In this document: one piece after another, positions 1 to 64,000 of the stretch
Layout of the letters: each line of letters opens with the position of its first letter
Position numbering within the stretch: the first letter of the stretch is position 1
NCBI RefSeq assembly: GCF_009659625.1
Contig: NZ_VOIW01000002.1
Location: 744,001 to 808,000, forward strand
Origin: Pseudomonas haemolytica
Lineage (GTDB): Bacteria > Pseudomonadota > Gammaproteobacteria > Pseudomonadales > Pseudomonadaceae
Reading direction: 5' to 3'
DNA length: 64,000 nucleotides
Notes under the pieces: model-generated
Databases searched by the model: none
Told to the model about the DNA's origin: nothing
Seen by the model: the letters and a program-made list of their open reading frames with translations, nothing else
Position numbers and translations under genes: made by a program

Positions 1-672
1 TGTAAGGTGTAACCGCACTGAAGCGAACACTGCAAAAAATATACAGCTCACTGTCATGCTTGAACTGCCGGAGCACGGACTGAGGCAAGACTCGTTTCCA
101 TCCATCGCGTACGTCCTCCTCGGTAACCGGCTCATGCTGGTATCGGTAGAAACCGAATTCGGTACCATCAGGACGAATCCCGCTTATATAGCAGTTGATC
201 GTTTGGATCGTGCTGGCAAAATCCCAAGCCGGAATGCAAATAACCGGGTCTTTACAGCAAAACAAAGAAAGATCCAGCTCGTCGTTGATAGTTTTGAGTA
301 CTTGCACCTGAGGCAGGTAGGGCAGGCTGATTCTTACCTCACCTTCCAATGAGGTTTGATCCTCCTCACAGTCTCGTGTGACGGTGTAGGTAAACCTGGC
401 AAAGTTGTCCAGCCGCAGTGCTAGTATTGGGCTGGGATATAAAAGTTGATGCAACCGTCGCCACCGCCATCCTGAGGCTCGATCGGTGGATAAGAGCTTC
501 CCGTCCGGGGCCAGTTCAGGGTGATACGGTCTGTTGGCTGCATGTCGTCGTAGCAGACCCTGACGGTGCCTCCGTTCAGCAGTACCCTGGGGTCTTTGAC
601 CTCTCCATCTTCGTCGGCCTCAACCAGCTTGGGTATGGGTAGATCAAGGGCATCCGGCAATGACTTGGGCAT
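1..672 (-). pseudogene. Ig-like repeat protein gene, frameshifted and cut by window edge
   Basis: The gene starts at ATG 672 with a strong AAGGAGC ribosome site. It reads 83 codons (MPKSLPDALDLPIPKLVEAD...) and ends in TAG at 421-423. Shifting by one base there opens a second frame to the window edge, beginning LALRLDNFARFTYTVTRD and continuing VRISLPYLPQ. The joined protein follows the beta-sandwich pattern of large Pseudomonas surface or secreted Ig-like repeat proteins (DRITLNW ... FYIPAQY ... FTYTVTRD ... VRISLP). A single missing base near 421-426 explains the break, so it is either a recent pseudogene or a sequence error. A palindrome shared with the cold-shock-like genes lies 93 nt upstream. 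The family is inferred from pattern only and the function is unknown. Confidence 0.6.
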
Positions 673-765
673 GGTAAAAGCTCCTTTTCAACAAACAGGG
701 AATGTCGAACCCCAGGCGTTCGCCTAACCGACATCACCCATCACAGCGTAAAAAAGCAGCTTTTC

Positions 766-785
766 CTACTGTCAAAATTGACAGT
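766..785 (-). promoter_or_regulatory. Oriented palindrome, copy 1
   Basis: Read on the minus strand this is ACTGTCAA-TT-TTGACAGTAG, with 8-bp perfect arms and a 2-bp centre. It ends 93 nt upstream of the ATG at 672. The same element precedes three cold-shock-like genes near 47-48 kb in the same orientation. It contains TTGACA, so it may include or overlap a -35 element, although no clear -10 was seen. The regulator is unknown. Confidence 0.7.
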
Positions 786-794
786 TCTCGCTAG

Positions 795-827
795 AAAAAC
801 GGCGCTACCCGACCAACGGGCAGCGCC
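795..827 (-). terminator. Rho-independent terminator of pvdL
   Basis: On the minus strand, just after the pvdL stop, GGCGCTGCCCG pairs with CGGGTAGCGCC around a TTGGT loop and is followed by GTTTTT. The stem is strong with one mismatch, and a U tract follows. Confidence 0.85.
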
Positions 828-835
828 ATTGCGCC

Positions 836-3800
836 TTAAAGCCCCTCCAACTCCGCCATCAAATCACTCAACCGATCCACCTTCTCGGCGCTGATCTCAT
901 TGGCCGCCAACCCATCGATATACTCGGCCAACTCCGCCACCGTGCTGCACTCGAACATCGCCCGCAGCGGCACGTCGCGCTGCAACGTCTTTTGCACCCG
1001 CGAGGCGATCTGCGTAGCCAGCAACGAGTGCCCGCCCAGTTCGAAGAAGTTGTCCTGCACACCTACCCTGTCGACTTTCAGTACCTCGGCCCAAATTCCG
1101 GCCAAGGTGGTTTCCAGTTCATTGCGCGGCGCCAGGTAGTCCTGGCTGTGCAGTTGGCCGATCTCCAAGGCTGGCAGGGCCTTGCGGTCGAGTTTGCCGT
1201 TGGCGTTGAGCGGCAGGCGCTCGAGCCATAGCCAGTGCAGCGGCACCATGTATTCCGGCAGTTCGGCACGCAGGCGTTGCTTGATGCGGTCCAGGCGCTC
1301 GCTCGGGTTGAGCGTTGCGTCGGCGGCCACCAGGTAACCCACTAGATGCTTGCCGTTGACGCCTTCCTGCACGCCAACCGCCGCGTCGCGTACCTCCGGT
1401 TGTTCGTGCAGGCGCGCTTCGATTTCACCCAGTTCGATGCGATAGCCGCGAATTTTCACCTGATGGTCGATACGCCCGACGTATTCCAACACGCCGTCAC
1501 TGCGTCGCCGCGCCAGGTCGCCGGTGCGGTAGAGACGCTCGCCTGGTGCGCCGAATGGGTTCGGCACAAACACCGGGGCGGTGCGCAGCGGATCGCTGAC
1601 GTAGCCACGACCGACACCAATGCCAGCGACGCACAGCTCACCGACCGCGCCCTGGGGTACCAACTCCAAGGCACCATCAAGCAGGTACAAACGGTTGTTG
1701 TCGGTTGGCGTACCAATCGGCAGATAAGTGCCACGGGTCGAGGCCAGGTCGACGCGGAAGAACGCCACATCATCCGAACATTCCGCCGGGCCGTAGGCAT
1801 TGACCAGGCCAATCTGCGGATAGCGCAGCAGCCATTGGTGTGCCAACTCCGGTGGCATCGCTTCACCCGTAGGCAACATCCAGCGCAGGCCGTCGAGGCT
1901 GATGCGGTCCTGGGCCAACATGCCCTGGATCAGCGACGGCACACTCTCCAGCACGCTGATGCCTTGTGCTTGAACGTGCTCCAGCAAGCCTTGCGGATCA
2001 TGGGCAATAGTGTTCGGCACAATATCCACACGCGCCCCAAACAGCGGCGCGGCGAGGAACTGCCAGACGGAAATATCGAAACTTTGCGAAGCGGTCTGGG
2101 CGATCACATCCGTCTCGCTCAGTTGCAGGTACGGCACCTTGCTCAACTGGTTATTGAGCATCCCACGCTGTTCGACCATCACGCCCTTGGGCAGGCCGGT
2201 AGAACCTGAGGTGTAGATCACGTAGGCGAGGTTGTCCGGGCCGCTGTAGACACCTGGGTTCTCACCACGAGCGGGCACTTCCTCCCACACCAGCAACTGG
2301 CACTCAACGCCTTCGAGCAATTCGATGGCCTGCTCGCGGCACGCCTCGGTACACACCAGCAACGGCGTGCGGCTCAGGTCGATGATGCGGCTCAGGCGCT
2401 GGCTCGGCAGCCCCGGGTCCAGCGGCAGGTAGCCGGCACCGGCCTTGAAGCTGCCGATGATCATGCCCAGCAGGTCGAGGTTACGTTCAGCCAGCAGCGC
2501 CACCGGTTGATCCAGGCCGACACCCGCCGCAATCAGCGCATGGCCCAGGCCGTTACTGCGGCGGTTCAGCTCGTCGTAGCTCCATTGCTGGTCGAGGCAA
2601 CTGGCGGCAATACGCTGCGGATGCTGCGCCACCTGTTCTTCGAACAACTGAACGTAGCTGCGTTCCAGCGGATAGCGGTGCTCGCTCTGGTTGCAGCCTT
2701 CCACCAGGAATTCATGCTCCTGCTCACCAATCAGCGGCAGCTCGGCCATGTCGCCATGGAAGCCCTGCACCAGCGCCAACAGCAAGCGCTTGAACTCGCC
2801 AAGCATGCCTTGCACGGTGCTTTCATCGAAGTAGCGCTGGTCGTAGGACAGGTGCAAGCCAAGGTCATCGCCTGGATAGCACACGGCGGTGAGCGGGAAG
2901 TTGGTGTGGGTGCGGCCCGAATCCGAGGTGGCGTTCAGGCTTTGCGCACGGTCCAGCACCGAGACTTCTACCGGCGCGTTCTCGAACACAAACAGGCTGT
3001 CGAACAGCGGCTGGCCCTTGGGCAATTCGCTGTGCTCCTGGATGGTCACCAGCGGCAGGTATTCGTACTCGCGCAGTTGCATATTGCTGTCAAGCAAGCC
3101 GCTCAACCACTGGCGCACGCTGCAACGCTGGCCATCCTCGGGCAGCTTCACCCGCAGCGCGATGCTGTTGATAAACAGGCCGACGGTGCGCTGCATCTCG
3201 GGCATTTCCACCGGGCGCCCGGCCACGGTGACGCCGAACAGTACGTCTCGCTCGCCGCTCAAACGGCGCAGCACCAAGGCCCAGGCCGCCTGGGCAAAGG
3301 TATTGACGGTGAGCTGGTGCGCCTGGGCCAGTTCGCGCAGTTGCGCACCGTCACGGGCATCGAGGCGAGTGTAACAGTCGCCCACCACCATACCGCCGCT
3401 GCCACCGGCGTGTTCGCGCAAGAATGGGCGGTCGCTCGGGATCGGTGTGGTGCGCTCGAAACCTTGCAGGTTGTGCTGCCACCACTGGCGCGCCTCATTG
3501 AGGTTCTGGCGTTGCAACCAGGCAATGTAGTCGCGGTAGCGCGGCGGCGGGGCCAGTTGCGCCTCGCGGCCCTCGCCCAGGGCCATGTAGATATCGAAGA
3601 AATCATTCATCAGCAGCGAACGGCACCAGGCATCGATGAGGATGTGGTGGTTGCTCATCATGAACCAGTAGCGTGCCTCGCCCACACGGATCAGGCGCAG
3701 GTGGAATGGCGCCTGGTTGAGCAGGTCGAAGCCGGCTTCGCGTTCGGCCTTGAGCAACGCTTGCAGACGCGGCTCCTGCTCGGCCTCGGGAACGGCGCTC

Positions 3801-6800
3801 CAGTCCAGGTACTCAATCGGCGTGCTGCCGGGTTTGTGGATCACTTGCAGCATGTCTTCGCCAACGTTCCAGCAGAACGAGGCGCGCAAGGCTTCATGCC
3901 GGGCGATCACCGCTTGCCAGGCCTGGGCGAAACGTTCGGGGTCCAGGGCGCTGTTGATGCGGTAGCGGTCCTGCATGTAATACAGGCCGGTGCCCGGTTC
4001 CAGCAGGGTGTGCAGCAGCAGGCCCTCCTGCATCGGGGTCAGCGGGTAGACGTCCTCGATGGCGCTGGGCGGTACCGGCAAGGCGTCCAGTTGCGCCTGG
4101 CTCAGGTGCGCCAGGGGGAAGTCGGACGGCGTAAGGCCGCCGGCGTCGTCCTGGAGACAATGGGCGATCAGGCTGTGCAACTCGGCCAGGTAAGCCTCGG
4201 CCAGATCGCGAATGGTCTGTTGATCATGCCGCTCACGGCTGAAGGTCCAGCGCAGCACCAGCTCACCGCCGTACACCTGGCCATCGACGCTCAGCTCATT
4301 GGGCAACGGTGCGTCCGGATCATGGGCGAGGCCGGCGGACTCCTCCAGCGGATGGAACAGTGCGTCGGTGCCAAAACTCTGGTCGAACTGCCCAAGGTAG
4401 TTGAAGGTGAGCTGCGCGCTCGGCAGTGCGGCCATGCTCTGTTTGCAAAGGTCATCGGCCAGATAACGCAGCACGCCATAGCCCAAGCCTTTGTGCGGCA
4501 AGGCACGCAGTTGCTCCTTGATCGCCTTGATCGAGTCGCCCTGCCCGGCCTGCGGTGTCAGGCGCAACGGATAGGCACTGGTGAACCAGCCAACGCTGCG
4601 GGTCAGGTCGATATCATCGAACAAGGTTTCGCGGCCATGGCCTTCCAGCTGGATCAGCGCCGAGGCATGCCCGCTCCAGCGGCATAGTACGCGGGCCAGG
4701 GCGGTCAGCAGCAGGTCGTTGACCTGGGTGCGATAGGTGCTCGGCGCCTGTTGCAGCAACTGACGGGTATGCTCGGCATCCAGGCGCACGCTGACTGTGT
4801 CGGCATCGCGATTGCGCAGTGCGCCTTGTGGGCGCTGCACCGGCAATGCCACGGTCGGGCCGGCCAACTGTGCTTGCCACACGCTCAATTCTTCGCGCAG
4901 GGATTCGCTATGGGCATACGCCTGCAAACGCGCAGCCCAATCCCGTAGCGCGCTGGTCTTGGCCGGCAGGCTGACGGACTGGCCTTCACTGAGTTGGCGA
5001 TAGACGTTTTGCAGGTCTTCCAGCAACACGCGCCATGACACGCCGTCCACCACCAAGTGATGGATCGCGATCAACAAGCGCTGCTGGCCTTGCGGGCCGT
5101 CCACCAGCAAAGCACGCAACAGCGGCCCGTGTTCCAGATCGAGGCTGCGCTGGGTGTCGGTGAACAGTGCGGTGCACTGCTGCATATCACGCACCTGGGC
5201 CTGCATCAGCACGCCGCCTTCCGGTACGGCCAAGTGTTCGGCGTGCCATTGCGCGTCGCGCTGGGTAAAGCTCAGGCGCAACGCATCGTGGTGTTCCAAC
5301 ACCGCCAGCAGCGCTTGCTCCAGGCGATGGGGTTCGAGCAGTTGCAGTGGCTTGAGCACCAACGCCTGGTTCCAGTGCTGACGCGTCGGAATATCGGTGT
5401 CAAAGAACCAGTGCTGGATCGGCGTGAGGCCCGAGCGGCCGGTCAGCAGCCCTTGCTCGGCCGTGACCTGCTCCGAGCGGGTGGCGACGGCGGCCAGGGT
5501 TTGCACGGTCTGGTGCTGGAACAGGTCGCGGGGGCTGAAATGAATCCCGGCCTGGCGTGCGCGGCTGACCACCTGGATCGACAGGATCGAGTCGCCGCCC
5601 AGTTCAAAGAAGTTATCGTCGAGGCCGACTTGCTGCACGTTCAACACCGCGCACCAGATTGCCGCCAGCGTACTTTCAAGCTCGGTGCGTGGCGCCACGT
5701 AGTGTTGGCGGTTGGCCTCCGGGTCGGGTTGCGGCAGAGCCCGGCGGTCGAGCTTGCCGTTGGCGGTCAGCGGCATGCTGTCGAGCACGATCAAATGCGC
5801 GGGCACCATGTAGTCTGGCAGTTGCGCCTTGAGGTGCGCCTTCAGCGCTTCGCGCAATCCAGCGTGTTCGGCATCGCTGACCAGGTACGCCACCAGCTGT
5901 TTGCCACTCGGCGCATCCAGCGCCAGCACCACCGCTTCGCGCACGGCGGCATGTTCCAGCAGGCGCGTTTCGATCTCGCCCAGTTCGATGCGGAAACCAC
6001 GAATCTTCACCTGATGGTCAATGCGACCCAGGTATTCCACCAGGCCATCGGCGCGTTGGCGCACCAGGTCGCCAGTGCGGTAGAGGCGCCCGCCATTGGC
6101 GGCAAACGGGTCCGCGACAAAGCGCTCCGCCGTCATCCCCGGACGGCGGTGATAACCCTGGGCCAGCCCGGCGCCACCGATATACAACTCGCCGCTGGCG
6201 CCTTGGGGCACCAGCGCCAGGTCGGCGTCGAGAATGTAAGCCACGCGCTCACCAATGATGCTGCCAATCGGCACGCTGCCAGCGCCCTCCTCCAACTGCT
6301 GCGGAGCGAGACTGGCCAACGGCATGACCACCGTTTCAGTCGGGCCGTAGGCGTTGAAAAACACCTCGGGCGTGAACGCCGCACGAATGCGCTGCAGGTG
6401 TTCGCCGGTCAGCGCTTCGCCACCGGTGATGCACATGCGCACCGGCAACGTCTGCTGCTGGGTCGCCAGCCACTGCGCCAACTGGCTGCCGTAGCTGGGA
6501 GTGAAGCCGAGAATATTGATGCGGTGGGTACGAATCAGCCCACAGATTTCTTCAGCATCCCACTGGCCCTGGGCGCGCAATACCACCTGCGCACCACTGA
6601 GCAGCGGCACCAGCAAACGCTCGGTGGCGGCGTCGAAGTTGATCGAATAAAAGTGCAGTTCGCAGTCATCCGCACGCATGCCAAACCGCTCGATCACCGC
6701 CTGGCAATGCATGGCGATTTCACCGTGGGACACCACCACGCCTTTGGGTTTGCCGGTGGAGCCCGAGGTGTAGATCAGGTACGCCTGGTGTTGTGGCAGG

Positions 6801-9800
6801 CTGACAAACGGCAGCGCGTCGGCGGGGTAATTCGTCAACACCGGCAGATCATCTTCCAGGCACCAGCACGCCACCGTCGCCGGCAGTTCGCCGAGGGCTT
6901 CGAACATCGCCGCATCACTGAGCAGCAGGCCGATGTCGCTGTCCTCGATCATGTAGTGCAGGCGGTCCAGTGGGTATTCCGGGTCCAGCGGCACGTAGGC
7001 GCCACCAGCCTTGAGGATCGCCAGCAGGCCAATGACCATTTCCAGCGAGCGCGGCAGCGCCAGGCCGACACGTACCTGCGGGCCGACGCCGCGCTCGCGC
7101 AGCATCCAGGCCAGGCGGTTGGCGCGGGCATCCAGTTCAGCGTAACTCAGGGTCACACCGGCAAAGGTCAGCGCCGGAGCATCGGCACGCTGGCTGGCCT
7201 GCTGGCTGAACAGTTGATGGATGCACTGGTCGAGGCGGTGCTCGCCCTTCTCAACCCCCAGGCTGTCGTGCAATGCACGCTGTTCATCTGCGGTCAGTAG
7301 CGGCAGCTCACTGAGGCGCTGCTGCGGGTTGGTGATCAAGGCTTCCAGCAGGTTGCGCCAATGCTCGGCCATGCGCGCAATGCGCGGCTCATCGAATAGG
7401 TCGGTGCTGTAGGTCATGCAGCAACCCAGGCGATGGTCGAGGTCGGTGACTTCCAGGTTGAGGTCGAACTTGGTGGCCCGCGCATCGTTGGCCAGGTACT
7501 CGACGGTCATGCCTGCCAGTTCACGGCTCTGCTGGAATTCCCAGCGCTGCACGTTGCACATCACCTGGAACAGCGGGTTGTACGCGGCGCTGCGGGGTGG
7601 TTGCAGGGCTTCGACCAGATGGTCGAACGGCAGGTCCTGGTGCGACTGGCCCTCGATCACGGTGTGACGCACCTGCTCGAACAGTTCGACGACATTCATT
7701 TGCCCATTGAGCTGGCAACGCAGCACCTGGGTATTGAGGAATGCGCCGATCAGCCCTTCGCTTTCCGGGCGAATCCGGTTGGCCACGGGGGCGCCGATGC
7801 GCAGGTCGGTCTGGCCGCTGTAGCGGTAGAGCAACACGGCCAGGGTCGCGGTCATGGTCATGAACAGGGTCAGGCCGCGCTCGGCATTGAAGGCGCGTAC
7901 GCGCGCGGCCAACTCATCACTCAGGTCGAAGCGGTACAGCTCGCCCTGGTGGCTTTGTACCGGTGGCCGCGGGCGGTCGCCGGGCAGTTCCAGCAGCGGG
8001 TGTTCAGTGCCCAATTGCGCGGTCCAGTAATCCAGCTGGCGTTGGCGCTCGCCGGACTCCAGCCACTGGCGCTGCCACACGCTGTAGTCGAGGTACTGCA
8101 CCGGCAACGGCGCCAGCGGCGAGTCGCGATCGTCGATAAAGGCTTCGTACAAGGCGCTGAGTTCACGGGCAAAGATGTCCATGGCCCAGCCTTCGGTGAC
8201 GATATGGTGCAGGGTCAGCACCAGGTAGTGTTCCTGCTCGCCGGCCTTGACCAGGCAGGCCCGCAACAGCGGCCCGGTTTCCAGGTTGAATGGCGTGTGT
8301 GCTTCTTGATCCGCCAGTTGCTGCAAACGCTGCTGGCGCTCGGTTTGGTTGAGCGCTGAAAAGTCCTGCCAGTCCATGCGCACACCGGTCTGCGGAGCGA
8401 CCTTCTGGCACGCCACACCGTCGACGCTCGGGAAGGTGGTGCGCAGGGTTTCATGGCGCATGATCAACGCCTGCAACGCCGCCTCGAAACGCCCCACATC
8501 CAGCACCCCGCGCAGGCGCGCCATGCCGCCAACGTTGTAGGCCGGGCTGTCGGGTTCCATCTGCCAGAGGAACCACATGCGCTGCTGGGAATAGGACAAC
8601 GGCACCGGCGCGCTGCGGTCGACCTTGGTGATTGCAGTCTGTTGGTTACGTTGGCCCGCGGCCTGGATCAACCCGACCTGCTCGACAAAGGCGCCCAACT
8701 CGCTGGCGTCGAACAGGGTGCGCAATGGCAGCTCGACATCACACGCCTGGCGGGTGCGCGAGATGATTTGCGTGGCCAGCAACGAGTGCCCGCCCAACGC
8801 GAAGAAGTCGTCGCGCAGGCCGATGCGTGGCAGGCCGAGTACTTCGCGCCAGATCGCGGCGATTTGCAGTTGCAAAGGCGTGTGCGGTTCGACGTGCTCG
8901 CGGGTTTGCCACACCGGCTCCGGCAAGGCACGGCGGTCGAGCTTGCCGCTGGGGCTCAGGGGCATGGCGTCCAGGCGCATCAGCAGCGCAGGCACCATGT
9001 ATTCCGGCAACTCGGCGGCCAGGGCGGTCTTGAGTTGCTGTTCGTCCAGTTCGGTGGGGCCGGTGTAGTAACCGATCAACTGCTCATCGCGCACCAGCAC
9101 CACGGCTTGGGCGATGCCGTCGAGGGCCAGCAGGCGCGCTTCGATTTCTTCCGGCTCCACACGGAAACCGCGCAGTTTGACCTGCTGGTCCAGACGCCCG
9201 AGGTATTCGAGCACACCATCGTCATTCCAGCGCGCACGGTCCCCGGTGCGGTACAGACGTGCGCCGGCCGCGCCCATGGGGTCCGCGACAAAGCGTTCAG
9301 CGGTCAGCCCGGCACGGCCAAGGTAACCTCGGGCCAGGCCGATACCGCCGATGCACAACTCACCCGGCACACCGGCCGGCAGCGGGTTGAGCTGCTCGTC
9401 GAGCACGCGGCAGATCACATTGCCCAACGGCCGGCCAATCGGCGAGCGCTCGCCATCCGCGGCGGTGCAATGCCAATGTGTGACGTTGATCGCGGTCTCG
9501 GTTGGGCCATAACGGTTGTGCAACTGCACCGCCGGCAGTTGCGCAAGTACGCGGTTACGCAACTCGGCGGGCAAGGCTTCGCCACCGGAGAACAGGCGAC
9601 GCAGGCTGGTGCATTCAGCCACCAACGGCTCGTCGATAAACAACTGCAACAACGGCGGCACGAAGTGCAGCGTGGTCACGCCGTGTTCCTGCACCAACTG
9701 CGCGATGCGGTGCGGGTCGCGATGCTCACCAGGCCCCGCCAGCACCAGGCGGCAACCGGTGATCAGCGGCCAGAAGCATTCCCACACCGACACGTCGAAA

Positions 9801-12800
9801 CTGATCGGTGCCTTTTGCATCAGCACATCGGTTTCATTCAGCTGGTACGTGGCCTGCATCCACTGCAAACGCTCGGCCAGCGCCCCATGGGTGTTGCCCA
9901 CGCCCTTGGGCTGGCCAGTGGAGCCGGAGGTGTAGATCACGTAGGCAAGGTTTTCGCCGTGCAGGTGCAGGCCCGGTGCCTGGGTTGGCCAGCTGTCGAG
10001 GTGCAGGCTGTCCATGGCAATCACGCACACGCCTTCGGCGGTGGGCAACTGCTCCAGCAACGCCGTCTGGGTCAGCAGCAGGTGTACGCCGCTGTCGTTG
10101 AGCATGTAGGCCAGGCGCTCGGTGGGGTAATCCGGGTCCAGCGGCACGTAGGCGCCACCGGCCTTGATGATCGCCAGCAGGCCGATCAGCAGTTGCGGCG
10201 AACGCTCGGCGGCGATGGCCACGCACACGTCCGGGCCGACGCCTTTGTCGCGCAAGTAATGGGCCAGGCGGTTGGCCTGGGTATGCAGTTGGGCGAAGGT
10301 CAGGCTGGCGTCCTGCCAGACCAGCGCGGTGGCGTCCGAAGTCTGCTGGTTGAGCAGGTCGGGCAGCCATTGCCGGGCCGGTGCACAGGGCGCTTCGCTC
10401 CAGGGTTGCTGTTCGTCAGCCGGCATCAACGGCAAGTCGCCAAGGGCTTGCTGGGGTTGCGTGCACACCGCTTGCAGCAGGTGGATGAAATGCTCGGCCA
10501 GGCGCTGAATGGTCACGGGTTCGAACAACTCGTCGGCGTAGTCGAACGACAGGCTCAAGCGCCCGTTACGGTCTTCTTCGCTGTGCAGTTGCAGGTCGAA
10601 CTTGGCTTCGCGGCTGTGCCATGGCAGTTCATCGGCGAGCAGGCCCGGCAGGCGGCGCAAGGCGCTGAGGTCACGTTGCTGGTGGTTGAACATCACCTGG
10701 AACAGGCCCTGTTCGCGGGCCTGGGGGAAGGCCTCCAGCAGTTGTTCGAAGGGCAAGTCCTGATGGGCCTGGGCGGCCATTGCGGTCTCGCGGGTGGTCG
10801 CCAACAGTTGGTTGAACGGCAGGCGCCCATCCAGCTCGGCACGCAGCACCAGGGTGTTGATAAAGAAACCGATCAGGCCCTGGGTTTCCTGGCGCGGGCG
10901 GTTGGCATTGGGCACGCCGATGCGGATATCGCGCTGGCCGCTGTAGCGATAGAGCAAAGCCTGGAACGCTGCCAACAGCAGCATGAACGGGGTCGACTCA
11001 TGGGCCTGGGCCGTCTGGCGAACGGCGGCGCTGAGGCGCGCATCCAGGCGCAGGCTGTGGCGCGAGGCGCTGTGCCGATGCAGAGCAGAACGCGGGTGAT
11101 CGGTGGCCAGGTTCAGGGCCGGATGTTCTTCACCCAACTGGGCCTTCCAGTACGCCAGTTGGTGCTGGCCTTCGCCTTCGGCCAGCCATTGGCGCTGCCA
11201 GCTGCCGTAGTCGGCATAGTGCAGGGCCAGCGGTGGCAGTTCCAGGCTCTGGCCTTGCACGGCAGCGGCGTACAGGCGCGAGAACTCGTCAATCAGGATA
11301 TTCAGCGACCAGCCGTCAGCGATGATGTGATGCAGCGTCACCAGCAGCTGGTGCTCTTCATCGTCCAGGCGCACCAGGGTGACCCACAGCAGCGGGCCTG
11401 TTTCAAGGTCGAACTGGGTGCGTGCTTCGTCTTCGCGGATCTGTTGCGCACGGGCCTCGCGCTCAGCGTGCGGCAGGTCGCCGAGGTCGATGACTTGCAG
11501 CGTGAAATCCACCCGTGGCTCGACACGCTGGAAGGCCTGCCCATCGCGTTCGTAGAAACGCGTGCGCAAGGCTTCGTGGCGCTGGATCAGTTGCTGGAAG
11601 CTTGCGCGCAGCGCGTCTTCATCCAGCTCGCCGCGCAGGTGCAGCGCGCCCGGAATAGTGTAGGCGCTGCTGTGAGGGTCCAGCTGCCAGGTGATCCACA
11701 GGCGGTTCTGTGCCAGGGATTGAGGCAGGTCTTCGTGGCGCGACAGTGCATGGATCGCGCCCTGGGCAACGCCGCCGTCCTGTTGCAGTTGCGCCACGCT
11801 CGCGGCGAATGCCGACAGCGTCGGCGCTTCGAACAGCAGGCGCAGGTTGAGTTCCAGGCCCAGGGTTTCGCGCAGGCGGGCGACCACTTGGGTGGCGGTG
11901 ATGGAGTTGCCGCCGAGCAGGAAGAAGTGATCGTCGGCGGCCACGCTGGTCAGTTGCAGTTGTTCACACCAGATCGCCGCGATCTGGTTGTGCAGGTCGG
12001 ACGCCAGCGCCACCTCGCTCGCCGGCGTTTGCACACCGGGGAATTGCGCGTAGCTGTCGAGGCTGCCATCGGCATAGCGAATCGCGCAGGCCGCACGTTG
12101 CACCTTGCCGCTGGAGGTCTTCGGCAAAGCGCCAGGGTTGAGCAGCACCACTACATTCGGGGCTTCTTGATAAGCCTCGGCCACGGCTTGGCGGATCGCC
12201 TTGATCAGCGCTTCGGGCGGCAGAATTTTCTGCACGCTGCGGCTGATTTCCGCGGCGATGCCGATGCCTTCCAGGCCTTGGTCATTCACCGCAAAGGCAG
12301 CGACACGACCTTTGCGTACCACTTCCACTTCGCGCTCGATGGTCTGTTCGATGTCCTGGGGGTAGAGGTTGTGGCCGCGCACGATCAGCAGGTCCTTCAG
12401 GCGCCCGGTGATATACACCTCGCCGTCGCGGATGAAACCCAGGTCACCGGTACGCAACCAGGTGCGGCCGGCGTGCTGGACGAAGGTCTTGGCGCTGGCT
12501 TCGGGGTTGCGCCAGTAACCGTGGGCGATGCTCGGGCCCGTGGCCCAGAGCTCACCGACGCAGTTGTCGGCAAGCTTCGTGAGCGTATGAGGATCGGCGA
12601 TCAGCACAGCATGGTCCGGCTGGCTGGTGCCGCAACTCATGATCGCACTGCCCTGCCCCGGTTCGGCGCGGTTGGCGGCCAGCGCCTGTTCGTCCATGCG
12701 CATCGCGGGAATGCCCTGGCCACGGGTGCCGCCGGCGACAAACAGGGTTGCTTCGGCCAAACCATAGGAGGCGAAGAAATTATTCGGGGTGAAGCCGCAG

Positions 12801-13732
12801 GGGGCGAATTTTTCCGCGAAGCGTTCCAGGGTGTCGAGGCGAATCGGCTCGGAGCCTGAATAGGCCACGCGCCAACGGCTCAAATCCAGGCGCCCCAATG
12901 CCGGCTCACTGACCCGCTCGCTGCACAACCGGTAGGCGAAATCCGGGCCGCCGCTGATGGTGCCGCCGTATTCACTGATTGCTTCCAGCCAACGCAGTGG
13001 GCGGCCGAGGAAGTAGGCCGGCGACATCAACACGCAGGGCACGCCACTGAAAATCGGTTGCAGCAGGCCACCGATCAGGCCCATGTCGTGGTACAGCGGC
13101 AACCAGCTGACGATCACGTCATCGGGGTTGAGGTCGATACCGAAGCCACGGCGGATCAGCACTTCGTTGGCCACCAGGTTACCGTGGCTGACCTGCACGC
13201 CCTTGGGCAAGGCGGTGGAGCCTGAGGTGTATTGCAGGAAGGCGATGTCGTCGGCTTGCAGCGCGGGCTCGAACCAGTGGTCGGCCTGCTGCGCATCCAG
13301 CGTGTCCACGCTCAATACCGGCGGCGCGTTTTCGATCTGCGCCAGGCCTTCGCTGAGGCTGGCAATCGTCAACAGCAGGCGCGGCTCGGCGTCGGCAATG
13401 ATCGACAGCAAGCGCTCCTGGTGATGGCGGCGCGTGGACTCCGGCGGGTAAGCCGGCACGGCGATCACCCCGGCGTACAGGCAACCAAAGAACGCCGCGA
13501 CGTAGTCCGGGCCGCTGGGAAACAGCAGCACCGCACGCTCGCCCGGGCCGGCGCTGGCTTGCAAGGCGGCGGCGATCGTGCGGGCGCGTTGGTCCAGGTC
13601 ACGGTAGCTGAGCACCACGCTCTGCTCGGCCGACTCGGCCAGGAAGCGCAGAGCTACCTGGTCCGGTGTCTGCGCGGCACGGCGTTGAAGGGACTGGACC
13701 AAAGTGCGGGGGAGTTCGAAGGCGTCCATCAT
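836..13732 (-). CDS. pvdL: Pyoverdine chromophore NRPS PvdL
   Basis: A 4298-aa nonribosomal peptide synthetase that starts pyoverdine assembly in the cytoplasm. Domains in order: acyl-AMP/CoA ligase (about 1-560); carrier domain (LGGNS near 607); condensation (HHIIADG near 800); adenylation (YTSGSTG near 1262); carrier (near 1648); condensation (HHIVTEG near 1841, with D replaced by E); adenylation (near 2315); carrier (LGGDS near 2707); epimerisation (HHLVVDG near 2887); condensation (HHILIDA near 3359); adenylation (near 3835); carrier (LGGHS near 4227). There is no thioesterase domain, so the chain passes to another NRPS. The ligase-then-three-modules order with one E domain is that of PvdL, which in P. 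aeruginosa makes acyl-L-Glu-D-Tyr-L-Dab; substrates here are inferred from that. It starts at ATG 13732 behind AGGA, 66 nt after pvdG, and shares its promoter. Confidence 0.95.
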
Positions 13733-13798
13733 GGGGTTCCTGCCTGAAATCGGCTTACGGGAAATTCGGCGTACTTGAAAATCAACAGCGGGGAGCGA

Positions 13799-14551
13799 TC
13801 AGACGGCAACCCGTTGCCGCGCTGCGTCGCTGCGCCAGCGGGCCAGGTGTTCGTCGGCATAGCGGCGCACGCAACGCAGCACGGCGCTTTCGTGTTGCAC
13901 GAGGAAGAAGTGGTGGCCGTCAAACATGTCCAGGGAAAAGCCGCTGGCGGTGTCAAGTTGCCAGTCGAGCAACTGGTCGGCGCGCACGCTGTCCTGCTTG
14001 CCGCCGAACACATGGATCGGCAGGCCCAGAGGCTCGCGCTCGCCATAGCTGAAGCTGCCGCACAGCAGGAAGTCGGCGCGCAGGATCGGCAACATCAACT
14101 GCATCAACTCGGGGCTGGCCAAGGCTTCTTCGGCGGTGCCCTTCAACTCCCGCAAGCGGGCTATCAGTTGGGCATCGGTCTTTTCGATGGCGTATTCACT
14201 GACATCACGGCGCGCCGGGCCAGCAGTGCCGGAGGCGAACAGGGCCAGAGGCGCAGGCACATTGCGTGCGCTTAAAGCGTGGGCCAATTCAAACGCCAGC
14301 AACCCGCCAAGGCTGTGGCCAAACAAGGCATAGGGGCCGTCGAGGTCAGGGCTGATTTCTTCTGCGAGCTGCGCGGCCAGGGCCTTGATATCGCGTTGCA
14401 ACGGCTCGTCCATGCGCATGCCACGCCCCGGCAACTCCAACGGGCATACGTGCAGCCAATCCGGCAGGGCGCGACGCCAGCGGGCGTAGACCGAGGCACT
14501 GGCGCCTGAGTGGGGCAGGCAAAACAGGCGCAGCCGGGTTGGCGCACTCAT
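13799..14551 (-). CDS. pvdG: Type II thioesterase PvdG
   Basis: A 250-aa alpha/beta-hydrolase that clears misprimed or stalled carrier domains during pyoverdine synthesis. The nucleophile elbow FGHSLGG places Ser80, a late DGHH supplies the likely catalytic His, and the N-terminus has the [12 protein letters not shown] motif typical of stand-alone NRPS thioesterases. It starts at ATG 14551 with GGAG about 10 nt upstream. It is the first gene of a two-gene operon with pvdL, as in other fluorescent pseudomonads, and a PvdS-type promoter lies about 110 nt upstream. Confidence 0.93.
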
Positions 14552-14662
14552 GAGGTGAGGACTCCAAACTGCAACATGCCGAATGCACGATAAAAACCCA
14601 TCTGGTCCTCCTGCGGGTGCTGATCCTTGGCCGTTGCACTAACAGGCCTGTCACCCAGAAGA

Positions 14663-14686
14663 ACGGACGGCAGCGGCAAATAATTA
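14663..14686 (-). promoter_or_regulatory. Iron-starvation (PvdS-type) promoter of pvdGL
   Basis: On the minus strand the sequence is CTAATT, then 16 nt, then CGT. The known PvdS consensus is CTAAAT-N16/17-CGT, so there is one mismatch in the -35. It sits upstream of pvdG, a known PvdS target, and would give a leader of roughly 100 nt. Confidence 0.6.
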
Positions 14687-14754
14687 GTCGCCGGGGACGA
14701 GCGAGGCGTGGTTCACACCTTCCACAAAGGCATAAGATTAGTTCGTCTTCTCAT

Positions 14755-14783
14755 TTGACAATCATTATCATTCAGCATAATTT
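14755..14783 (+). promoter_or_regulatory. pvdS promoter with overlapping Fur-like site
   Basis: TTGACA at 14755-14760, then 17 nt, then TAATTT at 14778-14783 make a sigma-70-like promoter. GACAATCATTATCATTCAG at 14757-14775 matches about 13 of 19 positions of the Fur box and overlaps the spacer. Repression of pvdS by Fur-iron is established in Pseudomonas. Confidence 0.75.
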
Positions 14784-14852
14784 GTTGCCCGATGTGTAGG
14801 AGGCCTCAGCAGGGACGCCCTCCCCTAACCTATTAGCAGTAAGGTGATTTCC

Positions 14853-15404
14853 ATGACGGAACAAGTATCCACAGGCAGGTGCGACTCACCCCTTCTCCAG
14901 GCGTTCGTCGACAATCGACTGATTTTGGTGAAGATCGCGGCACGTATTACCGGGTGCCGCTCCCGCGCCGAAGATGTGGTGCAGGATGCGTACTTCCGGT
15001 TGCAGTCGGCACCGACGATCACCTCTTCGTTCAAGGCCCAACTGAGTTATCTGTTCCAGATCGTGCGCAACCTGGCGATCGATCACTACCGCAAGCAGGC
15101 TCTGGAGCTCAAATACTCCGGGCCCGAAGAGGAAGGCTTGAATGTGGTTATTCACGGCGCGTCACCGGAAACCTCCCACATCAATTTCAACACTCTGGAA
15201 AACATCGCCGACGCCCTGACGGAGCTGCCCCAGCGCACCCGCTATGCCTTCGAGATGTACCGCCTGCATGGGGTGCCGCAAAAGGATATCGCCAAGGAAC
15301 TGGGGGTTTCGCCGACCCTGGTGAACTTCATGATTCGTGATGCGCTGGTGCATTGCCGCAAGGTATCGGGTAGCCATAGCGATACGTTTGCGCGCAGGGT
15401 TTGA
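14853..15404 (+). CDS. pvdS: ECF sigma factor PvdS
   Basis: A 183-aa extracytoplasmic-function sigma factor that directs RNA polymerase to pyoverdine genes under iron starvation. Region 2 spans about 15-82 (AEDVVQDAYFRL, SYLFQIVRNLAIDHYRK) and region 4 about 118-170 (LPQRTRYAFEMYRLHG, then an HTH near KDIAKELGVSPTLVNFMIRDAL). ATG 14853 follows AAGG; an in-frame GTG lies 9 nt upstream but sits inside the ribosome site. It is divergent from pvdGL across 301 nt holding a Fur-like site and a PvdS-type promoter. In P. aeruginosa its activity is set by the anti-sigma factor FpvR, which is not encoded here. Confidence 0.96.
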   Translation: MTEQVSTGRCDSPLLQAFVDNRLILVKIAARITGCRSRAEDVVQDAYFRLQSAPTITSSFKAQLSYLFQIVRNLAIDHYRKQALELKYSGPEEEGLNVVIHGASPETSHINFNTLENIADALTELPQRTRYAFEMYRLHGVPQKDIAKELGVSPTLVNFMIRDALVHCRKVSGSHSDTFARRV

Positions 15405-15410
15405 AGTAGG

Positions 15411-15428
15411 GTGGGGACTCCCACATTT
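15411..15428. terminator. Possible weak terminator after pvdS
   Basis: GTGGG-GACT-CCCAC followed by ATTTTG lies between the convergent ends of pvdS and the solute-binding protein gene. The stem is only 5 bp. Confidence 0.35.
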
Positions 15429-15444
15429 TGCCCCCCCAGAGAAC

Positions 15445-16233
15445 TCAGGGCAGTGGTGTTACATCAATGCGATACGGCTCGAAGATCTTCAGCATCTCAC
15501 CATTATCCCGAAGGCCCTTGAGCAATACAGAAAACGCCTCCCCCGTGATCGGTGCCTTCGGCCGCAGCAACGCGTAATGGTGATAAACCTGGTCAATGCG
15601 CTCCGACACCAGGAACTGCCCAGCCATGTCCGCGTTGCGCACCATGAAGTCACTCAAGTACGAACGGGTGACCAGGGCGATATCGGCGCGCCCACGGGCG
15701 ACCATCAGCAAGTTGCTGTCATGGGAATAGGTCAACGTGGCGTTGAAGTGCTCGGCCATGTGCTTGGGGTCGGAGTTGAAGTTGGCGAAGGCGTAGTGAT
15801 AGCCGCTGAATACCGCCAGGCGTTTACCGGTGAGGTCGGCGAAATAGCGCTGGTCGCGGCCGGACTGACGTTGGGCGACGAAGATTTCTGCATCTTCCAG
15901 GCCCATGTCGACACTGGTATGGGCAATGTTCTTCCAACCCCAGGACGGGTTTTCGAAGATCGCCATGTCGACCCGGCCTTGCTCGAAATCGCGAAAACGC
16001 CGTGGGATGGAGGTAGGCACCAATACAAACTGATAGTCGGTTTGCGCAGCGTTCAGGGCCTCGACCAATTGCGGCAGCAAGCCGGTGTCGGCCCCTTGCT
16101 CAGGGCGTATGGTGTAGGGCGGAAAGTGCGCCGCGCCGACTCTCACCAACTGCGCAGCACCGGCCTGCGTCCACGCTGCGGTGCCCAGTGCCCATAAAGT
16201 AAGTCCTGCAGCCAGCCGCCATGGCGAAAACAT
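15445..16233 (-). CDS. Periplasmic solute-binding protein (SBP family 3-like)
   Basis: A protein of about 262 aa. The chosen ATG at 16233 gives a Sec signal peptide (MFSPWRLAAGLTLWALGTAA, cleavage near AGAAQ); an upstream TTG would add 21 hydrophilic residues before it. The mature part resembles family 3 solute-binding proteins: VRVGAAHFPPYTIRP at the start, then a middle stretch LTGKRLAVFSGYHYAF typical of the second lobe. No permease or ATPase gene is adjacent, so it could serve an unlinked transporter or act as an orphan sensor. The ligand is unknown. It runs convergent to pvdS. Confidence 0.7.
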   Translation of the reverse strand: MFSPWRLAAGLTLWALGTAAWTQAGAAQLVRVGAAHFPPYTIRPEQGADTGLLPQLVEALNAAQTDYQFVLVPTSIPRRFRDFEQGRVDMAIFENPSWGWKNIAHTSVDMGLEDAEIFVAQRQSGRDQRYFADLTGKRLAVFSGYHYAFANFNSDPKHMAEHFNATLTYSHDSNLLMVARGRADIALVTRSYLSDFMVRNADMAGQFLVSERIDQVYHHYALLRPKAPITGEAFSVLLKGLRDNGEMLKIFEPYRIDVTPLP

Positions 16234-16325
16234 CGAGACACACACCGTTGAATACTCTGAGGGCGATAAGCTAGGCGTTTTTGCCTGGAGAGACAACGTT
16301 TGCCATCAAATTAATGGCCTGCGCT

Positions 16326-16949
16326 TCAGTCCGACTTCAGCACCATCAACAAGGCTTCTTCGGCCAGTTCTTCAAGGGTCAGGCTGCCCTGCGCGCGGAA
16401 CCAGGTGGTGGTCCAGGACAACGCGCCTGTCAGGAAGCGCCGGGTGATAAACACATCGCCCCTGATGTAGCCAGCGGCCTTGGCCTCGCCTAGCACCTGC
16501 AGCCAGAGCTGCTCATACACATCGCGCAATGCCAGCACCTGGGCCTGACCTTCGGCCGACAGCGAACGCCACTCGTAGACCAGCACCGCCATCGCCTCGC
16601 CACTGCCGCCCATGATCGACTGCAACTCGCAGCGAATCAGCGCCAGCACACGCTCGCGCACGTTGCTTGCCTCCTCCAGCGAGGCACGCATCATCGCGGT
16701 GTTGTAGTGAATGGTTTCCTCCATCACCGCCCGCAAGATCTCATCCTTGCTCTTGAAGTGGTGAAAGATGCTGCCGGACTGGATGCCCACCGCGCTGGCC
16801 AGATCACGTACGGTAGTGCGCTCAAAGCCCTTATTGCGAAACAGGTGAGCCGCGGTTTGCAGCAATTTGCCCCGCGCACTCTCGGGATCGGTCAACTGGC
16901 CACCGTCGACCATGGCGCGCATCACCCCCAGGGCTTTGTGCTCATCCAT
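16326..16949 (-). CDS. atuR: TetR-family repressor AtuR
   Basis: A 207-aa TetR-type regulator. The N-terminal HTH spans about 26-70 (ARGKLLQTAAHLFRNKGFER, TTVRDLASAVGIQSGSIFHHF) and a helical ligand-binding domain follows. ATG 16949 follows AAGGAG. It is divergent from atuA, and the 153-nt intergenic region has two palindromes centred on CAAGCGCTTG. In P. aeruginosa AtuR represses the atu genes by binding two inverted repeats in this interval; the same role is inferred here from synteny and the operator pair. Confidence 0.88.
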   Translation of the reverse strand: MDEHKALGVMRAMVDGGQLTDPESARGKLLQTAAHLFRNKGFERTTVRDLASAVGIQSGSIFHHFKSKDEILRAVMEETIHYNTAMMRASLEEASNVRERVLALIRCELQSIMGGSGEAMAVLVYEWRSLSAEGQAQVLALRDVYEQLWLQVLGEAKAAGYIRGDVFITRRFLTGALSWTTTWFRAQGSLTLEELAEEALLMVLKSD

Positions 16950-17004
16950 GCTGCTCTCCTTCACTTCTACTGACGTCTTGGGCGGCAATTTAGGCCGTGG
17001 CCGC

Positions 17005-17026
17005 CACCCAAGCAAGCGCTTGGGTG
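17005..17026. promoter_or_regulatory. AtuR operator 1
   Basis: CACCCAAG-CAAGCG-CTTGGGTG is a 22-bp interrupted palindrome with perfect 8-bp arms in the atuR-atuA intergenic region. It shares CAAGCGCTTG with operator 2. Confidence 0.75.
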
Positions 17027-17049
17027 AAACTTGTTCAGAGAGTTTACAA

Positions 17050-17067
17050 ACCAAGCGCTTGCTTGGT
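17050..17067. promoter_or_regulatory. AtuR operator 2
   Basis: ACCAAGC-GCTT-GCTTGGT is an 18-bp palindrome with perfect 7-bp arms, 36 nt upstream of the atuA ATG. It contains the same CAAGCGCTTG core as operator 1. Confidence 0.75.
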
Positions 17068-17102
17068 AGTCTCGACGCCAGCCATTGGAGCAAGGATTTC
17101 TC

Positions 17103-18881
17103 ATGAGCAAGACGGTTCGTATCGGCTGCGCCAGCGCCTTCTGGGGCGACACCTGCACCGCCGCCGCCCAGTTGGTGCACGGTGGCGCCTTGGATTACCT
17201 GGTGTTCGACTACCTGGCCGAAGTCACGATGTCGATCCTTGCCGGTGCGCGCATGAAAGATCCCCAGGCCGGTTACGCCATGGATTTTGTCGACGTCCTC
17301 ACACCGTTGCTGGCGGATATCCAGCGCCAAGGCATCCGCGTGATCAGCAATGCCGGTGGCATCAATCCCCAGGCGTGCGCCGCCGCCCTGCAAGCAGCCT
17401 GCGACAAAGCCCAGGTGCCGCTGAAAATCGCGGTATTGCTTGGCGATGACCTGCACCCCCAACTCAAACACCTGCCCACTGTCAGCGAGATGTTCACCGC
17501 TGCCCCGCTGCCCCCCATGTGTGTGTCCGCCAACGCCTACTTTGGCGCGCCGGGCATTGCCCAGGCCCTGGGACTGGGCGCTGATATCGTCATCACCGGC
17601 CGGGTGGTCGACAGCGCAGTGGTGAGCGCGGCACTGGTGCATGAATTCAACTGGTCTTGGCAGGATTACGATCACCTGGCCCAGGCCGCGTTGGCCGGGC
17701 ATATCATCGAATGCGGCGCCCAGTGCACCGGCGGCAATTTCACCGATTGGCGCGACGTGCCGGACTATGAGCACATCGGCTTCCCGATTGTCGAAGTCAG
17801 CGCCGACGGCCAGTTCACCGTGAACAAGGTCGAGGGCAGCGGCGGGCTGATCAGCGAACTGAGCGTGGCCGAACAGCTGCTGTATGAAATCGGTGATCCG
17901 CGCGCCTATCTATTGCCCGATGTGATCTGCGATTTCAGCCGGGTCAAAGTGCAGCAACAGGGCAAACACTCGGTGCGCCTGCATGGCGCCAAAGGCCTAC
18001 CACCCACCGATCAGTACAAGGTCAGCGCCACCTACCCCGATGGCTTTCGTTGTACCGCCAGTTGCCTGCTCGCCGGGATCGACGCGGTGGCCAAGGCCGA
18101 GCGAGTCAGCCAGGCGATCATCAACAAGACCGCAGAACTGTTCAGCCAGCGTGGCTGGGCACCCTACAGCGAAGTCAACATCGAGCTGCTCGGCAGTGAA
18201 GCCACCTACGGCGCCCATGCCCGGCGCGAGGACTGCCGTGAGGTGGTGGTCAAGCTGGCCGTAAGGCACCCGAGCAAGCAGGCGCTGGTGCTGTTTGCCC
18301 GCGAGATCGCCCAGGCGGCCACGGGCATGGCTCCGGGGTTGACCGGCATCGTCGGTGGGCGGCCCACGGTGTACCCGCTGATCCGGCTGTTTTCGTTCCT
18401 GATCGACAAATCGTCCTGCGAAGTGGTCATCGACTACCTGGGCCAACGCCACGCCGTCGAGCTGCCTGCCTCGACGCCCATGCTCACACCCGCCGCCCCC
18501 ACGGAACCGGCCAAACCCCAGGGCCGCGCCGACGCCAGCGTGCCGCTGGTGAAACTCGCCGTGGCGCGCTCTGGTGACAAGGGCAACCACAGCAATATCG
18601 GCGTGATCGCCCGCCACCCCGACTACCTGCCGTGGATTGCCGAAGCGTTGACCCCGGAGGTGATCGTCGACTGGATGGGCCACCTGCTCGACCCGATCCA
18701 TGGTCGTGTCGAACGCTGGTACTTGCCCGGCAGCCACAGCCTGAATTTCCTGCTGGAAAATGCCTTGGGCGGCGGCGGCATCGCCAGCCTGCGCATCGAC
18801 CCCCAAGGCAAAGCCTTCGCCCAGCAACTGCTGGAAATCCCCATCGCCGTGCCGCAACACATCGCAGACTCTCTCATCTAA
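17103..18881 (+). CDS. atuA: Acyclic terpene utilisation protein AtuA
   Basis: A 592-aa protein of the DUF1446 family, required for citronellol/geraniol growth in P. aeruginosa; its biochemical role is not established. Visible features are the N-terminal [13 protein letters not shown] and a glycine-rich middle ([21 protein letters not shown]). The last 100 residues ([20 protein letters not shown] onward) resemble a second AtuA-associated domain, linked by a Pro/Ala-rich segment near 460-480. ATG 17103 follows AAGGA. It is the first gene of the atu operon, downstream of the two operators. Confidence 0.92.
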
Positions 18882-18895
18882 AAAGGACCGTCGCC

Positions 18896-19768
18896 GTGGC
18901 CTTCGACTCAATCTTCAAAGCCGACCTGTTCCAGGGGCAAACCGTGATTGTCACCGGTGGCGGCAGTGGCATTGGCCGCTGCACCGCCCATGAACTGGCG
19001 GCCCTGGGCGCCCGCGTCATCCTGGTGGGGCGCAAGCCGGAAAAGCTGCAGAAGGTCGCGGCAGAAATTGCCGAAGACGGCGGCGACGCCCATTGGCACG
19101 CCTGTGATATCCGCGATGAAGAGGCGGTGAAAGCGCTGGTCACCCAGATCCTGCAGGACCACGGCCCGATCCACGGCCTGGTGAATAATGCGGGCGGCCA
19201 ATATCCGTCGCCACTGGCCGCGATCAATCAAAAGGGCTTTGAAACCGTACTGCGCACCAATCTGGTGGGCGGCTTCCTGATGGCGAGGGAAGTGTTCAAC
19301 CAGTCGATGAGCAAACACGGCGGCGCCATCGTCAATATGCTCGCCGACATGTGGGGCGGCATGCCCGGCATGGGCCACTCCGGCGCGGCGCGTTCGGGCA
19401 TGGACAACTTCACCAAGACCGCCGCGTTTGAATGGGGCTATGCCGGGGTGCGCGTCAACGCCGTGGCGCCCGGCTGGATTGCCTCCAGCGGCATGGACAC
19501 TTATGACGGCGCGTTCAAGGCGGTGATCCCTACCCTGCGCGAGCATGTACCGCTCAAGCGTATCGGCACCGAGTCGGAAGTCAGCGCCGCCATCGTGTTT
19601 CTACTCAGCCCGGCCGCAGCCTTTGTCAGCGGCAGCACCCTGCGCATTGACGGCGCCGCCAGCCTGGGCAGCCGCGCGTGGCCGCTGCACACGGCACAGG
19701 CGCCGAGTGAACCCTTCAACGGTTTCCACCGTGCCTACCTGCCGGATGTGCTAAAGGCGGAGCAATAA
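18896..19768 (+). CDS. atuB: Short-chain dehydrogenase AtuB
   Basis: A 290-aa SDR oxidoreductase. It has the Rossmann TGGGSGIGR nucleotide-binding motif near residues 19-27, NNAGG near 100, and NAVAPGW after the active-site region. Where most SDRs have YxxxK, this protein reads HSGAARSGMDN, as in 2-enoyl-CoA reductase-like members. The start is GTG 18896 behind AAAAGGA, 14 nt after atuA. It probably handles a terpenoid alcohol/aldehyde or CoA-ester intermediate; the exact reaction is unproven. Confidence 0.87.
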   Translation: MAFDSIFKADLFQGQTVIVTGGGSGIGRCTAHELAALGARVILVGRKPEKLQKVAAEIAEDGGDAHWHACDIRDEEAVKALVTQILQDHGPIHGLVNNAGGQYPSPLAAINQKGFETVLRTNLVGGFLMAREVFNQSMSKHGGAIVNMLADMWGGMPGMGHSGAARSGMDNFTKTAAFEWGYAGVRVNAVAPGWIASSGMDTYDGAFKAVIPTLREHVPLKRIGTESEVSAAIVFLLSPAAAFVSGSTLRIDGAASLGSRAWPLHTAQAPSEPFNGFHRAYLPDVLKAEQ

Positions 19769-19772
19769 CCCC

Positions 19773-21389
19773 ATGCCGATGATTGAAAGCCTGATCGACG
19801 CCCACAGCCCGCAGTTCGCGCAAAACCGCGACGCCATGCTGGCCGCCATCGCCCAGTTGCGCCAACTGGAACACACCCTGCTTTCCAAGGCCCAGGAAGC
19901 CAAGCCCAAGTTCGACAAGCGCAGCCAACTGCTGCCTCGCGAGCGCCTCAATTTGCTGCTCGACCCCGGCGCGCCATTCCTCGAGCTGGCCAGCCTGGCC
20001 GGCTATAAGCTTCACGACGACAAAGACGGCAGCGCCGCCGGTGGCGGGCTGATCGCCGGCATCGGCTATGTCAGTGGCGTGCGCATGCTGGTGGTGGCCA
20101 ACAACAGCGCGATCAAGGGCGGTACCATTTCGCCCTCCGGCCTGAAAAAGTCCCTGCGCCTGCAACAGATCGCCATGGAGAACAAACTGCCGGTGGTGAC
20201 CCTCGCCGAAAGCGGCGGCGCCAACCTCAACTATGCCGCCGAGATTTTCGTCGAAGGCGCACGCAGCTTCGCCAACCAGGCGCGTATGTCAGCCATGGGC
20301 CTGCCACAGATCACCGTGGTGCACGGCTCGGCCACGGCCGGCGGTGCCTATCAGCCGGGGCTGTCGGATTACGTGGTGGTGGTGCGCGGCAAGGCCAAGC
20401 TGTTCCTCGCCGGGCCCCCGCTGCTCAAGGCCGCGACGGGCGAAGTCGCCAGCGATGAAGAACTGGGTGGCGCCCAGATGCACGCGCAAACCGCCGGTAC
20501 AGCCGAATACCTGGCGGAAAACGATGCCGATGGCGTGCGTATCGTGCGTGAAGTTGTCAGCCTGCTGCCGTGGAATGACCGGCTGCCGAAGCCCGCGAAA
20601 AGCACCTATAAAGAGCCGTTGTACCCCATCGACCAGTTGCTGGGACTGATCCCCGATGACCCGAAAAAACCCTACGACGTCCGCGAGATCCTGGCGCGCC
20701 TGGCAGACGGCTCGCACTTCCTGGAATTCAAGGGCGAGTTCGACGCCCACACCGTCTGCGGCCACCTGCATATCCAAGGGCGCGCCGTCGGCGTGATCGG
20801 CAACAACGGCCCGATCACGCCGAAGGGCGCAAGCAAGGCCGCGCAGTTTATCCAGCTGTGTGACCAGAGCCGCACGCCGCTGCTGTTCCTGCACAACACC
20901 ACCGGTTTCATGGTCGGCACCGAGTCCGAACAACAAGGGGTGATCAAGCACGGCGCAAAGATGATTCAGGCGGTGGCCAACGCCCGCGTGCCTAAACTCA
21001 CCATCGTGGTCGGCGGCTCCTACGGCGCCGGCAATTATGCGATGTGCGGACGCGGCCTGGACCCACGCTTTATCTTCGCCTGGCCCAACAGCCGCACGGC
21101 GGTGATGGGCGGCGCGCAAGCCGGCAAAGTGCTGCGTATCGTCACCGAGGCCAAACAGTTGAAGGACGGTCTGGTGCCCGACCCCAAGGTGCTGGACATG
21201 CTCGAACAGGTGACTGCGCAAAAGCTCGACAGCCAGTCCACTGCGCTCTACGGCAGCGCCAACCTGTGGGACGACGGGCTGATCGATCCACGGGATACCC
21301 GCACTTTGCTTGGGTTTGTGCTGGATATCTGTCACGAAGCCGAACTGCGGCAACTGCAACCGAACAGCTTTGGCGTGGCGCGTTTCTAA
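19773..21389 (+). CDS. atuC: Geranyl-CoA carboxylase, carboxyltransferase subunit AtuC
   Basis: A 538-aa carboxyltransferase of the acyl-CoA carboxylase family, homologous to methylcrotonyl-CoA carboxylase beta. It transfers CO2 from biotin to geranyl-CoA, giving isohexenyl-glutaconyl-CoA. Conserved glycine-rich stretches are present (AESGGANL, GSATAGGAYQPG, NNGPITPKGASKAAQFI, GGSYGAGNYAMCGRG). Start 19773 follows GGAG, 4 nt after atuB; an in-frame ATG two codons on is possible. Its partner is AtuF, encoded three genes downstream. LiuB-like function is less likely given the atuR/atuA context. Confidence 0.92.
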   Translation: MPMIESLIDAHSPQFAQNRDAMLAAIAQLRQLEHTLLSKAQEAKPKFDKRSQLLPRERLNLLLDPGAPFLELASLAGYKLHDDKDGSAAGGGLIAGIGYVSGVRMLVVANNSAIKGGTISPSGLKKSLRLQQIAMENKLPVVTLAESGGANLNYAAEIFVEGARSFANQARMSAMGLPQITVVHGSATAGGAYQPGLSDYVVVVRGKAKLFLAGPPLLKAATGEVASDEELGGAQMHAQTAGTAEYLAENDADGVRIVREVVSLLPWNDRLPKPAKSTYKEPLYPIDQLLGLIPDDPKKPYDVREILARLADGSHFLEFKGEFDAHTVCGHLHIQGRAVGVIGNNGPITPKGASKAAQFIQLCDQSRTPLLFLHNTTGFMVGTESEQQGVIKHGAKMIQAVANARVPKLTIVVGGSYGAGNYAMCGRGLDPRFIFAWPNSRTAVMGGAQAGKVLRIVTEAKQLKDGLVPDPKVLDMLEQVTAQKLDSQSTALYGSANLWDDGLIDPRDTRTLLGFVLDICHEAELRQLQPNSFGVARF

Positions 21390-21405
21390 CAGGAGAACAA
21401 GAACA

Positions 21406-22563
21406 ATGATCTTTACCCAGGAACACCAGGAACTGCGCCGCACCGTGCGCGCCTTCGTCGACCGCGAGATCAACCCCCATGTGGATGAATGGGAAAAAGC
21501 CGGGCGCTTTCCCATCCACGAGATCTTCCGCAAGGCCGGCGACCTCGGCCTGCTGGGCATTTCCAAGCCGGAACAATTCGGCGGCATGGGCCTGGACTAC
21601 AGCTACTCCATCGTCGCCGCCGAAGAATTCGGCAGCATCCGCTGTGGCGGCATCCCCATGTCCATCGGCGTGCAGACCGACATGTGCACCCCAGCCCTGG
21701 CGCGCTTCGGTTCCGATGAACTGCGCGACGAGTTCCTGCGCCCGGCCATCAGCGGCGAGCAGGTCGGCTGCATTGGCGTCTCGGAAACCGGCGCCGGCTC
21801 CGATGTGGCCGGGCTCAAGACCCATGCACGCAAGGACGGCGACGACTACGTGATCAACGGCAGCAAAATGTGGATCACCAACTCGCCCAGCGCCGACTTT
21901 ATCTGCCTGCTGGCCAACACCTCGGACGACAAGCCGCATATCAACAAATCCTTGATCATGGTGTCGATGAACACCCCGGGCATCAGCGTCAGCCCACCTC
22001 TGGAAAAGCTCGGCATGCACAGCTCCGAGACCGCCCAGGTGTTCTTCGACAGCGTGCGCGTACCGCAGCGCAACCGCATCGGCCACGAAGGCGCAGGCTT
22101 CATGATGCAGATGCTGCAGTTCCAGGAAGAGCGCCTGTTCGGCGCAGCCAATATGATCAAGGGCCTGGAGTACTGCATCGACAGCACCATCGAGTACTGC
22201 AAGGAGCGCCAGACCTTCGGCAAAGCCTTGATCGACAACCAGGTGATCCACTTCCGCCTGGCCGAACTGGCGACCGAAATCGAGTGCCTGCGCGCCTTGG
22301 TCTACCAGGCCACCGAGCAATACATCAAGGGCCAGGACGTGACTCGCCTGGCCTCCATGGCCAAACTCAAGGCCGGACGCCTGGGCCGTGAAGTCAGCGA
22401 CAGTTGCCTGCAATATTGGGGCGGCATGGGCTTCATGTGGGACAACCCGGTGGCCCGCGCCTATCGCGACGTACGCCTGGTATCGATTGGCGGCGGTGCC
22501 GACGAAATCATGCTGGGCATCATCTGCAAACTGATGGGCACCCTGCCCGGTAAAAAGCCATGA
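21406..22563 (+). CDS. atuD: Citronellyl-CoA dehydrogenase AtuD
   Basis: A 385-aa FAD-dependent acyl-CoA dehydrogenase that oxidises citronellyl-CoA to geranyl-CoA, the substrate of AtuC/AtuF. Family motifs are visible: GVSETGAGSDVAGLKT (FAD/substrate contact), MWITNSPSAD, QTFGKALIDNQ, and the C-terminal QYWGGMGFMWDNPVARAYRD. The start is ATG 21406 behind AGGAGA, 16 nt after atuC. An in-frame upstream extension into atuC is rejected because it lacks family similarity. Its stop overlaps atuE by 4 nt (ATGA), suggesting translational coupling. Confidence 0.92.
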   Translation: MIFTQEHQELRRTVRAFVDREINPHVDEWEKAGRFPIHEIFRKAGDLGLLGISKPEQFGGMGLDYSYSIVAAEEFGSIRCGGIPMSIGVQTDMCTPALARFGSDELRDEFLRPAISGEQVGCIGVSETGAGSDVAGLKTHARKDGDDYVINGSKMWITNSPSADFICLLANTSDDKPHINKSLIMVSMNTPGISVSPPLEKLGMHSSETAQVFFDSVRVPQRNRIGHEGAGFMMQMLQFQEERLFGAANMIKGLEYCIDSTIEYCKERQTFGKALIDNQVIHFRLAELATEIECLRALVYQATEQYIKGQDVTRLASMAKLKAGRLGREVSDSCLQYWGGMGFMWDNPVARAYRDVRLVSIGGGADEIMLGIICKLMGTLPGKKP

Positions 22564-23321
22564 ACACCTTGCTGCTCGAAGCCCATAACGGTGTGCTGCA
22601 CATCACCCTCAACCGGCCTGAATGCCGAAATGCGATGAGCTTGGAGATGGTCAAGGAACTGCGTGAGGTGCTGGCACAGTTGGACAGCCAGGTGCGCGCC
22701 GTGGTGATCAGCGGCGCTGGCGGGCATTTCTGCGCGGGGGCCGATGTGAAGGACCTGATCGGCGCGGGGAATCAGATGCAAGCGTTGAATCGCGCGTTTG
22801 GCACGCTGCTGCAAGAGGTCGAGGCGTTGCCGCAGGTAGTGATTGTGCTGCTGCAAGGCGCGGTGCTAGGCGGCGGGTTTGGGTTGGCGTGCGTGAGTGA
22901 TATTGCAATCGCTGATCACAAAGCGCAGTTCGGCTTGCCGGAGACCCGCCTGGGGTTGTTGCCGGCGCAGATTGCGCCGTTTGTGGTCAAGCGTATTGGG
23001 CTGACCCAGGCACGGCGACTGGCGCTGACGGCGGCGCGGTTTGATGGGGTTGAAGCAGAGCGGCTGGGGGTGGTGCATTTTGTGGAGCATGACCCGCAGG
23101 CATTGGCGCAGCGCCTGGATGAGGTGTTGGGGCAGGTGTTGCAATGTGCGCCGGGGGCGAATGCACGGACTAAATCCCTGTTGCTGGCCAGTGTGAATGA
23201 GCCGCTTGGTGCCGTGCTGGACCGCGGGGCACAGTGGTTTGCCGAGGCGGTGACAAGTGAGGAAGGGATTGAGGGCACGCAGGCATTTGTGCAGAAGCGC
23301 ATGCCTCGGTGGTGCGAATGA
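22560..23321 (+). CDS. atuE: Isohexenylglutaconyl-CoA hydratase AtuE
   Basis: A 253-aa crotonase-fold enzyme that hydrates isohexenyl-glutaconyl-CoA in the terpene pathway. Oxyanion-hole motifs are ISGAGGHFCAGADVKDL and GAVLGGGFGLACVSDIAIA, followed by FGLPETRLGLLPAQIAPFVV. It overlaps atuD by ATGA. From about 22700 its codons end in G and T far more than in atuD or atuF, which favour C. A REP pair follows immediately and separates it from atuF. Confidence 0.9.
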   Translation: MNTLLLEAHNGVLHITLNRPECRNAMSLEMVKELREVLAQLDSQVRAVVISGAGGHFCAGADVKDLIGAGNQMQALNRAFGTLLQEVEALPQVVIVLLQGAVLGGGFGLACVSDIAIADHKAQFGLPETRLGLLPAQIAPFVVKRIGLTQARRLALTAARFDGVEAERLGVVHFVEHDPQALAQRLDEVLGQVLQCAPGANARTKSLLLASVNEPLGAVLDRGAQWFAEAVTSEEGIEGTQAFVQKRMPRWCE

Positions 23322-23323
23322 CG

Positions 23324-23390
23324 CTATCGGGGGCAAGCCCCCTCCCACATTTGAAATGCATTCCAATGTGGGAGGGGGCTTGCTCCCGAT
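23324..23390. repeat. REP inverted pair inside the atu operon
   Basis: GCTATCGGGGGCAAGCCCCC leads into TCCCACATTTGAAA, and a short spacer separates it from the inverted copy AATGTGGGAGGGGGCTTGC followed by TCCCGAT. It is the same family as the pairs at 47257, 53675 and 57657 but with a very short loop. It lies between atuE and atuF. Confidence 0.9.
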
Positions 23391-23430
23391 GAGGCCAGAA
23401 CAGACCCTCCATCATCAAAGGGATAACCCA

Positions 23431-25314
23431 ATGCCCGCACTCACCAAGATTCTGATCGCCAACCGCGGCGAAATCGCCTGCCGTCTCCAACGCACCGCCC
23501 AGGCATTGGGCTACCGCACCGTCGCCGTGTACAGCGACGCCGACACCCACGCCCTGCACGTGCAGATGGCCGACGAAGCCGTGAACATCGGCCCCGCTCC
23601 CGTACACCAGTCATACCTGAACATAGCCGCCATCCTCGACGCCGCCCACCGCACCGGCGCCGACGCGATCCACCCTGGCTACGGCTTCCTCTCCGAAAAC
23701 CCCGACTTCGCCCGTGCCTGCCAGAACGCCAATATCACCTTCATCGGCCCCAGCGTCGAAGCTATCGAACTGATGGGCAGCAAGCGCCTGTCCAAACTCG
23801 CCATGCTCGATGCCGGCGTCCCCTGCATCGCCGGTTACCAAGGCAGCGCCCAGGACGATGCCACCCTGCAACTAGAGGCCGAGCGTATCGGCTTCCCGCT
23901 GATGATCAAGGCCAGCGCCGGTGGCGGTGGGCGTGGCATGCGCCTGGTGCATCAACGCGAGCAACTGCTGGAGCAACTGCGCACCGCACGTTCGGAAGCC
24001 ATGCACGCCTTCGGCAACGACGAGTTGATCCTCGAACAGGCCCTGATCGACCCGCGCCACGTTGAGGTCCAACTGTTCGGAGATAGCCAAGGCAACCTTA
24101 TCTACCTCGGCGAGCGCGACTGTTCCATTCAGCGCCGCCATCAGAAAGTCATCGAAGAAGCCCCCTGCCCCGTGATGACGCCCGAACTGCGCCAGGCCAT
24201 GGGCGAAGCTGCGCTGAAGGCCGGGCGTGCGGTGAATTACGTCGGCGCCGGCACCGTGGAATTTCTGCTCGACCGCAACGGCCGGTTCTATTTCCTGGAA
24301 ATGAACACGCGCCTGCAAGTCGAACACCCGGTGACCGAACTGATCACCGGGCTCGACCTGGTGGCCTGGCAACTACACATCGCCACGGGCCAACCCTTGC
24401 CGTTTGAGCAAGCCGATGTGGTCCTCAGCGGTCACGCCATGGAAGTACGCCTGTACGCCGAAGACCCGGCCCAGGGCTTCCTGCCGCAAACCGGTGACGT
24501 GCTGCGCTGGGATCCCGCCCCCGGCGTGCGTATCGACCATGGTTTACGCGAAGGCGAAAAAATCAGCCCATTCTATGACCCGATGCTGGGCAAGATCATC
24601 GTCCATGGCGCCAACCGTGAAGAGGCCCGACGTAAGTTGCTGCGGGCGGTGGAAGACACGGTGTTACTCGGCGTCACCACCAATCAGAGGCTATTGGCTG
24701 ATTTGCTCAAACATCCGGGTTTTATCGCCGGCGATTTCAGCACCGCATTTATCGCAGAACACTTCGGCGACATACCGCCCCAAGTGCCGTCGCAAGAACA
24801 GGTCACCCTGGCAGCAGCACTGTTTTATACACACAGCGCCGACCAGCATCCCCAAGGTCTGGCAGGATGGCGCAACAACGCCACTGTTGCGTGCACCTAT
24901 CGCCTGGAGGTCAATGGCCAAATCCACGCCGTGACGAGCGACGCTCTGCCACTCACCACCGACGGGCGCTGGGCCACCCTGGAGCTCAATGGGATTCGCC
25001 GGCGCATCGCCTACCACCTCGACGACACTCAACTGTGGTTGCCCGGCTTGAAGGTCATCAACCGCTCCCAACAAGTCGCCAGTCGCCAGGCCGACGCCAG
25101 CAGCGGCACGGTCAAGGCGCCAATGGACGGCGCCATCGTCGACATACGGGTCAGCGTCGGTGAACGCGTCAGCAAAGGCCAACTCTTGCTGGTGCTCGAA
25201 GCGATGAAAATGGAGCACCCGTTGAAGGCGGGCATCGACGGCATCATCAAGGGCGTGCAGGTGGTAACAGGCGATCAGGTGCGCAATCGTCAGGTTTTGC
25301 TGGAGATCGAATAA
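23431..25314 (+). CDS. atuF: Geranyl-CoA carboxylase, biotin-carrying subunit AtuF
   Basis: A 627-aa protein fusing biotin carboxylase and biotin carboxyl carrier domains. The first about 450 residues are biotin carboxylase (KILIANRGEIACR, HPGYGFLSEN, ATP-grasp loop KASAGGGGRGMRLV, EMNTRLQVEHPVTE). A linker domain follows, then a biotinyl domain with LEAMKMEHP, biotin on Lys593. It carboxylates biotin for AtuC. ATG 23431 is used; the frame is open upstream but that stretch is the REP element. atuG and atuH, which follow in P. aeruginosa, are absent here. Confidence 0.93.
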   Translation: MPALTKILIANRGEIACRLQRTAQALGYRTVAVYSDADTHALHVQMADEAVNIGPAPVHQSYLNIAAILDAAHRTGADAIHPGYGFLSENPDFARACQNANITFIGPSVEAIELMGSKRLSKLAMLDAGVPCIAGYQGSAQDDATLQLEAERIGFPLMIKASAGGGGRGMRLVHQREQLLEQLRTARSEAMHAFGNDELILEQALIDPRHVEVQLFGDSQGNLIYLGERDCSIQRRHQKVIEEAPCPVMTPELRQAMGEAALKAGRAVNYVGAGTVEFLLDRNGRFYFLEMNTRLQVEHPVTELITGLDLVAWQLHIATGQPLPFEQADVVLSGHAMEVRLYAEDPAQGFLPQTGDVLRWDPAPGVRIDHGLREGEKISPFYDPMLGKIIVHGANREEARRKLLRAVEDTVLLGVTTNQRLLADLLKHPGFIAGDFSTAFIAEHFGDIPPQVPSQEQVTLAAALFYTHSADQHPQGLAGWRNNATVACTYRLEVNGQIHAVTSDALPLTTDGRWATLELNGIRRRIAYHLDDTQLWLPGLKVINRSQQVASRQADASSGTVKAPMDGAIVDIRVSVGERVSKGQLLLVLEAMKMEHPLKAGIDGIIKGVQVVTGDQVRNRQVLLEIE

Positions 25315-25387
25315 CGGCCTAGGCGGAACTACAGGGCCCGGCTACGCTCTATCCCCATCAGGAAGGACGAGTACGGGAACCTGCACC

Positions 25388-25930
25388 ATGCCTCATTGGC
25401 TGATTATTGACCTTGAAGCCACAACGGATGACGGCGGCTGGCCCGTGACGGAGATGGAAGTCATCGAGATCGGCGCCAGCCTGGTCAACCGCCAGGGCCG
25501 CGAACTGGATCACTTCCAGCGCTTTGTGCGGCCACTGCGGCGGCCATTGCTGACGCCCTTTTGCCGCAAACTGACGCATATCACCCAGGCCAACATCGAC
25601 GCAGCCGCGCCAATCACCGAGGTATGGCCACTGTTCGAGCGCTGGCTGGGCCAGCATCAGGCACGCCTGGAAGGTTGGGCCAGTTGGGGTGATTACGATC
25701 GCGTGCAGCTTGAACTCGAATGGCAACGCCATGGCCTGGCCAGTGCGCTTGGGCAGACGCCCCATGTGAACCTCAAGCAGCGCTTTGCCAAGGCCCGGCG
25801 CCTGGACAAGCCGCTGGGGCTCAATGGCGCCCTGCAGTTGGCCGGGATGCAGTTCCATGGTCAGCAGCATCGCGCGTTGGAAGATGCACGCAACACCGCA
25901 CGCCTGTTACCGTTGATTTTGCCGGTCTAG
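25388..25930 (+). CDS. DEDDh 3'-5' exonuclease
   Basis: A 180-aa RNase T/DnaQ-fold exonuclease, resembling the ERI-1/KapD branch. Motif I is IIDLEATTDD (Asp8, Glu10), motif II lies around WGDYDR, and motif III is HRALEDARNTARL with the HxxxxD spacing of DEDDh enzymes. It probably trims RNA or DNA 3' ends; the substrate is unknown. It stands alone, 73 nt after atuF and about 60 nt before the ppnP gene. Confidence 0.8.
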   Translation: MPHWLIIDLEATTDDGGWPVTEMEVIEIGASLVNRQGRELDHFQRFVRPLRRPLLTPFCRKLTHITQANIDAAAPITEVWPLFERWLGQHQARLEGWASWGDYDRVQLELEWQRHGLASALGQTPHVNLKQRFAKARRLDKPLGLNGALQLAGMQFHGQQHRALEDARNTARLLPLILPV

Positions 25931-25993
25931 GCAGCTCCCGTGGGCTTGGGCATACTGGCCGGCCTTTCCAGACCCTTTTCCGAGGATTCACCC

Positions 25994-26278
25994 ATGTTCA
26001 AAGTCAACGAGTACTTCGACGGCACCGTCAAGTCGATCGCTTTCGGCACCGCAGAGGGTCCGGCGACCATCGGCGTGATGGCTCCGGGTGAATACGAATT
26101 CGGCACCGCCCAGCGTGAAATCATGCACGTGGTGTCCGGCGCCCTGACCGTCAAACTGCCTGATGCCAACGAGTGGGAAACCTTCGCCGCCGGCAGCCAG
26201 TTCCACGTACCGGCCAACAGCAAGTTCCAGTTGAAGGTCGCCGTGGACACCGCTTACCTGTGTGAATACCGCGGTTAA
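25994..26278 (+). CDS. ppnP: Pyrimidine/purine nucleoside phosphorylase PpnP
   Basis: A 94-aa single-domain cupin of the DUF1255 family, which phosphorolyses diverse nucleosides in E. coli. The sequence has the family length and motifs ([56 protein letters not shown]). ATG 25994 follows GAGGA. A strong terminator begins 15 nt after the stop. Confidence 0.92.
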
Positions 26279-26293
26279 GCGTCACCGGCACAT

Positions 26294-26328
26294 AAAAATG
26301 CCCGTCTCCAGCGAGACGGGCATTTTTT
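26294..26328. terminator. Bidirectional terminator
   Basis: AAAAATGCCCGTCTC and GAGACGGGCATTTTTT form a near-perfect hairpin around CAGC, with A and T tracts on the two sides. It serves both ppnP (+) and the MOSC gene (-), whose stop it touches. Confidence 0.93.
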
Positions 26329-27130
26329 ATTCCAGCACCGTCACCGGCATGCCGATTTCCAGGCGCCCGATGCCGTCGTTGACCAGGTTCTGGCCGAACA
26401 TCGCGCCCTTCTCGGTCTTGCGGTAGGCCTCAAGCGTCGCGAAGGGCTCGCGGTCGGGGCTGCGCTCGCCGGTCTGTGGGTCAATGGTGGTGAGGATGCA
26501 ACGCGAGCACGGCTTGACCACCCGAAACTCCACATCGCCGATGCGCAAGCGTTTCCAGCCATCCTCGGCAAAGGCCTCGGCGCCTTCGATCACCAGGTTG
26601 GGACGAAAGCGCAGCATCTGCATCGGCCGGCCGATACGCGCGCACAAGTCGTCAAGGGAAGCCTGGCCGATCAGCAGCAAGGGGTAACCGTCGGCAAACC
26701 CCACCTGATCGTCATCCTGGCCATAACCGGACTCGGTGAAGCGTGCGCGCTCAAGGGGCATATGGACCAGGCGCGTGGGTTTGCCAATGAACGCACTGAC
26801 CCAGGCTGCCGCCGCATCGCCGGCATCCGGCACGCGCAGGGTATCGCGCCAGATGGTCACGCCGCGCAACCCATCGTCGCCGGGCAAGGCCACGTCAAGC
26901 GCGGTATGGCCGGGCGAGCTGAGGGTCAGGCCGCCGGTGCTGTTCCACAGCGCCGACAGTTGGCTCATCTTCGCCACGGCCCGTTGCGTCAGGAACCTGC
27001 CGCTGGCTTCGTCCACCAGCATCCAGCGTCGATCCCCATCCACCCCGAGTCTATCCAGGCCAATCTGCTGCAAGGGTTCGCCCTTGCCGGATTTCAAGGG
27101 GTAACGGTACAACGCGCTGAGACGAAGCAT
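26327..27130 (-). CDS. MOSC domain protein (YcbX-like)
   Basis: A 267-aa protein with an N-terminal MOSC beta-barrel (LSALYRYPLKSGKGEPL) and a C-terminal MOSC domain holding the conserved cysteine in VVKPCSRCILTTIDP. This family uses the molybdenum cofactor; E. coli YcbX reduces N-hydroxylated compounds, often with a fused ferredoxin domain that is missing here. The electron partner is therefore unknown. It starts at ATG 27130. Confidence 0.85.
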   Translation of the reverse strand: MLRLSALYRYPLKSGKGEPLQQIGLDRLGVDGDRRWMLVDEASGRFLTQRAVAKMSQLSALWNSTGGLTLSSPGHTALDVALPGDDGLRGVTIWRDTLRVPDAGDAAAAWVSAFIGKPTRLVHMPLERARFTESGYGQDDDQVGFADGYPLLLIGQASLDDLCARIGRPMQMLRFRPNLVIEGAEAFAEDGWKRLRIGDVEFRVVKPCSRCILTTIDPQTGERSPDREPFATLEAYRKTEKGAMFGQNLVNDGIGRLEIGMPVTVLE

Positions 27131-27168
27131 GGGCCTGCATTCCTGGGAAACAAAGTGTCATCCTAAAG

Positions 27169-28104
27169 TCAGGCGGACACTTCGTCCAACATCAGTCGCT
27201 GGCGCACCACATCCACCAGCTTGTCCGGCTGGAATTTGGAGAGGAAATTGTCGCAGCCGACCTTCTTCACCATCGATTCGTTGAAGCTGCCCGATAGCGA
27301 GGTGTGCAGCACCACGTAGAGCCCGCGCAGGCGCGGATCGTTGCGGATTTCAGTGGTGAGACGGTAGCCGTCCATTTCGGGCATTTCGGCGTCGGTGAAG
27401 ATCATCAGCAGTTTGTCGGTCATCACCTGGCCGCTGTCGGCCCAGGCCTTGAGCATGTTCAGCGCCTTGAGACCGTCGCTGGCGATGTGCATCTTCACGC
27501 CCAACTGGCCCAGGGTGTCACGCAATTGCGAGAGCGCCACATTGGAGTCGTCCACCAGCAGCACTTCGCGACCACGGGCACGCTCGAGCACCGGGTCTTC
27601 GAGTTTCTCCCGGGAGACCTTGGCGTTGTAGGGCACGATCTCGGCGAGGACCTTCTCCACGTCGATGATTTCCACCAACTGGTCATCGACCTTGCTGATG
27701 GCGGTGAGGTAATGCTGGCGACCGGCGCTGGCCGGCGGTGGCAGGATCGCTTCCCAGTTCATGTTGACGATGCGGTCGACGCCGCCCACCAGGAACGCCT
27801 GCACCGAACGGTTGTACTCGGTGACGATAATGGTGCTGTTGGGCCCCGGCACCAAAGGGCGCATGCCGATGGCCTGGGACAGGTCGATCACCGGCAGGGT
27901 TTGGCCACGCAGGTTGACCACCCCGCAAACGAAGGGGTGGCGCTGGGGCATCAGGGTCAGCTTGGGCAGTTGCAGCACTTCCTGCACTTTGAACACGTTG
28001 ATCGCGAACAACTGCCGCCCGGCCAGGCGGAACATGAGAATCTCCAGGCGATTCTCCCCCACCAATTGCGTGCGTTGATCTACCGTGTCGAGAATGCCGG
28101 CCAT
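27169..28104 (-). CDS. cheV: Chemotaxis coupling protein CheV
   Basis: A 311-aa CheW-REC fusion linking receptors to CheA and adapting the signal through phosphorylation. The CheW part spans about 1-165 (LFAINVFKVQEVLQLPKL, VVNLRGQTLPVIDL) and the receiver about 175-305 (LLVDDSN, phospho-acceptor in FTDAEMPEMDGY). ATG 28104 follows AGGAGC; an 11-codon upstream extension lacks family similarity. It has its own FliA-type promoter, apart from the main chemotaxis cluster. Confidence 0.92.
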   Translation of the reverse strand: MAGILDTVDQRTQLVGENRLEILMFRLAGRQLFAINVFKVQEVLQLPKLTLMPQRHPFVCGVVNLRGQTLPVIDLSQAIGMRPLVPGPNSTIIVTEYNRSVQAFLVGGVDRIVNMNWEAILPPPASAGRQHYLTAISKVDDQLVEIIDVEKVLAEIVPYNAKVSREKLEDPVLERARGREVLLVDDSNVALSQLRDTLGQLGVKMHIASDGLKALNMLKAWADSGQVMTDKLLMIFTDAEMPEMDGYRLTTEIRNDPRLRGLYVVLHTSLSGSFNESMVKKVGCDNFLSKFQPDKLVDVVRQRLMLDEVSA

Positions 28105-28166
28105 TGAAAGCTCCTGGTGTGCTGAGAGGGTGTGCAACGGACTTGAGCGTCGCTCCTACCAGTGGG

Positions 28167-28193
28167 TTATCGGCGGCGAGCGCCAGACCTTGA
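28167..28193 (-). promoter_or_regulatory. FliA (sigma-28) promoter of cheV
   Basis: On the minus strand TCAAG, 14 nt and GCCGATAA match the Pseudomonas FliA consensus (TCAAG-N12-15-GCCGATAA). It lies about 65 nt upstream of the cheV start, as expected for a late flagellar/chemotaxis gene. Confidence 0.82.
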
Positions 28194-28657
28194 CCCGCTT
28201 AAAATGCCACGTAAATGCATTGATGCCACACTGACATCATGCTTTACTGCAAGCGCCTCTTCATATGGCAATACCGAGCCTTGCGCGACATTCAAATCGA
28301 CGCGAGGTTCCGCCGTGTAAGGGATTCCCCTACGCACAATCAGGCCCAACCTGATATTCGCGATATCTAATAGCCATTAATGTGACGCCATTCTCATTGC
28401 ATGAATGGAGTCAGGCTTTTGTTTGCCATCCCAAGCCCACGACCCACGGGTCTTTCAGGCACTTACATGTCGGCAACTGAAGTTGTGCAATCGCCGTGGA
28501 TAACCAGAGCTATCCAGAGCTTGCGTGTGTATTCAAATAAAATTCCTACTGAAATCTCGGAAGCAACCTACAGATTCCAGTCATATTTCAGCGCTAGTTT
28601 TAAGCCATTCACCCAGTGCGACATCCAATCACCCGACCTTAAGTTGTGGAGAATTGC
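28194..28657. other. Intergenic, AT-richer, no gene supported
   Basis: Between the divergent cheV promoter and the HPt-like gene. The base composition is less GC-rich than the flanks. An 86-codon frame on + at 28401 has no ribosome site, no recognisable domain and unusual codons. No repeat or strong hairpin was seen. Confidence 0.5.
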
Positions 28658-29107
28658 ATGATGAATAGCGCAAACGAATGGCAAACAGCACTCCCCGAGT
28701 TTCTGCTGGAAGCGGAAATGCTGCTGGCCAAGTCTGAAGAATGCCTGAGCCACCTGCATTTGATTCGCAACGACAGCGATGCCATCGACTGCATGAAAGC
28801 CAGCCTGGCCAAGCTGGCTGAAAAGGCTGATGGCTTGGCCCTGCAAGCCATCAGCGAGTTCTCCCGGCATATCCAATACCTGATCGCCAATGCCGTGAGC
28901 CCCGTGCAACTGCATGACCAGGCCCTGGATGCCCTGCACGACTGCCTGACGTTGCTGGCCTGGCAACTGGAATTGATCGACATCCGTACCGGCAAGCTGG
29001 GCCTGGATGAGAGTGAACAAACGTCGCTGATTGCGACCGTCACATCGCAGATCCCTCAGAAAGACTACGAACGTAACCCGCAGCATCGTTTGCGCCATGG
29101 GCCGTGA
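28658..29107 (+). CDS. HPt-like helical protein lacking the phospho-histidine
   Basis: A 149-aa acidic, strongly helical protein, not confidently assigned. Its first about 90 residues (EFLLEAEMLLAKSEECLSHL, then KASLAKLAEKADGLALQAIS) follow the pattern of CheA/HPt bundles, but the HxxKG phosphorylation motif is absent. ATG 28658 follows GTGGAG; a second ATG is adjacent at 28661. It lies between divergent cheV and a histidine kinase/response regulator pair, so it might bind one of those proteins without carrying phosphate. That role is inference only. Confidence 0.55.
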   Translation: MMNSANEWQTALPEFLLEAEMLLAKSEECLSHLHLIRNDSDAIDCMKASLAKLAEKADGLALQAISEFSRHIQYLIANAVSPVQLHDQALDALHDCLTLLAWQLELIDIRTGKLGLDESEQTSLIATVTSQIPQKDYERNPQHRLRHGP

Positions 29108-29472
29108 AACGTGCAAAGGTCGTATTTAATACATGGGTTATCTAAAAACGACCGCCCTTGCTCAAACGATGCAACTCGATTACCGGCGGAAGAAATATCA
29201 ATTAGCCAGCTACTCAATAACTGTACAAAGTACTCCAACTAATACAACTGACTATCTTTGAACTCTGGGACTGCCGCCAGGGCATATGCGTGGTTAATAC
29301 ATGGATGGGGAAAGTGCTGGCGACCAACGGTAATAGTGGTGGTACTATGCCCCGCTCCAAGTGACTCAACTTCCTCATGGGTAACAACGATTCGGCACCG
29401 CACGCCCAACAAAGCCCAGTCAATCGCCGTTGCCGGTCTTCCCGCAGTGAACCCTCATTGGCTCCATCCGCT
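29108..29472. other. Intergenic region, nothing recognised
   Basis: It separates the HPt-like gene from the kinase gene. The kinase frame stays open back to 29377, so part of this may be coding if that start (ATG GGT AAC) is used. Neither candidate start has a good ribosome site. Confidence 0.4.
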
Positions 29473-30366
29473 ATGTACGCCAACTTCAAGTCACTTATCG
29501 CCAGGTCCGTGTCCCGGAGTCATGCGCGTCACCTCATCCCTGCCCTGTGCCTGTGCTCACTGCTGGCCAGCCTGTGGGCTTACCTGCAGGGCGCGCCGCT
29601 GACGTTATTGATCCTGCTGCTCAACCTGGCAACGTTGTTGGTGGTGGGCCTGCGACAGTGGAATTCGCGTAAATCCATCAAGTTCCAGCCCCAGGAACTG
29701 GCCGACCGCCTGCTGCAAGTCCAGGAAAACGAACGCCATCGCCTCAGCCGCGAGCTGCACGACGATATCGGCCAACTGCTGACCGCCGCCAAATTGCAGA
29801 GCGAATGGTTGCAGCGCCGCCTGCCTCAAGAGCTGCAAAACCATTGCTCGGTGCTGTGCAATACACTCACTGAAACCCTGGCGAAAGTGCGTGACGTTTC
29901 GGCGATCCTCAACCCTCGTCAACTGGCGAGCCTGGGCCTGGAAGCCAGCCTGCGCGCGCACCTGCTCAAAACCCTGGAAAACACCCAGGTGTGCTGGAGC
30001 CTGGAGTGCCAGCAACGGCTCACCGGCATCCCCGAAGAAATGGCCGTGGCGGCCTTTCGCATCACCCAGGAAGCGGTGACCAATATGCTGCGCCATGCCC
30101 AGGCGCACAATTTGCGGGTGCGTCTGCAACGCCTGCCGGAAGGCCTGTCGCTGATGATCTGCGATGACGGCCTGGGCTTTTCGCCTGCCAGCGACCCCGG
30201 CAGGGAAGGTCAACGGGGCATGGCCGGCATGACCGAACGGATTGATCAGTTGGGGGGCACGCTGTCCGTCAGCAGCCGACCAGGCAAAGGCACACGTATC
30301 GACGCACTTTTCCCCTGGGCGCCCCGCGCCCTCGAACGGGCCAGCGCCCCTAAGGTTCTCGAGTGA
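29473..30366 (+). CDS. NarL-type sensor histidine kinase
   Basis: A 297-aa membrane kinase from ATG 29473. Two hydrophobic segments (about 21-39 and 43-60) are joined by only a few residues, so there is almost no periplasmic sensor. The HisKA_3 dimerisation helix (ERHRLSRELHDDIGQLLTA, His96) and an HATPase domain with DDGLGF and GQRGMAGM follow. The signal is probably within the membrane or from a partner protein. It overlaps the response regulator gene by 4 nt. A longer start at 29377 would add 32 residues. The gene could not be named. Confidence 0.82.
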   Translation: MYANFKSLIARSVSRSHARHLIPALCLCSLLASLWAYLQGAPLTLLILLLNLATLLVVGLRQWNSRKSIKFQPQELADRLLQVQENERHRLSRELHDDIGQLLTAAKLQSEWLQRRLPQELQNHCSVLCNTLTETLAKVRDVSAILNPRQLASLGLEASLRAHLLKTLENTQVCWSLECQQRLTGIPEEMAVAAFRITQEAVTNMLRHAQAHNLRVRLQRLPEGLSLMICDDGLGFSPASDPGREGQRGMAGMTERIDQLGGTLSVSSRPGKGTRIDALFPWAPRALERASAPKVLE

Positions 30367-31022
30367 CCTGCAGTTTACTCCTGGTCGATGACCACGCACT
30401 GATTCGCGCCGGCGTACGCGCGCTGATCCTGGATATACCCGGTTACAGCGTGATCGGCGAAGCCAGCGATGGCGCGCAACTGCTGGAGCAATTCAGCGCC
30501 CTGCTGCCGGACATCGTGCTGCTCGACCTGTCGATGAAGCACACCGGCGGCCTGGACGCCTTGCAGCAACTCAAGCGCGCCTACCCCAAGTGCAAGGTGC
30601 TGATCCTGTCGATGCACACCGACCCCGAGCTGATCATGCGTGCGCTGGAGGCTGGCGCCCACGGCTACCTGCTCAAGGACACCACCGCCAACGAACTGGA
30701 ACACGCCCTGCTGGCCCTGCGTAACAACGAGCGCTACCTGAGCCCCGCCATCGCCCACACCGTGATCAATCAGGCGCTGATCCACCACCAGGGCTCCAGC
30801 GCACCTGCCGCCCACAGTCACAACCTCACGGCGCGGCAATTGGAAATCCTGCGCCTGATCGTACGCGGCAAGTCCACCCGTGAAATCGCCCACGGCCTGG
30901 GCCTGAGCATCAAGACCGTGGAAGCCCATCGCTCGCAGATCATGAAGCGCTTGCAGATCTTCGACGTGGCGGGCCTGGTGTTATTCGCCGTGCGCGAGCA
31001 GATCATCAGCCTGGACGACTAA
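30363..31022 (+). CDS. LuxR/NarL-family response regulator
   Basis: A 219-aa cytoplasmic regulator. The receiver domain is about 3-120 with acidic pocket DD (9-10), phospho-acceptor Asp55 (IVLLDLSM) and Lys in GYLLKDTT. The C-terminal HTH is about 150-212 (LTARQLEILRLIVRGKSTRE, IAHGLGLSIKTVEAHRSQIM). The GTG start inside the kinase stop region indicates translational coupling, so the two form a pair. Its last 42 nt overlap, tail to tail, the end of the lipid kinase gene on the other strand. Confidence 0.88.
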   Translation: MTCSLLLVDDHALIRAGVRALILDIPGYSVIGEASDGAQLLEQFSALLPDIVLLDLSMKHTGGLDALQQLKRAYPKCKVLILSMHTDPELIMRALEAGAHGYLLKDTTANELEHALLALRNNERYLSPAIAHTVINQALIHHQGSSAPAAHSHNLTARQLEILRLIVRGKSTREIAHGLGLSIKTVEAHRSQIMKRLQIFDVAGLVLFAVREQIISLDD

Positions 31023-31901
31023 CGGCGAGCCCAGCGGCAAGTGCACGCGCAGGGCCTTGGGCAACGCTTCGAAATGCAGGTCATCGCCTTCCAGTGGCTC
31101 ACCATCGAGGTTGATGTACAACCCTTGGGCCACCTTGATATTGACCCACGGCAGGCGTGCACGCACGAACATGGTGTCCAGGCCCCAACCGTTATTCATC
31201 AATTCACGCAGGGTGCCGACCACTTCCTGAGGCGCGGGCAGGATGCTCACATCCAGCAGCCCGTCATCGGCCAAGGCGCCGGGACACAAGACATGCCCGC
31301 CGCCGGCCTGGCGACCGTTGCCGATACCCAGCGCGAGCAACTCGCCTTTCCAATGGAAATCCGGGCCTTCCAGCTCCCCATAGGCAGCCTTCAATTCACT
31401 GAAGCGCGATAAACCGGTGAACAGGTAAGCGGCACCGCCGAGGACTTTCTTCAAGTCTTCGGAGGTGTTGGCCGTGACCTGGCTGCCGAAACCACCGGTG
31501 GCCATGTTCAGGAAGATTTGCCCGCCGACCTGGCCGAGGTCGATCGCCCTGGGCTGAACGTCCAGCAAGGCCAGGGCACCGGCCGGTTCCAACGGCACAC
31601 CGGCGGCCTTGGCGAAGTCATTGGCGGTGCCCAGGGGCATCAGCACCAGGCTGGCATCGGTCTTGGCCAACGCCATGGCCTCGGCCACATCGCGCAGGGT
31701 GCCGTCGCCGCCGCCGGCGATGATATGGGTATACCCGCCCTCCAGTGCCTCGTTGACCAGACGCTGGGCATCGCCGCCCTCCCAGGTCACCCGCACGGCC
31801 AGTTCCCAACCTACCTTGCGCCTGGCCAGCACGGCGGCGCGCACGTCCTCGTTGAGGGCTTGCTTGCCGTGGAGGATTAACAGTGCCTTGGGGGTGGTCA
31901 T
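30981..31901 (-). CDS. yegS: YegS/DAGK-family lipid kinase
   Basis: A 306-aa member of the diacylglycerol kinase catalytic family. GGGDGTLRDV (nucleotide-binding, about 63-72) and PLGTANDFA (about 93-101) are the signature motifs, and the C-terminal beta-sandwich has LYINLDGEPLEGD. E. coli YegS phosphorylates phosphatidylglycerol; the substrate here is unproven. Its 3' end overlaps the convergent response regulator gene by 42 nt, so no terminator separates them. Confidence 0.9.
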   Translation of the reverse strand: MTTPKALLILHGKQALNEDVRAAVLARRKVGWELAVRVTWEGGDAQRLVNEALEGGYTHIIAGGGDGTLRDVAEAMALAKTDASLVLMPLGTANDFAKAAGVPLEPAGALALLDVQPRAIDLGQVGGQIFLNMATGGFGSQVTANTSEDLKKVLGGAAYLFTGLSRFSELKAAYGELEGPDFHWKGELLALGIGNGRQAGGGHVLCPGALADDGLLDVSILPAPQEVVGTLRELMNNGWGLDTMFVRARLPWVNIKVAQGLYINLDGEPLEGDDLHFEALPKALRVHLPLGSPLVVQADDLLAHGE

Positions 31902-32099
31902 TGGGGGAGATCTCCTGGGTCAAAGGTGCTTGAAGGATGTTGACCTTTGGAGAGGGGGAAAAAGTCTATGGGGAGGGAAATAAATTGGGTGGGTGGGTGG
32001 TGTACCGCGTAAATATCCGTTGCTTAGGTAACGGCTACTATTGGTTCCGCTCTTACAGCGGGTCACTTTGGAAAAGAGCCCCAAAGTAACCAAAGGGCT

Positions 32100-32142
32100 C
32101 TCGCCCCACCACTCGGCACCTCGCCTAGGCTCGGTGTGCCCG
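32100..32142 (+). repeat. 43-bp inverted repeat, left copy
   Basis: It runs from CTCGCCCCACCACTCGG to GGCTCGGTGTGCCCG. The reverse complement recurs at 32565-32607 with 41 of 43 bases identical (CA/TG difference in the middle). Confidence 0.9.
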
Positions 32143-32270
32143 TAATCCGACATTGATTTGGGGGGCCGACGCCACGCGCCATCCATGGCGCGGGGCGCCT
32201 AAGATCAAAATCAAAAACACAGCGAGGCGGCCTTATAGCCGACCTGATCGTCGAGGCGTGCGCGTCCCCC

Positions 32271-32363
32271 TGTGGGAGCGGGCTTGCTCGCGAATGCGGT
32301 GGGTCAGTCAACATCAATGTTTGCTGGGCCGACGCCTTCGCGAGCAAGCCCGCTCCCACATTT
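32271..32363. repeat. REP inverted pair, GCGGGCTTGCTCGCGA subtype
   Basis: TGTGGGAGCGGGCTTGCTCG at the left end and its reverse complement at the right end (ending CGCTCCCACA) flank a loop of about 50 nt. It is a different REP subtype from the GGGGGCTTGCTCCCGAT pairs elsewhere in the window. Confidence 0.9.
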
Positions 32364-32492
32364 GATCTTCGCTGCCTTGAGCATTTCGTTCGCTTAACTG
32401 ACCGGCTCCCACAGAAAAGCAGAAGCACCGCCAGCGTATCTACGATGCGAAGCGAGTCGGTTTTGATCTCAGGCGCCCCGTTAAACCACGCT

Positions 32493-32569
32493 GGCCGAAC
32501 GCAGGCTTGAATCCGTGGGTAACCCGGCAGGACGCCGGGTTAGCCACGGATTCAAGCCTTCGTTCGGGC
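32493..32569. repeat. 36-bp-stem hairpin
   Basis: The left arm at 32493-32528 and right arm at 32534-32569 are complementary at 33 of 36 positions, with loop AGGAC. The core of each arm reads GGCTTGAATCCGTGG or its complement. No U tract follows. Confidence 0.85.
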
Positions 32570-32607
32570 ACACCGAGCCTAGGCGAGGCACCGAGTGGTG
32601 GGGCGAG
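32565..32607 (-). repeat. 43-bp inverted repeat, right copy
   Basis: It is the inverted partner of 32100-32142 and overlaps the last 5 nt of the large hairpin. Confidence 0.9.
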
Positions 32608-32654
32608 GACCTTATCGACTGTCAAGCCCCCGCCCACATTACCCCCAGCCCCAA

Positions 32655-33047
32655 TCAGCTTTTGTGCAACTTACTCATCAACTGCGCCTCAGCCTGGGTC
32701 AACCCACACGACTGCGTCAGCTCATCCACGGTCGCGCCCATCCCCACCAACTTGGCCGCCTGGGCAAACGACAGGTTCGAAGGATCACGCTGTTCCAACT
32801 GCACCAACTTATCCGGCAACGGCGCAAGAATTGCGCGCAGTTCATGCACTTCGTCCCCAACCCGTACCGCACTTTGCTGGAAGTGGTCGACCCGCTTGAC
32901 CAGTTCCAGAATGCGCCGGTCACGCACTGCATCGCGTTCGGCCTGTTGCAAGGCCAACTCCCGCTGCTGGCGCACATAGCGCAGCACAAACGCCAAGGTC
33001 CCGGCCCACAACAGGGCCAGGACAATCACCGCCGCATCAAGGAACAA
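32655..33047 (-). CDS. DUF2802 membrane-anchored protein
   Basis: A 130-aa protein with one N-terminal transmembrane helix (about 3-22), a charged coiled-coil-like segment (23-85), and a C-terminal segment with FAQAAKLVGMGATVDELTQ. This pairs with CGLTQAEAQLMSKLH in an HTH-like pattern. It is the last gene of the chemotaxis operon. The TTG start directly abuts the cheW stop (TGATTG), implying coupling. The family commonly follows cheW in Pseudomonas; its function is unknown. Confidence 0.78.
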   Translation of the reverse strand: MFLDAAVIVLALLWAGTLAFVLRYVRQQRELALQQAERDAVRDRRILELVKRVDHFQQSAVRVGDEVHELRAILAPLPDKLVQLEQRDPSNLSFAQAAKLVGMGATVDELTQSCGLTQAEAQLMSKLHKS

Positions 33048-33530
33048 TCAGATGCTCTCCAGTTCCGACCATTCTTCTTCGCTCATCATCTTGTCCAGCT
33101 CAACCAGAATCAGCAGTTCGCCGTTCTTGTTGCACACGCCCTGGATGAACTTGGCCGACTCTTCGTTACCCACGTTCGGCGCGGTTTCCACTTCCGATTG
33201 GCGCAGGTAAACCACTTCGGCCACGCTATCGACCATGATCCCGACCACTTGCTTGTCGGCCTCGATGATGACGATACGGGTGTTGTCGTTGACTTCGGTC
33301 GGCACCAGGCCGAAGCGCTGGCGGGTGTCTATGACCGTCACCACGTTGCCGCGCAGGTTGATGATGCCCAGCACGTAGCTAGGCGCACCCGGTACCGGGG
33401 CGATCTCGGTGTAGCGCAGCACTTCCTGCACGCGCATCACGTTGATGCCATAGGACTCATTGTCCAGTTTGAAGGTTACCCATTGCAGGATCGGATCATC
33501 CAAACCCTGTGCGGACGCTGACTTGTTCAT
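33048..33530 (-). CDS. cheW: Chemotaxis adaptor CheW
   Basis: A 160-aa single CheW domain that couples methyl-accepting receptors to CheA at the cell pole. Motifs are WVTFKLDNESYGINVMRVQE, YVLGIINLRGNVVTVIDTRQ and IMVDSVAEVV. It follows the CheW-like gene after 80 nt and is coupled to the DUF2802 gene. Confidence 0.94.
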   Translation of the reverse strand: MNKSASAQGLDDPILQWVTFKLDNESYGINVMRVQEVLRYTEIAPVPGAPSYVLGIINLRGNVVTVIDTRQRFGLVPTEVNDNTRIVIIEADKQVVGIMVDSVAEVVYLRQSEVETAPNVGNEESAKFIQGVCNKNGELLILVELDKMMSEEEWSELESI

Positions 33531-33610
33531 TGCTCTGACCCCTTCAAGTGCCGTTGCTCACGGCGTATGTACTTCTCTGATCGCACTCGCGCACGGCCCT
33601 TATTGTTCAA

Positions 33611-34399
33611 TCAACTGCGTTTGCTCTGTGGCATTTCCTTGACCGCGCCGCTGGCGATCAACTCGGCCAGCTCAGCGACATCCAGCAATGCACACATGTG
33701 TTCGATCACAGTGCCCGCCAACCAGGGGCGCTGGCCCCGGTGGCTGCGCCATTTGATTTCATTCGGGTCCAGGCGCAACGAGCGGCTGACTTGATGCACG
33801 GCCAACCCCCACTCGTAGCCCTGCACCGAGATCACATACTGCAGGCCCTGGCGGAAGTCGTCGCGGTAGCGGTCGGGCATCACCCAGCGCGCCGTATCGA
33901 GCACCTTGAGGTTGCCGGCCTGGCTGGGCAGGATGCCGAGGAACCACTCCGGTTGACCGAACAGCGGTGTCAGTTCCTGGCCTTCCAGCGAATAGATCGA
34001 GCCCAGGCACACCAGCGGCACCGCCAGGGTCAACCCGGCGACGTCGAACAGCAGGCATTCGAACGGCTCCGCAGCCCACGACGGGCGACCATCGCCGGTG
34101 ATCGGCGGTGGTGTAATGCTCGGCGCAAGGTGCACTTCAACTACCGGCTCGACAACCGCCGGCGTCACCTCCACAGGGGCGATAGGCACCACGATTGGAG
34201 ACGCAACAACCTGCGCATCACGCGCCTGTTCTTCCATCACGGCCTGCTGAAACTCATCCAGCGTGCTTTCTTCTATAGCAGGTTCAAGTACCAGAATCGG
34301 TTCCGGCAGCTCCTCGGCAGTCGCATCCTGGAGCAAGGCATCCAGGTAGGATTGCAGCGCCAGTTGCGGCCGGGTCTTGAGCTCAACAGGACGATTCAT
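33611..34399 (-). CDS. CheW-domain protein with long acidic N-terminal tail (ParP-like)
   Basis: A 262-aa protein. The first about 125 residues are low-complexity, acidic and Val/Pro-rich; the C-terminal half is a CheW-like domain (FECLLFDVAGLTLAVPLVCL, EWGLAVHQVSRSL). ATG 34399 overlaps the parC stop (TGATG), so translation is coupled. Position next to ParC matches the Pseudomonas/Vibrio arrangement in which a CheW-like ParP partners the ATPase ParC to hold chemotaxis arrays at the pole. That function is inferred from context. Confidence 0.8.
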   Translation of the reverse strand: MNRPVELKTRPQLALQSYLDALLQDATAEELPEPILVLEPAIEESTLDEFQQAVMEEQARDAQVVASPIVVPIAPVEVTPAVVEPVVEVHLAPSITPPPITGDGRPSWAAEPFECLLFDVAGLTLAVPLVCLGSIYSLEGQELTPLFGQPEWFLGILPSQAGNLKVLDTARWVMPDRYRDDFRQGLQYVISVQGYEWGLAVHQVSRSLRLDPNEIKWRSHRGQRPWLAGTVIEHMCALLDVAELAELIASGAVKEMPQSKRS

Positions 34400-35187
34400 C
34401 ACGCCACCTGCGCCACAAGCTGCTGCGACAGCAAGTGCTTGAGCAACGCACGGTACGCCAGCACGCCGCGGCTCTTGCCGTCGAACTGCGACGGCGTGAG
34501 CCCCGCACGGCTGGCGTCACGCAGGCGCGTGTCCACCGGGATGTAGCCGTTCCAGATAGTCTCCGGGTAGGCATCGCGCAGTACGCGCAGAGTGCTGAGG
34601 GACGCCTGGGTACGGCGGTCGAACAAGGTCGGCACGATGCTGAACGGCAGCGCCTGCTTGCGCGAGCGGTTGATCATCGCCAGGGTGCTGACCATGCGCT
34701 CCAGGCCCTTGACCGCCAGGTGCTCGGTCTGCACCGGGATCACCAACTGCTGGCTGGCGGCCAAGGCGTTGACCATCAGCACACCCAGCAACGGCGGGCT
34801 GTCGATGATCGCGTAGTCGAATTCCTGCCACAGCTGCGCCAGGGTCTTGGCGATTACCAGGCCCAGGCCGCTCTGCCCCGGCGACTGGCGCTCAAGGGTA
34901 GCCAGGGCGGTACTCGAAGGCAGCAAGGAAATGCTGTCGTTGCTGGTGGGCAACAGCAGTTGCCCGGGCAAATCCGATGGCACGCTGCCCTTGTGCAGGA
35001 ACAGGTCATAGCAACTGTGTTCCAGCGCATCCGGGTCATAGCCGAAATAGCTGGTCATGGAACCGTGGGGGTCCAGGTCGACCACGACCACACGCTTGCC
35101 CGCCTCGGCCAGCAAGCCGGCTAAGGCGATGGAAGTGGTGGTCTTGCCGACTCCACCCTTTTGATTGGCAACTGCCCAGACTCTCAT
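34399..35187 (-). CDS. parC: ParA-family ATPase ParC (chemotaxis array positioning)
   Basis: A 262-aa MinD/ParA-type ATPase with deviant Walker A KGGVGKTT (10-17), VVDLDPHGS and a Walker B-like IIDSPP. It is known in Vibrio and inferred here to place chemotaxis proteins at the flagellated pole. ATG 35187 follows AGGA; an upstream GTG extension of 14 codons lacks family similarity. It lies between motD and the CheW-like gene, not near oriC, so it is not the chromosome-partitioning ParA. Confidence 0.88.
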   Translation of the reverse strand: MRVWAVANQKGGVGKTTTSIALAGLLAEAGKRVVVVDLDPHGSMTSYFGYDPDALEHSCYDLFLHKGSVPSDLPGQLLLPTSNDSISLLPSSTALATLERQSPGQSGLGLVIAKTLAQLWQEFDYAIIDSPPLLGVLMVNALAASQQLVIPVQTEHLAVKGLERMVSTLAMINRSRKQALPFSIVPTLFDRRTQASLSTLRVLRDAYPETIWNGYIPVDTRLRDASRAGLTPSQFDGKSRGVLAYRALLKHLLSQQLVAQVA

Positions 35188-35238
35188 TCGGTTGGTTCCT
35201 CCCGGTGGGCACAGGCGCGACCGAGACATTGCATAAAG

Positions 35239-36126
35239 TTATTGAGCCGGTGACGGAGAATTGACGTTACTCGATCTGGCCGGCGGCTTGACAACGGGCG
35301 GTGCAGTTTGTGTGCCAGCGCGCTTCAACGCCGCATCCGGAGTGGCATTGGCGGTGCCGGTACCGGTCAGGCTGCGGCGCACATCCAGGTTGCGCGACAC
35401 CACCAGCACCACCCGGCGGTTGCGTGCACGACCTTCCACCGTGGCGTTATTGGCCACCGGCTGGAATTCACCATAGCCTACCGACGCCAGGCGCTGGGGG
35501 TTCACGCCCTGCATCGCCAACATGCGCACGATGCTCGAGGCACGGGCGGACGACAGCTCCCAATTGGTCGGGTACTGCGCGGTGCTGATGGGGAAATTGT
35601 CGGTAAAGCCCTCAACGTGGATCGGGTTTTCGAACGGTTTGAGGATCAAAGCCACCTTGTCGATGATGGTGAACGCCTGGTCGCTCGGTAACGCATCGGC
35701 GCTGGCGAACAACAGGCTCGAGTTCAGCTCGATCTCCACCCACAGCTCATTGCCGCGCACGGTCATCTGGTTGGAACTGATCAGGTCGCCAAATGCGGCG
35801 CTGATGTCGTCGGCGATGCTTTTCAGCGGATCGCTGGTGCCACCAACACCGGCGGCGATTTCATCACTGTCGTTGACCAGCGGCTTGGCCGGGGTCACGG
35901 TCTTGGGTCGTTCCTCACCGATGGGAATCGGCTTGAGGGCACGCTCGGTATCGTTGAACACGCCCACCAGCGCCTGGGAGATGATCTTGTACTTGCCTTC
36001 GTTGATCGACGAGATGGAATACATCACCACGAAAAACGCAAACAACAAGGTGATGAAGTCCGCGTAGGACACCAGCCAGCGTTCGTGGTTGACGTGCTCC
36101 TCGGGCTCGCGACGGCGACGGCTCAC
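35239..36126 (-). CDS. motD: Flagellar stator protein MotD (MotB-like)
   Basis: A 295-aa inner-membrane stator subunit. The N-terminus is basic (MSRRRREPEEHVNHERW), followed by one transmembrane helix whose start, SYADFITLLFAFFVV, holds the proton-carrying Asp. An OmpA-like peptidoglycan-binding domain occupies about 120-250 (VEGFTDNFPIS, NWELSSARASSIV, NRRVVLVV) and the tail is Pro/Ala-rich. It forms the MotCD stator with the upstream gene, 16 nt away. Confidence 0.93.
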   Translation of the reverse strand: MSRRRREPEEHVNHERWLVSYADFITLLFAFFVVMYSISSINEGKYKIISQALVGVFNDTERALKPIPIGEERPKTVTPAKPLVNDSDEIAAGVGGTSDPLKSIADDISAAFGDLISSNQMTVRGNELWVEIELNSSLLFASADALPSDQAFTIIDKVALILKPFENPIHVEGFTDNFPISTAQYPTNWELSSARASSIVRMLAMQGVNPQRLASVGYGEFQPVANNATVEGRARNRRVVLVVSRNLDVRRSLTGTGTANATPDAALKRAGTQTAPPVVKPPARSSNVNSPSPAQ

Positions 36127-36142
36127 AGGCAGCTCCTTCCCA

Positions 36143-36883
36143 TCAGTCCATGAAGCCCTGAAGCTTCAATTCGATGGAGCGCGGGTTCTCGCCCTCGGCA
36201 ATCGACAGGATGCCTTCGAGCAACATCTCGCGATAACGCGACTGGCGCATGGCGATCGACTTGAGCTTGCTGGCCACCGGCAGCAACACCAGGTTGGCAC
36301 TGGCCACGCCGTAGATAGTCGCGACGAACGCCACGGCAATGCCGCTGCCCAGCTGCGAAGGGTCGGCCAGGTTGCCCATCACATGGATCAGGCCCATCAC
36401 CGCGCCGATGATGCCGATGGTCGGCGCGTAGCCGCCCATGCTTTCAAAGACTTTGGCGGCGTTGATGTCGCGGCTTTCCTGGGTGTAGAAATCCACTTCG
36501 AGGATGCTGCGGATCGCTTCCGGCTCGGCGCCGTCCACCAGCAATTGCAGGCCCTTGCGTGCGTAGCTGTCGGGCTCGGCATCGGCCACGCCTTCCAGGC
36601 CCAGCAGGCCCTCCTTGCGCGCGGTGAGGCTCCAGTTGACCACACGGTCGATGCCGCCTGGCAGGTCGACCCGTGGCGGGAAAATGATCCACACCAGAAT
36701 CTGCATGGCACGCTTGAACGAGCTCAGCGGCGACTGCAACAGCGCAGCGCCCACGGTGCCACCGATCACAATCAGCGCCGCCGGACCGTTGGCCAAGGCG
36801 CCGAGGTGGCCGCCTTCAAGGTAGTTGCCGCCAATGATCGCGACAAACGCCATGGTGATGCCGATCAGGCTCAAGACATCCAT
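36143..36883 (-). CDS. motC: Flagellar stator protein MotC (MotA-like)
   Basis: A 246-aa four-helix stator subunit. Helices are near 3-20, 30-48, 145-170 and 180-200, with the MotA motif ESMGGYAPTIGIIGAVMGLI. A cytoplasmic loop between helices 2 and 3 carries the charged residues that contact FliG. ATG 36883 overlaps the cheB stop (TGATG). Two stators, MotAB and MotCD, are normal in Pseudomonas; MotAB is not in this window. Confidence 0.93.
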   Translation of the reverse strand: MDVLSLIGITMAFVAIIGGNYLEGGHLGALANGPAALIVIGGTVGAALLQSPLSSFKRAMQILVWIIFPPRVDLPGGIDRVVNWSLTARKEGLLGLEGVADAEPDSYARKGLQLLVDGAEPEAIRSILEVDFYTQESRDINAAKVFESMGGYAPTIGIIGAVMGLIHVMGNLADPSQLGSGIAVAFVATIYGVASANLVLLPVASKLKSIAMRQSRYREMLLEGILSIAEGENPRSIELKLQGFMD

Positions 36884-38013
36884 CAGAGGCAAGCCTCCAC
36901 CAGATGCTTGCCGATGTCATCCAGGCTGTAGACCGCGTCAGCCAGGTCAGCCTTGACGATGGCCATGGGCATGCCATAGATCACACAGCTGGCCTCGTCC
37001 TGGGCCCAGATGGCGCTGCCACCCTGCTTGAGCAGGCGTGCGCCTTCACGACCATCGGCGCCCATGCCGGTGAGCACCACCGCCAGAACTTTGTCGCCGT
37101 AGGACTTGGCCGCCGAACCGAAGGTGATATCCACGCACGGCTTGTAGTTCAGGCGTTCATCGCCCGGCAGGATTTTGATCGCGCCACGGCCGTCCACCAT
37201 CATCTGCTTGCCACCCGGGGCCAGCAGTGCCAGGCCAGGGCGCAGGATGTCACCATCCTCGGCTTCCTTGACGGTGATGCGGCACAGCTTGTCCAGGCGC
37301 TCGGCGAACGCCTTGGTGAATGCCGCCGGCATGTGTTGGATCAACACAATCGGCGCCGGGAAGTTGGCCGGCAGTTGGGTCAACACCCGCTGCAAGGCCA
37401 CCGGGCCGCCAGTGGAGGTGCCGATGGCGACCAGCTTGTAAGCCTTGCGCTTGGGCGCTGGCGAATGAGCACTCGGGGCGGCGGCGCGTACCGGCGCCAC
37501 TGCAGGCCGAGCCACGGGCGCAGCAGGCGCCGGGCGCGCAAACGATGAGGTCGGCGCAGGCGCTGCGGGCGTCGATACGGGTGCCGGCGCAGGTGCGCTG
37601 AACAAGCTGCGGCGGTTACTGCGGGAAATGCTGTGCACCTTCTCGCACAGCATCTGCTTGACCTTCTCGGGGTTGCGCGAGATGTCTTCGAAATTCTTCG
37701 GCAGGAAATCCACCGCGCCGGCATCCAGTGCGTCGAGGGTCACCCGAGCGCCTTCATGAGTCAGCGAGGAAAACATCAATACCGGTGTAGGGCAGCGTTG
37801 CATGATATGACGGACGGCGGTGATGCCATCCATCATCGGCATCTCGTAGTCCATGGTGATTACGTCCGGTTTCAAGGCAATTGCTTGATCGATCGCCTCT
37901 TTGCCGTTCGTGGCCGTGCCGACCACCTGGATCGTTGGATCGGCGGAAAGAATTTCCGAGACGCGGCGGCGGAAGAAACCCGAATCGTCCACCACCAGGA
38001 CCTTGACTGCCAT
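36883..38013 (-). CDS. cheB: Chemotaxis methylesterase CheB
   Basis: A 376-aa receiver plus methylesterase protein that removes methyl groups from receptors. The receiver has DD at 9-10 and phospho-acceptor Asp55 (ITMDYEMP). A Pro/Ala-rich linker covers about 137-190. The catalytic domain has Ser200 in GTSTGGP, His227 in QHMPAAFT and the Asp in GMGADGREG. The start is ATG 38013 ([11 protein letters not shown]). It lies 48 nt after cheA. Confidence 0.94.
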
Positions 38014-38061
38014 AAACACTCCGTTAGGCGGGGCGGGCACTACCGCCCTGCCCCACCAGAA

Positions 38062-40242
38062 TCAAATACGCCGTGCGGCGTAACGCTTGAGCATGCTTGG
38101 AACATCGAGAATCAGCGCGATGCGACCGTCACCGGTAATGGTCGCGCCCGACATGCCCGGGGTGCCCTGCAGCATCTTGCCCAAAGGCTTGATCACCACT
38201 TCTTCCTGGCCCACCAGTTGGTCGACCACAAAGCCGATGCGCTGGGTGCCCACGGACAGAATCACCACATGGCCTTCGCGCTGCTCTTCATGCTTGGCCG
38301 AAGCCACCAGCCAGCGCTTGAGGTAAAACAGCGGCAACGCTTTGTCGCGCACGATCACCACTTCCTGGCCGTCCACCACGTTGGTGCGCGACAGGTCGAG
38401 GTGGAAGATTTCGTTGACGTTGACGAGCGGGAAAGCGAACGCCTGGTTGCCCAGCATCACCATCAGGGTCGGCATGATCGCCAGGGTCAACGGCACCTTG
38501 ATGACGATCTTGGAGCCCTGGCCCTTGGTCGAGTAGATATTGATCGAGCCGTTGAGCTGGCTGATCTTGGTCTTCACCACGTCCATGCCCACGCCACGGC
38601 CGGATACGTCGGAGATCTCGGTCTTGGTCGAGAAGCCCGGGGCGAAGATCAGGTTGTAGCACTCGGTGTCGGTCAGGCGGTCGGCGGCGTCCTTGTCCAT
38701 CACGCCACGCTTGACTGCGATGCCTCGCAGGATATTCGGGTCCATGCCTTTGCCGTCATCGGTGATCGACAGCAGGATATGGTCGCCTTCCTGCTCCGCC
38801 GCCAGGATCACCTTGCCGTTGCGGGACTTGCCTGCGGCCTCGCGTTCTTCCGGGGTTTCCACGCCGTGGTCGACGGCGTTGCGCACCAAGTGGACCAGCG
38901 GGTCGGCCAGGGCCTCGACCAGGTTCTTGTCGAGGTCGGTTTCTTCGCCCACCAGTTCCAGGTTGATTTCTTTCTTGAGCTGGCGTGCCAGGTCGCGAAC
39001 CAGACGCGGGAAGCGGCCGAAGACTTTCTTGATCGGCTGCATCCGCGTTTTCATCACGGCGGTCTGCAAGTCAGCGGTGACCACGTCGAGGTTCGACACG
39101 GCCTTTTGCATGGCTTCGTCGCCGCTGTTCAGGCCCAGGCGCACCAGGCGGTTACGCACCAGCACCAGTTCGCCGACCATGTTCATGATGTCGTCCAGGC
39201 GTGCGGTATCAACGCGCACGGTGGTTTCGGCTTCGCTGGCCGGCTTTTCTGCAGCCGCGGGTGCCGCTGCACGCGCAGGGGCCGGGGCCACAGCAGGGGC
39301 TGGCTTGGCGGCCGGCGCAGCAGCTTTGGCGGCAACCGGCGCGGCGGTGGCGACCGCAGCCGCCGGGGCCACTTCGGTGAACTTGCCTTTGCCGTGCAAC
39401 TCGTCCAACAAGGCTTCGAACTCGTGATCGGAGATCAACCCGTCGCCAGCAGGTGCTGCACTGGCCGCTGGAGCGGCGGTGGCAGTGGCGGCGACCTCCG
39501 GCAGGGCTTCGGCCACAAACGTGCCCTTGCCATGCAGTTGGTCGAGCAGCGCCTCGAATTCGTCGTCGGTAATGTCAGTGCTGGCGTTGGCAGCCGGAGT
39601 TTCTGGCGTTGCCGCAGGTGCCACGGCGTCAGCCGCGAACTGGCCTTTGCCATGCAACTGGTCGAGCAGGGATTCGAATTCTGCGTCGGTAATGTCTTCG
39701 CTGGTCGGCGTGGCAGCAGGCGCAGCCGGTGCTTCAGCTTCGGCCTTGACCGCATTGAGCGAATCGAGCAACTGCTCGAACTCGCTGTCGGTCACGTCCT
39801 GCTCGGCTTCCACCACCGGCTCAGGCGCGGCTTGCACCACCGGCGCAGCAGCAGCCGGTTCGGCCAGGCGCGCCAGGGCGGCCAGCAGTTCCGGGGTGGC
39901 AGCAGTGATCGGTGCACGCTCGCGCACTTCGCTGAACATGCCGTTGACCGCATCCAGTGCTTCGAGAATCACGTCCATCAGTTCCGAGTCGACGTGCCGC
40001 TCACCCTTGCGCAGGATGTCGAACACGTTCTCGGCGATGTGACAGCACTCCACCAGCTCATGGAGCTGGAGGAAGCCGGCGCCCCCTTTTACAGTGTGAA
40101 AACCGCGAAAAATTGCATTGAGCAGGTTCGCATCATCCGGTCGGCTTTCCAGCTCGACCAGTTGTTCGGACAGTTGCTCTAGAATTTCGCCGGCCTCTAC
40201 AAGGAAATCCTGGAGGATTTCTTCATCGGCGCCGAAGCTCAT
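38062..40242 (-). CDS. cheA: Chemotaxis histidine kinase CheA
   Basis: A 726-aa kinase. The HPt domain is about 1-105 with His49 in FRGFHTVKGGAG. A long Ala/Pro-rich linker (about 125-350) replaces a normal P2 domain and carries four copies of an acidic helix motif, EFE-LLD-L, at 150-163, 184-202, 224-242 and 270-288; the last three end HGKG-F. Dimerisation, ATPase (NAVDHGVETPEER, DDGKGMD, GRGVGMDVVK) and CheW-like domains follow. It phosphorylates CheY and CheB, and lies 11 nt after cheZ. Confidence 0.95.
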   Translation of the reverse strand: MSFGADEEILQDFLVEAGEILEQLSEQLVELESRPDDANLLNAIFRGFHTVKGGAGFLQLHELVECCHIAENVFDILRKGERHVDSELMDVILEALDAVNGMFSEVRERAPITAATPELLAALARLAEPAAAAPVVQAAPEPVVEAEQDVTDSEFEQLLDSLNAVKAEAEAPAAPAATPTSEDITDAEFESLLDQLHGKGQFAADAVAPAATPETPAANASTDITDDEFEALLDQLHGKGTFVAEALPEVAATATAAPAASAAPAGDGLISDHEFEALLDELHGKGKFTEVAPAAAVATAAPVAAKAAAPAAKPAPAVAPAPARAAAPAAAEKPASEAETTVRVDTARLDDIMNMVGELVLVRNRLVRLGLNSGDEAMQKAVSNLDVVTADLQTAVMKTRMQPIKKVFGRFPRLVRDLARQLKKEINLELVGEETDLDKNLVEALADPLVHLVRNAVDHGVETPEEREAAGKSRNGKVILAAEQEGDHILLSITDDGKGMDPNILRGIAVKRGVMDKDAADRLTDTECYNLIFAPGFSTKTEISDVSGRGVGMDVVKTKISQLNGSINIYSTKGQGSKIVIKVPLTLAIMPTLMVMLGNQAFAFPLVNVNEIFHLDLSRTNVVDGQEVVIVRDKALPLFYLKRWLVASAKHEEQREGHVVILSVGTQRIGFVVDQLVGQEEVVIKPLGKMLQGTPGMSGATITGDGRIALILDVPSMLKRYAARRI

Positions 40243-40253
40243 GGGTGTGCTCC

Positions 40254-41042
40254 TTAGAAGCCTAAACTGGATAACAGGTCATCTACGTCATCCTGACCTG
40301 ACATAACGTCTTCACGTTTATCGGCATGAATCTGCGGACCTTCACCCTTGGCGAGATGTTTTTGTGGATCTTTTTCCGAGAGGATCGCTTCGCGGTCATG
40401 TTCGATGCCGGCAAAACGGTCGACCTGGCCGGCCATCAGCACCAGTTTGAGCAAGTTGCTTTCCACTTCGGTGACCAACTGGGTCACGCGCTTGATCACC
40501 TGACCGGTGAGGTCCTGGTAATCCTGGGCCAGCAGAATGTCGTTGAGGTTGCTGGCAACCGTGCGGTTTTCCTGTTCGCTGCGCGACAGGAAACCTTCGA
40601 CCCGGCGCGCCAACTCACGAAACTCTTCAGCGCCTACTTCGCGGCGCATGAAGCGGCCCCAGTCAACGCTCAGGGCCTGGGCTTCGGTGGCCATGCCGTT
40701 GACCAGGGGCGTGGCGTTTTCCACCAGGTCCATGGTGCGGTTGGCCGCCGCCTCGGTCAGCCTGACCACATAGGACAGGCGTTCAGTGGCGTCGGTGATT
40801 TGCGATATTTCTTCGGCCTGGGGCATGCGCGGGTCAATCTGGAAATTGACGATCGCACTGTGCAGCTCGCGTGTGAGCTTGCCCACTTCCTGGTACAGGC
40901 CGCGGTCACGGGTCTGGTTAAGCTCATGGATCAACTGCACCGCATCGCCGAACTGGCCTTTTTCCAGGCTGTCGACCAACTGGTGAGCATGTTTTTTCAA
41001 GGTCGACTCAAAGTCGCCCTGTGACGTTTCGTTATGCTCCAT
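40254..41042 (-). CDS. cheZ: CheY phosphatase CheZ
   Basis: A 262-aa helical protein that dephosphorylates CheY-P. The catalytic glutamine is in AQDYQDLTGQVIKRV, and the acidic C-terminal peptide QDDVDDLLSSLGF is the CheY-binding tail. It starts at ATG 41042, 18 nt after cheY. Confidence 0.93.
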   Translation of the reverse strand: MEHNETSQGDFESTLKKHAHQLVDSLEKGQFGDAVQLIHELNQTRDRGLYQEVGKLTRELHSAIVNFQIDPRMPQAEEISQITDATERLSYVVRLTEAAANRTMDLVENATPLVNGMATEAQALSVDWGRFMRREVGAEEFRELARRVEGFLSRSEQENRTVASNLNDILLAQDYQDLTGQVIKRVTQLVTEVESNLLKLVLMAGQVDRFAGIEHDREAILSEKDPQKHLAKGEGPQIHADKREDVMSGQDDVDDLLSSLGF

Positions 41043-41060
41043 AGCTCCCCCGTGGCTGCA

Positions 41061-41435
41061 TCAATGACCGATGCGTTCGAAGATTTTTTCGATCTTCTCT
41101 TTCAAGGCCAGCGCCGTGAATGGCTTGACCACGTAACCGTTGACCCCGGCTTGGGCGGCTTCGATGATCTGTTCACGCTTGGCTTCGGCGGTCACCATCA
41201 GCACAGGCAGGCTGCGCAGTTTTTCATCGGCGCGCACGTGGCGCAGCAGATCGATACCGGTCATACCCGGCATGTTCCAGTCGGTTACCAGAAAGTCGAT
41301 GCTCCCGCTGTTGAGGATCGGAATCGCCGTAATGCCGTCATCCGCCTCGACCGTGTTAGTGAACCCAAGGTCACGCAACAGGTTCTTAATGATCCGCCGC
41401 ATCGTTGAGAAGTCATCAACGATGAGGATTTTCAT
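41061..41435 (-). CDS. cheY: Chemotaxis response regulator CheY
   Basis: A 124-aa single receiver domain that binds FliM when phosphorylated. Asp7/8, Asp52 (LVTDWNMPG), Thr82 (MVTAEAK) and Lys104 (YVVKPF) make up the active site. Start ATG 41435 gives the conserved MKILIVDD N-terminus; GGAGG lies further upstream than usual. It is the first gene of the cheYZAB-motCD run and follows fliA after 167 nt. Confidence 0.95.
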
Positions 41436-41581
41436 GTTCTTGTCCAATTCGACCTCCAAGCAGTCTTAAACGCGCCCAGCACCTGGACGCGCCATTTCAA
41501 TCAACAGGCGTTACACAAAAAGGACTGCCCAGGGCACCACGGTGCGCACCCGCGAAGCCTTGCGGCGTCGCGGTAGCGTCT

Positions 41582-41599
41582 GCAGTGTCCCCACACTGC
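41582..41599. terminator. Hairpin between fliA and cheY
   Basis: GCAGTGT-CCCC-ACACTGC is a perfect 7-bp stem 3 nt downstream of the fliA stop. No U tract follows, so it may be an attenuator or incidental. The rest of this 167-nt gap shows no clear promoter. Confidence 0.35.
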
Positions 41600-41602
41600 C
41601 TG

Positions 41603-42343
41603 TCAGCGCGCGCGCCACTCTCCCAATCGCCCCCGCAAGCGAGCTGCGCACTGGCTATGCAACTGGCTGACACGCGATTCGCTGACCCCCAGGACCTCAC
41701 CGATTTCCTTGAGGTTCAGCTCTTCGTCGTAGTACAGCGCCAGCACCAGGCGCTCACGCTCCGGCAAATTGGCAATCGCGTCCGCCAACGCGCTCTGGAA
41801 ACGTTCGTCTTCCAGGTCGCGGGACGGCTCCAGATGTGCACTTGCGCCGTCCTCGTGCAGCCCTTCGTGTTCGCCGTCCTGCAACAGGTCGTCGAAACTG
41901 AACAGGCGGCTGCCCAAGGTATCGTTCAAAATCCCGTAGTAATCGTCGAGACTCAATTGGAGTTCGGCCGCAACTTCATGATCTTTAGCGTCACGACCGG
42001 TTTTTGCTTCAATTGCACGAATTGCATCACTGACCATGCGCGTATTGCGGTGTACCGAACGCGGCGCCCAATCCCCTTTACGCACTTCATCGAGCATCGC
42101 GCCACGGATGCGGATACCCGCATACGTCTCGAAACTCGCACCCTTGCTCGCGTCGTATTTGGTCGACACTTCGAGCAGGCCGATCATGCCGGCCTGGATC
42201 AAGTCTTCGACCTGCACACTCGCCGGCAGGCGCGCCAACAGGTGATAGGCAATGCGCTTGACCAGGGGCGCATAGCGCTCGATCAATTCACCTTGGCTGT
42301 CACGTGCCGATCTCTTGTAAAGGTTGTAGCCGCTGGCTGTCAT
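41603..42343 (-). CDS. fliA: Flagellar sigma factor FliA (sigma-28)
   Basis: A 246-aa sigma-70 family factor for late flagellar and chemotaxis genes. Region 2 includes EDLIQAGMIGLLEVS and FETYAGIRIRGAMLDEVRK. Region 3 is near RDAKDHEVAAELQLSLDDYY, and region 4 has LPERERLVLALYYDEELNLK and VSESRVSQLHSQC. ATG 42343 overlaps the fleN stop by 4 nt (ATGA). FlgM, its anti-sigma factor, is not here. Confidence 0.95.
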   Translation of the reverse strand: MTASGYNLYKRSARDSQGELIERYAPLVKRIAYHLLARLPASVQVEDLIQAGMIGLLEVSTKYDASKGASFETYAGIRIRGAMLDEVRKGDWAPRSVHRNTRMVSDAIRAIEAKTGRDAKDHEVAAELQLSLDDYYGILNDTLGSRLFSFDDLLQDGEHEGLHEDGASAHLEPSRDLEDERFQSALADAIANLPERERLVLALYYDEELNLKEIGEVLGVSESRVSQLHSQCAARLRGRLGEWRAR

Positions 42344-43173
42344 AGCACCGGTCCTGCGCTCGTCTGATGCACCAAACGCTCGACGAAAAACTCCAGATGC
42401 CCCCGAGGGTTGGCGGGCAACGGCCAGGTATCGACCTTCTGGGCAATGGCCTTGAACGCCAGTGCGCACTTCGAACGAGGGAACGCTTCATAGACCGCAC
42501 GCTGCTTTTGCACGGCCTTGCGCACACACTCGTCATAGGGAACTGCGCCGACGTATTGTAAAGCAACATCGAGGAAGCGATCCGTGACCTTGGTCAACTT
42601 GGCGAACAGGTTTCGCCCTTCCTGCGGGCTTTGGGCCATGTTGGCCAGCACGCGGAAGCGGTTCATGCCGTAGTCACGGTTAAGCAGTTTGATCAGCGCG
42701 TAGGCGTCAGTGATCGAAGTGGGTTCGTCGCACACCACCAGCAGCACTTCCTGGGCGGCGCGCACGAAGCTGACCACTGACTCGCCGATCCCGGCAGCGG
42801 TGTCGATCACCAGCACGTCGAGGTTGTCGCCGATATCACTGAACGCCTGGATCAGCCCGGCATGTTGCGCAGGGCTCAGGTGCACCATGCTCTGGGTGCC
42901 CGAGGCCGCCGGCACGATACGGATGCCACCGGGGCCCTGGAGCAGCACATCGCGCAGCTCACAGCGGCCCTCGATCACATCGGCAAGGGTATGTTTGGGT
43001 GTCAGTCCCAGCAGAACGTCCACGTTCGCCAAGCCCAGGTCAGCATCCAGCAGCATGACGCGACGGCCAAGCTCTGCCAGGGCCAGGGACAAATTCACTG
43101 ACACGTTAGTTTTTCCGACGCCACCTTTGCCGCCGGTCACCGCGATCACCTGTACGGGATGCATGCTGCCCAT
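42340..43173 (-). CDS. fleN: Flagellar number regulator FleN (FlhG)
   Basis: A 277-aa MinD-like ATPase that limits polar flagella to one by restraining FleQ. Deviant Walker A GGKGGVGKT (14-22), LLDADLGLANVDVLLGL and VIDTAAGIGESV are visible. The start is ATG 43173; the gene is coupled to fliA and follows flhF after 105 nt. Confidence 0.94.
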   Translation of the reverse strand: MGSMHPVQVIAVTGGKGGVGKTNVSVNLSLALAELGRRVMLLDADLGLANVDVLLGLTPKHTLADVIEGRCELRDVLLQGPGGIRIVPAASGTQSMVHLSPAQHAGLIQAFSDIGDNLDVLVIDTAAGIGESVVSFVRAAQEVLLVVCDEPTSITDAYALIKLLNRDYGMNRFRVLANMAQSPQEGRNLFAKLTKVTDRFLDVALQYVGAVPYDECVRKAVQKQRAVYEAFPRSKCALAFKAIAQKVDTWPLPANPRGHLEFFVERLVHQTSAGPVL

Positions 43174-43278
43174 TTTATTTCTTTACCTTGTCTTGCTTAG
43201 ACGCAGGCTACATGGCTTGGCCGCGTGAATCGCTTGCAGACCATCGATGTAGGTACATTTCACGGTGTTCATCCTGCC

Positions 43279-44595
43279 TCAACCGACCCGTTTAGCCGGG
43301 TGGTGGTAAAGGTCGGCGAACATATCGGCCATCGCTTCCTCGCTAGGCTCTTCTTGCATTTGCACACTCACGGCACGGCTGACCAACTGATGACGGCGCG
43401 GTAGATGCAGATCATCCGGGATCCGCGGCCCGTCGGTCAGGTAGGCGACCGGTAATTCATGGCTGATGGCCAAACTCAACACTTCACCCAGGCTCGCGGT
43501 TTCATCGAGCTTGGTGAGGATGCAGCCGGCCAGCCCGCAACGCTTGTAACTGTGATAAGCAGCGGTAAGCACCTGTTTCTGACTGGTGGTTGCAAGCACC
43601 AGGTAATTCTTCGACTTGATGCCACGCCCGGCCAGGCTTTCGAGCTGCATGCGCAGGGCCGGGTCACTGGCTTGCAGGCCAGCGGTATCGATCAGCACTA
43701 CGCGCTTGCGCAGCAGCGGGTCCAGGGCGTTGGCCAGGGACTGGCCCGGGTCGACGTGAGTCACCGGCACATTGAGAATACGGCCCAGGGTCTTGAGCTG
43801 CTCCTGGGCGCCGATGCGGTAGCTGTCCATGCTCACCAGGGCGATATTCTGCGCGCCGTACTTGAGCACATAACGGGCGGCCAGCTTGGCCAGGGTGGTG
43901 GTCTTGCCCATGCCGGCGGGGCCGACCATGGCGATCACGCCGCCCTCTTCAAGCGGTTCGATTTCCGGGGTGGCGATCATGCGGGCCAAGTGCGCCAGCA
44001 ACATGCGCCAGGCCTGGCGCGGTTCTTCGACTTCCGCGGTCAAGGCCAGCAAGTCGCGGGACAGCGGGCCAGACAGGCCGATGCGTTGCAAGCGGCGCCA
44101 CAGGTTGGCTTGTTGCGGCTTGCTGCCTTGCAGTTGCGTCCACGCCAGGGAGCCCAGTTGCACTTCGAGCAACTCACGCAGGCCGTTGAGTTCAAAGCGC
44201 ATCGAGTCAAACACACGCTGGTCGACGGCAGCGGCCGGGGCAGGCGCGGCTGGGCGCGGGGGTTCGATGAAGGTTGGCTCTACCAGCGGCTCGGCGGCGG
44301 TCAATGGCAAGCCGGCGAACAATTGGCGATTGGTGCTGGCATCGCTGTCGCCACGCATGCTCAGTTCAGCCTGGGCCGACACAATACGCGAGGCGGTCTT
44401 GCGCAGCTCGTCTTCGAGTTCCATGTTCGGCACACGCGGGGCCAAGGCCTGGGGCGTGTAATCCAGCGCAGCCGTCAGCTCGACACCGCCGGCAATCCGA
44501 CGGTTACCGATAATCGCGGCGTCGGCGCCCAGCTCATCACGGACCAGTTTCATGGCCTGACGCATATCGGCGGCGAAAAAACGCTTAACTTGCAT
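43279..44595 (-). CDS. flhF: Flagellar GTPase FlhF
   Basis: A 438-aa SRP-type GTPase that marks the flagellated pole. The N-terminal basic/variable region (MQVKRFFAADMRQAMKLVRD) and a Pro/Ala-rich stretch (100-125) precede the NG domain with P-loop GPAGMGKT (225-232), VSMDSYRIGAQEQL, LIDTAGL and TKLDETASLGEVL. It starts 11 nt after flhA and is probably co-transcribed with it. Confidence 0.94.
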   Translation of the reverse strand: MQVKRFFAADMRQAMKLVRDELGADAAIIGNRRIAGGVELTAALDYTPQALAPRVPNMELEDELRKTASRIVSAQAELSMRGDSDASTNRQLFAGLPLTAAEPLVEPTFIEPPRPAAPAPAAAVDQRVFDSMRFELNGLRELLEVQLGSLAWTQLQGSKPQQANLWRRLQRIGLSGPLSRDLLALTAEVEEPRQAWRMLLAHLARMIATPEIEPLEEGGVIAMVGPAGMGKTTTLAKLAARYVLKYGAQNIALVSMDSYRIGAQEQLKTLGRILNVPVTHVDPGQSLANALDPLLRKRVVLIDTAGLQASDPALRMQLESLAGRGIKSKNYLVLATTSQKQVLTAAYHSYKRCGLAGCILTKLDETASLGEVLSLAISHELPVAYLTDGPRIPDDLHLPRRHQLVSRAVSVQMQEEPSEEAMADMFADLYHHPAKRVG

Positions 44596-44606
44596 AACCC
44601 ACTACC

Positions 44607-46739
44607 TCAGCCATTGGGCCCAACTGTCGCGACGATAGTCACTTGCTTATTGTCAGGAATTTCCTGGTAAGCCAATACGTGCAAATTCGGTACGGCCAGG
44701 CGTCCAAACCGCGACAACATCGCACGAACCGGACCGGCCACCAGCAGAATCACCGGGTTGCCTTGCATTTCCTGGCGCTGTGCGGCGTCGATCAACGAAC
44801 GCTGCAGCTTCTCAGCCATGCTTGGCTCCAGCAGGACACCCTCTTCCTGGCCCTGACCGGCCTTCTGAATACTATTGAGCAATATTTGTTCCAACCTTGG
44901 TTCCAAGGTGATCACAGGCAGCTCGGACTCAATACCTACAATGCTTTGCACGATTGCACGGGACAATCCGACGCGCACCGCTGCCACCAGCGCGGCAGTA
45001 TCTTGACTCTTGGCGGCATTGTTGGCGATGGCCTCGGCAATGCTGCGAATATCGCGTACCGGCACCTGTTCGGCCAGCAGCGCTTGCAACACCTTGAGCA
45101 ACTGCGACAGTGTCAGCACGCCCGGCACCAACTCTTCGGCCAGTTTCGGCGACGACTTGGCCAGCAACCCCATCAATTGCTGGACTTCCTCGTGGCCGAT
45201 CAGCTCATGAGAGTGCTTGTAGAGAATCTGGTTGAGGTGCGTGGCGACCACGGTGCTGGCGTCGACCACGGTATACCCGAGGGACTGTGCCTGGCTGCGC
45301 TGGCTGACTTCGATCCACACCGCTTCCAGGCCAAAAGCCGGATCTTTGGCGGTAATGCCGTTGAGCGTGCCGAACACCTGGCCAGGGTTGATCGCCAGTT
45401 CGCGGTCCGGGTAGATCTCGGCTTCGGCCAGGATCACGCCCATCAGGGTCAGGCGATAGGCGCTGGGGGCCAGGTCGAGGTTGTCGCGGATATGCACGGT
45501 GGGCATCAGGAAGCCCAGGTCCTGGGACAGCTTCTTGCGCACGCCCTTGATCCGTGCCAGCAGTTGCCCACCCTGGTTGCGGTCCACCAGCGGGATCAGG
45601 CGGTAGCCGACTTCCAGGCCGATCATGTCGATCGGAGTCACGTCGTCCCAGCCCAACTCCTTGGTTTCCTGGGCGCGGGCCGGGGATGGCAGCAGGTCCT
45701 GCTGGCGCGCAACCTCTTGCAAGGCTTGAACCTTGACGGCGTTCTGCTTTTTCCAGAACAGGTAGGCGCCGCCGCCGGCCAGGGCTGCCATGGTCAAGAA
45801 TGAAACGTGGGGCATGCCCGGGACGATGCCCATGATCGCCATGATGCCCGCCGCCACGGCCAAGGCCTTGGGCGAGGCAAACATCTGGCGGCTGATCTGC
45901 TTGCCCATGTCTTCGGAGCCCGAAGCACGGGTGACCATGATGGCCGCCGCTGTGGATAACAACAGTGATGGCAATTGCGCCACTAAACCGTCACCGATGG
46001 TCAGCAAGGCGTACACCCGGCCCGCATCGCCGAAGGTCATGCCGTGCTGGAAGATGCCGACCGCCATACCGCCAATCAGGTTGATGAACAGAATCAACAG
46101 GCCGGCGATGGCGTCACCGCGCACGAACTTACTGGCACCGTCCATCGAGCCATAGAACTCGGCTTCCTGGGCCACTTCCAGGCGGCGGGACTTGGCTTGG
46201 TTCTGGTCGATCAGGCCGGCGTTGAGGTCGGCGTCGATGGCCATCTGCTTGCCGGGCATCGCATCGAGGGTAAAGCGCGCGCTCACCTCGGAAATCCGCC
46301 CGGCGCCCTTGGTCACCACCACGAAGTTGATGATCATCAGGATCGCGAACACCACGATACCGACCACATAGTTACCGCCGATCACCACCTCACCGAAGGC
46401 CTGGATCACTTTACCGGCAGCGGCGTGGCCGTCCTGGCCGTGGAGCATCACCACCCGCGTCGACGCCACGTTCAGCGCCAGGCGCAGCAGGGTCGCAATC
46501 AACAGGATGGTGGGGAACACCGCGAAATCCAGCGGCCGCAGGGCGTACACGCACACCAGCAGTACCACGACGGACAGGGCAATGTTGAAGGTGAAGAACA
46601 CGTCGAGCAGAAACGGTGGCATCGGCAACATCATCATTGCCAGCATCACCAGCAACAACAACGGCACACCCAGATTGCCCCGCGACAGGTCAGTCAGGGT
46701 GCCACGGGCCGTGTTGAGCATTTGAGAGCGATCTACCAC
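44607..46739 (-). CDS. flhA: Flagellar export gate protein FlhA
   Basis: A 710-aa inner-membrane export gate component. About eight transmembrane helices fill the first 330 residues, with the conserved FHIPEP-family segment around NFVVVTKGAGRISEVSARF and TLDAMPGKQMAIDADLNAGL. The rest is a cytoplasmic substrate-docking domain. GTG 46739 is chosen because GAGGAA lies 6 nt upstream and the length matches the family; the frame is open further upstream without support. A weak RpoN-like sequence lies about 62 nt upstream. Confidence 0.93.
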   Translation of the reverse strand: MVDRSQMLNTARGTLTDLSRGNLGVPLLLLVMLAMMMLPMPPFLLDVFFTFNIALSVVVLLVCVYALRPLDFAVFPTILLIATLLRLALNVASTRVVMLHGQDGHAAAGKVIQAFGEVVIGGNYVVGIVVFAILMIINFVVVTKGAGRISEVSARFTLDAMPGKQMAIDADLNAGLIDQNQAKSRRLEVAQEAEFYGSMDGASKFVRGDAIAGLLILFINLIGGMAVGIFQHGMTFGDAGRVYALLTIGDGLVAQLPSLLLSTAAAIMVTRASGSEDMGKQISRQMFASPKALAVAAGIMAIMGIVPGMPHVSFLTMAALAGGGAYLFWKKQNAVKVQALQEVARQQDLLPSPARAQETKELGWDDVTPIDMIGLEVGYRLIPLVDRNQGGQLLARIKGVRKKLSQDLGFLMPTVHIRDNLDLAPSAYRLTLMGVILAEAEIYPDRELAINPGQVFGTLNGITAKDPAFGLEAVWIEVSQRSQAQSLGYTVVDASTVVATHLNQILYKHSHELIGHEEVQQLMGLLAKSSPKLAEELVPGVLTLSQLLKVLQALLAEQVPVRDIRSIAEAIANNAAKSQDTAALVAAVRVGLSRAIVQSIVGIESELPVITLEPRLEQILLNSIQKAGQGQEEGVLLEPSMAEKLQRSLIDAAQRQEMQGNPVILLVAGPVRAMLSRFGRLAVPNLHVLAYQEIPDNKQVTIVATVGPNG

Positions 46740-46800
46740 CGGTATTCCTCGTGTCCTTGAAGCAAAGTTTTGACGCTGGGAAGCGTCGTGGAGGCGGGGT

Positions 46801-46816
46801 TGCAAGAAGCCTTCCA
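46801..46816 (-). promoter_or_regulatory. Possible RpoN promoter of flhA
   Basis: The minus strand reads TGGAAGGCTTCTTGCA, with the GG-N10-GC spacing and a perfect TTGCA -12 element, but a poor -24 (TGGAAG for TGGCAC). flhA is FleQ/RpoN-dependent in P. aeruginosa. Confidence 0.55.
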
Positions 46817-46859
46817 ACTTTTACTTGAAGTGAATACCGGTGGGTATTTCTATTGAGGG

Positions 46860-47060
46860 TTAAGACCTAACGAGCCTGATGTGGCTAACGTGGCCATCGC
46901 TGCGTACCTCGTAAATCACCCTGTCCCCCTCTTGTAGATCAGTCAGCTTCGCGGTGCTAAGTGCCTCCTCATACGCAGTCACCCTACCCTCGCCTTCATC
47001 CGGCTGGATTTCCGCAAATTGATTCTCTTTGTTGAACACACGAACGGTACCTTTTTCCAT
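46860..47060 (-). CDS. Divergent cold-shock-domain protein (copy D)
   Basis: A 66-aa protein starting MEKGTVRVFNKENQFAEIQP. The beginning (KGTVRVFN) and end (LQEGDRVIYEV, HVSHIRLV) match a cold-shock OB fold. RNP1 (normally KGFGFI) is replaced by NQFAEIQP, and RNP2 (normally VFVHF) by RVTAYEE, so the standard aromatic nucleic-acid-binding residues are missing. ATG 47060 follows AAGGAG; the frame upstream is open but unsupported. An oriented palindrome ends 89 nt upstream. Binding activity is doubtful and the role unknown. It lies directly upstream of flhA. Confidence 0.75.
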   Translation of the reverse strand: MEKGTVRVFNKENQFAEIQPDEGEGRVTAYEEALSTAKLTDLQEGDRVIYEVRSDGHVSHIRLVRS

Positions 47061-47149
47061 GAAGACTCTCCTTGACACTCCTACGTGACCGCCCCCCTGG
47101 CGTGGCCACAAGTCCCTGTCCAAGCCTACGCGCGCAAGTAGTGGGCGAA

Positions 47150-47169
47150 CTACTGTCAACATTGACAGG
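47150..47169 (-). promoter_or_regulatory. Oriented palindrome, copy 2
   Basis: The minus strand reads CCTGTCAA-TG-TTGACAGTAG, ending 89 nt upstream of the ATG of cold-shock-like gene D. Confidence 0.75.
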
Positions 47170-47256
47170 TAGGCCGTGCCTTCTGACAAATGGCAGTCCG
47201 GCGCGTCCCCGTGACGGCCTGGCAATTGACTGATCTGATAGAAGTACAAACCAGGT

Positions 47257-47355
47257 CAAATGTGGGAGGGGGCTTGCTCCCGATGGCTCTGTGTCAGGCA
47301 GTAGATTCATTGACTGAGCCAGTGCTATCGGGGGCAAGCCCCCTCCCACATTTGA
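47257..47355. repeat. REP inverted pair between cold-shock-like genes
   Basis: CAAATGTGGGAGGGGGCTTG leads on to CTCCCGAT, and the inverted copy ends CCCTCCCACATTTG. The loop carries GTGTCAG and TGACTGAG as further partial complements. It lies just 3' of the CspA-like gene and may act as its transcript end. Confidence 0.92.
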
Positions 47356-47359
47356 GCCT

Positions 47360-47563
47360 TTAAATAGGCCGTATATTATCGGCCTGAGGGCCTTTTGGTC
47401 CTTGGGCTAGGTCATATTCTACTTTTTGGTTTTCTTCCAGGCTTTTGAACCCATGCGACTGAATTGCCGAGTAATGGGCAAAAACATCCGTACTCCCATC
47501 ATCCGGGGTAATAAAACCAAACCCCTTCTCCGCGTTAAACCACTTCACAGTACCGGTTGCCAT
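47360..47563 (-). CDS. CspA-family cold-shock protein (copy C)
   Basis: A 67-aa standard cold-shock protein that binds single-stranded RNA/DNA. It has [15 protein letters not shown] (RNP1) and DVFAHYSAI (RNP2, a slight variant of VFVHFSAI), and ends [17 protein letters not shown] 47563 follows GGGAGAG. It starts 12 nt after gene B and has no palindrome of its own, so it is probably co-transcribed with B. It is the only member of the island with intact RNA-binding motifs. Confidence 0.9.
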
Positions 47564-47575
47564 TTCCGCTCTCCC

Positions 47576-47803
47576 TTACACCTTTGGATCCGCCTCTGTG
47601 TCGTTACACGCACTAATGGGAAGCGCGTAAACGCCCTGGGGTTTATGGATCATCTGAAACATTATCTGCTCACCAATCGACAGTGCAGCCCAATGCCAAT
47701 CGCTCCAATCGATGAAGACGTTTTCTTCCCCGTCGTCCAACGCAATCAACCACTCGCCGCGGATCAACTCAAAGGATTTGACAGTACCTGTAGCTACCTT
47801 CAA
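47576..47803 (-). CDS. Divergent cold-shock-domain protein (copy B)
   Basis: A 75-aa protein. The TTG start at 47803 is chosen because the leader GGGGAGAGCGGTA-TTG matches the leader of gene C (GGGAGAGCGGAA-ATG), and the next residues KVATGTVKSF align with MATGTVKWF of gene C. RNP1 is replaced by RGEWLIAL and RNP2 by VFIDWSDW; the C-terminus is an unrelated tail. It looks like a diverged duplicate of gene C. The oriented palindrome ends 68 nt upstream. Longer upstream starts would run through the palindrome. Confidence 0.75.
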   Translation of the reverse strand: MKVATGTVKSFELIRGEWLIALDDGEENVFIDWSDWHWAALSIGEQIMFQMIHKPQGVYALPISACNDTEADPKV

Positions 47804-47871
47804 TACCGCTCTCCCCGCAGCTCGTTTACTACATGCGCGAAGGGTAATAAACAACGGAAAGCGCACTGTGG

Positions 47872-47891
47872 CTACTGTCAAAGTTGACAGG
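47872..47891 (-). promoter_or_regulatory. Oriented palindrome, copy 3
   Basis: The minus strand reads CCTGTCAA-CT-TTGACAGTAG, ending 68 nt upstream of the TTG of gene B. It is identical in core to copy 4. Confidence 0.8.
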
Positions 47892-47928
47892 TAGACGCAA
47901 GTGGTCGATAGGTGCTAAGGCCAGTGAA

Positions 47929-48105
47929 TCATGCATCCGGTGTTTTTTTTCGCTTGCGGGTTTTTCGAAGCCTGGGAACGGCTGGCGGGGCTTCACCGCA
48001 CTTAGCGCCTTTGGGTTCAACAGCAACCTCATTGCCATCAAGGTCCCGGGCAATAAAGCCAATGCCCTTGACCGCATCGAACCACCTGACCGAACCCCTA
48101 TCCAT
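47929..48105 (-). CDS. Truncated cold-shock-domain protein with basic tail (copy A)
   Basis: A 58-aa protein. MDRGSVRWFDAVKGIGFIAR keeps the first strands and RNP1 (KGIGFI) of a cold-shock domain, then diverges at NEVAVEPKGAK where RNP2 should be. It ends in a very basic tail (PRLRKTRKRKKTPDA). ATG 48105 follows GGAGGCGG, a strong ribosome site. A run of eight A bases in the tail (47943-47950) could slip and change the C-terminus. The oriented palindrome ends 69 nt upstream. It could bind nucleic acid through RNP1 and charge; this is inference. Confidence 0.7.
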   Translation of the reverse strand: MDRGSVRWFDAVKGIGFIARDLDGNEVAVEPKGAKCGEAPPAVPRLRKTRKRKKTPDA

Positions 48106-48174
48106 CACCGCCTCCCGAGCCGCGCATGGCTGCGCGCCTCATCGCTGTATCAAACAGTGAAGGCGGCGTAATGG

Positions 48175-48194
48175 CTACTGTCAAAGTTGACAGG
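48175..48194 (-). promoter_or_regulatory. Oriented palindrome, copy 4
   Basis: The minus strand reads CCTGTCAA-CT-TTGACAGTAG. It ends 69 nt upstream of gene A and begins 11 nt after the flhB stop. Confidence 0.8.
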
Positions 48195-48205
48195 TCAGAC
48201 GGGGA

Positions 48206-49342
48206 TTAAGTGTCGCGGCGCAAATCCGGCGGGATGGGCAGGTCTTTAAGCGGATCTGGGCGCTTGCCCTTGCCGGCGCGGTATTGGCGGATCTGATACA
48301 CATAGGCCAATACCTGGGCCACCGCCAGGTACAGGCCGGCAGGGATTTCCTGGTCAAGGTCCGTGGAATAGAAGATCGACCGCGCCAGCGCCGGCGATTC
48401 CAGCAGCAGGATGTCGTTGGCGACGGCGATTTCACGGATTTTCAGGGCGGTAAAGTCGCTGCCCTTGGCCAGCAGCATCGGTGCGCCACCTTTCTCGGGG
48501 TCGTACTTGAGGGCCACGGCGTAGTGGGTCGGGTTGGTGATGACCACGTCGGCATCGGGCACGGCAGCCATCATCTTGCGTTGGGACATTTCCCGCTGCA
48601 GCTGGCGAATGCGCTGCTTGACCTCGGGGCGGCCTTCCTGATCCTTGTGTTCGTCGCGTACTTCCTGCTTGGTCATCAGCAGTTTCTTGTGGCTTTCCCA
48701 CAGCTGGATCGGTGCGTCCACCGCTGCGATGAGGATCAACCCGAGGGCCATCCACAGTGCACTCCACCCCACCACTTGCACGCTGTGGATGATCGCTGAC
48801 TCCAGCGGTTCATGGGCGATACGTTGCAAATCATCGATGTCGGACGACAGCACAGCCAGGGCCACGAACAGAATCAGGATGAATTTCGCCAGGGCCTTGA
48901 GCAATTCCACCAGCGCCTTGGCGGAAAACATGCGCTTGAGCCCGGCCCCTGGGTTCATGCGGCTGAACTTTGGCGCCATGCTGCCCGCCGCGAACAACCA
49001 GCCGCCGAGGGCGACCGGGCCGATCAGCGCGGCCAGCAACAAGGTGATCAACACCGGCTGTACCGCCAGAATCGCGATCTTGCCCGAATGCAGCAGGTAC
49101 TGGCCCATGGCGCCGGGGCTGAGCAGCACTTCACGGGGCAAGCTGAAGTTGAGTTTCATCAGCTCCATCAGGTCCAGCGCCAAGCCACCGCCGTAGATCA
49201 GCAGGGCACCGGCGCCGGCCATCATGGTGGCGAAGGTATTCAGTTCTTTGGAGCGCGCAATCTCGCCCTTTTCCCTGGAGTCCTTTTTACGTTTCTCCGT
49301 GGGGTCTTCTGTTTTGTCCTGACCACTCTCGCTTTCGGCCAT
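48206..49342 (-). CDS. flhB: Flagellar export switch protein FlhB
   Basis: A 378-aa inner-membrane export protein that switches from hook to filament substrates. Four transmembrane helices occupy about 30-210. The cytoplasmic domain has the autocleavage site VVITNPTHYAVAL near residue 268. The N-terminus is charged (GQDKTEDPTEKRKKDSREKG). It follows fliR after 3 nt. Beyond its stop the cold-shock island begins. Confidence 0.95.
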   Translation of the reverse strand: MAESESGQDKTEDPTEKRKKDSREKGEIARSKELNTFATMMAGAGALLIYGGGLALDLMELMKLNFSLPREVLLSPGAMGQYLLHSGKIAILAVQPVLITLLLAALIGPVALGGWLFAAGSMAPKFSRMNPGAGLKRMFSAKALVELLKALAKFILILFVALAVLSSDIDDLQRIAHEPLESAIIHSVQVVGWSALWMALGLILIAAVDAPIQLWESHKKLLMTKQEVRDEHKDQEGRPEVKQRIRQLQREMSQRKMMAAVPDADVVITNPTHYAVALKYDPEKGGAPMLLAKGSDFTALKIREIAVANDILLLESPALARSIFYSTDLDQEIPAGLYLAVAQVLAYVYQIRQYRAGKGKRPDPLKDLPIPPDLRRDT

Positions 49343-49345
49343 GGC

Positions 49346-50131
49346 TCAGCGCGCCCGTGCCAGGTCACGTAAAAACTGCAAGGCGTCGGTGGCCAGCGGT
49401 TGATACTGATTGAGAATGTCGGCCATGCCGATCCAGAAAATCCCCATGCCCAACACCAGGGTCAAGGGGAAACCAATCGAGAAAATGTTCAGTTGCGGCG
49501 CCGCCCGGGTCATCACGCCAAACGCAATGTTGACCACCAGCAGCGCGGTGATCGCCGGCAACACCAGCAGCAACGCCGCGCCCAGCACCCAGCTGAGGCG
49601 CCCCACCAGCTCCCAGAAATGGTTCACCACCAGCCCCGAACCCACCGGCAAGGTGGTGAAGCTTTCGGTAAGCACCTCGAACGCTACCAGGTGGCCGTTC
49701 ATGGCCAGGAACAGCAAGGTCACCAGCATGGTCAGGAATTGACCGATCACCGCCACCGACACGCCGTTGGTAGGGTCGACCATCGAGGCAAAGCCCATGC
49801 CCATCTGGATCGAGACGATTTGCCCGGCAATCACAAACGCCTGGAAGAACAGCGTGAGGGAGAAGCCCAACACCGCACCGATGAGTATCTGCTCGGCAAT
49901 CAGCAAGAGCGCACTCAGGTCCAACGCATTCACCGGCGGCATCGGCGGTAAACCGGGCACGATCACCACGGTAATGGCGACGGCGAAATACAGGCGGATG
50001 CGCCGTGGCACCAAGGTGGTACCGAACACCGGCATGGTCATCAGCACCGCCGTGACGCGAAACAGCGGCAAGATGAAAGCGGCCACCCAGGTGCTGATCT
50101 GGGTGTCGGTCAAGGCCAGCACGGACTGCAT
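49346..50131 (-). CDS. fliR: Flagellar export protein FliR
   Basis: A 261-aa polytopic membrane protein of the export gate core (FliPQR). About six hydrophobic helices are visible, with family motifs FRVTAVLMTMPVFGTTLVPR and QMGMGFASMVDPTNG. It lies 4 nt after fliQ. Confidence 0.93.
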   Translation of the reverse strand: MQSVLALTDTQISTWVAAFILPLFRVTAVLMTMPVFGTTLVPRRIRLYFAVAITVVIVPGLPPMPPVNALDLSALLLIAEQILIGAVLGFSLTLFFQAFVIAGQIVSIQMGMGFASMVDPTNGVSVAVIGQFLTMLVTLLFLAMNGHLVAFEVLTESFTTLPVGSGLVVNHFWELVGRLSWVLGAALLLVLPAITALLVVNIAFGVMTRAAPQLNIFSIGFPLTLVLGMGIFWIGMADILNQYQPLATDALQFLRDLARAR

Positions 50132-50135
50132 GGGC

Positions 50136-50405
50136 TCAGCCGATCAACTGCGGAATACTGCCGTACAGCTGCAGGATGTATTCCATGAAGGTTTGCACCA
50201 GCCACGGGCCGGCGACAATCAGGGTGACCAGCATCACCAGCAGGCGTGGCAGGAAGCTCAGAGTTTGTTCGTTGATCTGGGTCGCGGCCTGGAACATCGC
50301 CACCAACAGGCCCACCAACAGGCTCGGCACCACCAGCACGGCAACCATCATGGTGGTCAGCCACAGCGCTTCACGGAACAGGTCGACGGCGACTTCTGGG
50401 GTCAT
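50136..50405 (-). CDS. fliQ: Flagellar export protein FliQ
   Basis: An 89-aa protein with two transmembrane helices and the family pattern MTPEVAVDLFREALWLTTMM and FQAATQINEQTLSFLPRL. It sits between fliP and fliR, with 4-nt spacers either side. Confidence 0.94.
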   Translation of the reverse strand: MTPEVAVDLFREALWLTTMMVAVLVVPSLLVGLLVAMFQAATQINEQTLSFLPRLLVMLVTLIVAGPWLVQTFMEYILQLYGSIPQLIG

Positions 50406-50409
50406 AGCG

Positions 50410-51153
50410 CTATACCCCTCCGAAACTGCCGGCCAGGGTGCCGATAATCAGCGCCCAGCCGTCCACCAGCACAAACAGCATGATCTTGAACGGCAACGAA
50501 ATAATCAGCGGCGACAGCATCATCATGCCCATGGCCATCAGCACGCTCGCCACCACCAGGTCGATGATCAGGAACGGGATAAAGATCATGAAACCGATCT
50601 GGAACGCGGTCTTCAATTCAGAGGTGACGAATGCCGGCACCAGGATAGTCAGCGGCGCCTGGTCGGGGGTGGCGATGTCGGTACGCTTGGACAGGCGCAT
50701 GAACAGTTCAAGGTCGCTGGAGCGGGTTTGCGACAGCATGAAGTCCTTGATCGGGCCCTGGGCCTTGTCGATGGCGTCCTGGGCGTTGAGTTTTTCTGCC
50801 AGATACGGTTGCAGGGCTTGCTGGTTCACCTTGTCGAACACTGGCGCCATGATGAACAGCGTCAGGAACAGGGCCATGCCGGTGAGGATCTGGTTCGACG
50901 GCGTCTGCTGCAGGCCCAGGGCCTGGCGCAGGATCGAGAAGACGATGATGATCCGCGTGAAACTGGTCATCAGCATGACAAACGCCGGGATAAAGCTCAG
51001 CGCCGTCATGATCAGCAGGATCTGCAGGCTGACCGAATATTCCTGGGCGCCGGCCGCGTTGGTACCCAGGGTGATCGCCGGGATCGACAACGGGTCTGCA
51101 GCCATCGCCAACGGCGCGGCCAGCAACAGCATGAGCGTCAATAAAACGCGCAT
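50410..51153 (-). CDS. fliP: Flagellar export protein FliP
   Basis: A 247-aa export gate protein with a cleavable signal peptide ([20 protein letters not shown]) and about four further transmembrane helices. Motifs are [40 protein letters not shown] and [23 protein letters not shown] 51153 overlaps the fliO stop by one base (TAATG). Confidence 0.95.
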
Positions 51154-51593
51154 TACTTCTTATCCTTCTGATCCTTGCCCAGCAACTCCATCAGGCGCTG
51201 GGCGAATTCTGGCGTAGCGGCCTCAGTCTTGGCCGCGTCCACCGGGGTCTTGAGTACGTGCAGCGGGGTGATGCGGCCGGGGGTAATGCCGAGCAGGATC
51301 TGCTCCTCGCCGACTTGCACCAGTACCAGCCGATCGCGCGGGCCGAGGGCACGCGAGCCGACCAGTTCGATAACCTGCGCATTGCCTGGGCCGATGCTCT
51401 GCACGCGGCGCATCAGCCAGGCGAGCACGAAGATCAAGCCGACCACCAGCAACAATCCCAGCACAAGCTGGGTCAATTGCCCGCCAACACCGCTGCTGAC
51501 TACGGGCGCCGCAGCCGCCGCTTGCGCCACCGGCTCAGCCGCCAGGGCGCTCAATGGCAGCGCCAGCAACAGTCCCGCCATCGAGTACTTCAT
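51153..51593 (-). CDS. fliO: Flagellar export assembly protein FliO
   Basis: A 146-aa protein with an N-terminal signal-like segment, one transmembrane helix (about 38-60, [20 protein letters not shown]) and a cytoplasmic beta-rich domain ([20 protein letters not shown]). It stabilises FliP during gate assembly. Confidence 0.9.
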
Positions 51594-51594
51594 C

Positions 51595-52062
51595 TCAGCG
51601 CAACTTCTTGATGCGTTCGCTCGGGCTGATCACGTCCGTCAGGCGGATGCCGAACTTCTCGTTGACCACCACCACCTCGCCATGGGCGATCAGGGTGCCG
51701 TTGACCAGCACGTCCAATGGCTCACCGGCCAGGCGGTCCAGCTCGATCACCGAACCCTGGTTGAGTTGCAGCAGGTTGCGGATGTTGATTTCGGTGCTGC
51801 CCACTTCCATGGAGATCGACACCGGGATATCGAGGATCACATCCAGGTTCGGGCCATCGAGGGTCACCGGCTCGTTGTTCTTCGGCACGCTGCCGAATTC
51901 TTCCATCGGCAGGCGGTTGCCGGCCGGTGCGGTGGCAGCATCGGCGGCCAGCAGCGCGTCGATATCGTCCTGCCCAACATCGCCGGTCTCTTCCAGGGCC
52001 GCAGCCCACTCGTCAGCCAGGGCCTGGTCTTCGGCGGAAGTGTTTTCGTGTTCGGTAGCCAT
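51595..52062 (-). CDS. fliN: Flagellar switch protein FliN
   Basis: A 155-aa C-ring protein. An acidic N-terminal region is followed by the SpoA domain at about 75-150 (DVILDIPVSISMEVGSTEIN, IRNLLQLNQGSVIELDRLAG). ATG 52062 follows GAGGA; a 7-codon upstream extension is unsupported. The fliO start is one base away. Confidence 0.94.
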   Translation of the reverse strand: MATEHENTSAEDQALADEWAAALEETGDVGQDDIDALLAADAATAPAGNRLPMEEFGSVPKNNEPVTLDGPNLDVILDIPVSISMEVGSTEINIRNLLQLNQGSVIELDRLAGEPLDVLVNGTLIAHGEVVVVNEKFGIRLTDVISPSERIKKLR

Positions 52063-52100
52063 TACATGTCCTCGGCGAAGCAAACAATCATAAATAGGGA

Positions 52101-53069
52101 TCAGCGACGGTTGATCGGCTCAACCACTTGCAAAGCCAGGTTGCCCTTGTGGGAACCGAGCTTGACCTTGAACGACGGCACGCCGTTGGCGCGCATGATC
52201 AGTTCTTCCGGCAATTCGACGGGGATGATGTCCCCAGGCGCCATGTGCAAAATATCCCGCAGGCGCAATTGCCGACGGGCGACGGTGGCGCTCAGCGGCA
52301 CGTCGACGTCCAGCAGGTCTTCGCGCAGGGCCTTGACCCAGCGCTCGTCCTGGTCGTCGAGATCGGACTGGAAGCCGGCGTCGAGCATTTCGCGCACCGG
52401 TTCGATCATCGAGTACGGCATGGTCACGTGCAGGTCGCCGCCACCGCCATCGAGTTCGATGTGGAACGTCGACACCACGATGGCCTCGCTGGGGCCGACG
52501 ATGTTGGCCATGGCCGGGTTCACTTCCGAGTTGATGTACTCGAAGTTGACTTCCATGATCGCTTGCCAGGCTTCCTTCAGGTCGATGAAGGCCTGTTCCA
52601 GCACCATGCGCACTACACGCAATTCGGTAGGGGTGAACTCACGCCCTTCGATCTTGGCGTGACGGCCGTCGCCACCAAAGAAGTTGTCCACCAGCTTGAA
52701 CACCAGCTTGGCGTCGAGGATGAACAGCGCGGTGCCACGCAACGGCTTGATCTTGACCAGGTTGAGACTGGTGGGCACGTACAGCGAGTGCACGTATTCA
52801 CCGAATTTCATCACCTGCACGCCGCCCACGGCCACGTCGGCCGAACGGCGCAGCATGTTGAACATGCTGATACGGGTATAGCGGGCAAAGCGTTCGTTGA
52901 TCATTTCCAGGGTCGGCATGCGTCCACGGACGATGCGATCCTGGCTGGTCAGGTCATAACTTTTGACACTGCCGGGCTCGGCAGCCATTTCGGTCTGTAC
53001 CAGACCATCGTCCACACCATGCAACAGCGCGTCGATTTCATCCTGGGACAGCAGGTCTTGCACGGCCAT
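52101..53069 (-). CDS. fliM: Flagellar switch protein FliM
   Basis: A 322-aa C-ring protein. The N-terminal peptide DLLSQDEIDALLHG binds CheY-P. A CheC-like middle domain holds the FliG-contacting loop, and the C-terminal SpoA domain contacts FliN. It lies 9 nt after fliL. Confidence 0.95.
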   Translation of the reverse strand: MAVQDLLSQDEIDALLHGVDDGLVQTEMAAEPGSVKSYDLTSQDRIVRGRMPTLEMINERFARYTRISMFNMLRRSADVAVGGVQVMKFGEYVHSLYVPTSLNLVKIKPLRGTALFILDAKLVFKLVDNFFGGDGRHAKIEGREFTPTELRVVRMVLEQAFIDLKEAWQAIMEVNFEYINSEVNPAMANIVGPSEAIVVSTFHIELDGGGGDLHVTMPYSMIEPVREMLDAGFQSDLDDQDERWVKALREDLLDVDVPLSATVARRQLRLRDILHMAPGDIIPVELPEELIMRANGVPSFKVKLGSHKGNLALQVVEPINRR

Positions 53070-53078
53070 GTCGTGATC

Positions 53079-53579
53079 CTACTGCAATACGAAGTTAGTG
53101 AAGAGCGCCTGCTCGACCACGACTTTGCCGAGTTCTTTCTGGGCCACTTCCTGCACGCTGGCAGTGACCTTCTGACGCAGCATTTCCTGGCCGACCGGGG
53201 TGGCCAGGTTGTCGAAGCTCTGGCCGGAGAACAGCATTACCAGGTTGTTACGGATCACCGGCATATGCACTTTGAGGGCATCCAGGTCCGCCTGGTTGCG
53301 CGCCAGCAAGGTAATGCTCACCTGCAAGTAGCGCTGACGACCGTTCACGTTGTAATTGGCAACAAAGGCCGGAAGCATCTGCTCGAAGATAGCCGGTTGC
53401 TTGACGTTAGTGGCGGTTTCGGCGGCGGGTGCCGGCTTGCTTGCACTGCTGTGCATGATGTACCAGGTGCCGCCAATCGAGGCACCGATGGCCAGGAGCA
53501 GGCCCAGCACAATCAACAGGATCAGCTTGAGCTTGCCTTTGCCTGCGGGGGGGGTTGCTGCGTCGTCGCTCTTCGCCAT
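53079..53579 (-). CDS. fliL: Flagellar basal-body protein FliL
   Basis: A 166-aa single-pass protein. A short cytoplasmic Lys-rich N-terminus and a transmembrane helix (about 17-37) precede a periplasmic domain with family residues VVEQALFTNFVLQ at the end. It supports stator function. It is the first gene of the fliLMNOPQR-flhB operon, behind an RpoN promoter. Confidence 0.92.
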   Translation of the reverse strand: MAKSDDAATPPAGKGKLKLILLIVLGLLLAIGASIGGTWYIMHSSASKPAPAAETATNVKQPAIFEQMLPAFVANYNVNGRQRYLQVSITLLARNQADLDALKVHMPVIRNNLVMLFSGQSFDNLATPVGQEMLRQKVTASVQEVAQKELGKVVVEQALFTNFVLQ

Positions 53580-53629
53580 GCCAATAATCCGTCACTATTC
53601 GGGGATTCATAGATCTACGGGAAGGCAAG

Positions 53630-53645
53630 AGCAAGTGTTATGCCA
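53630..53645 (-). promoter_or_regulatory. RpoN promoter of the fliL operon
   Basis: The minus strand reads TGGCATAACACTTGCT: TGGCA at -24 and TTGCT at -12 with the GG-N10-GC spacing. It lies about 50 nt upstream of fliL. Confidence 0.85.
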
Positions 53646-53674
53646 GAGTTGTCTGGCAGCCTGGCAACACACAT

Positions 53675-53770
53675 CAAATGTGGGAGGGGGCTTGCTCCCG
53701 ATTGCAGTGTGTCAGTCAAGACATCCTTAGCTGATGCACCGCTATCGGGAGCAAGCCCCCTCCCACATTT
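53675..53770. repeat. REP inverted pair between fliK and fliL
   Basis: It has the same two arms as the pair at 47257, with a different loop. It follows the fliK stop and precedes the fliL promoter. Confidence 0.92.
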
Positions 53771-53790
53771 GGATCTCTATTTGACTCAGG

Positions 53791-55104
53791 TCAGGCGTAG
53801 TAGTCGACGGCGCTGGAGCCGATCACGGTTGAGGTCACTGGCGCTGCCACTTCAGCCACGTCAACGTGACTGCCAGTGTCAGCGCTATCACCACGCCGAC
53901 CGCCACTGCTCACGCCCCGCGCTTGGCCTTGCTGTTGCTGCTGCTCCTGGCCACGAGACTGGTCGGACACATTCACATCCACCTGCCCCATACCCTGCTG
54001 GGCAAACATCTCGCGCAAGCGGCCAGACTGGCTTTCCAGGGCTTCACGCACGATCGCATGGCCGCTCATGAAACTGACCTGGGCCTGCTGGTCCGCCGTC
54101 ATGTTGACCTTGATGTCCAGGCGCCCGAGCTCAGCCGGCTGCAATTGGATCTCCGCCGACTTGAGGTTGGCGCTGGACAGGTACATCACGCGGTTGACCA
54201 CTTCTTCGGTCCAGCCGCTCTGATGCATGGCCAGCGGTGCATTGGCCACGGGAGGCAAGGCATTCGCGGTTTTCGGCGTGGCGGCCTGGGTCAGCGCGGC
54301 CAGACGGTTGGCGAAGTCATCCACGCGGGTGTCGCTGCTGGCGTTCTTGAGGTCCTTGAGGCCGTCATCAATCAGCCCACCAAAGGCCTTGTCGCCACCT
54401 TGGTCGGTGCTGTCCTTGGTGGCTTGCTGGTCGACCATCGTGGCCAGGCCGGCGGCAAAGCTCTGCGCGGCGGTCGGTTGATCCTGAGGCGCGGACGCGG
54501 TTTTCTGCGGCGCCTGGCTGCTGGCCGACACGTGACCGCCCTGCTCCATCGCCAGGCGCACGGCCGGCATCGAGTCCAGGGGGTCGGCCTCCGGGTCGAA
54601 GGCCGTCGGCTTGGCTTCATCGGTCACAGCGACGGGCAGGGCCGCGTCCTCGGCAGCCGCGGCGGGTGCCGAGGCTTGCACAGCTACGGGTACGGGCGTA
54701 ACGGCAGCGATCACCGCCGGGTCGACCACAGGATCAACTGCGGGTTGCTGCGCCTGGGACGGGTCAGTGGTTTTGTCACCATCACTGTCAGCGCCGTCGT
54801 CGGCCTTGGCCGGTGGCTTGGCAGGCAAAGGATTGCCGCTATCGGCAACCGCTGGCTTGCTGGCGGCAGGCTTGTCGTGACCGGCAACCGGCTTGGCGTT
54901 GGCGTCAGAAGGCTTGTCCCGTGTGACTTTGTTTGCGCCGTCGTCGGCCGTAAGCGTCGGCTTGCTGCCTTGGTTGGCAAACACTTGAGCAAAGCCAGGG
55001 CCCTTGTCCCGCGGGGCCGCCACCGCTACCGCAGGGGTGGCGGCAGACGCTTGAGGCTTGGCCGCGGGGGCAGCCTGAAGGAGCGAATTAGGGGCGACTG
55101 GCAT
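53791..55104 (-). CDS. fliK: Flagellar hook-length control protein FliK
   Basis: A 437-aa secreted ruler protein. About 320 residues are low-complexity and Ala/Pro/Asp-rich. The conserved C-terminal domain (about 320-405) has SAEIQLQPAELGRLDIKVNM and VREALESQSGRLREMF. A Gln-rich stretch and Gly/Ser tail follow. ATG 55104 follows GGAGA. It has its own RpoN promoter. Confidence 0.92.
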   Translation of the reverse strand: MPVAPNSLLQAAPAAKPQASAATPAVAVAAPRDKGPGFAQVFANQGSKPTLTADDGANKVTRDKPSDANAKPVAGHDKPAASKPAVADSGNPLPAKPPAKADDGADSDGDKTTDPSQAQQPAVDPVVDPAVIAAVTPVPVAVQASAPAAAAEDAALPVAVTDEAKPTAFDPEADPLDSMPAVRLAMEQGGHVSASSQAPQKTASAPQDQPTAAQSFAAGLATMVDQQATKDSTDQGGDKAFGGLIDDGLKDLKNASSDTRVDDFANRLAALTQAATPKTANALPPVANAPLAMHQSGWTEEVVNRVMYLSSANLKSAEIQLQPAELGRLDIKVNMTADQQAQVSFMSGHAIVREALESQSGRLREMFAQQGMGQVDVNVSDQSRGQEQQQQQGQARGVSSGGRRGDSADTGSHVDVAEVAAPVTSTVIGSSAVDYYA

Positions 55105-55155
55105 AGGTAAGGTTCTCCACTGCATGGGGGTCGGGGATGCAGTAAATGGAGATAG

Positions 55156-55171
55156 AGCAAGAGTCGGGCCA
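55156..55171 (-). promoter_or_regulatory. RpoN promoter of fliK
   Basis: The minus strand reads TGGCCCGACTCTTGCT with the exact GG-N10-GC spacing, about 52 nt upstream of the fliK ATG and just beyond the hptB stop. Confidence 0.82.
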
Positions 55172-55187
55172 GGTTTACGGCGATGAT

Positions 55188-55532
55188 TCAGATACTGAAG
55201 CGCTGGCGCTCCGACTCATACAGCGGCTTCACCAATGCAAACTCATGATCAATCTGATCAACCAACGCCCCCAGGTTCGACGCCGGCCCAACGGACTCAG
55301 CCTCCAACCGCTGACACAACTTCGCCAACCGCACCGCCCCAAGGTTGCCACTGCTGCCCTTGAAACTGTGCGCAATCCGCCCCAACGCCTTGGCATCATC
55401 GCCTGCCTTGCGCAACGCCTCGACGCGCTTCTGCGAATCGTCCAGAAAGGTATCGAGCAGCTTGGGATACTCGCTCTCCATGACGTCCTGCAAACCCGAC
55501 AATACCTCGGGGTCCAAATGAATCTCAGCCAC
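55188..55532 (-). CDS. hptB: Histidine phosphotransfer protein HptB
   Basis: A 114-aa HPt domain with phospho-acceptor His55 in RIAHSFKGSSGNLGA. In P. aeruginosa HptB receives phosphate from hybrid kinases and passes it to the HsbR receiver, tuning motility and biofilm formation. It follows hsbR after 30 nt. Confidence 0.87.
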   Translation of the reverse strand: MAEIHLDPEVLSGLQDVMESEYPKLLDTFLDDSQKRVEALRKAGDDAKALGRIAHSFKGSSGNLGAVRLAKLCQRLEAESVGPASNLGALVDQIDHEFALVKPLYESERQRFSI

Positions 55533-55562
55533 TTGCTCGCTCCTTGATCAAGAATCGGCGGA

Positions 55563-57281
55563 TTATGCCAGAGCCGCCCAGCAAAACTCTACGCAGACAC
55601 TGCGCCCGCCATCAGACCAGCGTACAGCGCTGCTCAATTGACGCACCAGGCTCAAGCCCCGGCCAGACAGACGGTCGACGTCCAAAGGCCGTGCCAGCTC
55701 CTGTTCTACGTCGAAACCCGGCCCGCTGTCTTCGATACGCAGGGTCATCTTGCCGCCGCTGTCGGTCGGCGCCACCTGTACATGTATGCGCACATAACCG
55801 CTGTTCAATTGCGCCAGCCGCTCATTGCGCTGGCGATAGTACTGCGCAAACCCCTGCGCATCGCGCTTGAGCCGTGAATCCAGGCCCAACACGCCGTGTT
55901 CCAGGGCATTGGAATACAACTCGGCCATCACACTGTAGAGAGCCCCGCTCTGCTCTCGAAGGCCATGGACCTCCAACAGCAGTTGCAGCAAGTACGGCAG
56001 TGGGTTGTAACGCTGGAGGGTCTGGGCGCGGAACTCGAAACTCACCGACCAATCCAGCGGGCATGACTGGCCGCTGTCGGCATACATTGGCTCGGCCACA
56101 CGCAGCGCCAGGCCGGACAGCAAGGTGATCTCGACCATGCTGACGTCATCGCGTGCCTGGCCACGAAAGGCCGCCAGGGCGTGCTCGATATCCTCGAACA
56201 GGCGGTCCGGCTCACGGTTGGCGGCGAACACCTGCTGCAAACGCTCGGCGCCGAACAGTTGATCATTGGCGTCAGCGGTATCCAGCACGCCATCGGAGAG
56301 CAGGAACACCCGGTCGCCCAAGGCCATCGGCCAGACCTCAGTGCTGTCATCAAATGCCTCTGCCGATAGCACGCCCAAGGGCAAGTGCCGCGACATCAAC
56401 GGCGTGCGCCTGCCCGTGGCGACTTCATGCAGGTAGCCTTCGGGCATGCCGCCGTTCCACACCTCCACCGCCCGGCGCTGGGGGCTCAGGCACAGCAAGG
56501 TGGCACAGCAGAACATGTCCACCGGCAGGATACGTTTGAGCTTGGCGTTCATTTCCCGCAGGGTCTGTGTCAGACCATAGCCCTTGGCGGTCATGCCGTA
56601 GAACACTTCGGCCAAGGGCATGGCGCCGATGGCCGCTGGCAGGCCATGGCCGGTGAAATCGCCGAGCAGCACATGCATGTCGCCGGACGGCGTATAGGCG
56701 GCCAGCAGCAAGTCACCGTTGAACAGCGCGTAGGGCGATTGCAGGTAGCGGATATTCGGTGCGGCGTTGATACAACCGGAGTGAGCAACCTTGTCGAATA
56801 CCGCCTTGGCCACCCGCTGCTCATGCATCAGGTGTTCGTGGTGCCTGGCGATCAGGTCACGCTGTTGCAGCACCGTGGCCTGCAGGCGGCGCAGGCGGTC
56901 CATGGCGTTGATCTTGGCTGCCAGGATCAGTGGGTTGTAGGGCTTGGGCAGGAAGTCATCGCCGCCGGCATCCAGGCATTGGGCCAGGGCTTCGCTCTCG
57001 CGCAACGAAGTGAGGAAGATGATCGGCACCAACGCCTCACCCGCCAGTTGCTTGATCTGCCGGGCGGCTTCAAAGCCATCCATCACCGGCATCAGCGCGT
57101 CCATCAGCACCAGTTGCGGCCGTTCACGGGTGAAGACTTCAACCGCCTCGGCACCATTACTGGCAGTCAACACCTGGTGGCCCTGGCGACGGATGATAGT
57201 GGACAACAACAGCCGGTCGGCCGCGCTGTCTTCGGCGATCAGGATGCACAGCGCCTCAAGAACCGGGGCCAAGGCGCTCAA
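55563..57281 (-). CDS. hsbR: Response regulator/phosphatase/kinase HsbR
   Basis: A 572-aa three-domain protein. The receiver is about 11-130 with phospho-acceptor Asp61 (LVLMDALMPVMDGF). The PP2C-like (SpoIIE) phosphatase is about 170-390 (LGDFTGHGLPAAIGAMPLAE, LLSDGVLDTADA). The GHKL anti-sigma kinase domain is about 430-570 (MAELYSNALEHGVLG, IEDSGPGF, GRGLSLVRQL). Phosphorylation sets whether it phosphorylates or dephosphorylates HsbA. The start is TTG 57281 overlapping the hsbA stop (TTGA). Confidence 0.88.
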   Translation of the reverse strand: MSALAPVLEALCILIAEDSAADRLLLSTIIRRQGHQVLTASNGAEAVEVFTRERPQLVLMDALMPVMDGFEAARQIKQLAGEALVPIIFLTSLRESEALAQCLDAGGDDFLPKPYNPLILAAKINAMDRLRRLQATVLQQRDLIARHHEHLMHEQRVAKAVFDKVAHSGCINAAPNIRYLQSPYALFNGDLLLAAYTPSGDMHVLLGDFTGHGLPAAIGAMPLAEVFYGMTAKGYGLTQTLREMNAKLKRILPVDMFCCATLLCLSPQRRAVEVWNGGMPEGYLHEVATGRRTPLMSRHLPLGVLSAEAFDDSTEVWPMALGDRVFLLSDGVLDTADANDQLFGAERLQQVFAANREPDRLFEDIEHALAAFRGQARDDVSMVEITLLSGLALRVAEPMYADSGQSCPLDWSVSFEFRAQTLQRYNPLPYLLQLLLEVHGLREQSGALYSVMAELYSNALEHGVLGLDSRLKRDAQGFAQYYRQRNERLAQLNSGYVRIHVQVAPTDSGGKMTLRIEDSGPGFDVEQELARPLDVDRLSGRGLSLVRQLSSAVRWSDGGRSVCVEFCWAALA

Positions 57282-57583
57282 CAGATGTCGAACAGCTTGT
57301 CGAAATTGGAGATCGCGAGGATCTTGCGCACGTCGGAGTTACTGTTGATCACGCGGACCTCGGCCTCATCACCGCCGGCATGATCACGTAGCAGCAGGAG
57401 CATGCCGAGGGCCGAACTGTCCATATAAGTGGCCTCCTTGAGATCGACGATATAGGTCTCGGGCACCTTATAGAAACGCTCGTAGGAATCCCGAAAGCTT
57501 TGGTGGCTGCCGAAATCGAACCGGCCCCTGATTGCGATCGTCAACTTCTTCCCATCCAGGGATACTTCTGACTCGACTGACAT
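57278..57583 (-). CDS. hsbA: Anti-anti-sigma factor HsbA (STAS)
   Basis: A 101-aa STAS protein with the phosphorylatable serine in ATYMDSSALGMLLLL (Ser56). In P. aeruginosa unphosphorylated HsbA binds FlgM and frees FliA; phosphorylated HsbA acts on a diguanylate cyclase. It is the first gene of the hsbA-hsbR-hptB set. Confidence 0.89.
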   Translation of the reverse strand: MSVESEVSLDGKKLTIAIRGRFDFGSHQSFRDSYERFYKVPETYIVDLKEATYMDSSALGMLLLLRDHAGGDEAEVRVINSNSDVRKILAISNFDKLFDIC

Positions 57584-57656
57584 GTGACTGCTTCCTTGTC
57601 ATTGGCACTGTGCAACAAGGTTTAGCAGTTGAACGGGATATGGGCAACACAGCAGC

Positions 57657-57754
57657 TCAAATGTGGGAGGGGGCTTGCTCCCGATGGCAGTGTGTCAGCA
57701 ATGGATTTTTTGACTGACACACCGCCATCGGGAGCAAGCCCCCTCCCACATTTG
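57657..57754. repeat. REP inverted pair between fliJ and hsbA
   Basis: It has the same arms as the pairs at 47257 and 53675, with GTGTCAG and CTGACAC forming an extra inner stem in the loop. It marks the boundary between the fliE-J operon and the hsb genes. Confidence 0.92.
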
Positions 57755-57768
57755 CCCTGCGTCGTTAG

Positions 57769-58218
57769 TTAGAATTGTTCTTGGCGGGGCAGGCGCTGGG
57801 ACAGTTCATCGAGCAGCTTTTGCTCGCGCTTGTCTTCGAGGGCCCGTGCCTCGTCGATATAGCGCTGCACCAGCTTGCGCAGCCCCTCGACCCGGGCAAA
57901 CGCCTGTTGCCAGGCCTCACGGGCCTTGTCGAGATTGCTCTCATGCCAGGCCAGGCTCTGGCGTTGTTGGCCTACGGCGGTTTCCAACTGAGTAAGAAAG
58001 CCCTGGTAACCCATCAACCATTGGCCGGACACACCTTTACTGCCGCGCTCGATCCACTGCTGCTGGTACTCGCCGCGAAAGCGCTCCAAGTCGCCCAGCT
58101 TGCTTTGGGCCAGGCGCACCTGGCCCTGGAAATAACCCAGGCGTTGCACCGCGGCTTTCTCGGCCTTTTCGGCCATGTCCACCACCGGGGCCAGGCGGGC
58201 GGCGCGGCTGTTGGCCAT
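57769..58218 (-). CDS. fliJ: Flagellar export chaperone FliJ
   Basis: A 149-aa, almost entirely coiled-coil protein rich in Gln, Arg and Glu, which binds the FliI hexamer and the FlhA gate. It starts 3 nt after fliI and is the last gene of the fliEFGHIJ run. Confidence 0.92.
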   Translation of the reverse strand: MANSRAARLAPVVDMAEKAEKAAVQRLGYFQGQVRLAQSKLGDLERFRGEYQQQWIERGSKGVSGQWLMGYQGFLTQLETAVGQQRQSLAWHESNLDKAREAWQQAFARVEGLRKLVQRYIDEARALEDKREQKLLDELSQRLPRQEQF

Positions 58219-58221
58219 GGC

Positions 58222-59580
58222 TTAGCCGCCTGGCGCCGGGGCGAAGATCGAGCCCAGGTGCGATTCACTTTCGGCCATGCTGATCTTGTCGTTGAGGCCC
58301 TGGCGCAGGTAGCTGACCAGTTGCGGTTGCAAGGCAATCGCCAGGTCGGTCTCGCGATCACCGCCCGCCACATAGGCACCGACGCTGATCAGGTCGCGGC
58401 TCTGTTGATAGCGCGACCAGAGTTGCTTGAAATGCTGCGCACGCGCCATGTGCTCCGGCGTGACCACCGCTGGCATGACCCGGCTGATCGACGCCTCGAT
58501 GTCGATGGCGGGGTAATGCCCCTCCTCCGCCAGACGCCGTGACAGCACGATGTGCCCGTCGAGTACGCCCCGCGCCGAGTCGGCAATCGGGTCCTGCTGG
58601 TCATCGCCTTCGGACAATACCGTGTAGAACGCAGTGATCGAGCCGCCGCCGGCCTCGGCATTACCGGCGCGCTCCACCAGCTTGGGCAGCTTGGCGAACA
58701 CCGAGGGTGGGTAACCTTTGGTAGCCGGTGGCTCGCCGATGGCCAGGGCAATTTCCCGCTGGGCCTGGGCGAAACGCGTGAGCGAGTCCATCAGCAACAG
58801 GACGTTCTTGCCCTTGTCGCGAAAATATTCGGCAATGCGTGTGCAGTACATGGCAGCGCGCAGGCGCATCAGTGGTGCATCGTCCGCAGGCGAAGCCACC
58901 ACCACCGAGCGCTTGAGCCCTTCTTCACCAAGGCTGTGCTCGATGAATTCCTTGACCTCACGACCACGCTCACCGATCAGCCCCACCACAATGATGTCGG
59001 CCTCGGTAAAGCGCGTCATCATGCCCAGCAACACCGACTTACCCACGCCGGTACCGGCGAACAGGCCCAGGCGCTGGCCGCGACCGACCGTCAATAAACC
59101 GTTGATGCTGCGAATACCCACGTCCAGCGGCACGCTGATGGGGTTGCGCTTGAGTGGGTTGATGGTGGGCCCATCCATCGGCACCCAATCTTCGGCTTTC
59201 ATGCCACCCTTGCCATCCAACGCGCGACCAGCGCCGTCGAGCACGCGGCCCAGCATGCTCATGCCCATTGGCAGGCGACCGGTATCGGCCAAGGGCACTA
59301 CGCGAGCACCTGGAGCGATGCCGGCGAGGCTGCCCACCGGCATGAGGAAGATCTTGCTGCCGGAAAAGCCCATCACTTCGGCTTCAACCTGCACCGGGTG
59401 GTAGCTGTCGTCGTTGATCACCATGCAGCGGCTGCCCATGGCGGCGCGCAGGCCCTCGGCTTCGAGGGTCAGGCCGACCATGCGCAGCAGGCGCCCTTCG
59501 AGGATCGGCTGGCCAGGCAACTCGGTCGCCTCGGCGTAGCTGCCCAGGCGCTTGGCGAAGCTGGTGCGATCAAGGCGCAT
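58222..59580 (-). CDS. fliI: Flagellar export ATPase FliI
   Basis: A 452-aa F1-like ATPase that energises export. Walker A GTGVGKS lies at about 176-182, Walker B is in [20 protein letters not shown], and [18 protein letters not shown] follows. ATG 59580 ([12 protein letters not shown]) matches the family N-terminus; an upstream TTG adds 6 codons without support. It overlaps fliH by 11 nt. Confidence 0.95.
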
Positions 59581-60334
59581 CGGGGGCGCCCAGGTCAACG
59601 CTCACGTCAGGCTCTGCCGGATGCAGGGCTTGCTCATGCAGTTGATCAAACAATTTGGCCATGATCTGGCTGATACGGGTTTCCACCGTGGCATCGATAC
59701 GGCTGTGTTCAGTCTCGACACGGCAACCACCGGGCAGTAACGCGGCGTCTTCGACGATGCGCCAGGTTTCTTCATGGCGTTCGCGCAGGGCTTTGACTTG
59801 CTCGAAATCTTGCGGGTTGATGTACAGCCGCACATTGCCGACGCCCAGGGGCAGCAGCTTGAGGGCCTCGCGCATCACGCTTTCGATTTGGCTGGAGTCC
59901 AGCACCAACTCACGCTGGATAACTTGGCGGGCGATGTGCTGCACCAGGCCGACCATGGATTTTTCCAGCTGCGAGTCCTGCTCAGCGATGGGGTCGAACA
60001 GGCTGCCCATCAGGCGCTCCAGACTTGTCAGCTTGGTGGCGAGCGCCTCTTCGGCTTCCTGGCGAACCTTGAGGGTGGTACTGCGAAAGCCGTCTTTTTC
60101 GCCTGCCGCAAAGCCTTCGTTGTAGGCTTCCTGGCGGATGGCTTCCAACTCGTCGAGGGTCAGCGGCTGGACTTCATCCAGCGGCACTTCCTCCATTTCT
60201 GCAGGCGCTTCCTGGATCGGCGCAGGCTCAGGTTCGGGCACATGGGGATCGAAGCTGGGCAACGACCAGATGTCGAACCCGCCCACATCCCGCGCGCGAA
60301 TCAGATCGCTGGGCGTCTCATCTTTGTTCGACAT
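59570..60334 (-). CDS. fliH: Flagellar export protein FliH
   Basis: A 254-aa regulator of FliI. The acidic Pro-rich N-terminus binds the C ring, the middle is coiled coil ([20 protein letters not shown]), and the C-terminal domain contacts FliI. It starts 10 nt after fliG. Confidence 0.93.
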
Positions 60335-60344
60335 GGGAGGCGCC

Positions 60345-61361
60345 TTAGATCATTTCTTCGCCGCCCTTCCCGCCGAGAACGATTTCTCCGGCTTCGGCCA
60401 TACGGCGGGCAATGGTGAGGATTTCCTTCTGGGCGGTTTCCACGTCGCTGACGCGTACCGGGCCTTTGGCTTCCAGGTCGTCGCGCAACAGCTCGGACGC
60501 CCGCTTGGACATGTTCTTGAAGATCTTCTCCTTGACGTTTTCGTCCGAACCCTTGAGGGCCAGCACCAGCACGTCGGAGGAGACTTCGCGCAGCAGCGCC
60601 TGGATGCCACGGTCGTCGACATCGGCGAGGTTGTTGAACACGAACATCAGGTCTTCGATCTGGCCGGACAGGGTGTCGTCGATCTCGCGGATCGAGTCCA
60701 TCAACTGGCCTTCGACCGAGCTGTCGAGGAAGTTCATGATGTCGGCCGCACGCTTGATACCACCCAGGGTGGTGCGCGAGGCATTCGAGTTGCCGGAAAA
60801 CTGCTTCTCGAGAATCGTGTTCAGCTCTTTCAGCGCCGCCGGCTGCACGGTGTTCAGCGACGACACGCGCAGGATGATGTCCAGGCGCACTTTATGGTCG
60901 AAGTGGCCGAGTACTTCGCCAGCCTGGTCCGGGTCCAGGTAAGCCACGACAATCGCCTGGATCTGCGGGTGTTCGTAGCGGATCACGTCGGCCACCGCAC
61001 GCGGTTCCATCCATTTGAGGCTGTCCAGGCCACTGGTGTTGCCGCCCAGCAGGATGCGGTCGATCAGGCCGTTGGCCTTGTCTTCGCCCAGTGCCGAGGT
61101 GAGCATCTTGCGGATATAGCTGTCGGAGCCAACGCCCAGGCTGGTCTGGTCGCCGACGATCTCGACGAACTCACTCATCACCTGCTCGACTTGCTCGCGG
61201 TGCACATTGCGCATCTGCGCCATGGCCACGCCCACACGCTGAACCTCTTTAGGGCCCATATGGCGCAGCACTTGGGCGGCGTCGGTTTCACCCAGGGACA
61301 GCAGCAGGACTGCAGCTTTGTCGACCCGGGAAAGCTTGGCCACAGCGGCTCGATCATTCAT
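60345..61361 (-). CDS. fliG: Flagellar motor switch protein FliG
   Basis: A 338-aa C-ring protein that contacts the stators. The N-domain binds FliF and the middle domain has EHPQIQAIVVAYLDPDQAGE. The C-domain carries the charged torque helix (RGIQALLREVSSDVLVLALK). It overlaps fliF by 8 nt. Confidence 0.95.
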   Translation of the reverse strand: MNDRAAVAKLSRVDKAAVLLLSLGETDAAQVLRHMGPKEVQRVGVAMAQMRNVHREQVEQVMSEFVEIVGDQTSLGVGSDSYIRKMLTSALGEDKANGLIDRILLGGNTSGLDSLKWMEPRAVADVIRYEHPQIQAIVVAYLDPDQAGEVLGHFDHKVRLDIILRVSSLNTVQPAALKELNTILEKQFSGNSNASRTTLGGIKRAADIMNFLDSSVEGQLMDSIREIDDTLSGQIEDLMFVFNNLADVDDRGIQALLREVSSDVLVLALKGSDENVKEKIFKNMSKRASELLRDDLEAKGPVRVSDVETAQKEILTIARRMAEAGEIVLGGKGGEEMI

Positions 61362-63129
61362 CTGCGTTAATCCACTCTTTCACGACCTGGGCCACACGGC
61401 CCGGGTCTTCTGCCACCAGACTCTTGATTGCGTTCAACTGAGCGTCATAGCCTTCGCTCGGGCTTGGCAACAGGATGCTTTGCGGGCCGCCGAGGCTGAC
61501 GCGGTCGTTGGCCAGTTCGCCATCCAGGCCGCCCATGCCACCCAGCTCGACGTCGCCACCGGCCAAGGCCAGCTGTTTCTTGCCGCCACCGGTGATGTTG
61601 TTGAGCACCGGGCGCAGCACGCCAAATACCAGCACCAGGATGAACAACACCCCCAGTACTTGCTTGACGATGTCCCAGAACCACGGCTGGGTGTAGAACG
61701 CCGGGTCGGCAATCACTTCACCGCGTTCGGCGGAGAACGGCATATTGATCACGCTGACGCTGTCACCACGGCTGGCATCAAAACCGACGGCGTCCTGCAC
61801 CAGGCGGGTGAAGCGCGCCAATTCGTCAGCGGTCCACGGTGCGCGGGTCACGGCGCCGTCAGCGGCATTGACCTTGACCTGGTCATCGACCACTACCGAC
61901 ACCGACAGGCGATTGATCTTGCCCTGCTGCTGTTTGGTGTGGCTGATGGAACGGTCGAGCTCGAAGTTCTTGGTGGACTGGTTACGCTTGTCCGCTGGGT
62001 ACGGTGCGAGCATTGGCTGGCCGGTGGCCGGGTCCATGATCTGCTGGCCGTTGGCGTCAAGCAGCGGCTGGCCAGGCTGGATCGCGCTGGCAGTCGCGGC
62101 GGCGCCACCGGTGGTCTGCGGTGCCGAGGCTGGCGCCGGTGGCTGGTTGCTCAGAGCCCCCGGCACACCTTGCGGGCCATTGCTGGCAGTACGTTGTTCG
62201 CTGGTGGACTGCTCGCTGCGCAGGGCCGGCTGGTCAGGGTTGAATTGCTCGGAGGTCGACTCGACGGCGCTGAAGTCCACGTCGGCGGACACTTCGGCCT
62301 TGTAGCGGTCATTGCCCAATACCGGTTGCAGGATGTTGTGCACGCGTTGGGTAAGCATGCTTTCCATGCGCCGGCTGTAATCGAACTGCTTGCCGGCCTG
62401 GGTCAGCGCGGAGTTTTCCGCCATGTCAGAGAGCAGGTTGCCCTTCTGGTCGACCACGGTGATTTGCGACTTGCTCAATTCGGGAACGCTGGTGGCCACC
62501 AGGTTGACGATCGCCAGCACCTGGCCAGGCTCCAGGGAACGGCCGGAAAACAGTTCAACCAGTACCGAGGCGCTAGGCTTGCGTTCGTCACGCACGAACA
62601 CCGAGCTTTTCGGAATCGCCAGGTGCACACGGGCACCCTTGACGTTATTCAGGCTGGAGATGGTGCGCGCCAGTTCGCCTTCCAGGCCACGACGGTAGCG
62701 GGTGGCTTCCATGAACTGGCTGGTACCCAGGCCCTGGTCCTTGTCGAGGATTTCAAAGCCGATATTGCTGTCGGACGGCGTCACGCCAGCAGCGGCCAAT
62801 TTCATCCGCGCACGGGCCACATCATCGGCCTTGACCAGCAGGGCCCCGGAGTTGGGCTCCACGGTGTAGGCGATGTCGGCGGCGGCGAGGGTTTCCATGA
62901 TCTGCTTGGAATCCATGCCCGCCAGGCTGCCGTACAGCGGCCGGTAATCGGGTTGTTGCGACCACAACACCACGGCAAAACCAATCGCCACGCTGGCAGC
63001 CAGGCCGACCATCAGGCCCACCTGACGCAGCATGGTCATTTCCGAGAGGTTTTCCAGGAAAGACAGGCCAAACAACGGCGGCTTGCCGTCGGCCTTGGCG
63101 GGTAGGTTGTCGGAGACTGCTTCTGCCAT
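61354..63129 (-). CDS. fliF: Flagellar MS-ring protein FliF
   Basis: A 591-aa ring protein with two transmembrane helices (about 35-55 and 465-485) flanking a large periplasmic part. Ring-building motifs include YRPLYGSLAGMDSKQIMETL and ARVHLAIPKSSVFVRDERKP. The C-terminal tail binds FliG. Confidence 0.95.
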   Translation of the reverse strand: MAEAVSDNLPAKADGKPPLFGLSFLENLSEMTMLRQVGLMVGLAASVAIGFAVVLWSQQPDYRPLYGSLAGMDSKQIMETLAAADIAYTVEPNSGALLVKADDVARARMKLAAAGVTPSDSNIGFEILDKDQGLGTSQFMEATRYRRGLEGELARTISSLNNVKGARVHLAIPKSSVFVRDERKPSASVLVELFSGRSLEPGQVLAIVNLVATSVPELSKSQITVVDQKGNLLSDMAENSALTQAGKQFDYSRRMESMLTQRVHNILQPVLGNDRYKAEVSADVDFSAVESTSEQFNPDQPALRSEQSTSEQRTASNGPQGVPGALSNQPPAPASAPQTTGGAAATASAIQPGQPLLDANGQQIMDPATGQPMLAPYPADKRNQSTKNFELDRSISHTKQQQGKINRLSVSVVVDDQVKVNAADGAVTRAPWTADELARFTRLVQDAVGFDASRGDSVSVINMPFSAERGEVIADPAFYTQPWFWDIVKQVLGVLFILVLVFGVLRPVLNNITGGGKKQLALAGGDVELGGMGGLDGELANDRVSLGGPQSILLPSPSEGYDAQLNAIKSLVAEDPGRVAQVVKEWINADE

Positions 63130-63145
63130 GACTTAAATCTCGTCC

Positions 63146-63475
63146 TTAAACCGGCATCTGCATGATGTCTTGATAAGCCTGAACCAGCTTGTTACGCACT
63201 TGGGTCAAGGCCTGGAAGGACACACTGGCCTTTTGCGAGGCGACCATCACATCGGTGAGGTCCACGCCGCTTTTACCGATCTCGAATGCAGTCGCCAACT
63301 GGCTGGAAGCCTGCTGGGTATCACTGACTTTATTGATTGCCTGGCCGAGCATGTCGGCAAAACTGCTTTGGCCCAATTCCGGCGCTGACGCGACGGATTT
63401 CGGTTGAGCCATGGCATCCATTTGCATGGAGCGCATATCCAACATCAACCGATTGAACTCAATACCCTGGCTCAT
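63146..63475 (-). CDS. fliE: Flagellar hook-basal body protein FliE
   Basis: A 109-aa junction protein between the MS ring and rod. It has the family C-terminus [20 protein letters not shown]. It is the first gene of the fliEFGHIJ operon, behind a strong RpoN promoter. Confidence 0.95.
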
Positions 63476-63536
63476 GACCTTCTCTCTCCGACGACCCGCA
63501 ATTTTTTGACACTACGCAGCGGTTACTAGGGGTGGT

Positions 63537-63552
63537 AGCAACAAGGGTGCCA
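63537..63552 (-). promoter_or_regulatory. RpoN promoter of the fliE operon
   Basis: The minus strand reads TGGCACCCTTGTTGCT: a perfect TGGCAC -24 and TTGCT -12. It lies about 65 nt upstream of fliE. Confidence 0.9.
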
Positions 63553-63606
63553 GCTCTGTAGCAACTCGTAAGAAAAGGCGACAAAGCTTGTCGACCTTGT
63601 TACCGG

Positions 63607-64000
63607 TTAGGTGGCGAAAAGATACGCTTCCACATCCATACCGGCGTCGCGCATCTGCGCCAGCTTGTAGCGCAAGGTGCGCGGGCTGATGCCCAGGCGC
63701 TCGGCCGCTTCTTTGCGGCGGCCGCGTTCGGCGCGCAGGGTGTCGATGATCATCTGGAATTCGCGGCGACGCAGGTCATCCCCCAAGGCGCCGGCTGACT
63801 CAGCCTCGGCGACCAGCGGGGCCGGCGCCAGGCTTGGCAACGGTGCAACCCCATTGCCCATGGCCAGGCAGAAGTCTTGCGGCTGGATCAAACCACCCTG
63901 CTGCAAAATCAGCGCACGCTGGATCGCATTGTCCAGTTCGCGCACGTTACCGGGCCATGGGTAGCTGACCAGGCAGGCCTGGGCCTCGGCCGACAGCCGC
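63607..64000 (-). CDS. fleR: Flagellar response regulator FleR, C-terminal part
   Basis: The last about 130 residues of a sigma-54 enhancer-binding protein, cut by the window edge. The end of the AAA+ domain ([20 protein letters not shown]) and a Fis-type HTH ([20 protein letters not shown]) are visible. Its place directly upstream of fliE is that of FleR, the partner of FleS in P. aeruginosa. FleQ is a less likely alternative, as it would lie further upstream. Confidence 0.85.

Follow-up and report, generated by a model that had tools for sequence, protein, structure and literature searches.

A lux-box-like palindrome upstream of scattered genes in Pseudomonas and a LuxR solo as its candidate regulator

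Palindromes and adjoining genes in the window

The window, a 64,000-nt stretch of the 6.01 Mb genome of Pseudomonas haemolytica (C14:744001-808000 in our numbering), contains four copies of the palindrome CTGTCAA-NN-TTGACAG. Three of these (boxes 2 to 4) are located between the flhA-like (44607-46817) and flhB-like (48206-49342) genes, both named from their translations, and box 1 lies near the start of the window beside a 4298-aa NRPS gene, which we take to be PvdL-like. A scan of the window with CTGTCAANNTTGACAGTAG returned exactly four matches without mismatch, all on the minus strand, at the places where the earlier note had put them and with its distances of 93, 89, 68 and 69 nt between palindrome end and start codon (ATG at 672, ATG at 47060, TTG at 47803 and ATG at 48105 for boxes 1 to 4, respectively). 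Allowing up to three mismatches gave eight matches, being the same four sites each read on both strands, where shuffles gave a chance expectation of 0.09 and none of 100 shuffles reached eight. The sites, their promoter elements and the genes behind them are as follows.

769-784, minus strand: box 1, CTGTCAATTTTGACAG, 5' of the 83-aa gene and adjoining the 4298-aa NRPS gene
763-768, minus strand: TAGGAA directly next to box 1, in the -35 position and partly a dyad extension
740-745, minus strand: -10-like TGTGAT of the box 1 promoter, spacer 17
421-672, minus strand: target 1, open reading frame for an 83-aa protein without assigned family
47153-47168, minus strand: box 2, CTGTCAATGTTGACAG
47147-47152, minus strand: TAGTTC directly next to box 2, in the -35 position
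47123-47128, minus strand: -10-like TAGGCT of the box 2 promoter, spacer 18, weak (3/6 match)
46860-47060, minus strand: target 2, 66-aa divergent cold-shock-domain protein (Pfam CSD, E=5.5e-7)
47875-47890, minus strand: box 3, CTGTCAACTTTGACAG
47869-47874, minus strand: TAGCCA directly next to box 3, in the -35 position
47846-47851, minus strand: -10-like TTTATT of the box 3 promoter, spacer 17
47576-47803, minus strand: target 3, 75-aa cold-shock-domain-like protein with a TTG start (Pfam CSD, E=0.0027, below cut-off)
47360-47563, minus strand: canonical cold-shock protein directly 3' of target 3 (Pfam CSD, E=1.6e-31)
48178-48193, minus strand: box 4, CTGTCAACTTTGACAG
48172-48177, minus strand: TAGCCA directly next to box 4, in the -35 position
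48149-48154, minus strand: -10-like TTTGAT of the box 4 promoter, spacer 17
47929-48105, minus strand: target 4, 58-aa partial cold-shock-domain protein (Pfam CSD, E=6.1e-4, below cut-off)

The three targets between the flagellar genes, previously described as cold-shock-domain proteins, all matched the Pfam CSD family, although target 2 alone passed the cut-off. The description of the remaining target as Ig-like is unproven, the 83-aa protein having no Pfam or NCBIfam match. The canonical cold-shock gene possibly shares a transcript with target 3. Between target 2 and this gene, at 47255-47355, is an inverted repeat of the kind TGTGGGAGGGGGCTTGCTCCC...GGGGGCAAGCCCCCTCCCACA that resembles a Pseudomonas REP/REPIN element.

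Distribution and promoter anatomy of the palindrome

The genome of P. haemolytica contained six perfect palindromes, eleven at up to one mismatch and 22 copies of the looser form CTGTNANNNNTNACAG, where a control consisting of the pattern read backwards matched nowhere at any stringency. In the window no further copy was found at up to one mismatch to the degenerate pattern; the earlier statement that there is no other copy thus holds for the window but not for the genome, which adds two perfect and five one-mismatch sites to the four. Not all 22 degenerate copies need be real, since at least the one at C15:111069 falls within a long open frame and some of the rest have no convincing gene, and the regulon of this genome would comprise up to about 20 places.

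Across 149 Pseudomonas genomes, 100 perfect sites were found in 44 genomes against three control matches, and eight site-rich genomes gave 84 sites at up to one mismatch against five for the control. A scan of named genomes with MCTGTCAANNTTGACAGTAG found at least 117 stretches; among the 80 matches listed, 69 were from Pseudomonas, including P. marginalis, P. veronii, P. lactis, P. rhodesiae and P. viridiflava, and eleven were scattered over other bacteria, which is about the order that we would expect by chance from so large a collection. The palindrome set is genus-wide in Pseudomonas. What had been proposed as a small regulon defined by an operator is supported as a regulon with an operator, but it is neither small nor restricted to the window: P. 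haemolytica may have up to about 20 of its places, and perfect sites occur in 44 of 149 genomes.

The surroundings of sites in other genomes were drawn from among the perfect-site matches listed. The surveyed set comprised 75 sites (67 perfect and 8 with one mismatch), L046 having been dropped because it had no start codon. L006 and L049 4458 were omitted from the alignment and the remaining 73 were reduced by similarity to 60 (52 perfect and 8 with one mismatch). Orientation was set by hand for L003 2223, L008, L048, L058, L087 and L090, and five hand-set sites were among the 60. In 46 of the 55 automatically oriented non-redundant sites the palindrome was located 50-130 nt 5' of the chosen start codon, although some box-to-start distances are probably wrong as start codons were picked automatically. 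The outcome that the earlier note had named as refuting, a scatter of copies regardless of genes as in a dispersed repeat, was not found.

The 60 aligned sites featured the palindrome core, a gene-side T-[A/T]-G and an A/T-rich peak at 40-46. A -10-like hexamer (at least 4/6) starting 38-43 nt from the dyad start was present in 39 of the 60, compared with 1-9 in six other windows of the alignment and 7 at the mirrored position on the far side; without the five hand-set sites the count was 35 of 55. The one-sided -10 indicates that the promoters point one way with the dyad centre near -43.5, a position inferred from the -10 and not from mapped transcripts. This layout, an activator dyad near -43.5 that touches the -35, is that of class II lux boxes.

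The orientation of the element, first proposed from the AGTAG that all four window sites carry on the gene side, is best shown by this one-sided -10 (39 vs 7 of 60). The letters themselves are a bias and not a rule: exact TAG occurred on the gene side of 23 and the far side of 12 of the 55 automatically oriented sites, and on both sides of 6, leaving 17 gene-side against 6 far-side among sites that have it on a single side (p=0.035, hand-set sites excluded; setting orientation by hand may favour TAG). Positions 17-22, which include the flank, matched TTGACA at 2.98 of 6 compared with 1.47 elsewhere (sd 0.20, maximum 2.20), and their spacer to the -10 was 17 or 18 nt in 32 of 41 sites, ties having been broken towards 17. 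The far-side mirror of these positions matched at 2.60 of 6, which weakens the idea that TAG is purely the start of a -35 and suggests that the symmetry of the operator extends in part into the T-[A/T]-G flank, which overlaps the place of the -35.

The gene-side arm of the palindrome is itself a perfect -35 hexamer, and a palindrome with this TTGACA as the sigma70 -35 could serve as a repressor operator laid over it. The arm was ruled out as the -35 by its spacing, since the -10 lies about 24-25 nt beyond it where sigma70 needs 16-18 nt, and we regard this arrangement as highly improbable. That the palindrome is a dispersed repeat of the REP/REPIN kind without regulatory function, as the several intergenic copies per genome might suggest, is hardly credible given the placing before start codons, the one-sided -10 and the conservation 5' of orthologous genes described below.

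Operator tolerance and genes behind the boxes

Forty-seven one-mismatch sites, five from P. haemolytica and 42 from seven of the eight site-rich genomes (G099 left out), were used to examine which letters of the half-site vary. The mismatch was at position 5 in 16 sites, position 6 in one and position 7 in 30, and never at positions 1-4 (CTGT), so that the outer CTGT...ACAG was invariant; the bias has a p of about 5e-18 under uniform, independent mismatches, an assumption that does not hold for orthologous sites. In an exploratory comparison in which neither sites nor genomes are independent, genomes whose LuxR helix-turn-helix reads TVGFH had the position 5 change in 16 of 36 one-mismatch sites compared with 0 of 11 in the two genomes with TVNFH/TVNYH (p=0.009).

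The box was conserved at orthologous genes. At up to three mismatches it preceded all 13 thioredoxin-like orthologues, by 57-98 nt from the match start, and 11 of the 12 SET-like ones, by 102-106 nt; in a 950-bp control stretch the best match had 3-6 mismatches. Three thioredoxin matches begin at residues 5-11, so their distances are slightly too long, and the single boxless SET-like match (G030) starts at residue 59, its upstream region being not really covered. Boxes linked to orthologues also occurred in G059, G030 and G095, which are without any perfect copy, showing that the perfect pattern undercounts. The CT...AG ends were kept in all 24 boxes counted at these orthologues, and CT and AG were spaced by 12 nt in these 24 as well as in all 47 one-mismatch sites. 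A passage of PMC4338825 gives CT(N12)AG as typical of known lux boxes.

The genes behind the boxes included those for an autotransporter (Pfam E=1.4e-40), a thioredoxin-like protein (E=3.5e-7), Ig-like Big_2 proteins (best E=3.9e-5), a SET-like protein (E=0.005, below cut-off), an acyltransferase-domain protein, beta-rich proteins and several large proteins that matched no family with confidence. The third-position GC of several nameless box-linked genes was near 0.45-0.6, which suggests recent acquisition. The thioredoxin-like target was found in 13 and the SET-like target in 12 of 15 chosen genomes with a LuxR gene linked to fpr, and neither was found in 15 chosen genomes in which that LuxR was lacking or diverged.

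Several individual genes were of interest. In G084 a box is located 64 nt 5' of an HMG-CoA-reductase-like gene (L081:4081-7365), followed by kinase/decarboxylase-like genes, all named by eye, and this gene heads a mevalonate-type operon in a Pseudomonas. The same genome contains a group of alike proteins (L077, L078 and L079) with a TSFPGGTPI / TLGGTPIPNPG-like start, partly in tandem. Each has a box of its own 83-89 nt upstream, and the family has apparently multiplied along with its promoter. A perfect box in G079 precedes by 112 nt a gene for a 106-aa LuxR-type protein that has GerE and no autoinducer domain (L055:4129-4446), near genes that by eye are Rhs-like, and its product is a possible second-tier regulator. 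In a box-linked minus-strand gene of P. haemolytica (L417:5846-6271 and beyond, on G000:C14) the reading frame is interrupted by a stop after 142 codons and then runs open for a further 1123 codons, the interruption being either a broken gene or a sequencing error.

Candidate regulator and relation to known systems

Invariant CT...AG ends, a variable middle and a centre near -43.5 fit a lux box at an activator promoter. The earlier note knew of no named regulator for the site, and this can now be refined: in its anatomy the site agrees with a LuxR-type box, for which a LuxR solo of the PpoR type is the best candidate. We consider it probable that the palindrome is a lux-box operator for a LuxR-family class II activator at about -43.5, with the solo encoded between fpr and rlmG, of subgroup A of the fluorescent pseudomonads, as the likeliest activator. 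A dimer of this protein would bind the CT-N12-AG dyad about -43.5 from the transcription start, touch the -35 region and switch on, and not repress, the scattered genes behind the boxes, possibly in answer to an AHL-like ligand; binding, direction of control and ligand dependence are predicted here from sequence.

Palindromes of such length are common to many regulator families, and a regulator of another family (of the TetR, GntR, MarR or CRP/FNR type) could bind it as activator or repressor. A repressor would more usually overlap the -35 and -10, and the invariant CT...AG, the variable middle and the centre near -43.5 are traits of lux boxes, making a regulator of this sort improbable.

Five PF03472 matches were found in the genome of P. 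haemolytica (G000). No match to PF00765 (LuxI) was found there, although the search control also matched nowhere and the absence is thus unproven. The strongest PF03472 match, L041 (G000:C20:124234-124998), is encoded on a contig other than that of the window between rlmG-like and fpr-like genes, contains PF03472 and PF00196, and has the neighbourhood of a subgroup A LuxR solo. All but one of the 44 site-bearing genomes had a homologue at E<=1e-30 (43 genomes), and in the exception, G088, a LuxR lies at the same locus, so a PpoR-type LuxR linked to fpr accompanies the sites in 44 of 44. Among the 19 site-bearing genomes scanned for PF03472 proteins (of 44 in all), this LuxR was the sole one at E<=1e-8 in 12, in each of which it lies between fpr and rlmG, and perfect sites were present in 19 of 22 genomes with an L041 homologue of at least 59% identity. 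Among the 43 aligned site-bearing genomes, 41 keep the ligand-pocket residue TraR W57 and 42 keep D70; the exceptions at W57 include L041 itself, which has F and may therefore have a different ligand.

The fpr marker was found in 148 of the 149 genomes. Perfect sites occurred in 44 of 98 genomes with the linked LuxR compared with 0 of 50 counted without it, a count of absences that is overstated: the locus was inspected in 22 of the 50, which comprised 12 with a strongly diverged LuxR and 10 with none there, one of the latter (G073) having a distant LuxR homologue elsewhere, and no perfect site was found in either group. Counting against the LuxR solo are, besides the F of L041 at W57 and the lack of a box at its gene, the 54 of 98 genomes that have the linked LuxR and no perfect site, and G084, which has the most sites (8) and an L041 homologue of only 31% identity. 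On an fpr tree of 100 genomes, LuxR absence needed 5 changes and site presence 21, and only three supported independent pairs were available, in which sites changed the same way 1.1 times and the opposite way 0.0 times on average, too few for a test. The co-occurrence of LuxR and box is largely phylogenetic; the pattern fits the link without proving it, because relatedness alone could give much of it.

The box might instead be the activator site of another LuxR/GerE-type protein, whether another solo, a LuxR with the HTH alone or different lineage-specific proteins. The five PF03472 matches in G000, the perfect box before the GerE-only gene of G079 and the eight boxes of G084 beside a very diverged subgroup A homologue all speak for this, and the 12 of 19 scanned genomes without a second PF03472 protein at E<=1e-8 speak against it, in a scan that covered LuxR proteins with PF03472. 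The PsoR/PipR-like solo L042 was considered as the regulator and was not supported, being present in only 19 of the 44 site-bearing genomes. Overall we regard another protein of this class as rather unlikely. A further LuxR solo, L044 (G000:C14:686018-686251), adjoins anthranilate synthase genes in a subgroup G neighbourhood and appears truncated or frameshifted.

With the solo between fpr and rlmG as activator, a broader reading may be put forward tentatively, in which a PpoR-type solo would act through one lux box as master activator of a scattered and lineage-variable set, including Ig-like/beta-rich proteins, autotransporters, the small cold-shock-domain proteins between flhA and flhB, and SET-like and thioredoxin-like proteins. 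Such a set would be a quorum-eavesdropping regulon into which new surface or secreted genes are repeatedly recruited by gain of the box. The operator is more general than first noted and is best filed as the mark of a new regulon under a switch of a type already known. A box of fixed promoter geometry with a target list makes control by the receptor testable with a simple reporter; a widespread orphan receptor of the PpoR type gains a candidate operator and a concrete list of genes; and a sensing protein becomes linked to large, otherwise nameless Ig-like proteins, its ligand being open to screening with a box-driven reporter.

Among known systems, the PsoR/PipR/OryR solos of subgroup C are pip-linked and plant-responsive, and L042 of P. 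haemolytica lies likewise between alpha/beta-hydrolase genes that we name pip-like. The difference is that at E<=1e-30 no L042-like solo was found in 25 genomes among the 44 that bear sites.

The PpoR/PplR/Ppu16R solos of subgroup A share with L041 the fpr - luxR - rlmG neighbourhood, PF03472 with PF00196 and most pocket residues, and differ in that L041 has F for W57. Passages of PMC8546723 place subgroup A solos between ferredoxin-NADP reductase and 23S rRNA methyltransferase genes, and a table in PMC10134790 gives the PpoR neighbourhood as fprB-ppoR-rlmG. For Ppu16R, of subgroup A, PMC8546723 reports no effect on the flanking genes and no evidence of AHL binding. The PpoR homologue PplR bound several AHLs according to PMC11543582, and of the 84 genes that changed when it was deleted 79 went down and 5 went up, a pattern such as an activator would give, although these 84 genes were not matched to the present regulon. 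The literature passages on PpoR, PplR and Ppu16R gave neither an operator nor direct targets. Among the article parts returned by a literature search on the box, no paper giving the present operator was found; part of its letters occurred only inside primers in those of PMC5715377 and PMC11543582, and those of PMC7048289 list other phz-box-like sequences.

The closest likeness is to the lux box of LuxR/TraR-type proteins. The present box differs in having TCAA-NN-TTGA inside and in being absent from the luxR gene itself, there being no C20 match among the degenerate sites of P. haemolytica. It shares with lux boxes a CT-N12-AG dyad of about 20 bp, a place near -42 to -44 where it touches the -35, and a variable middle.
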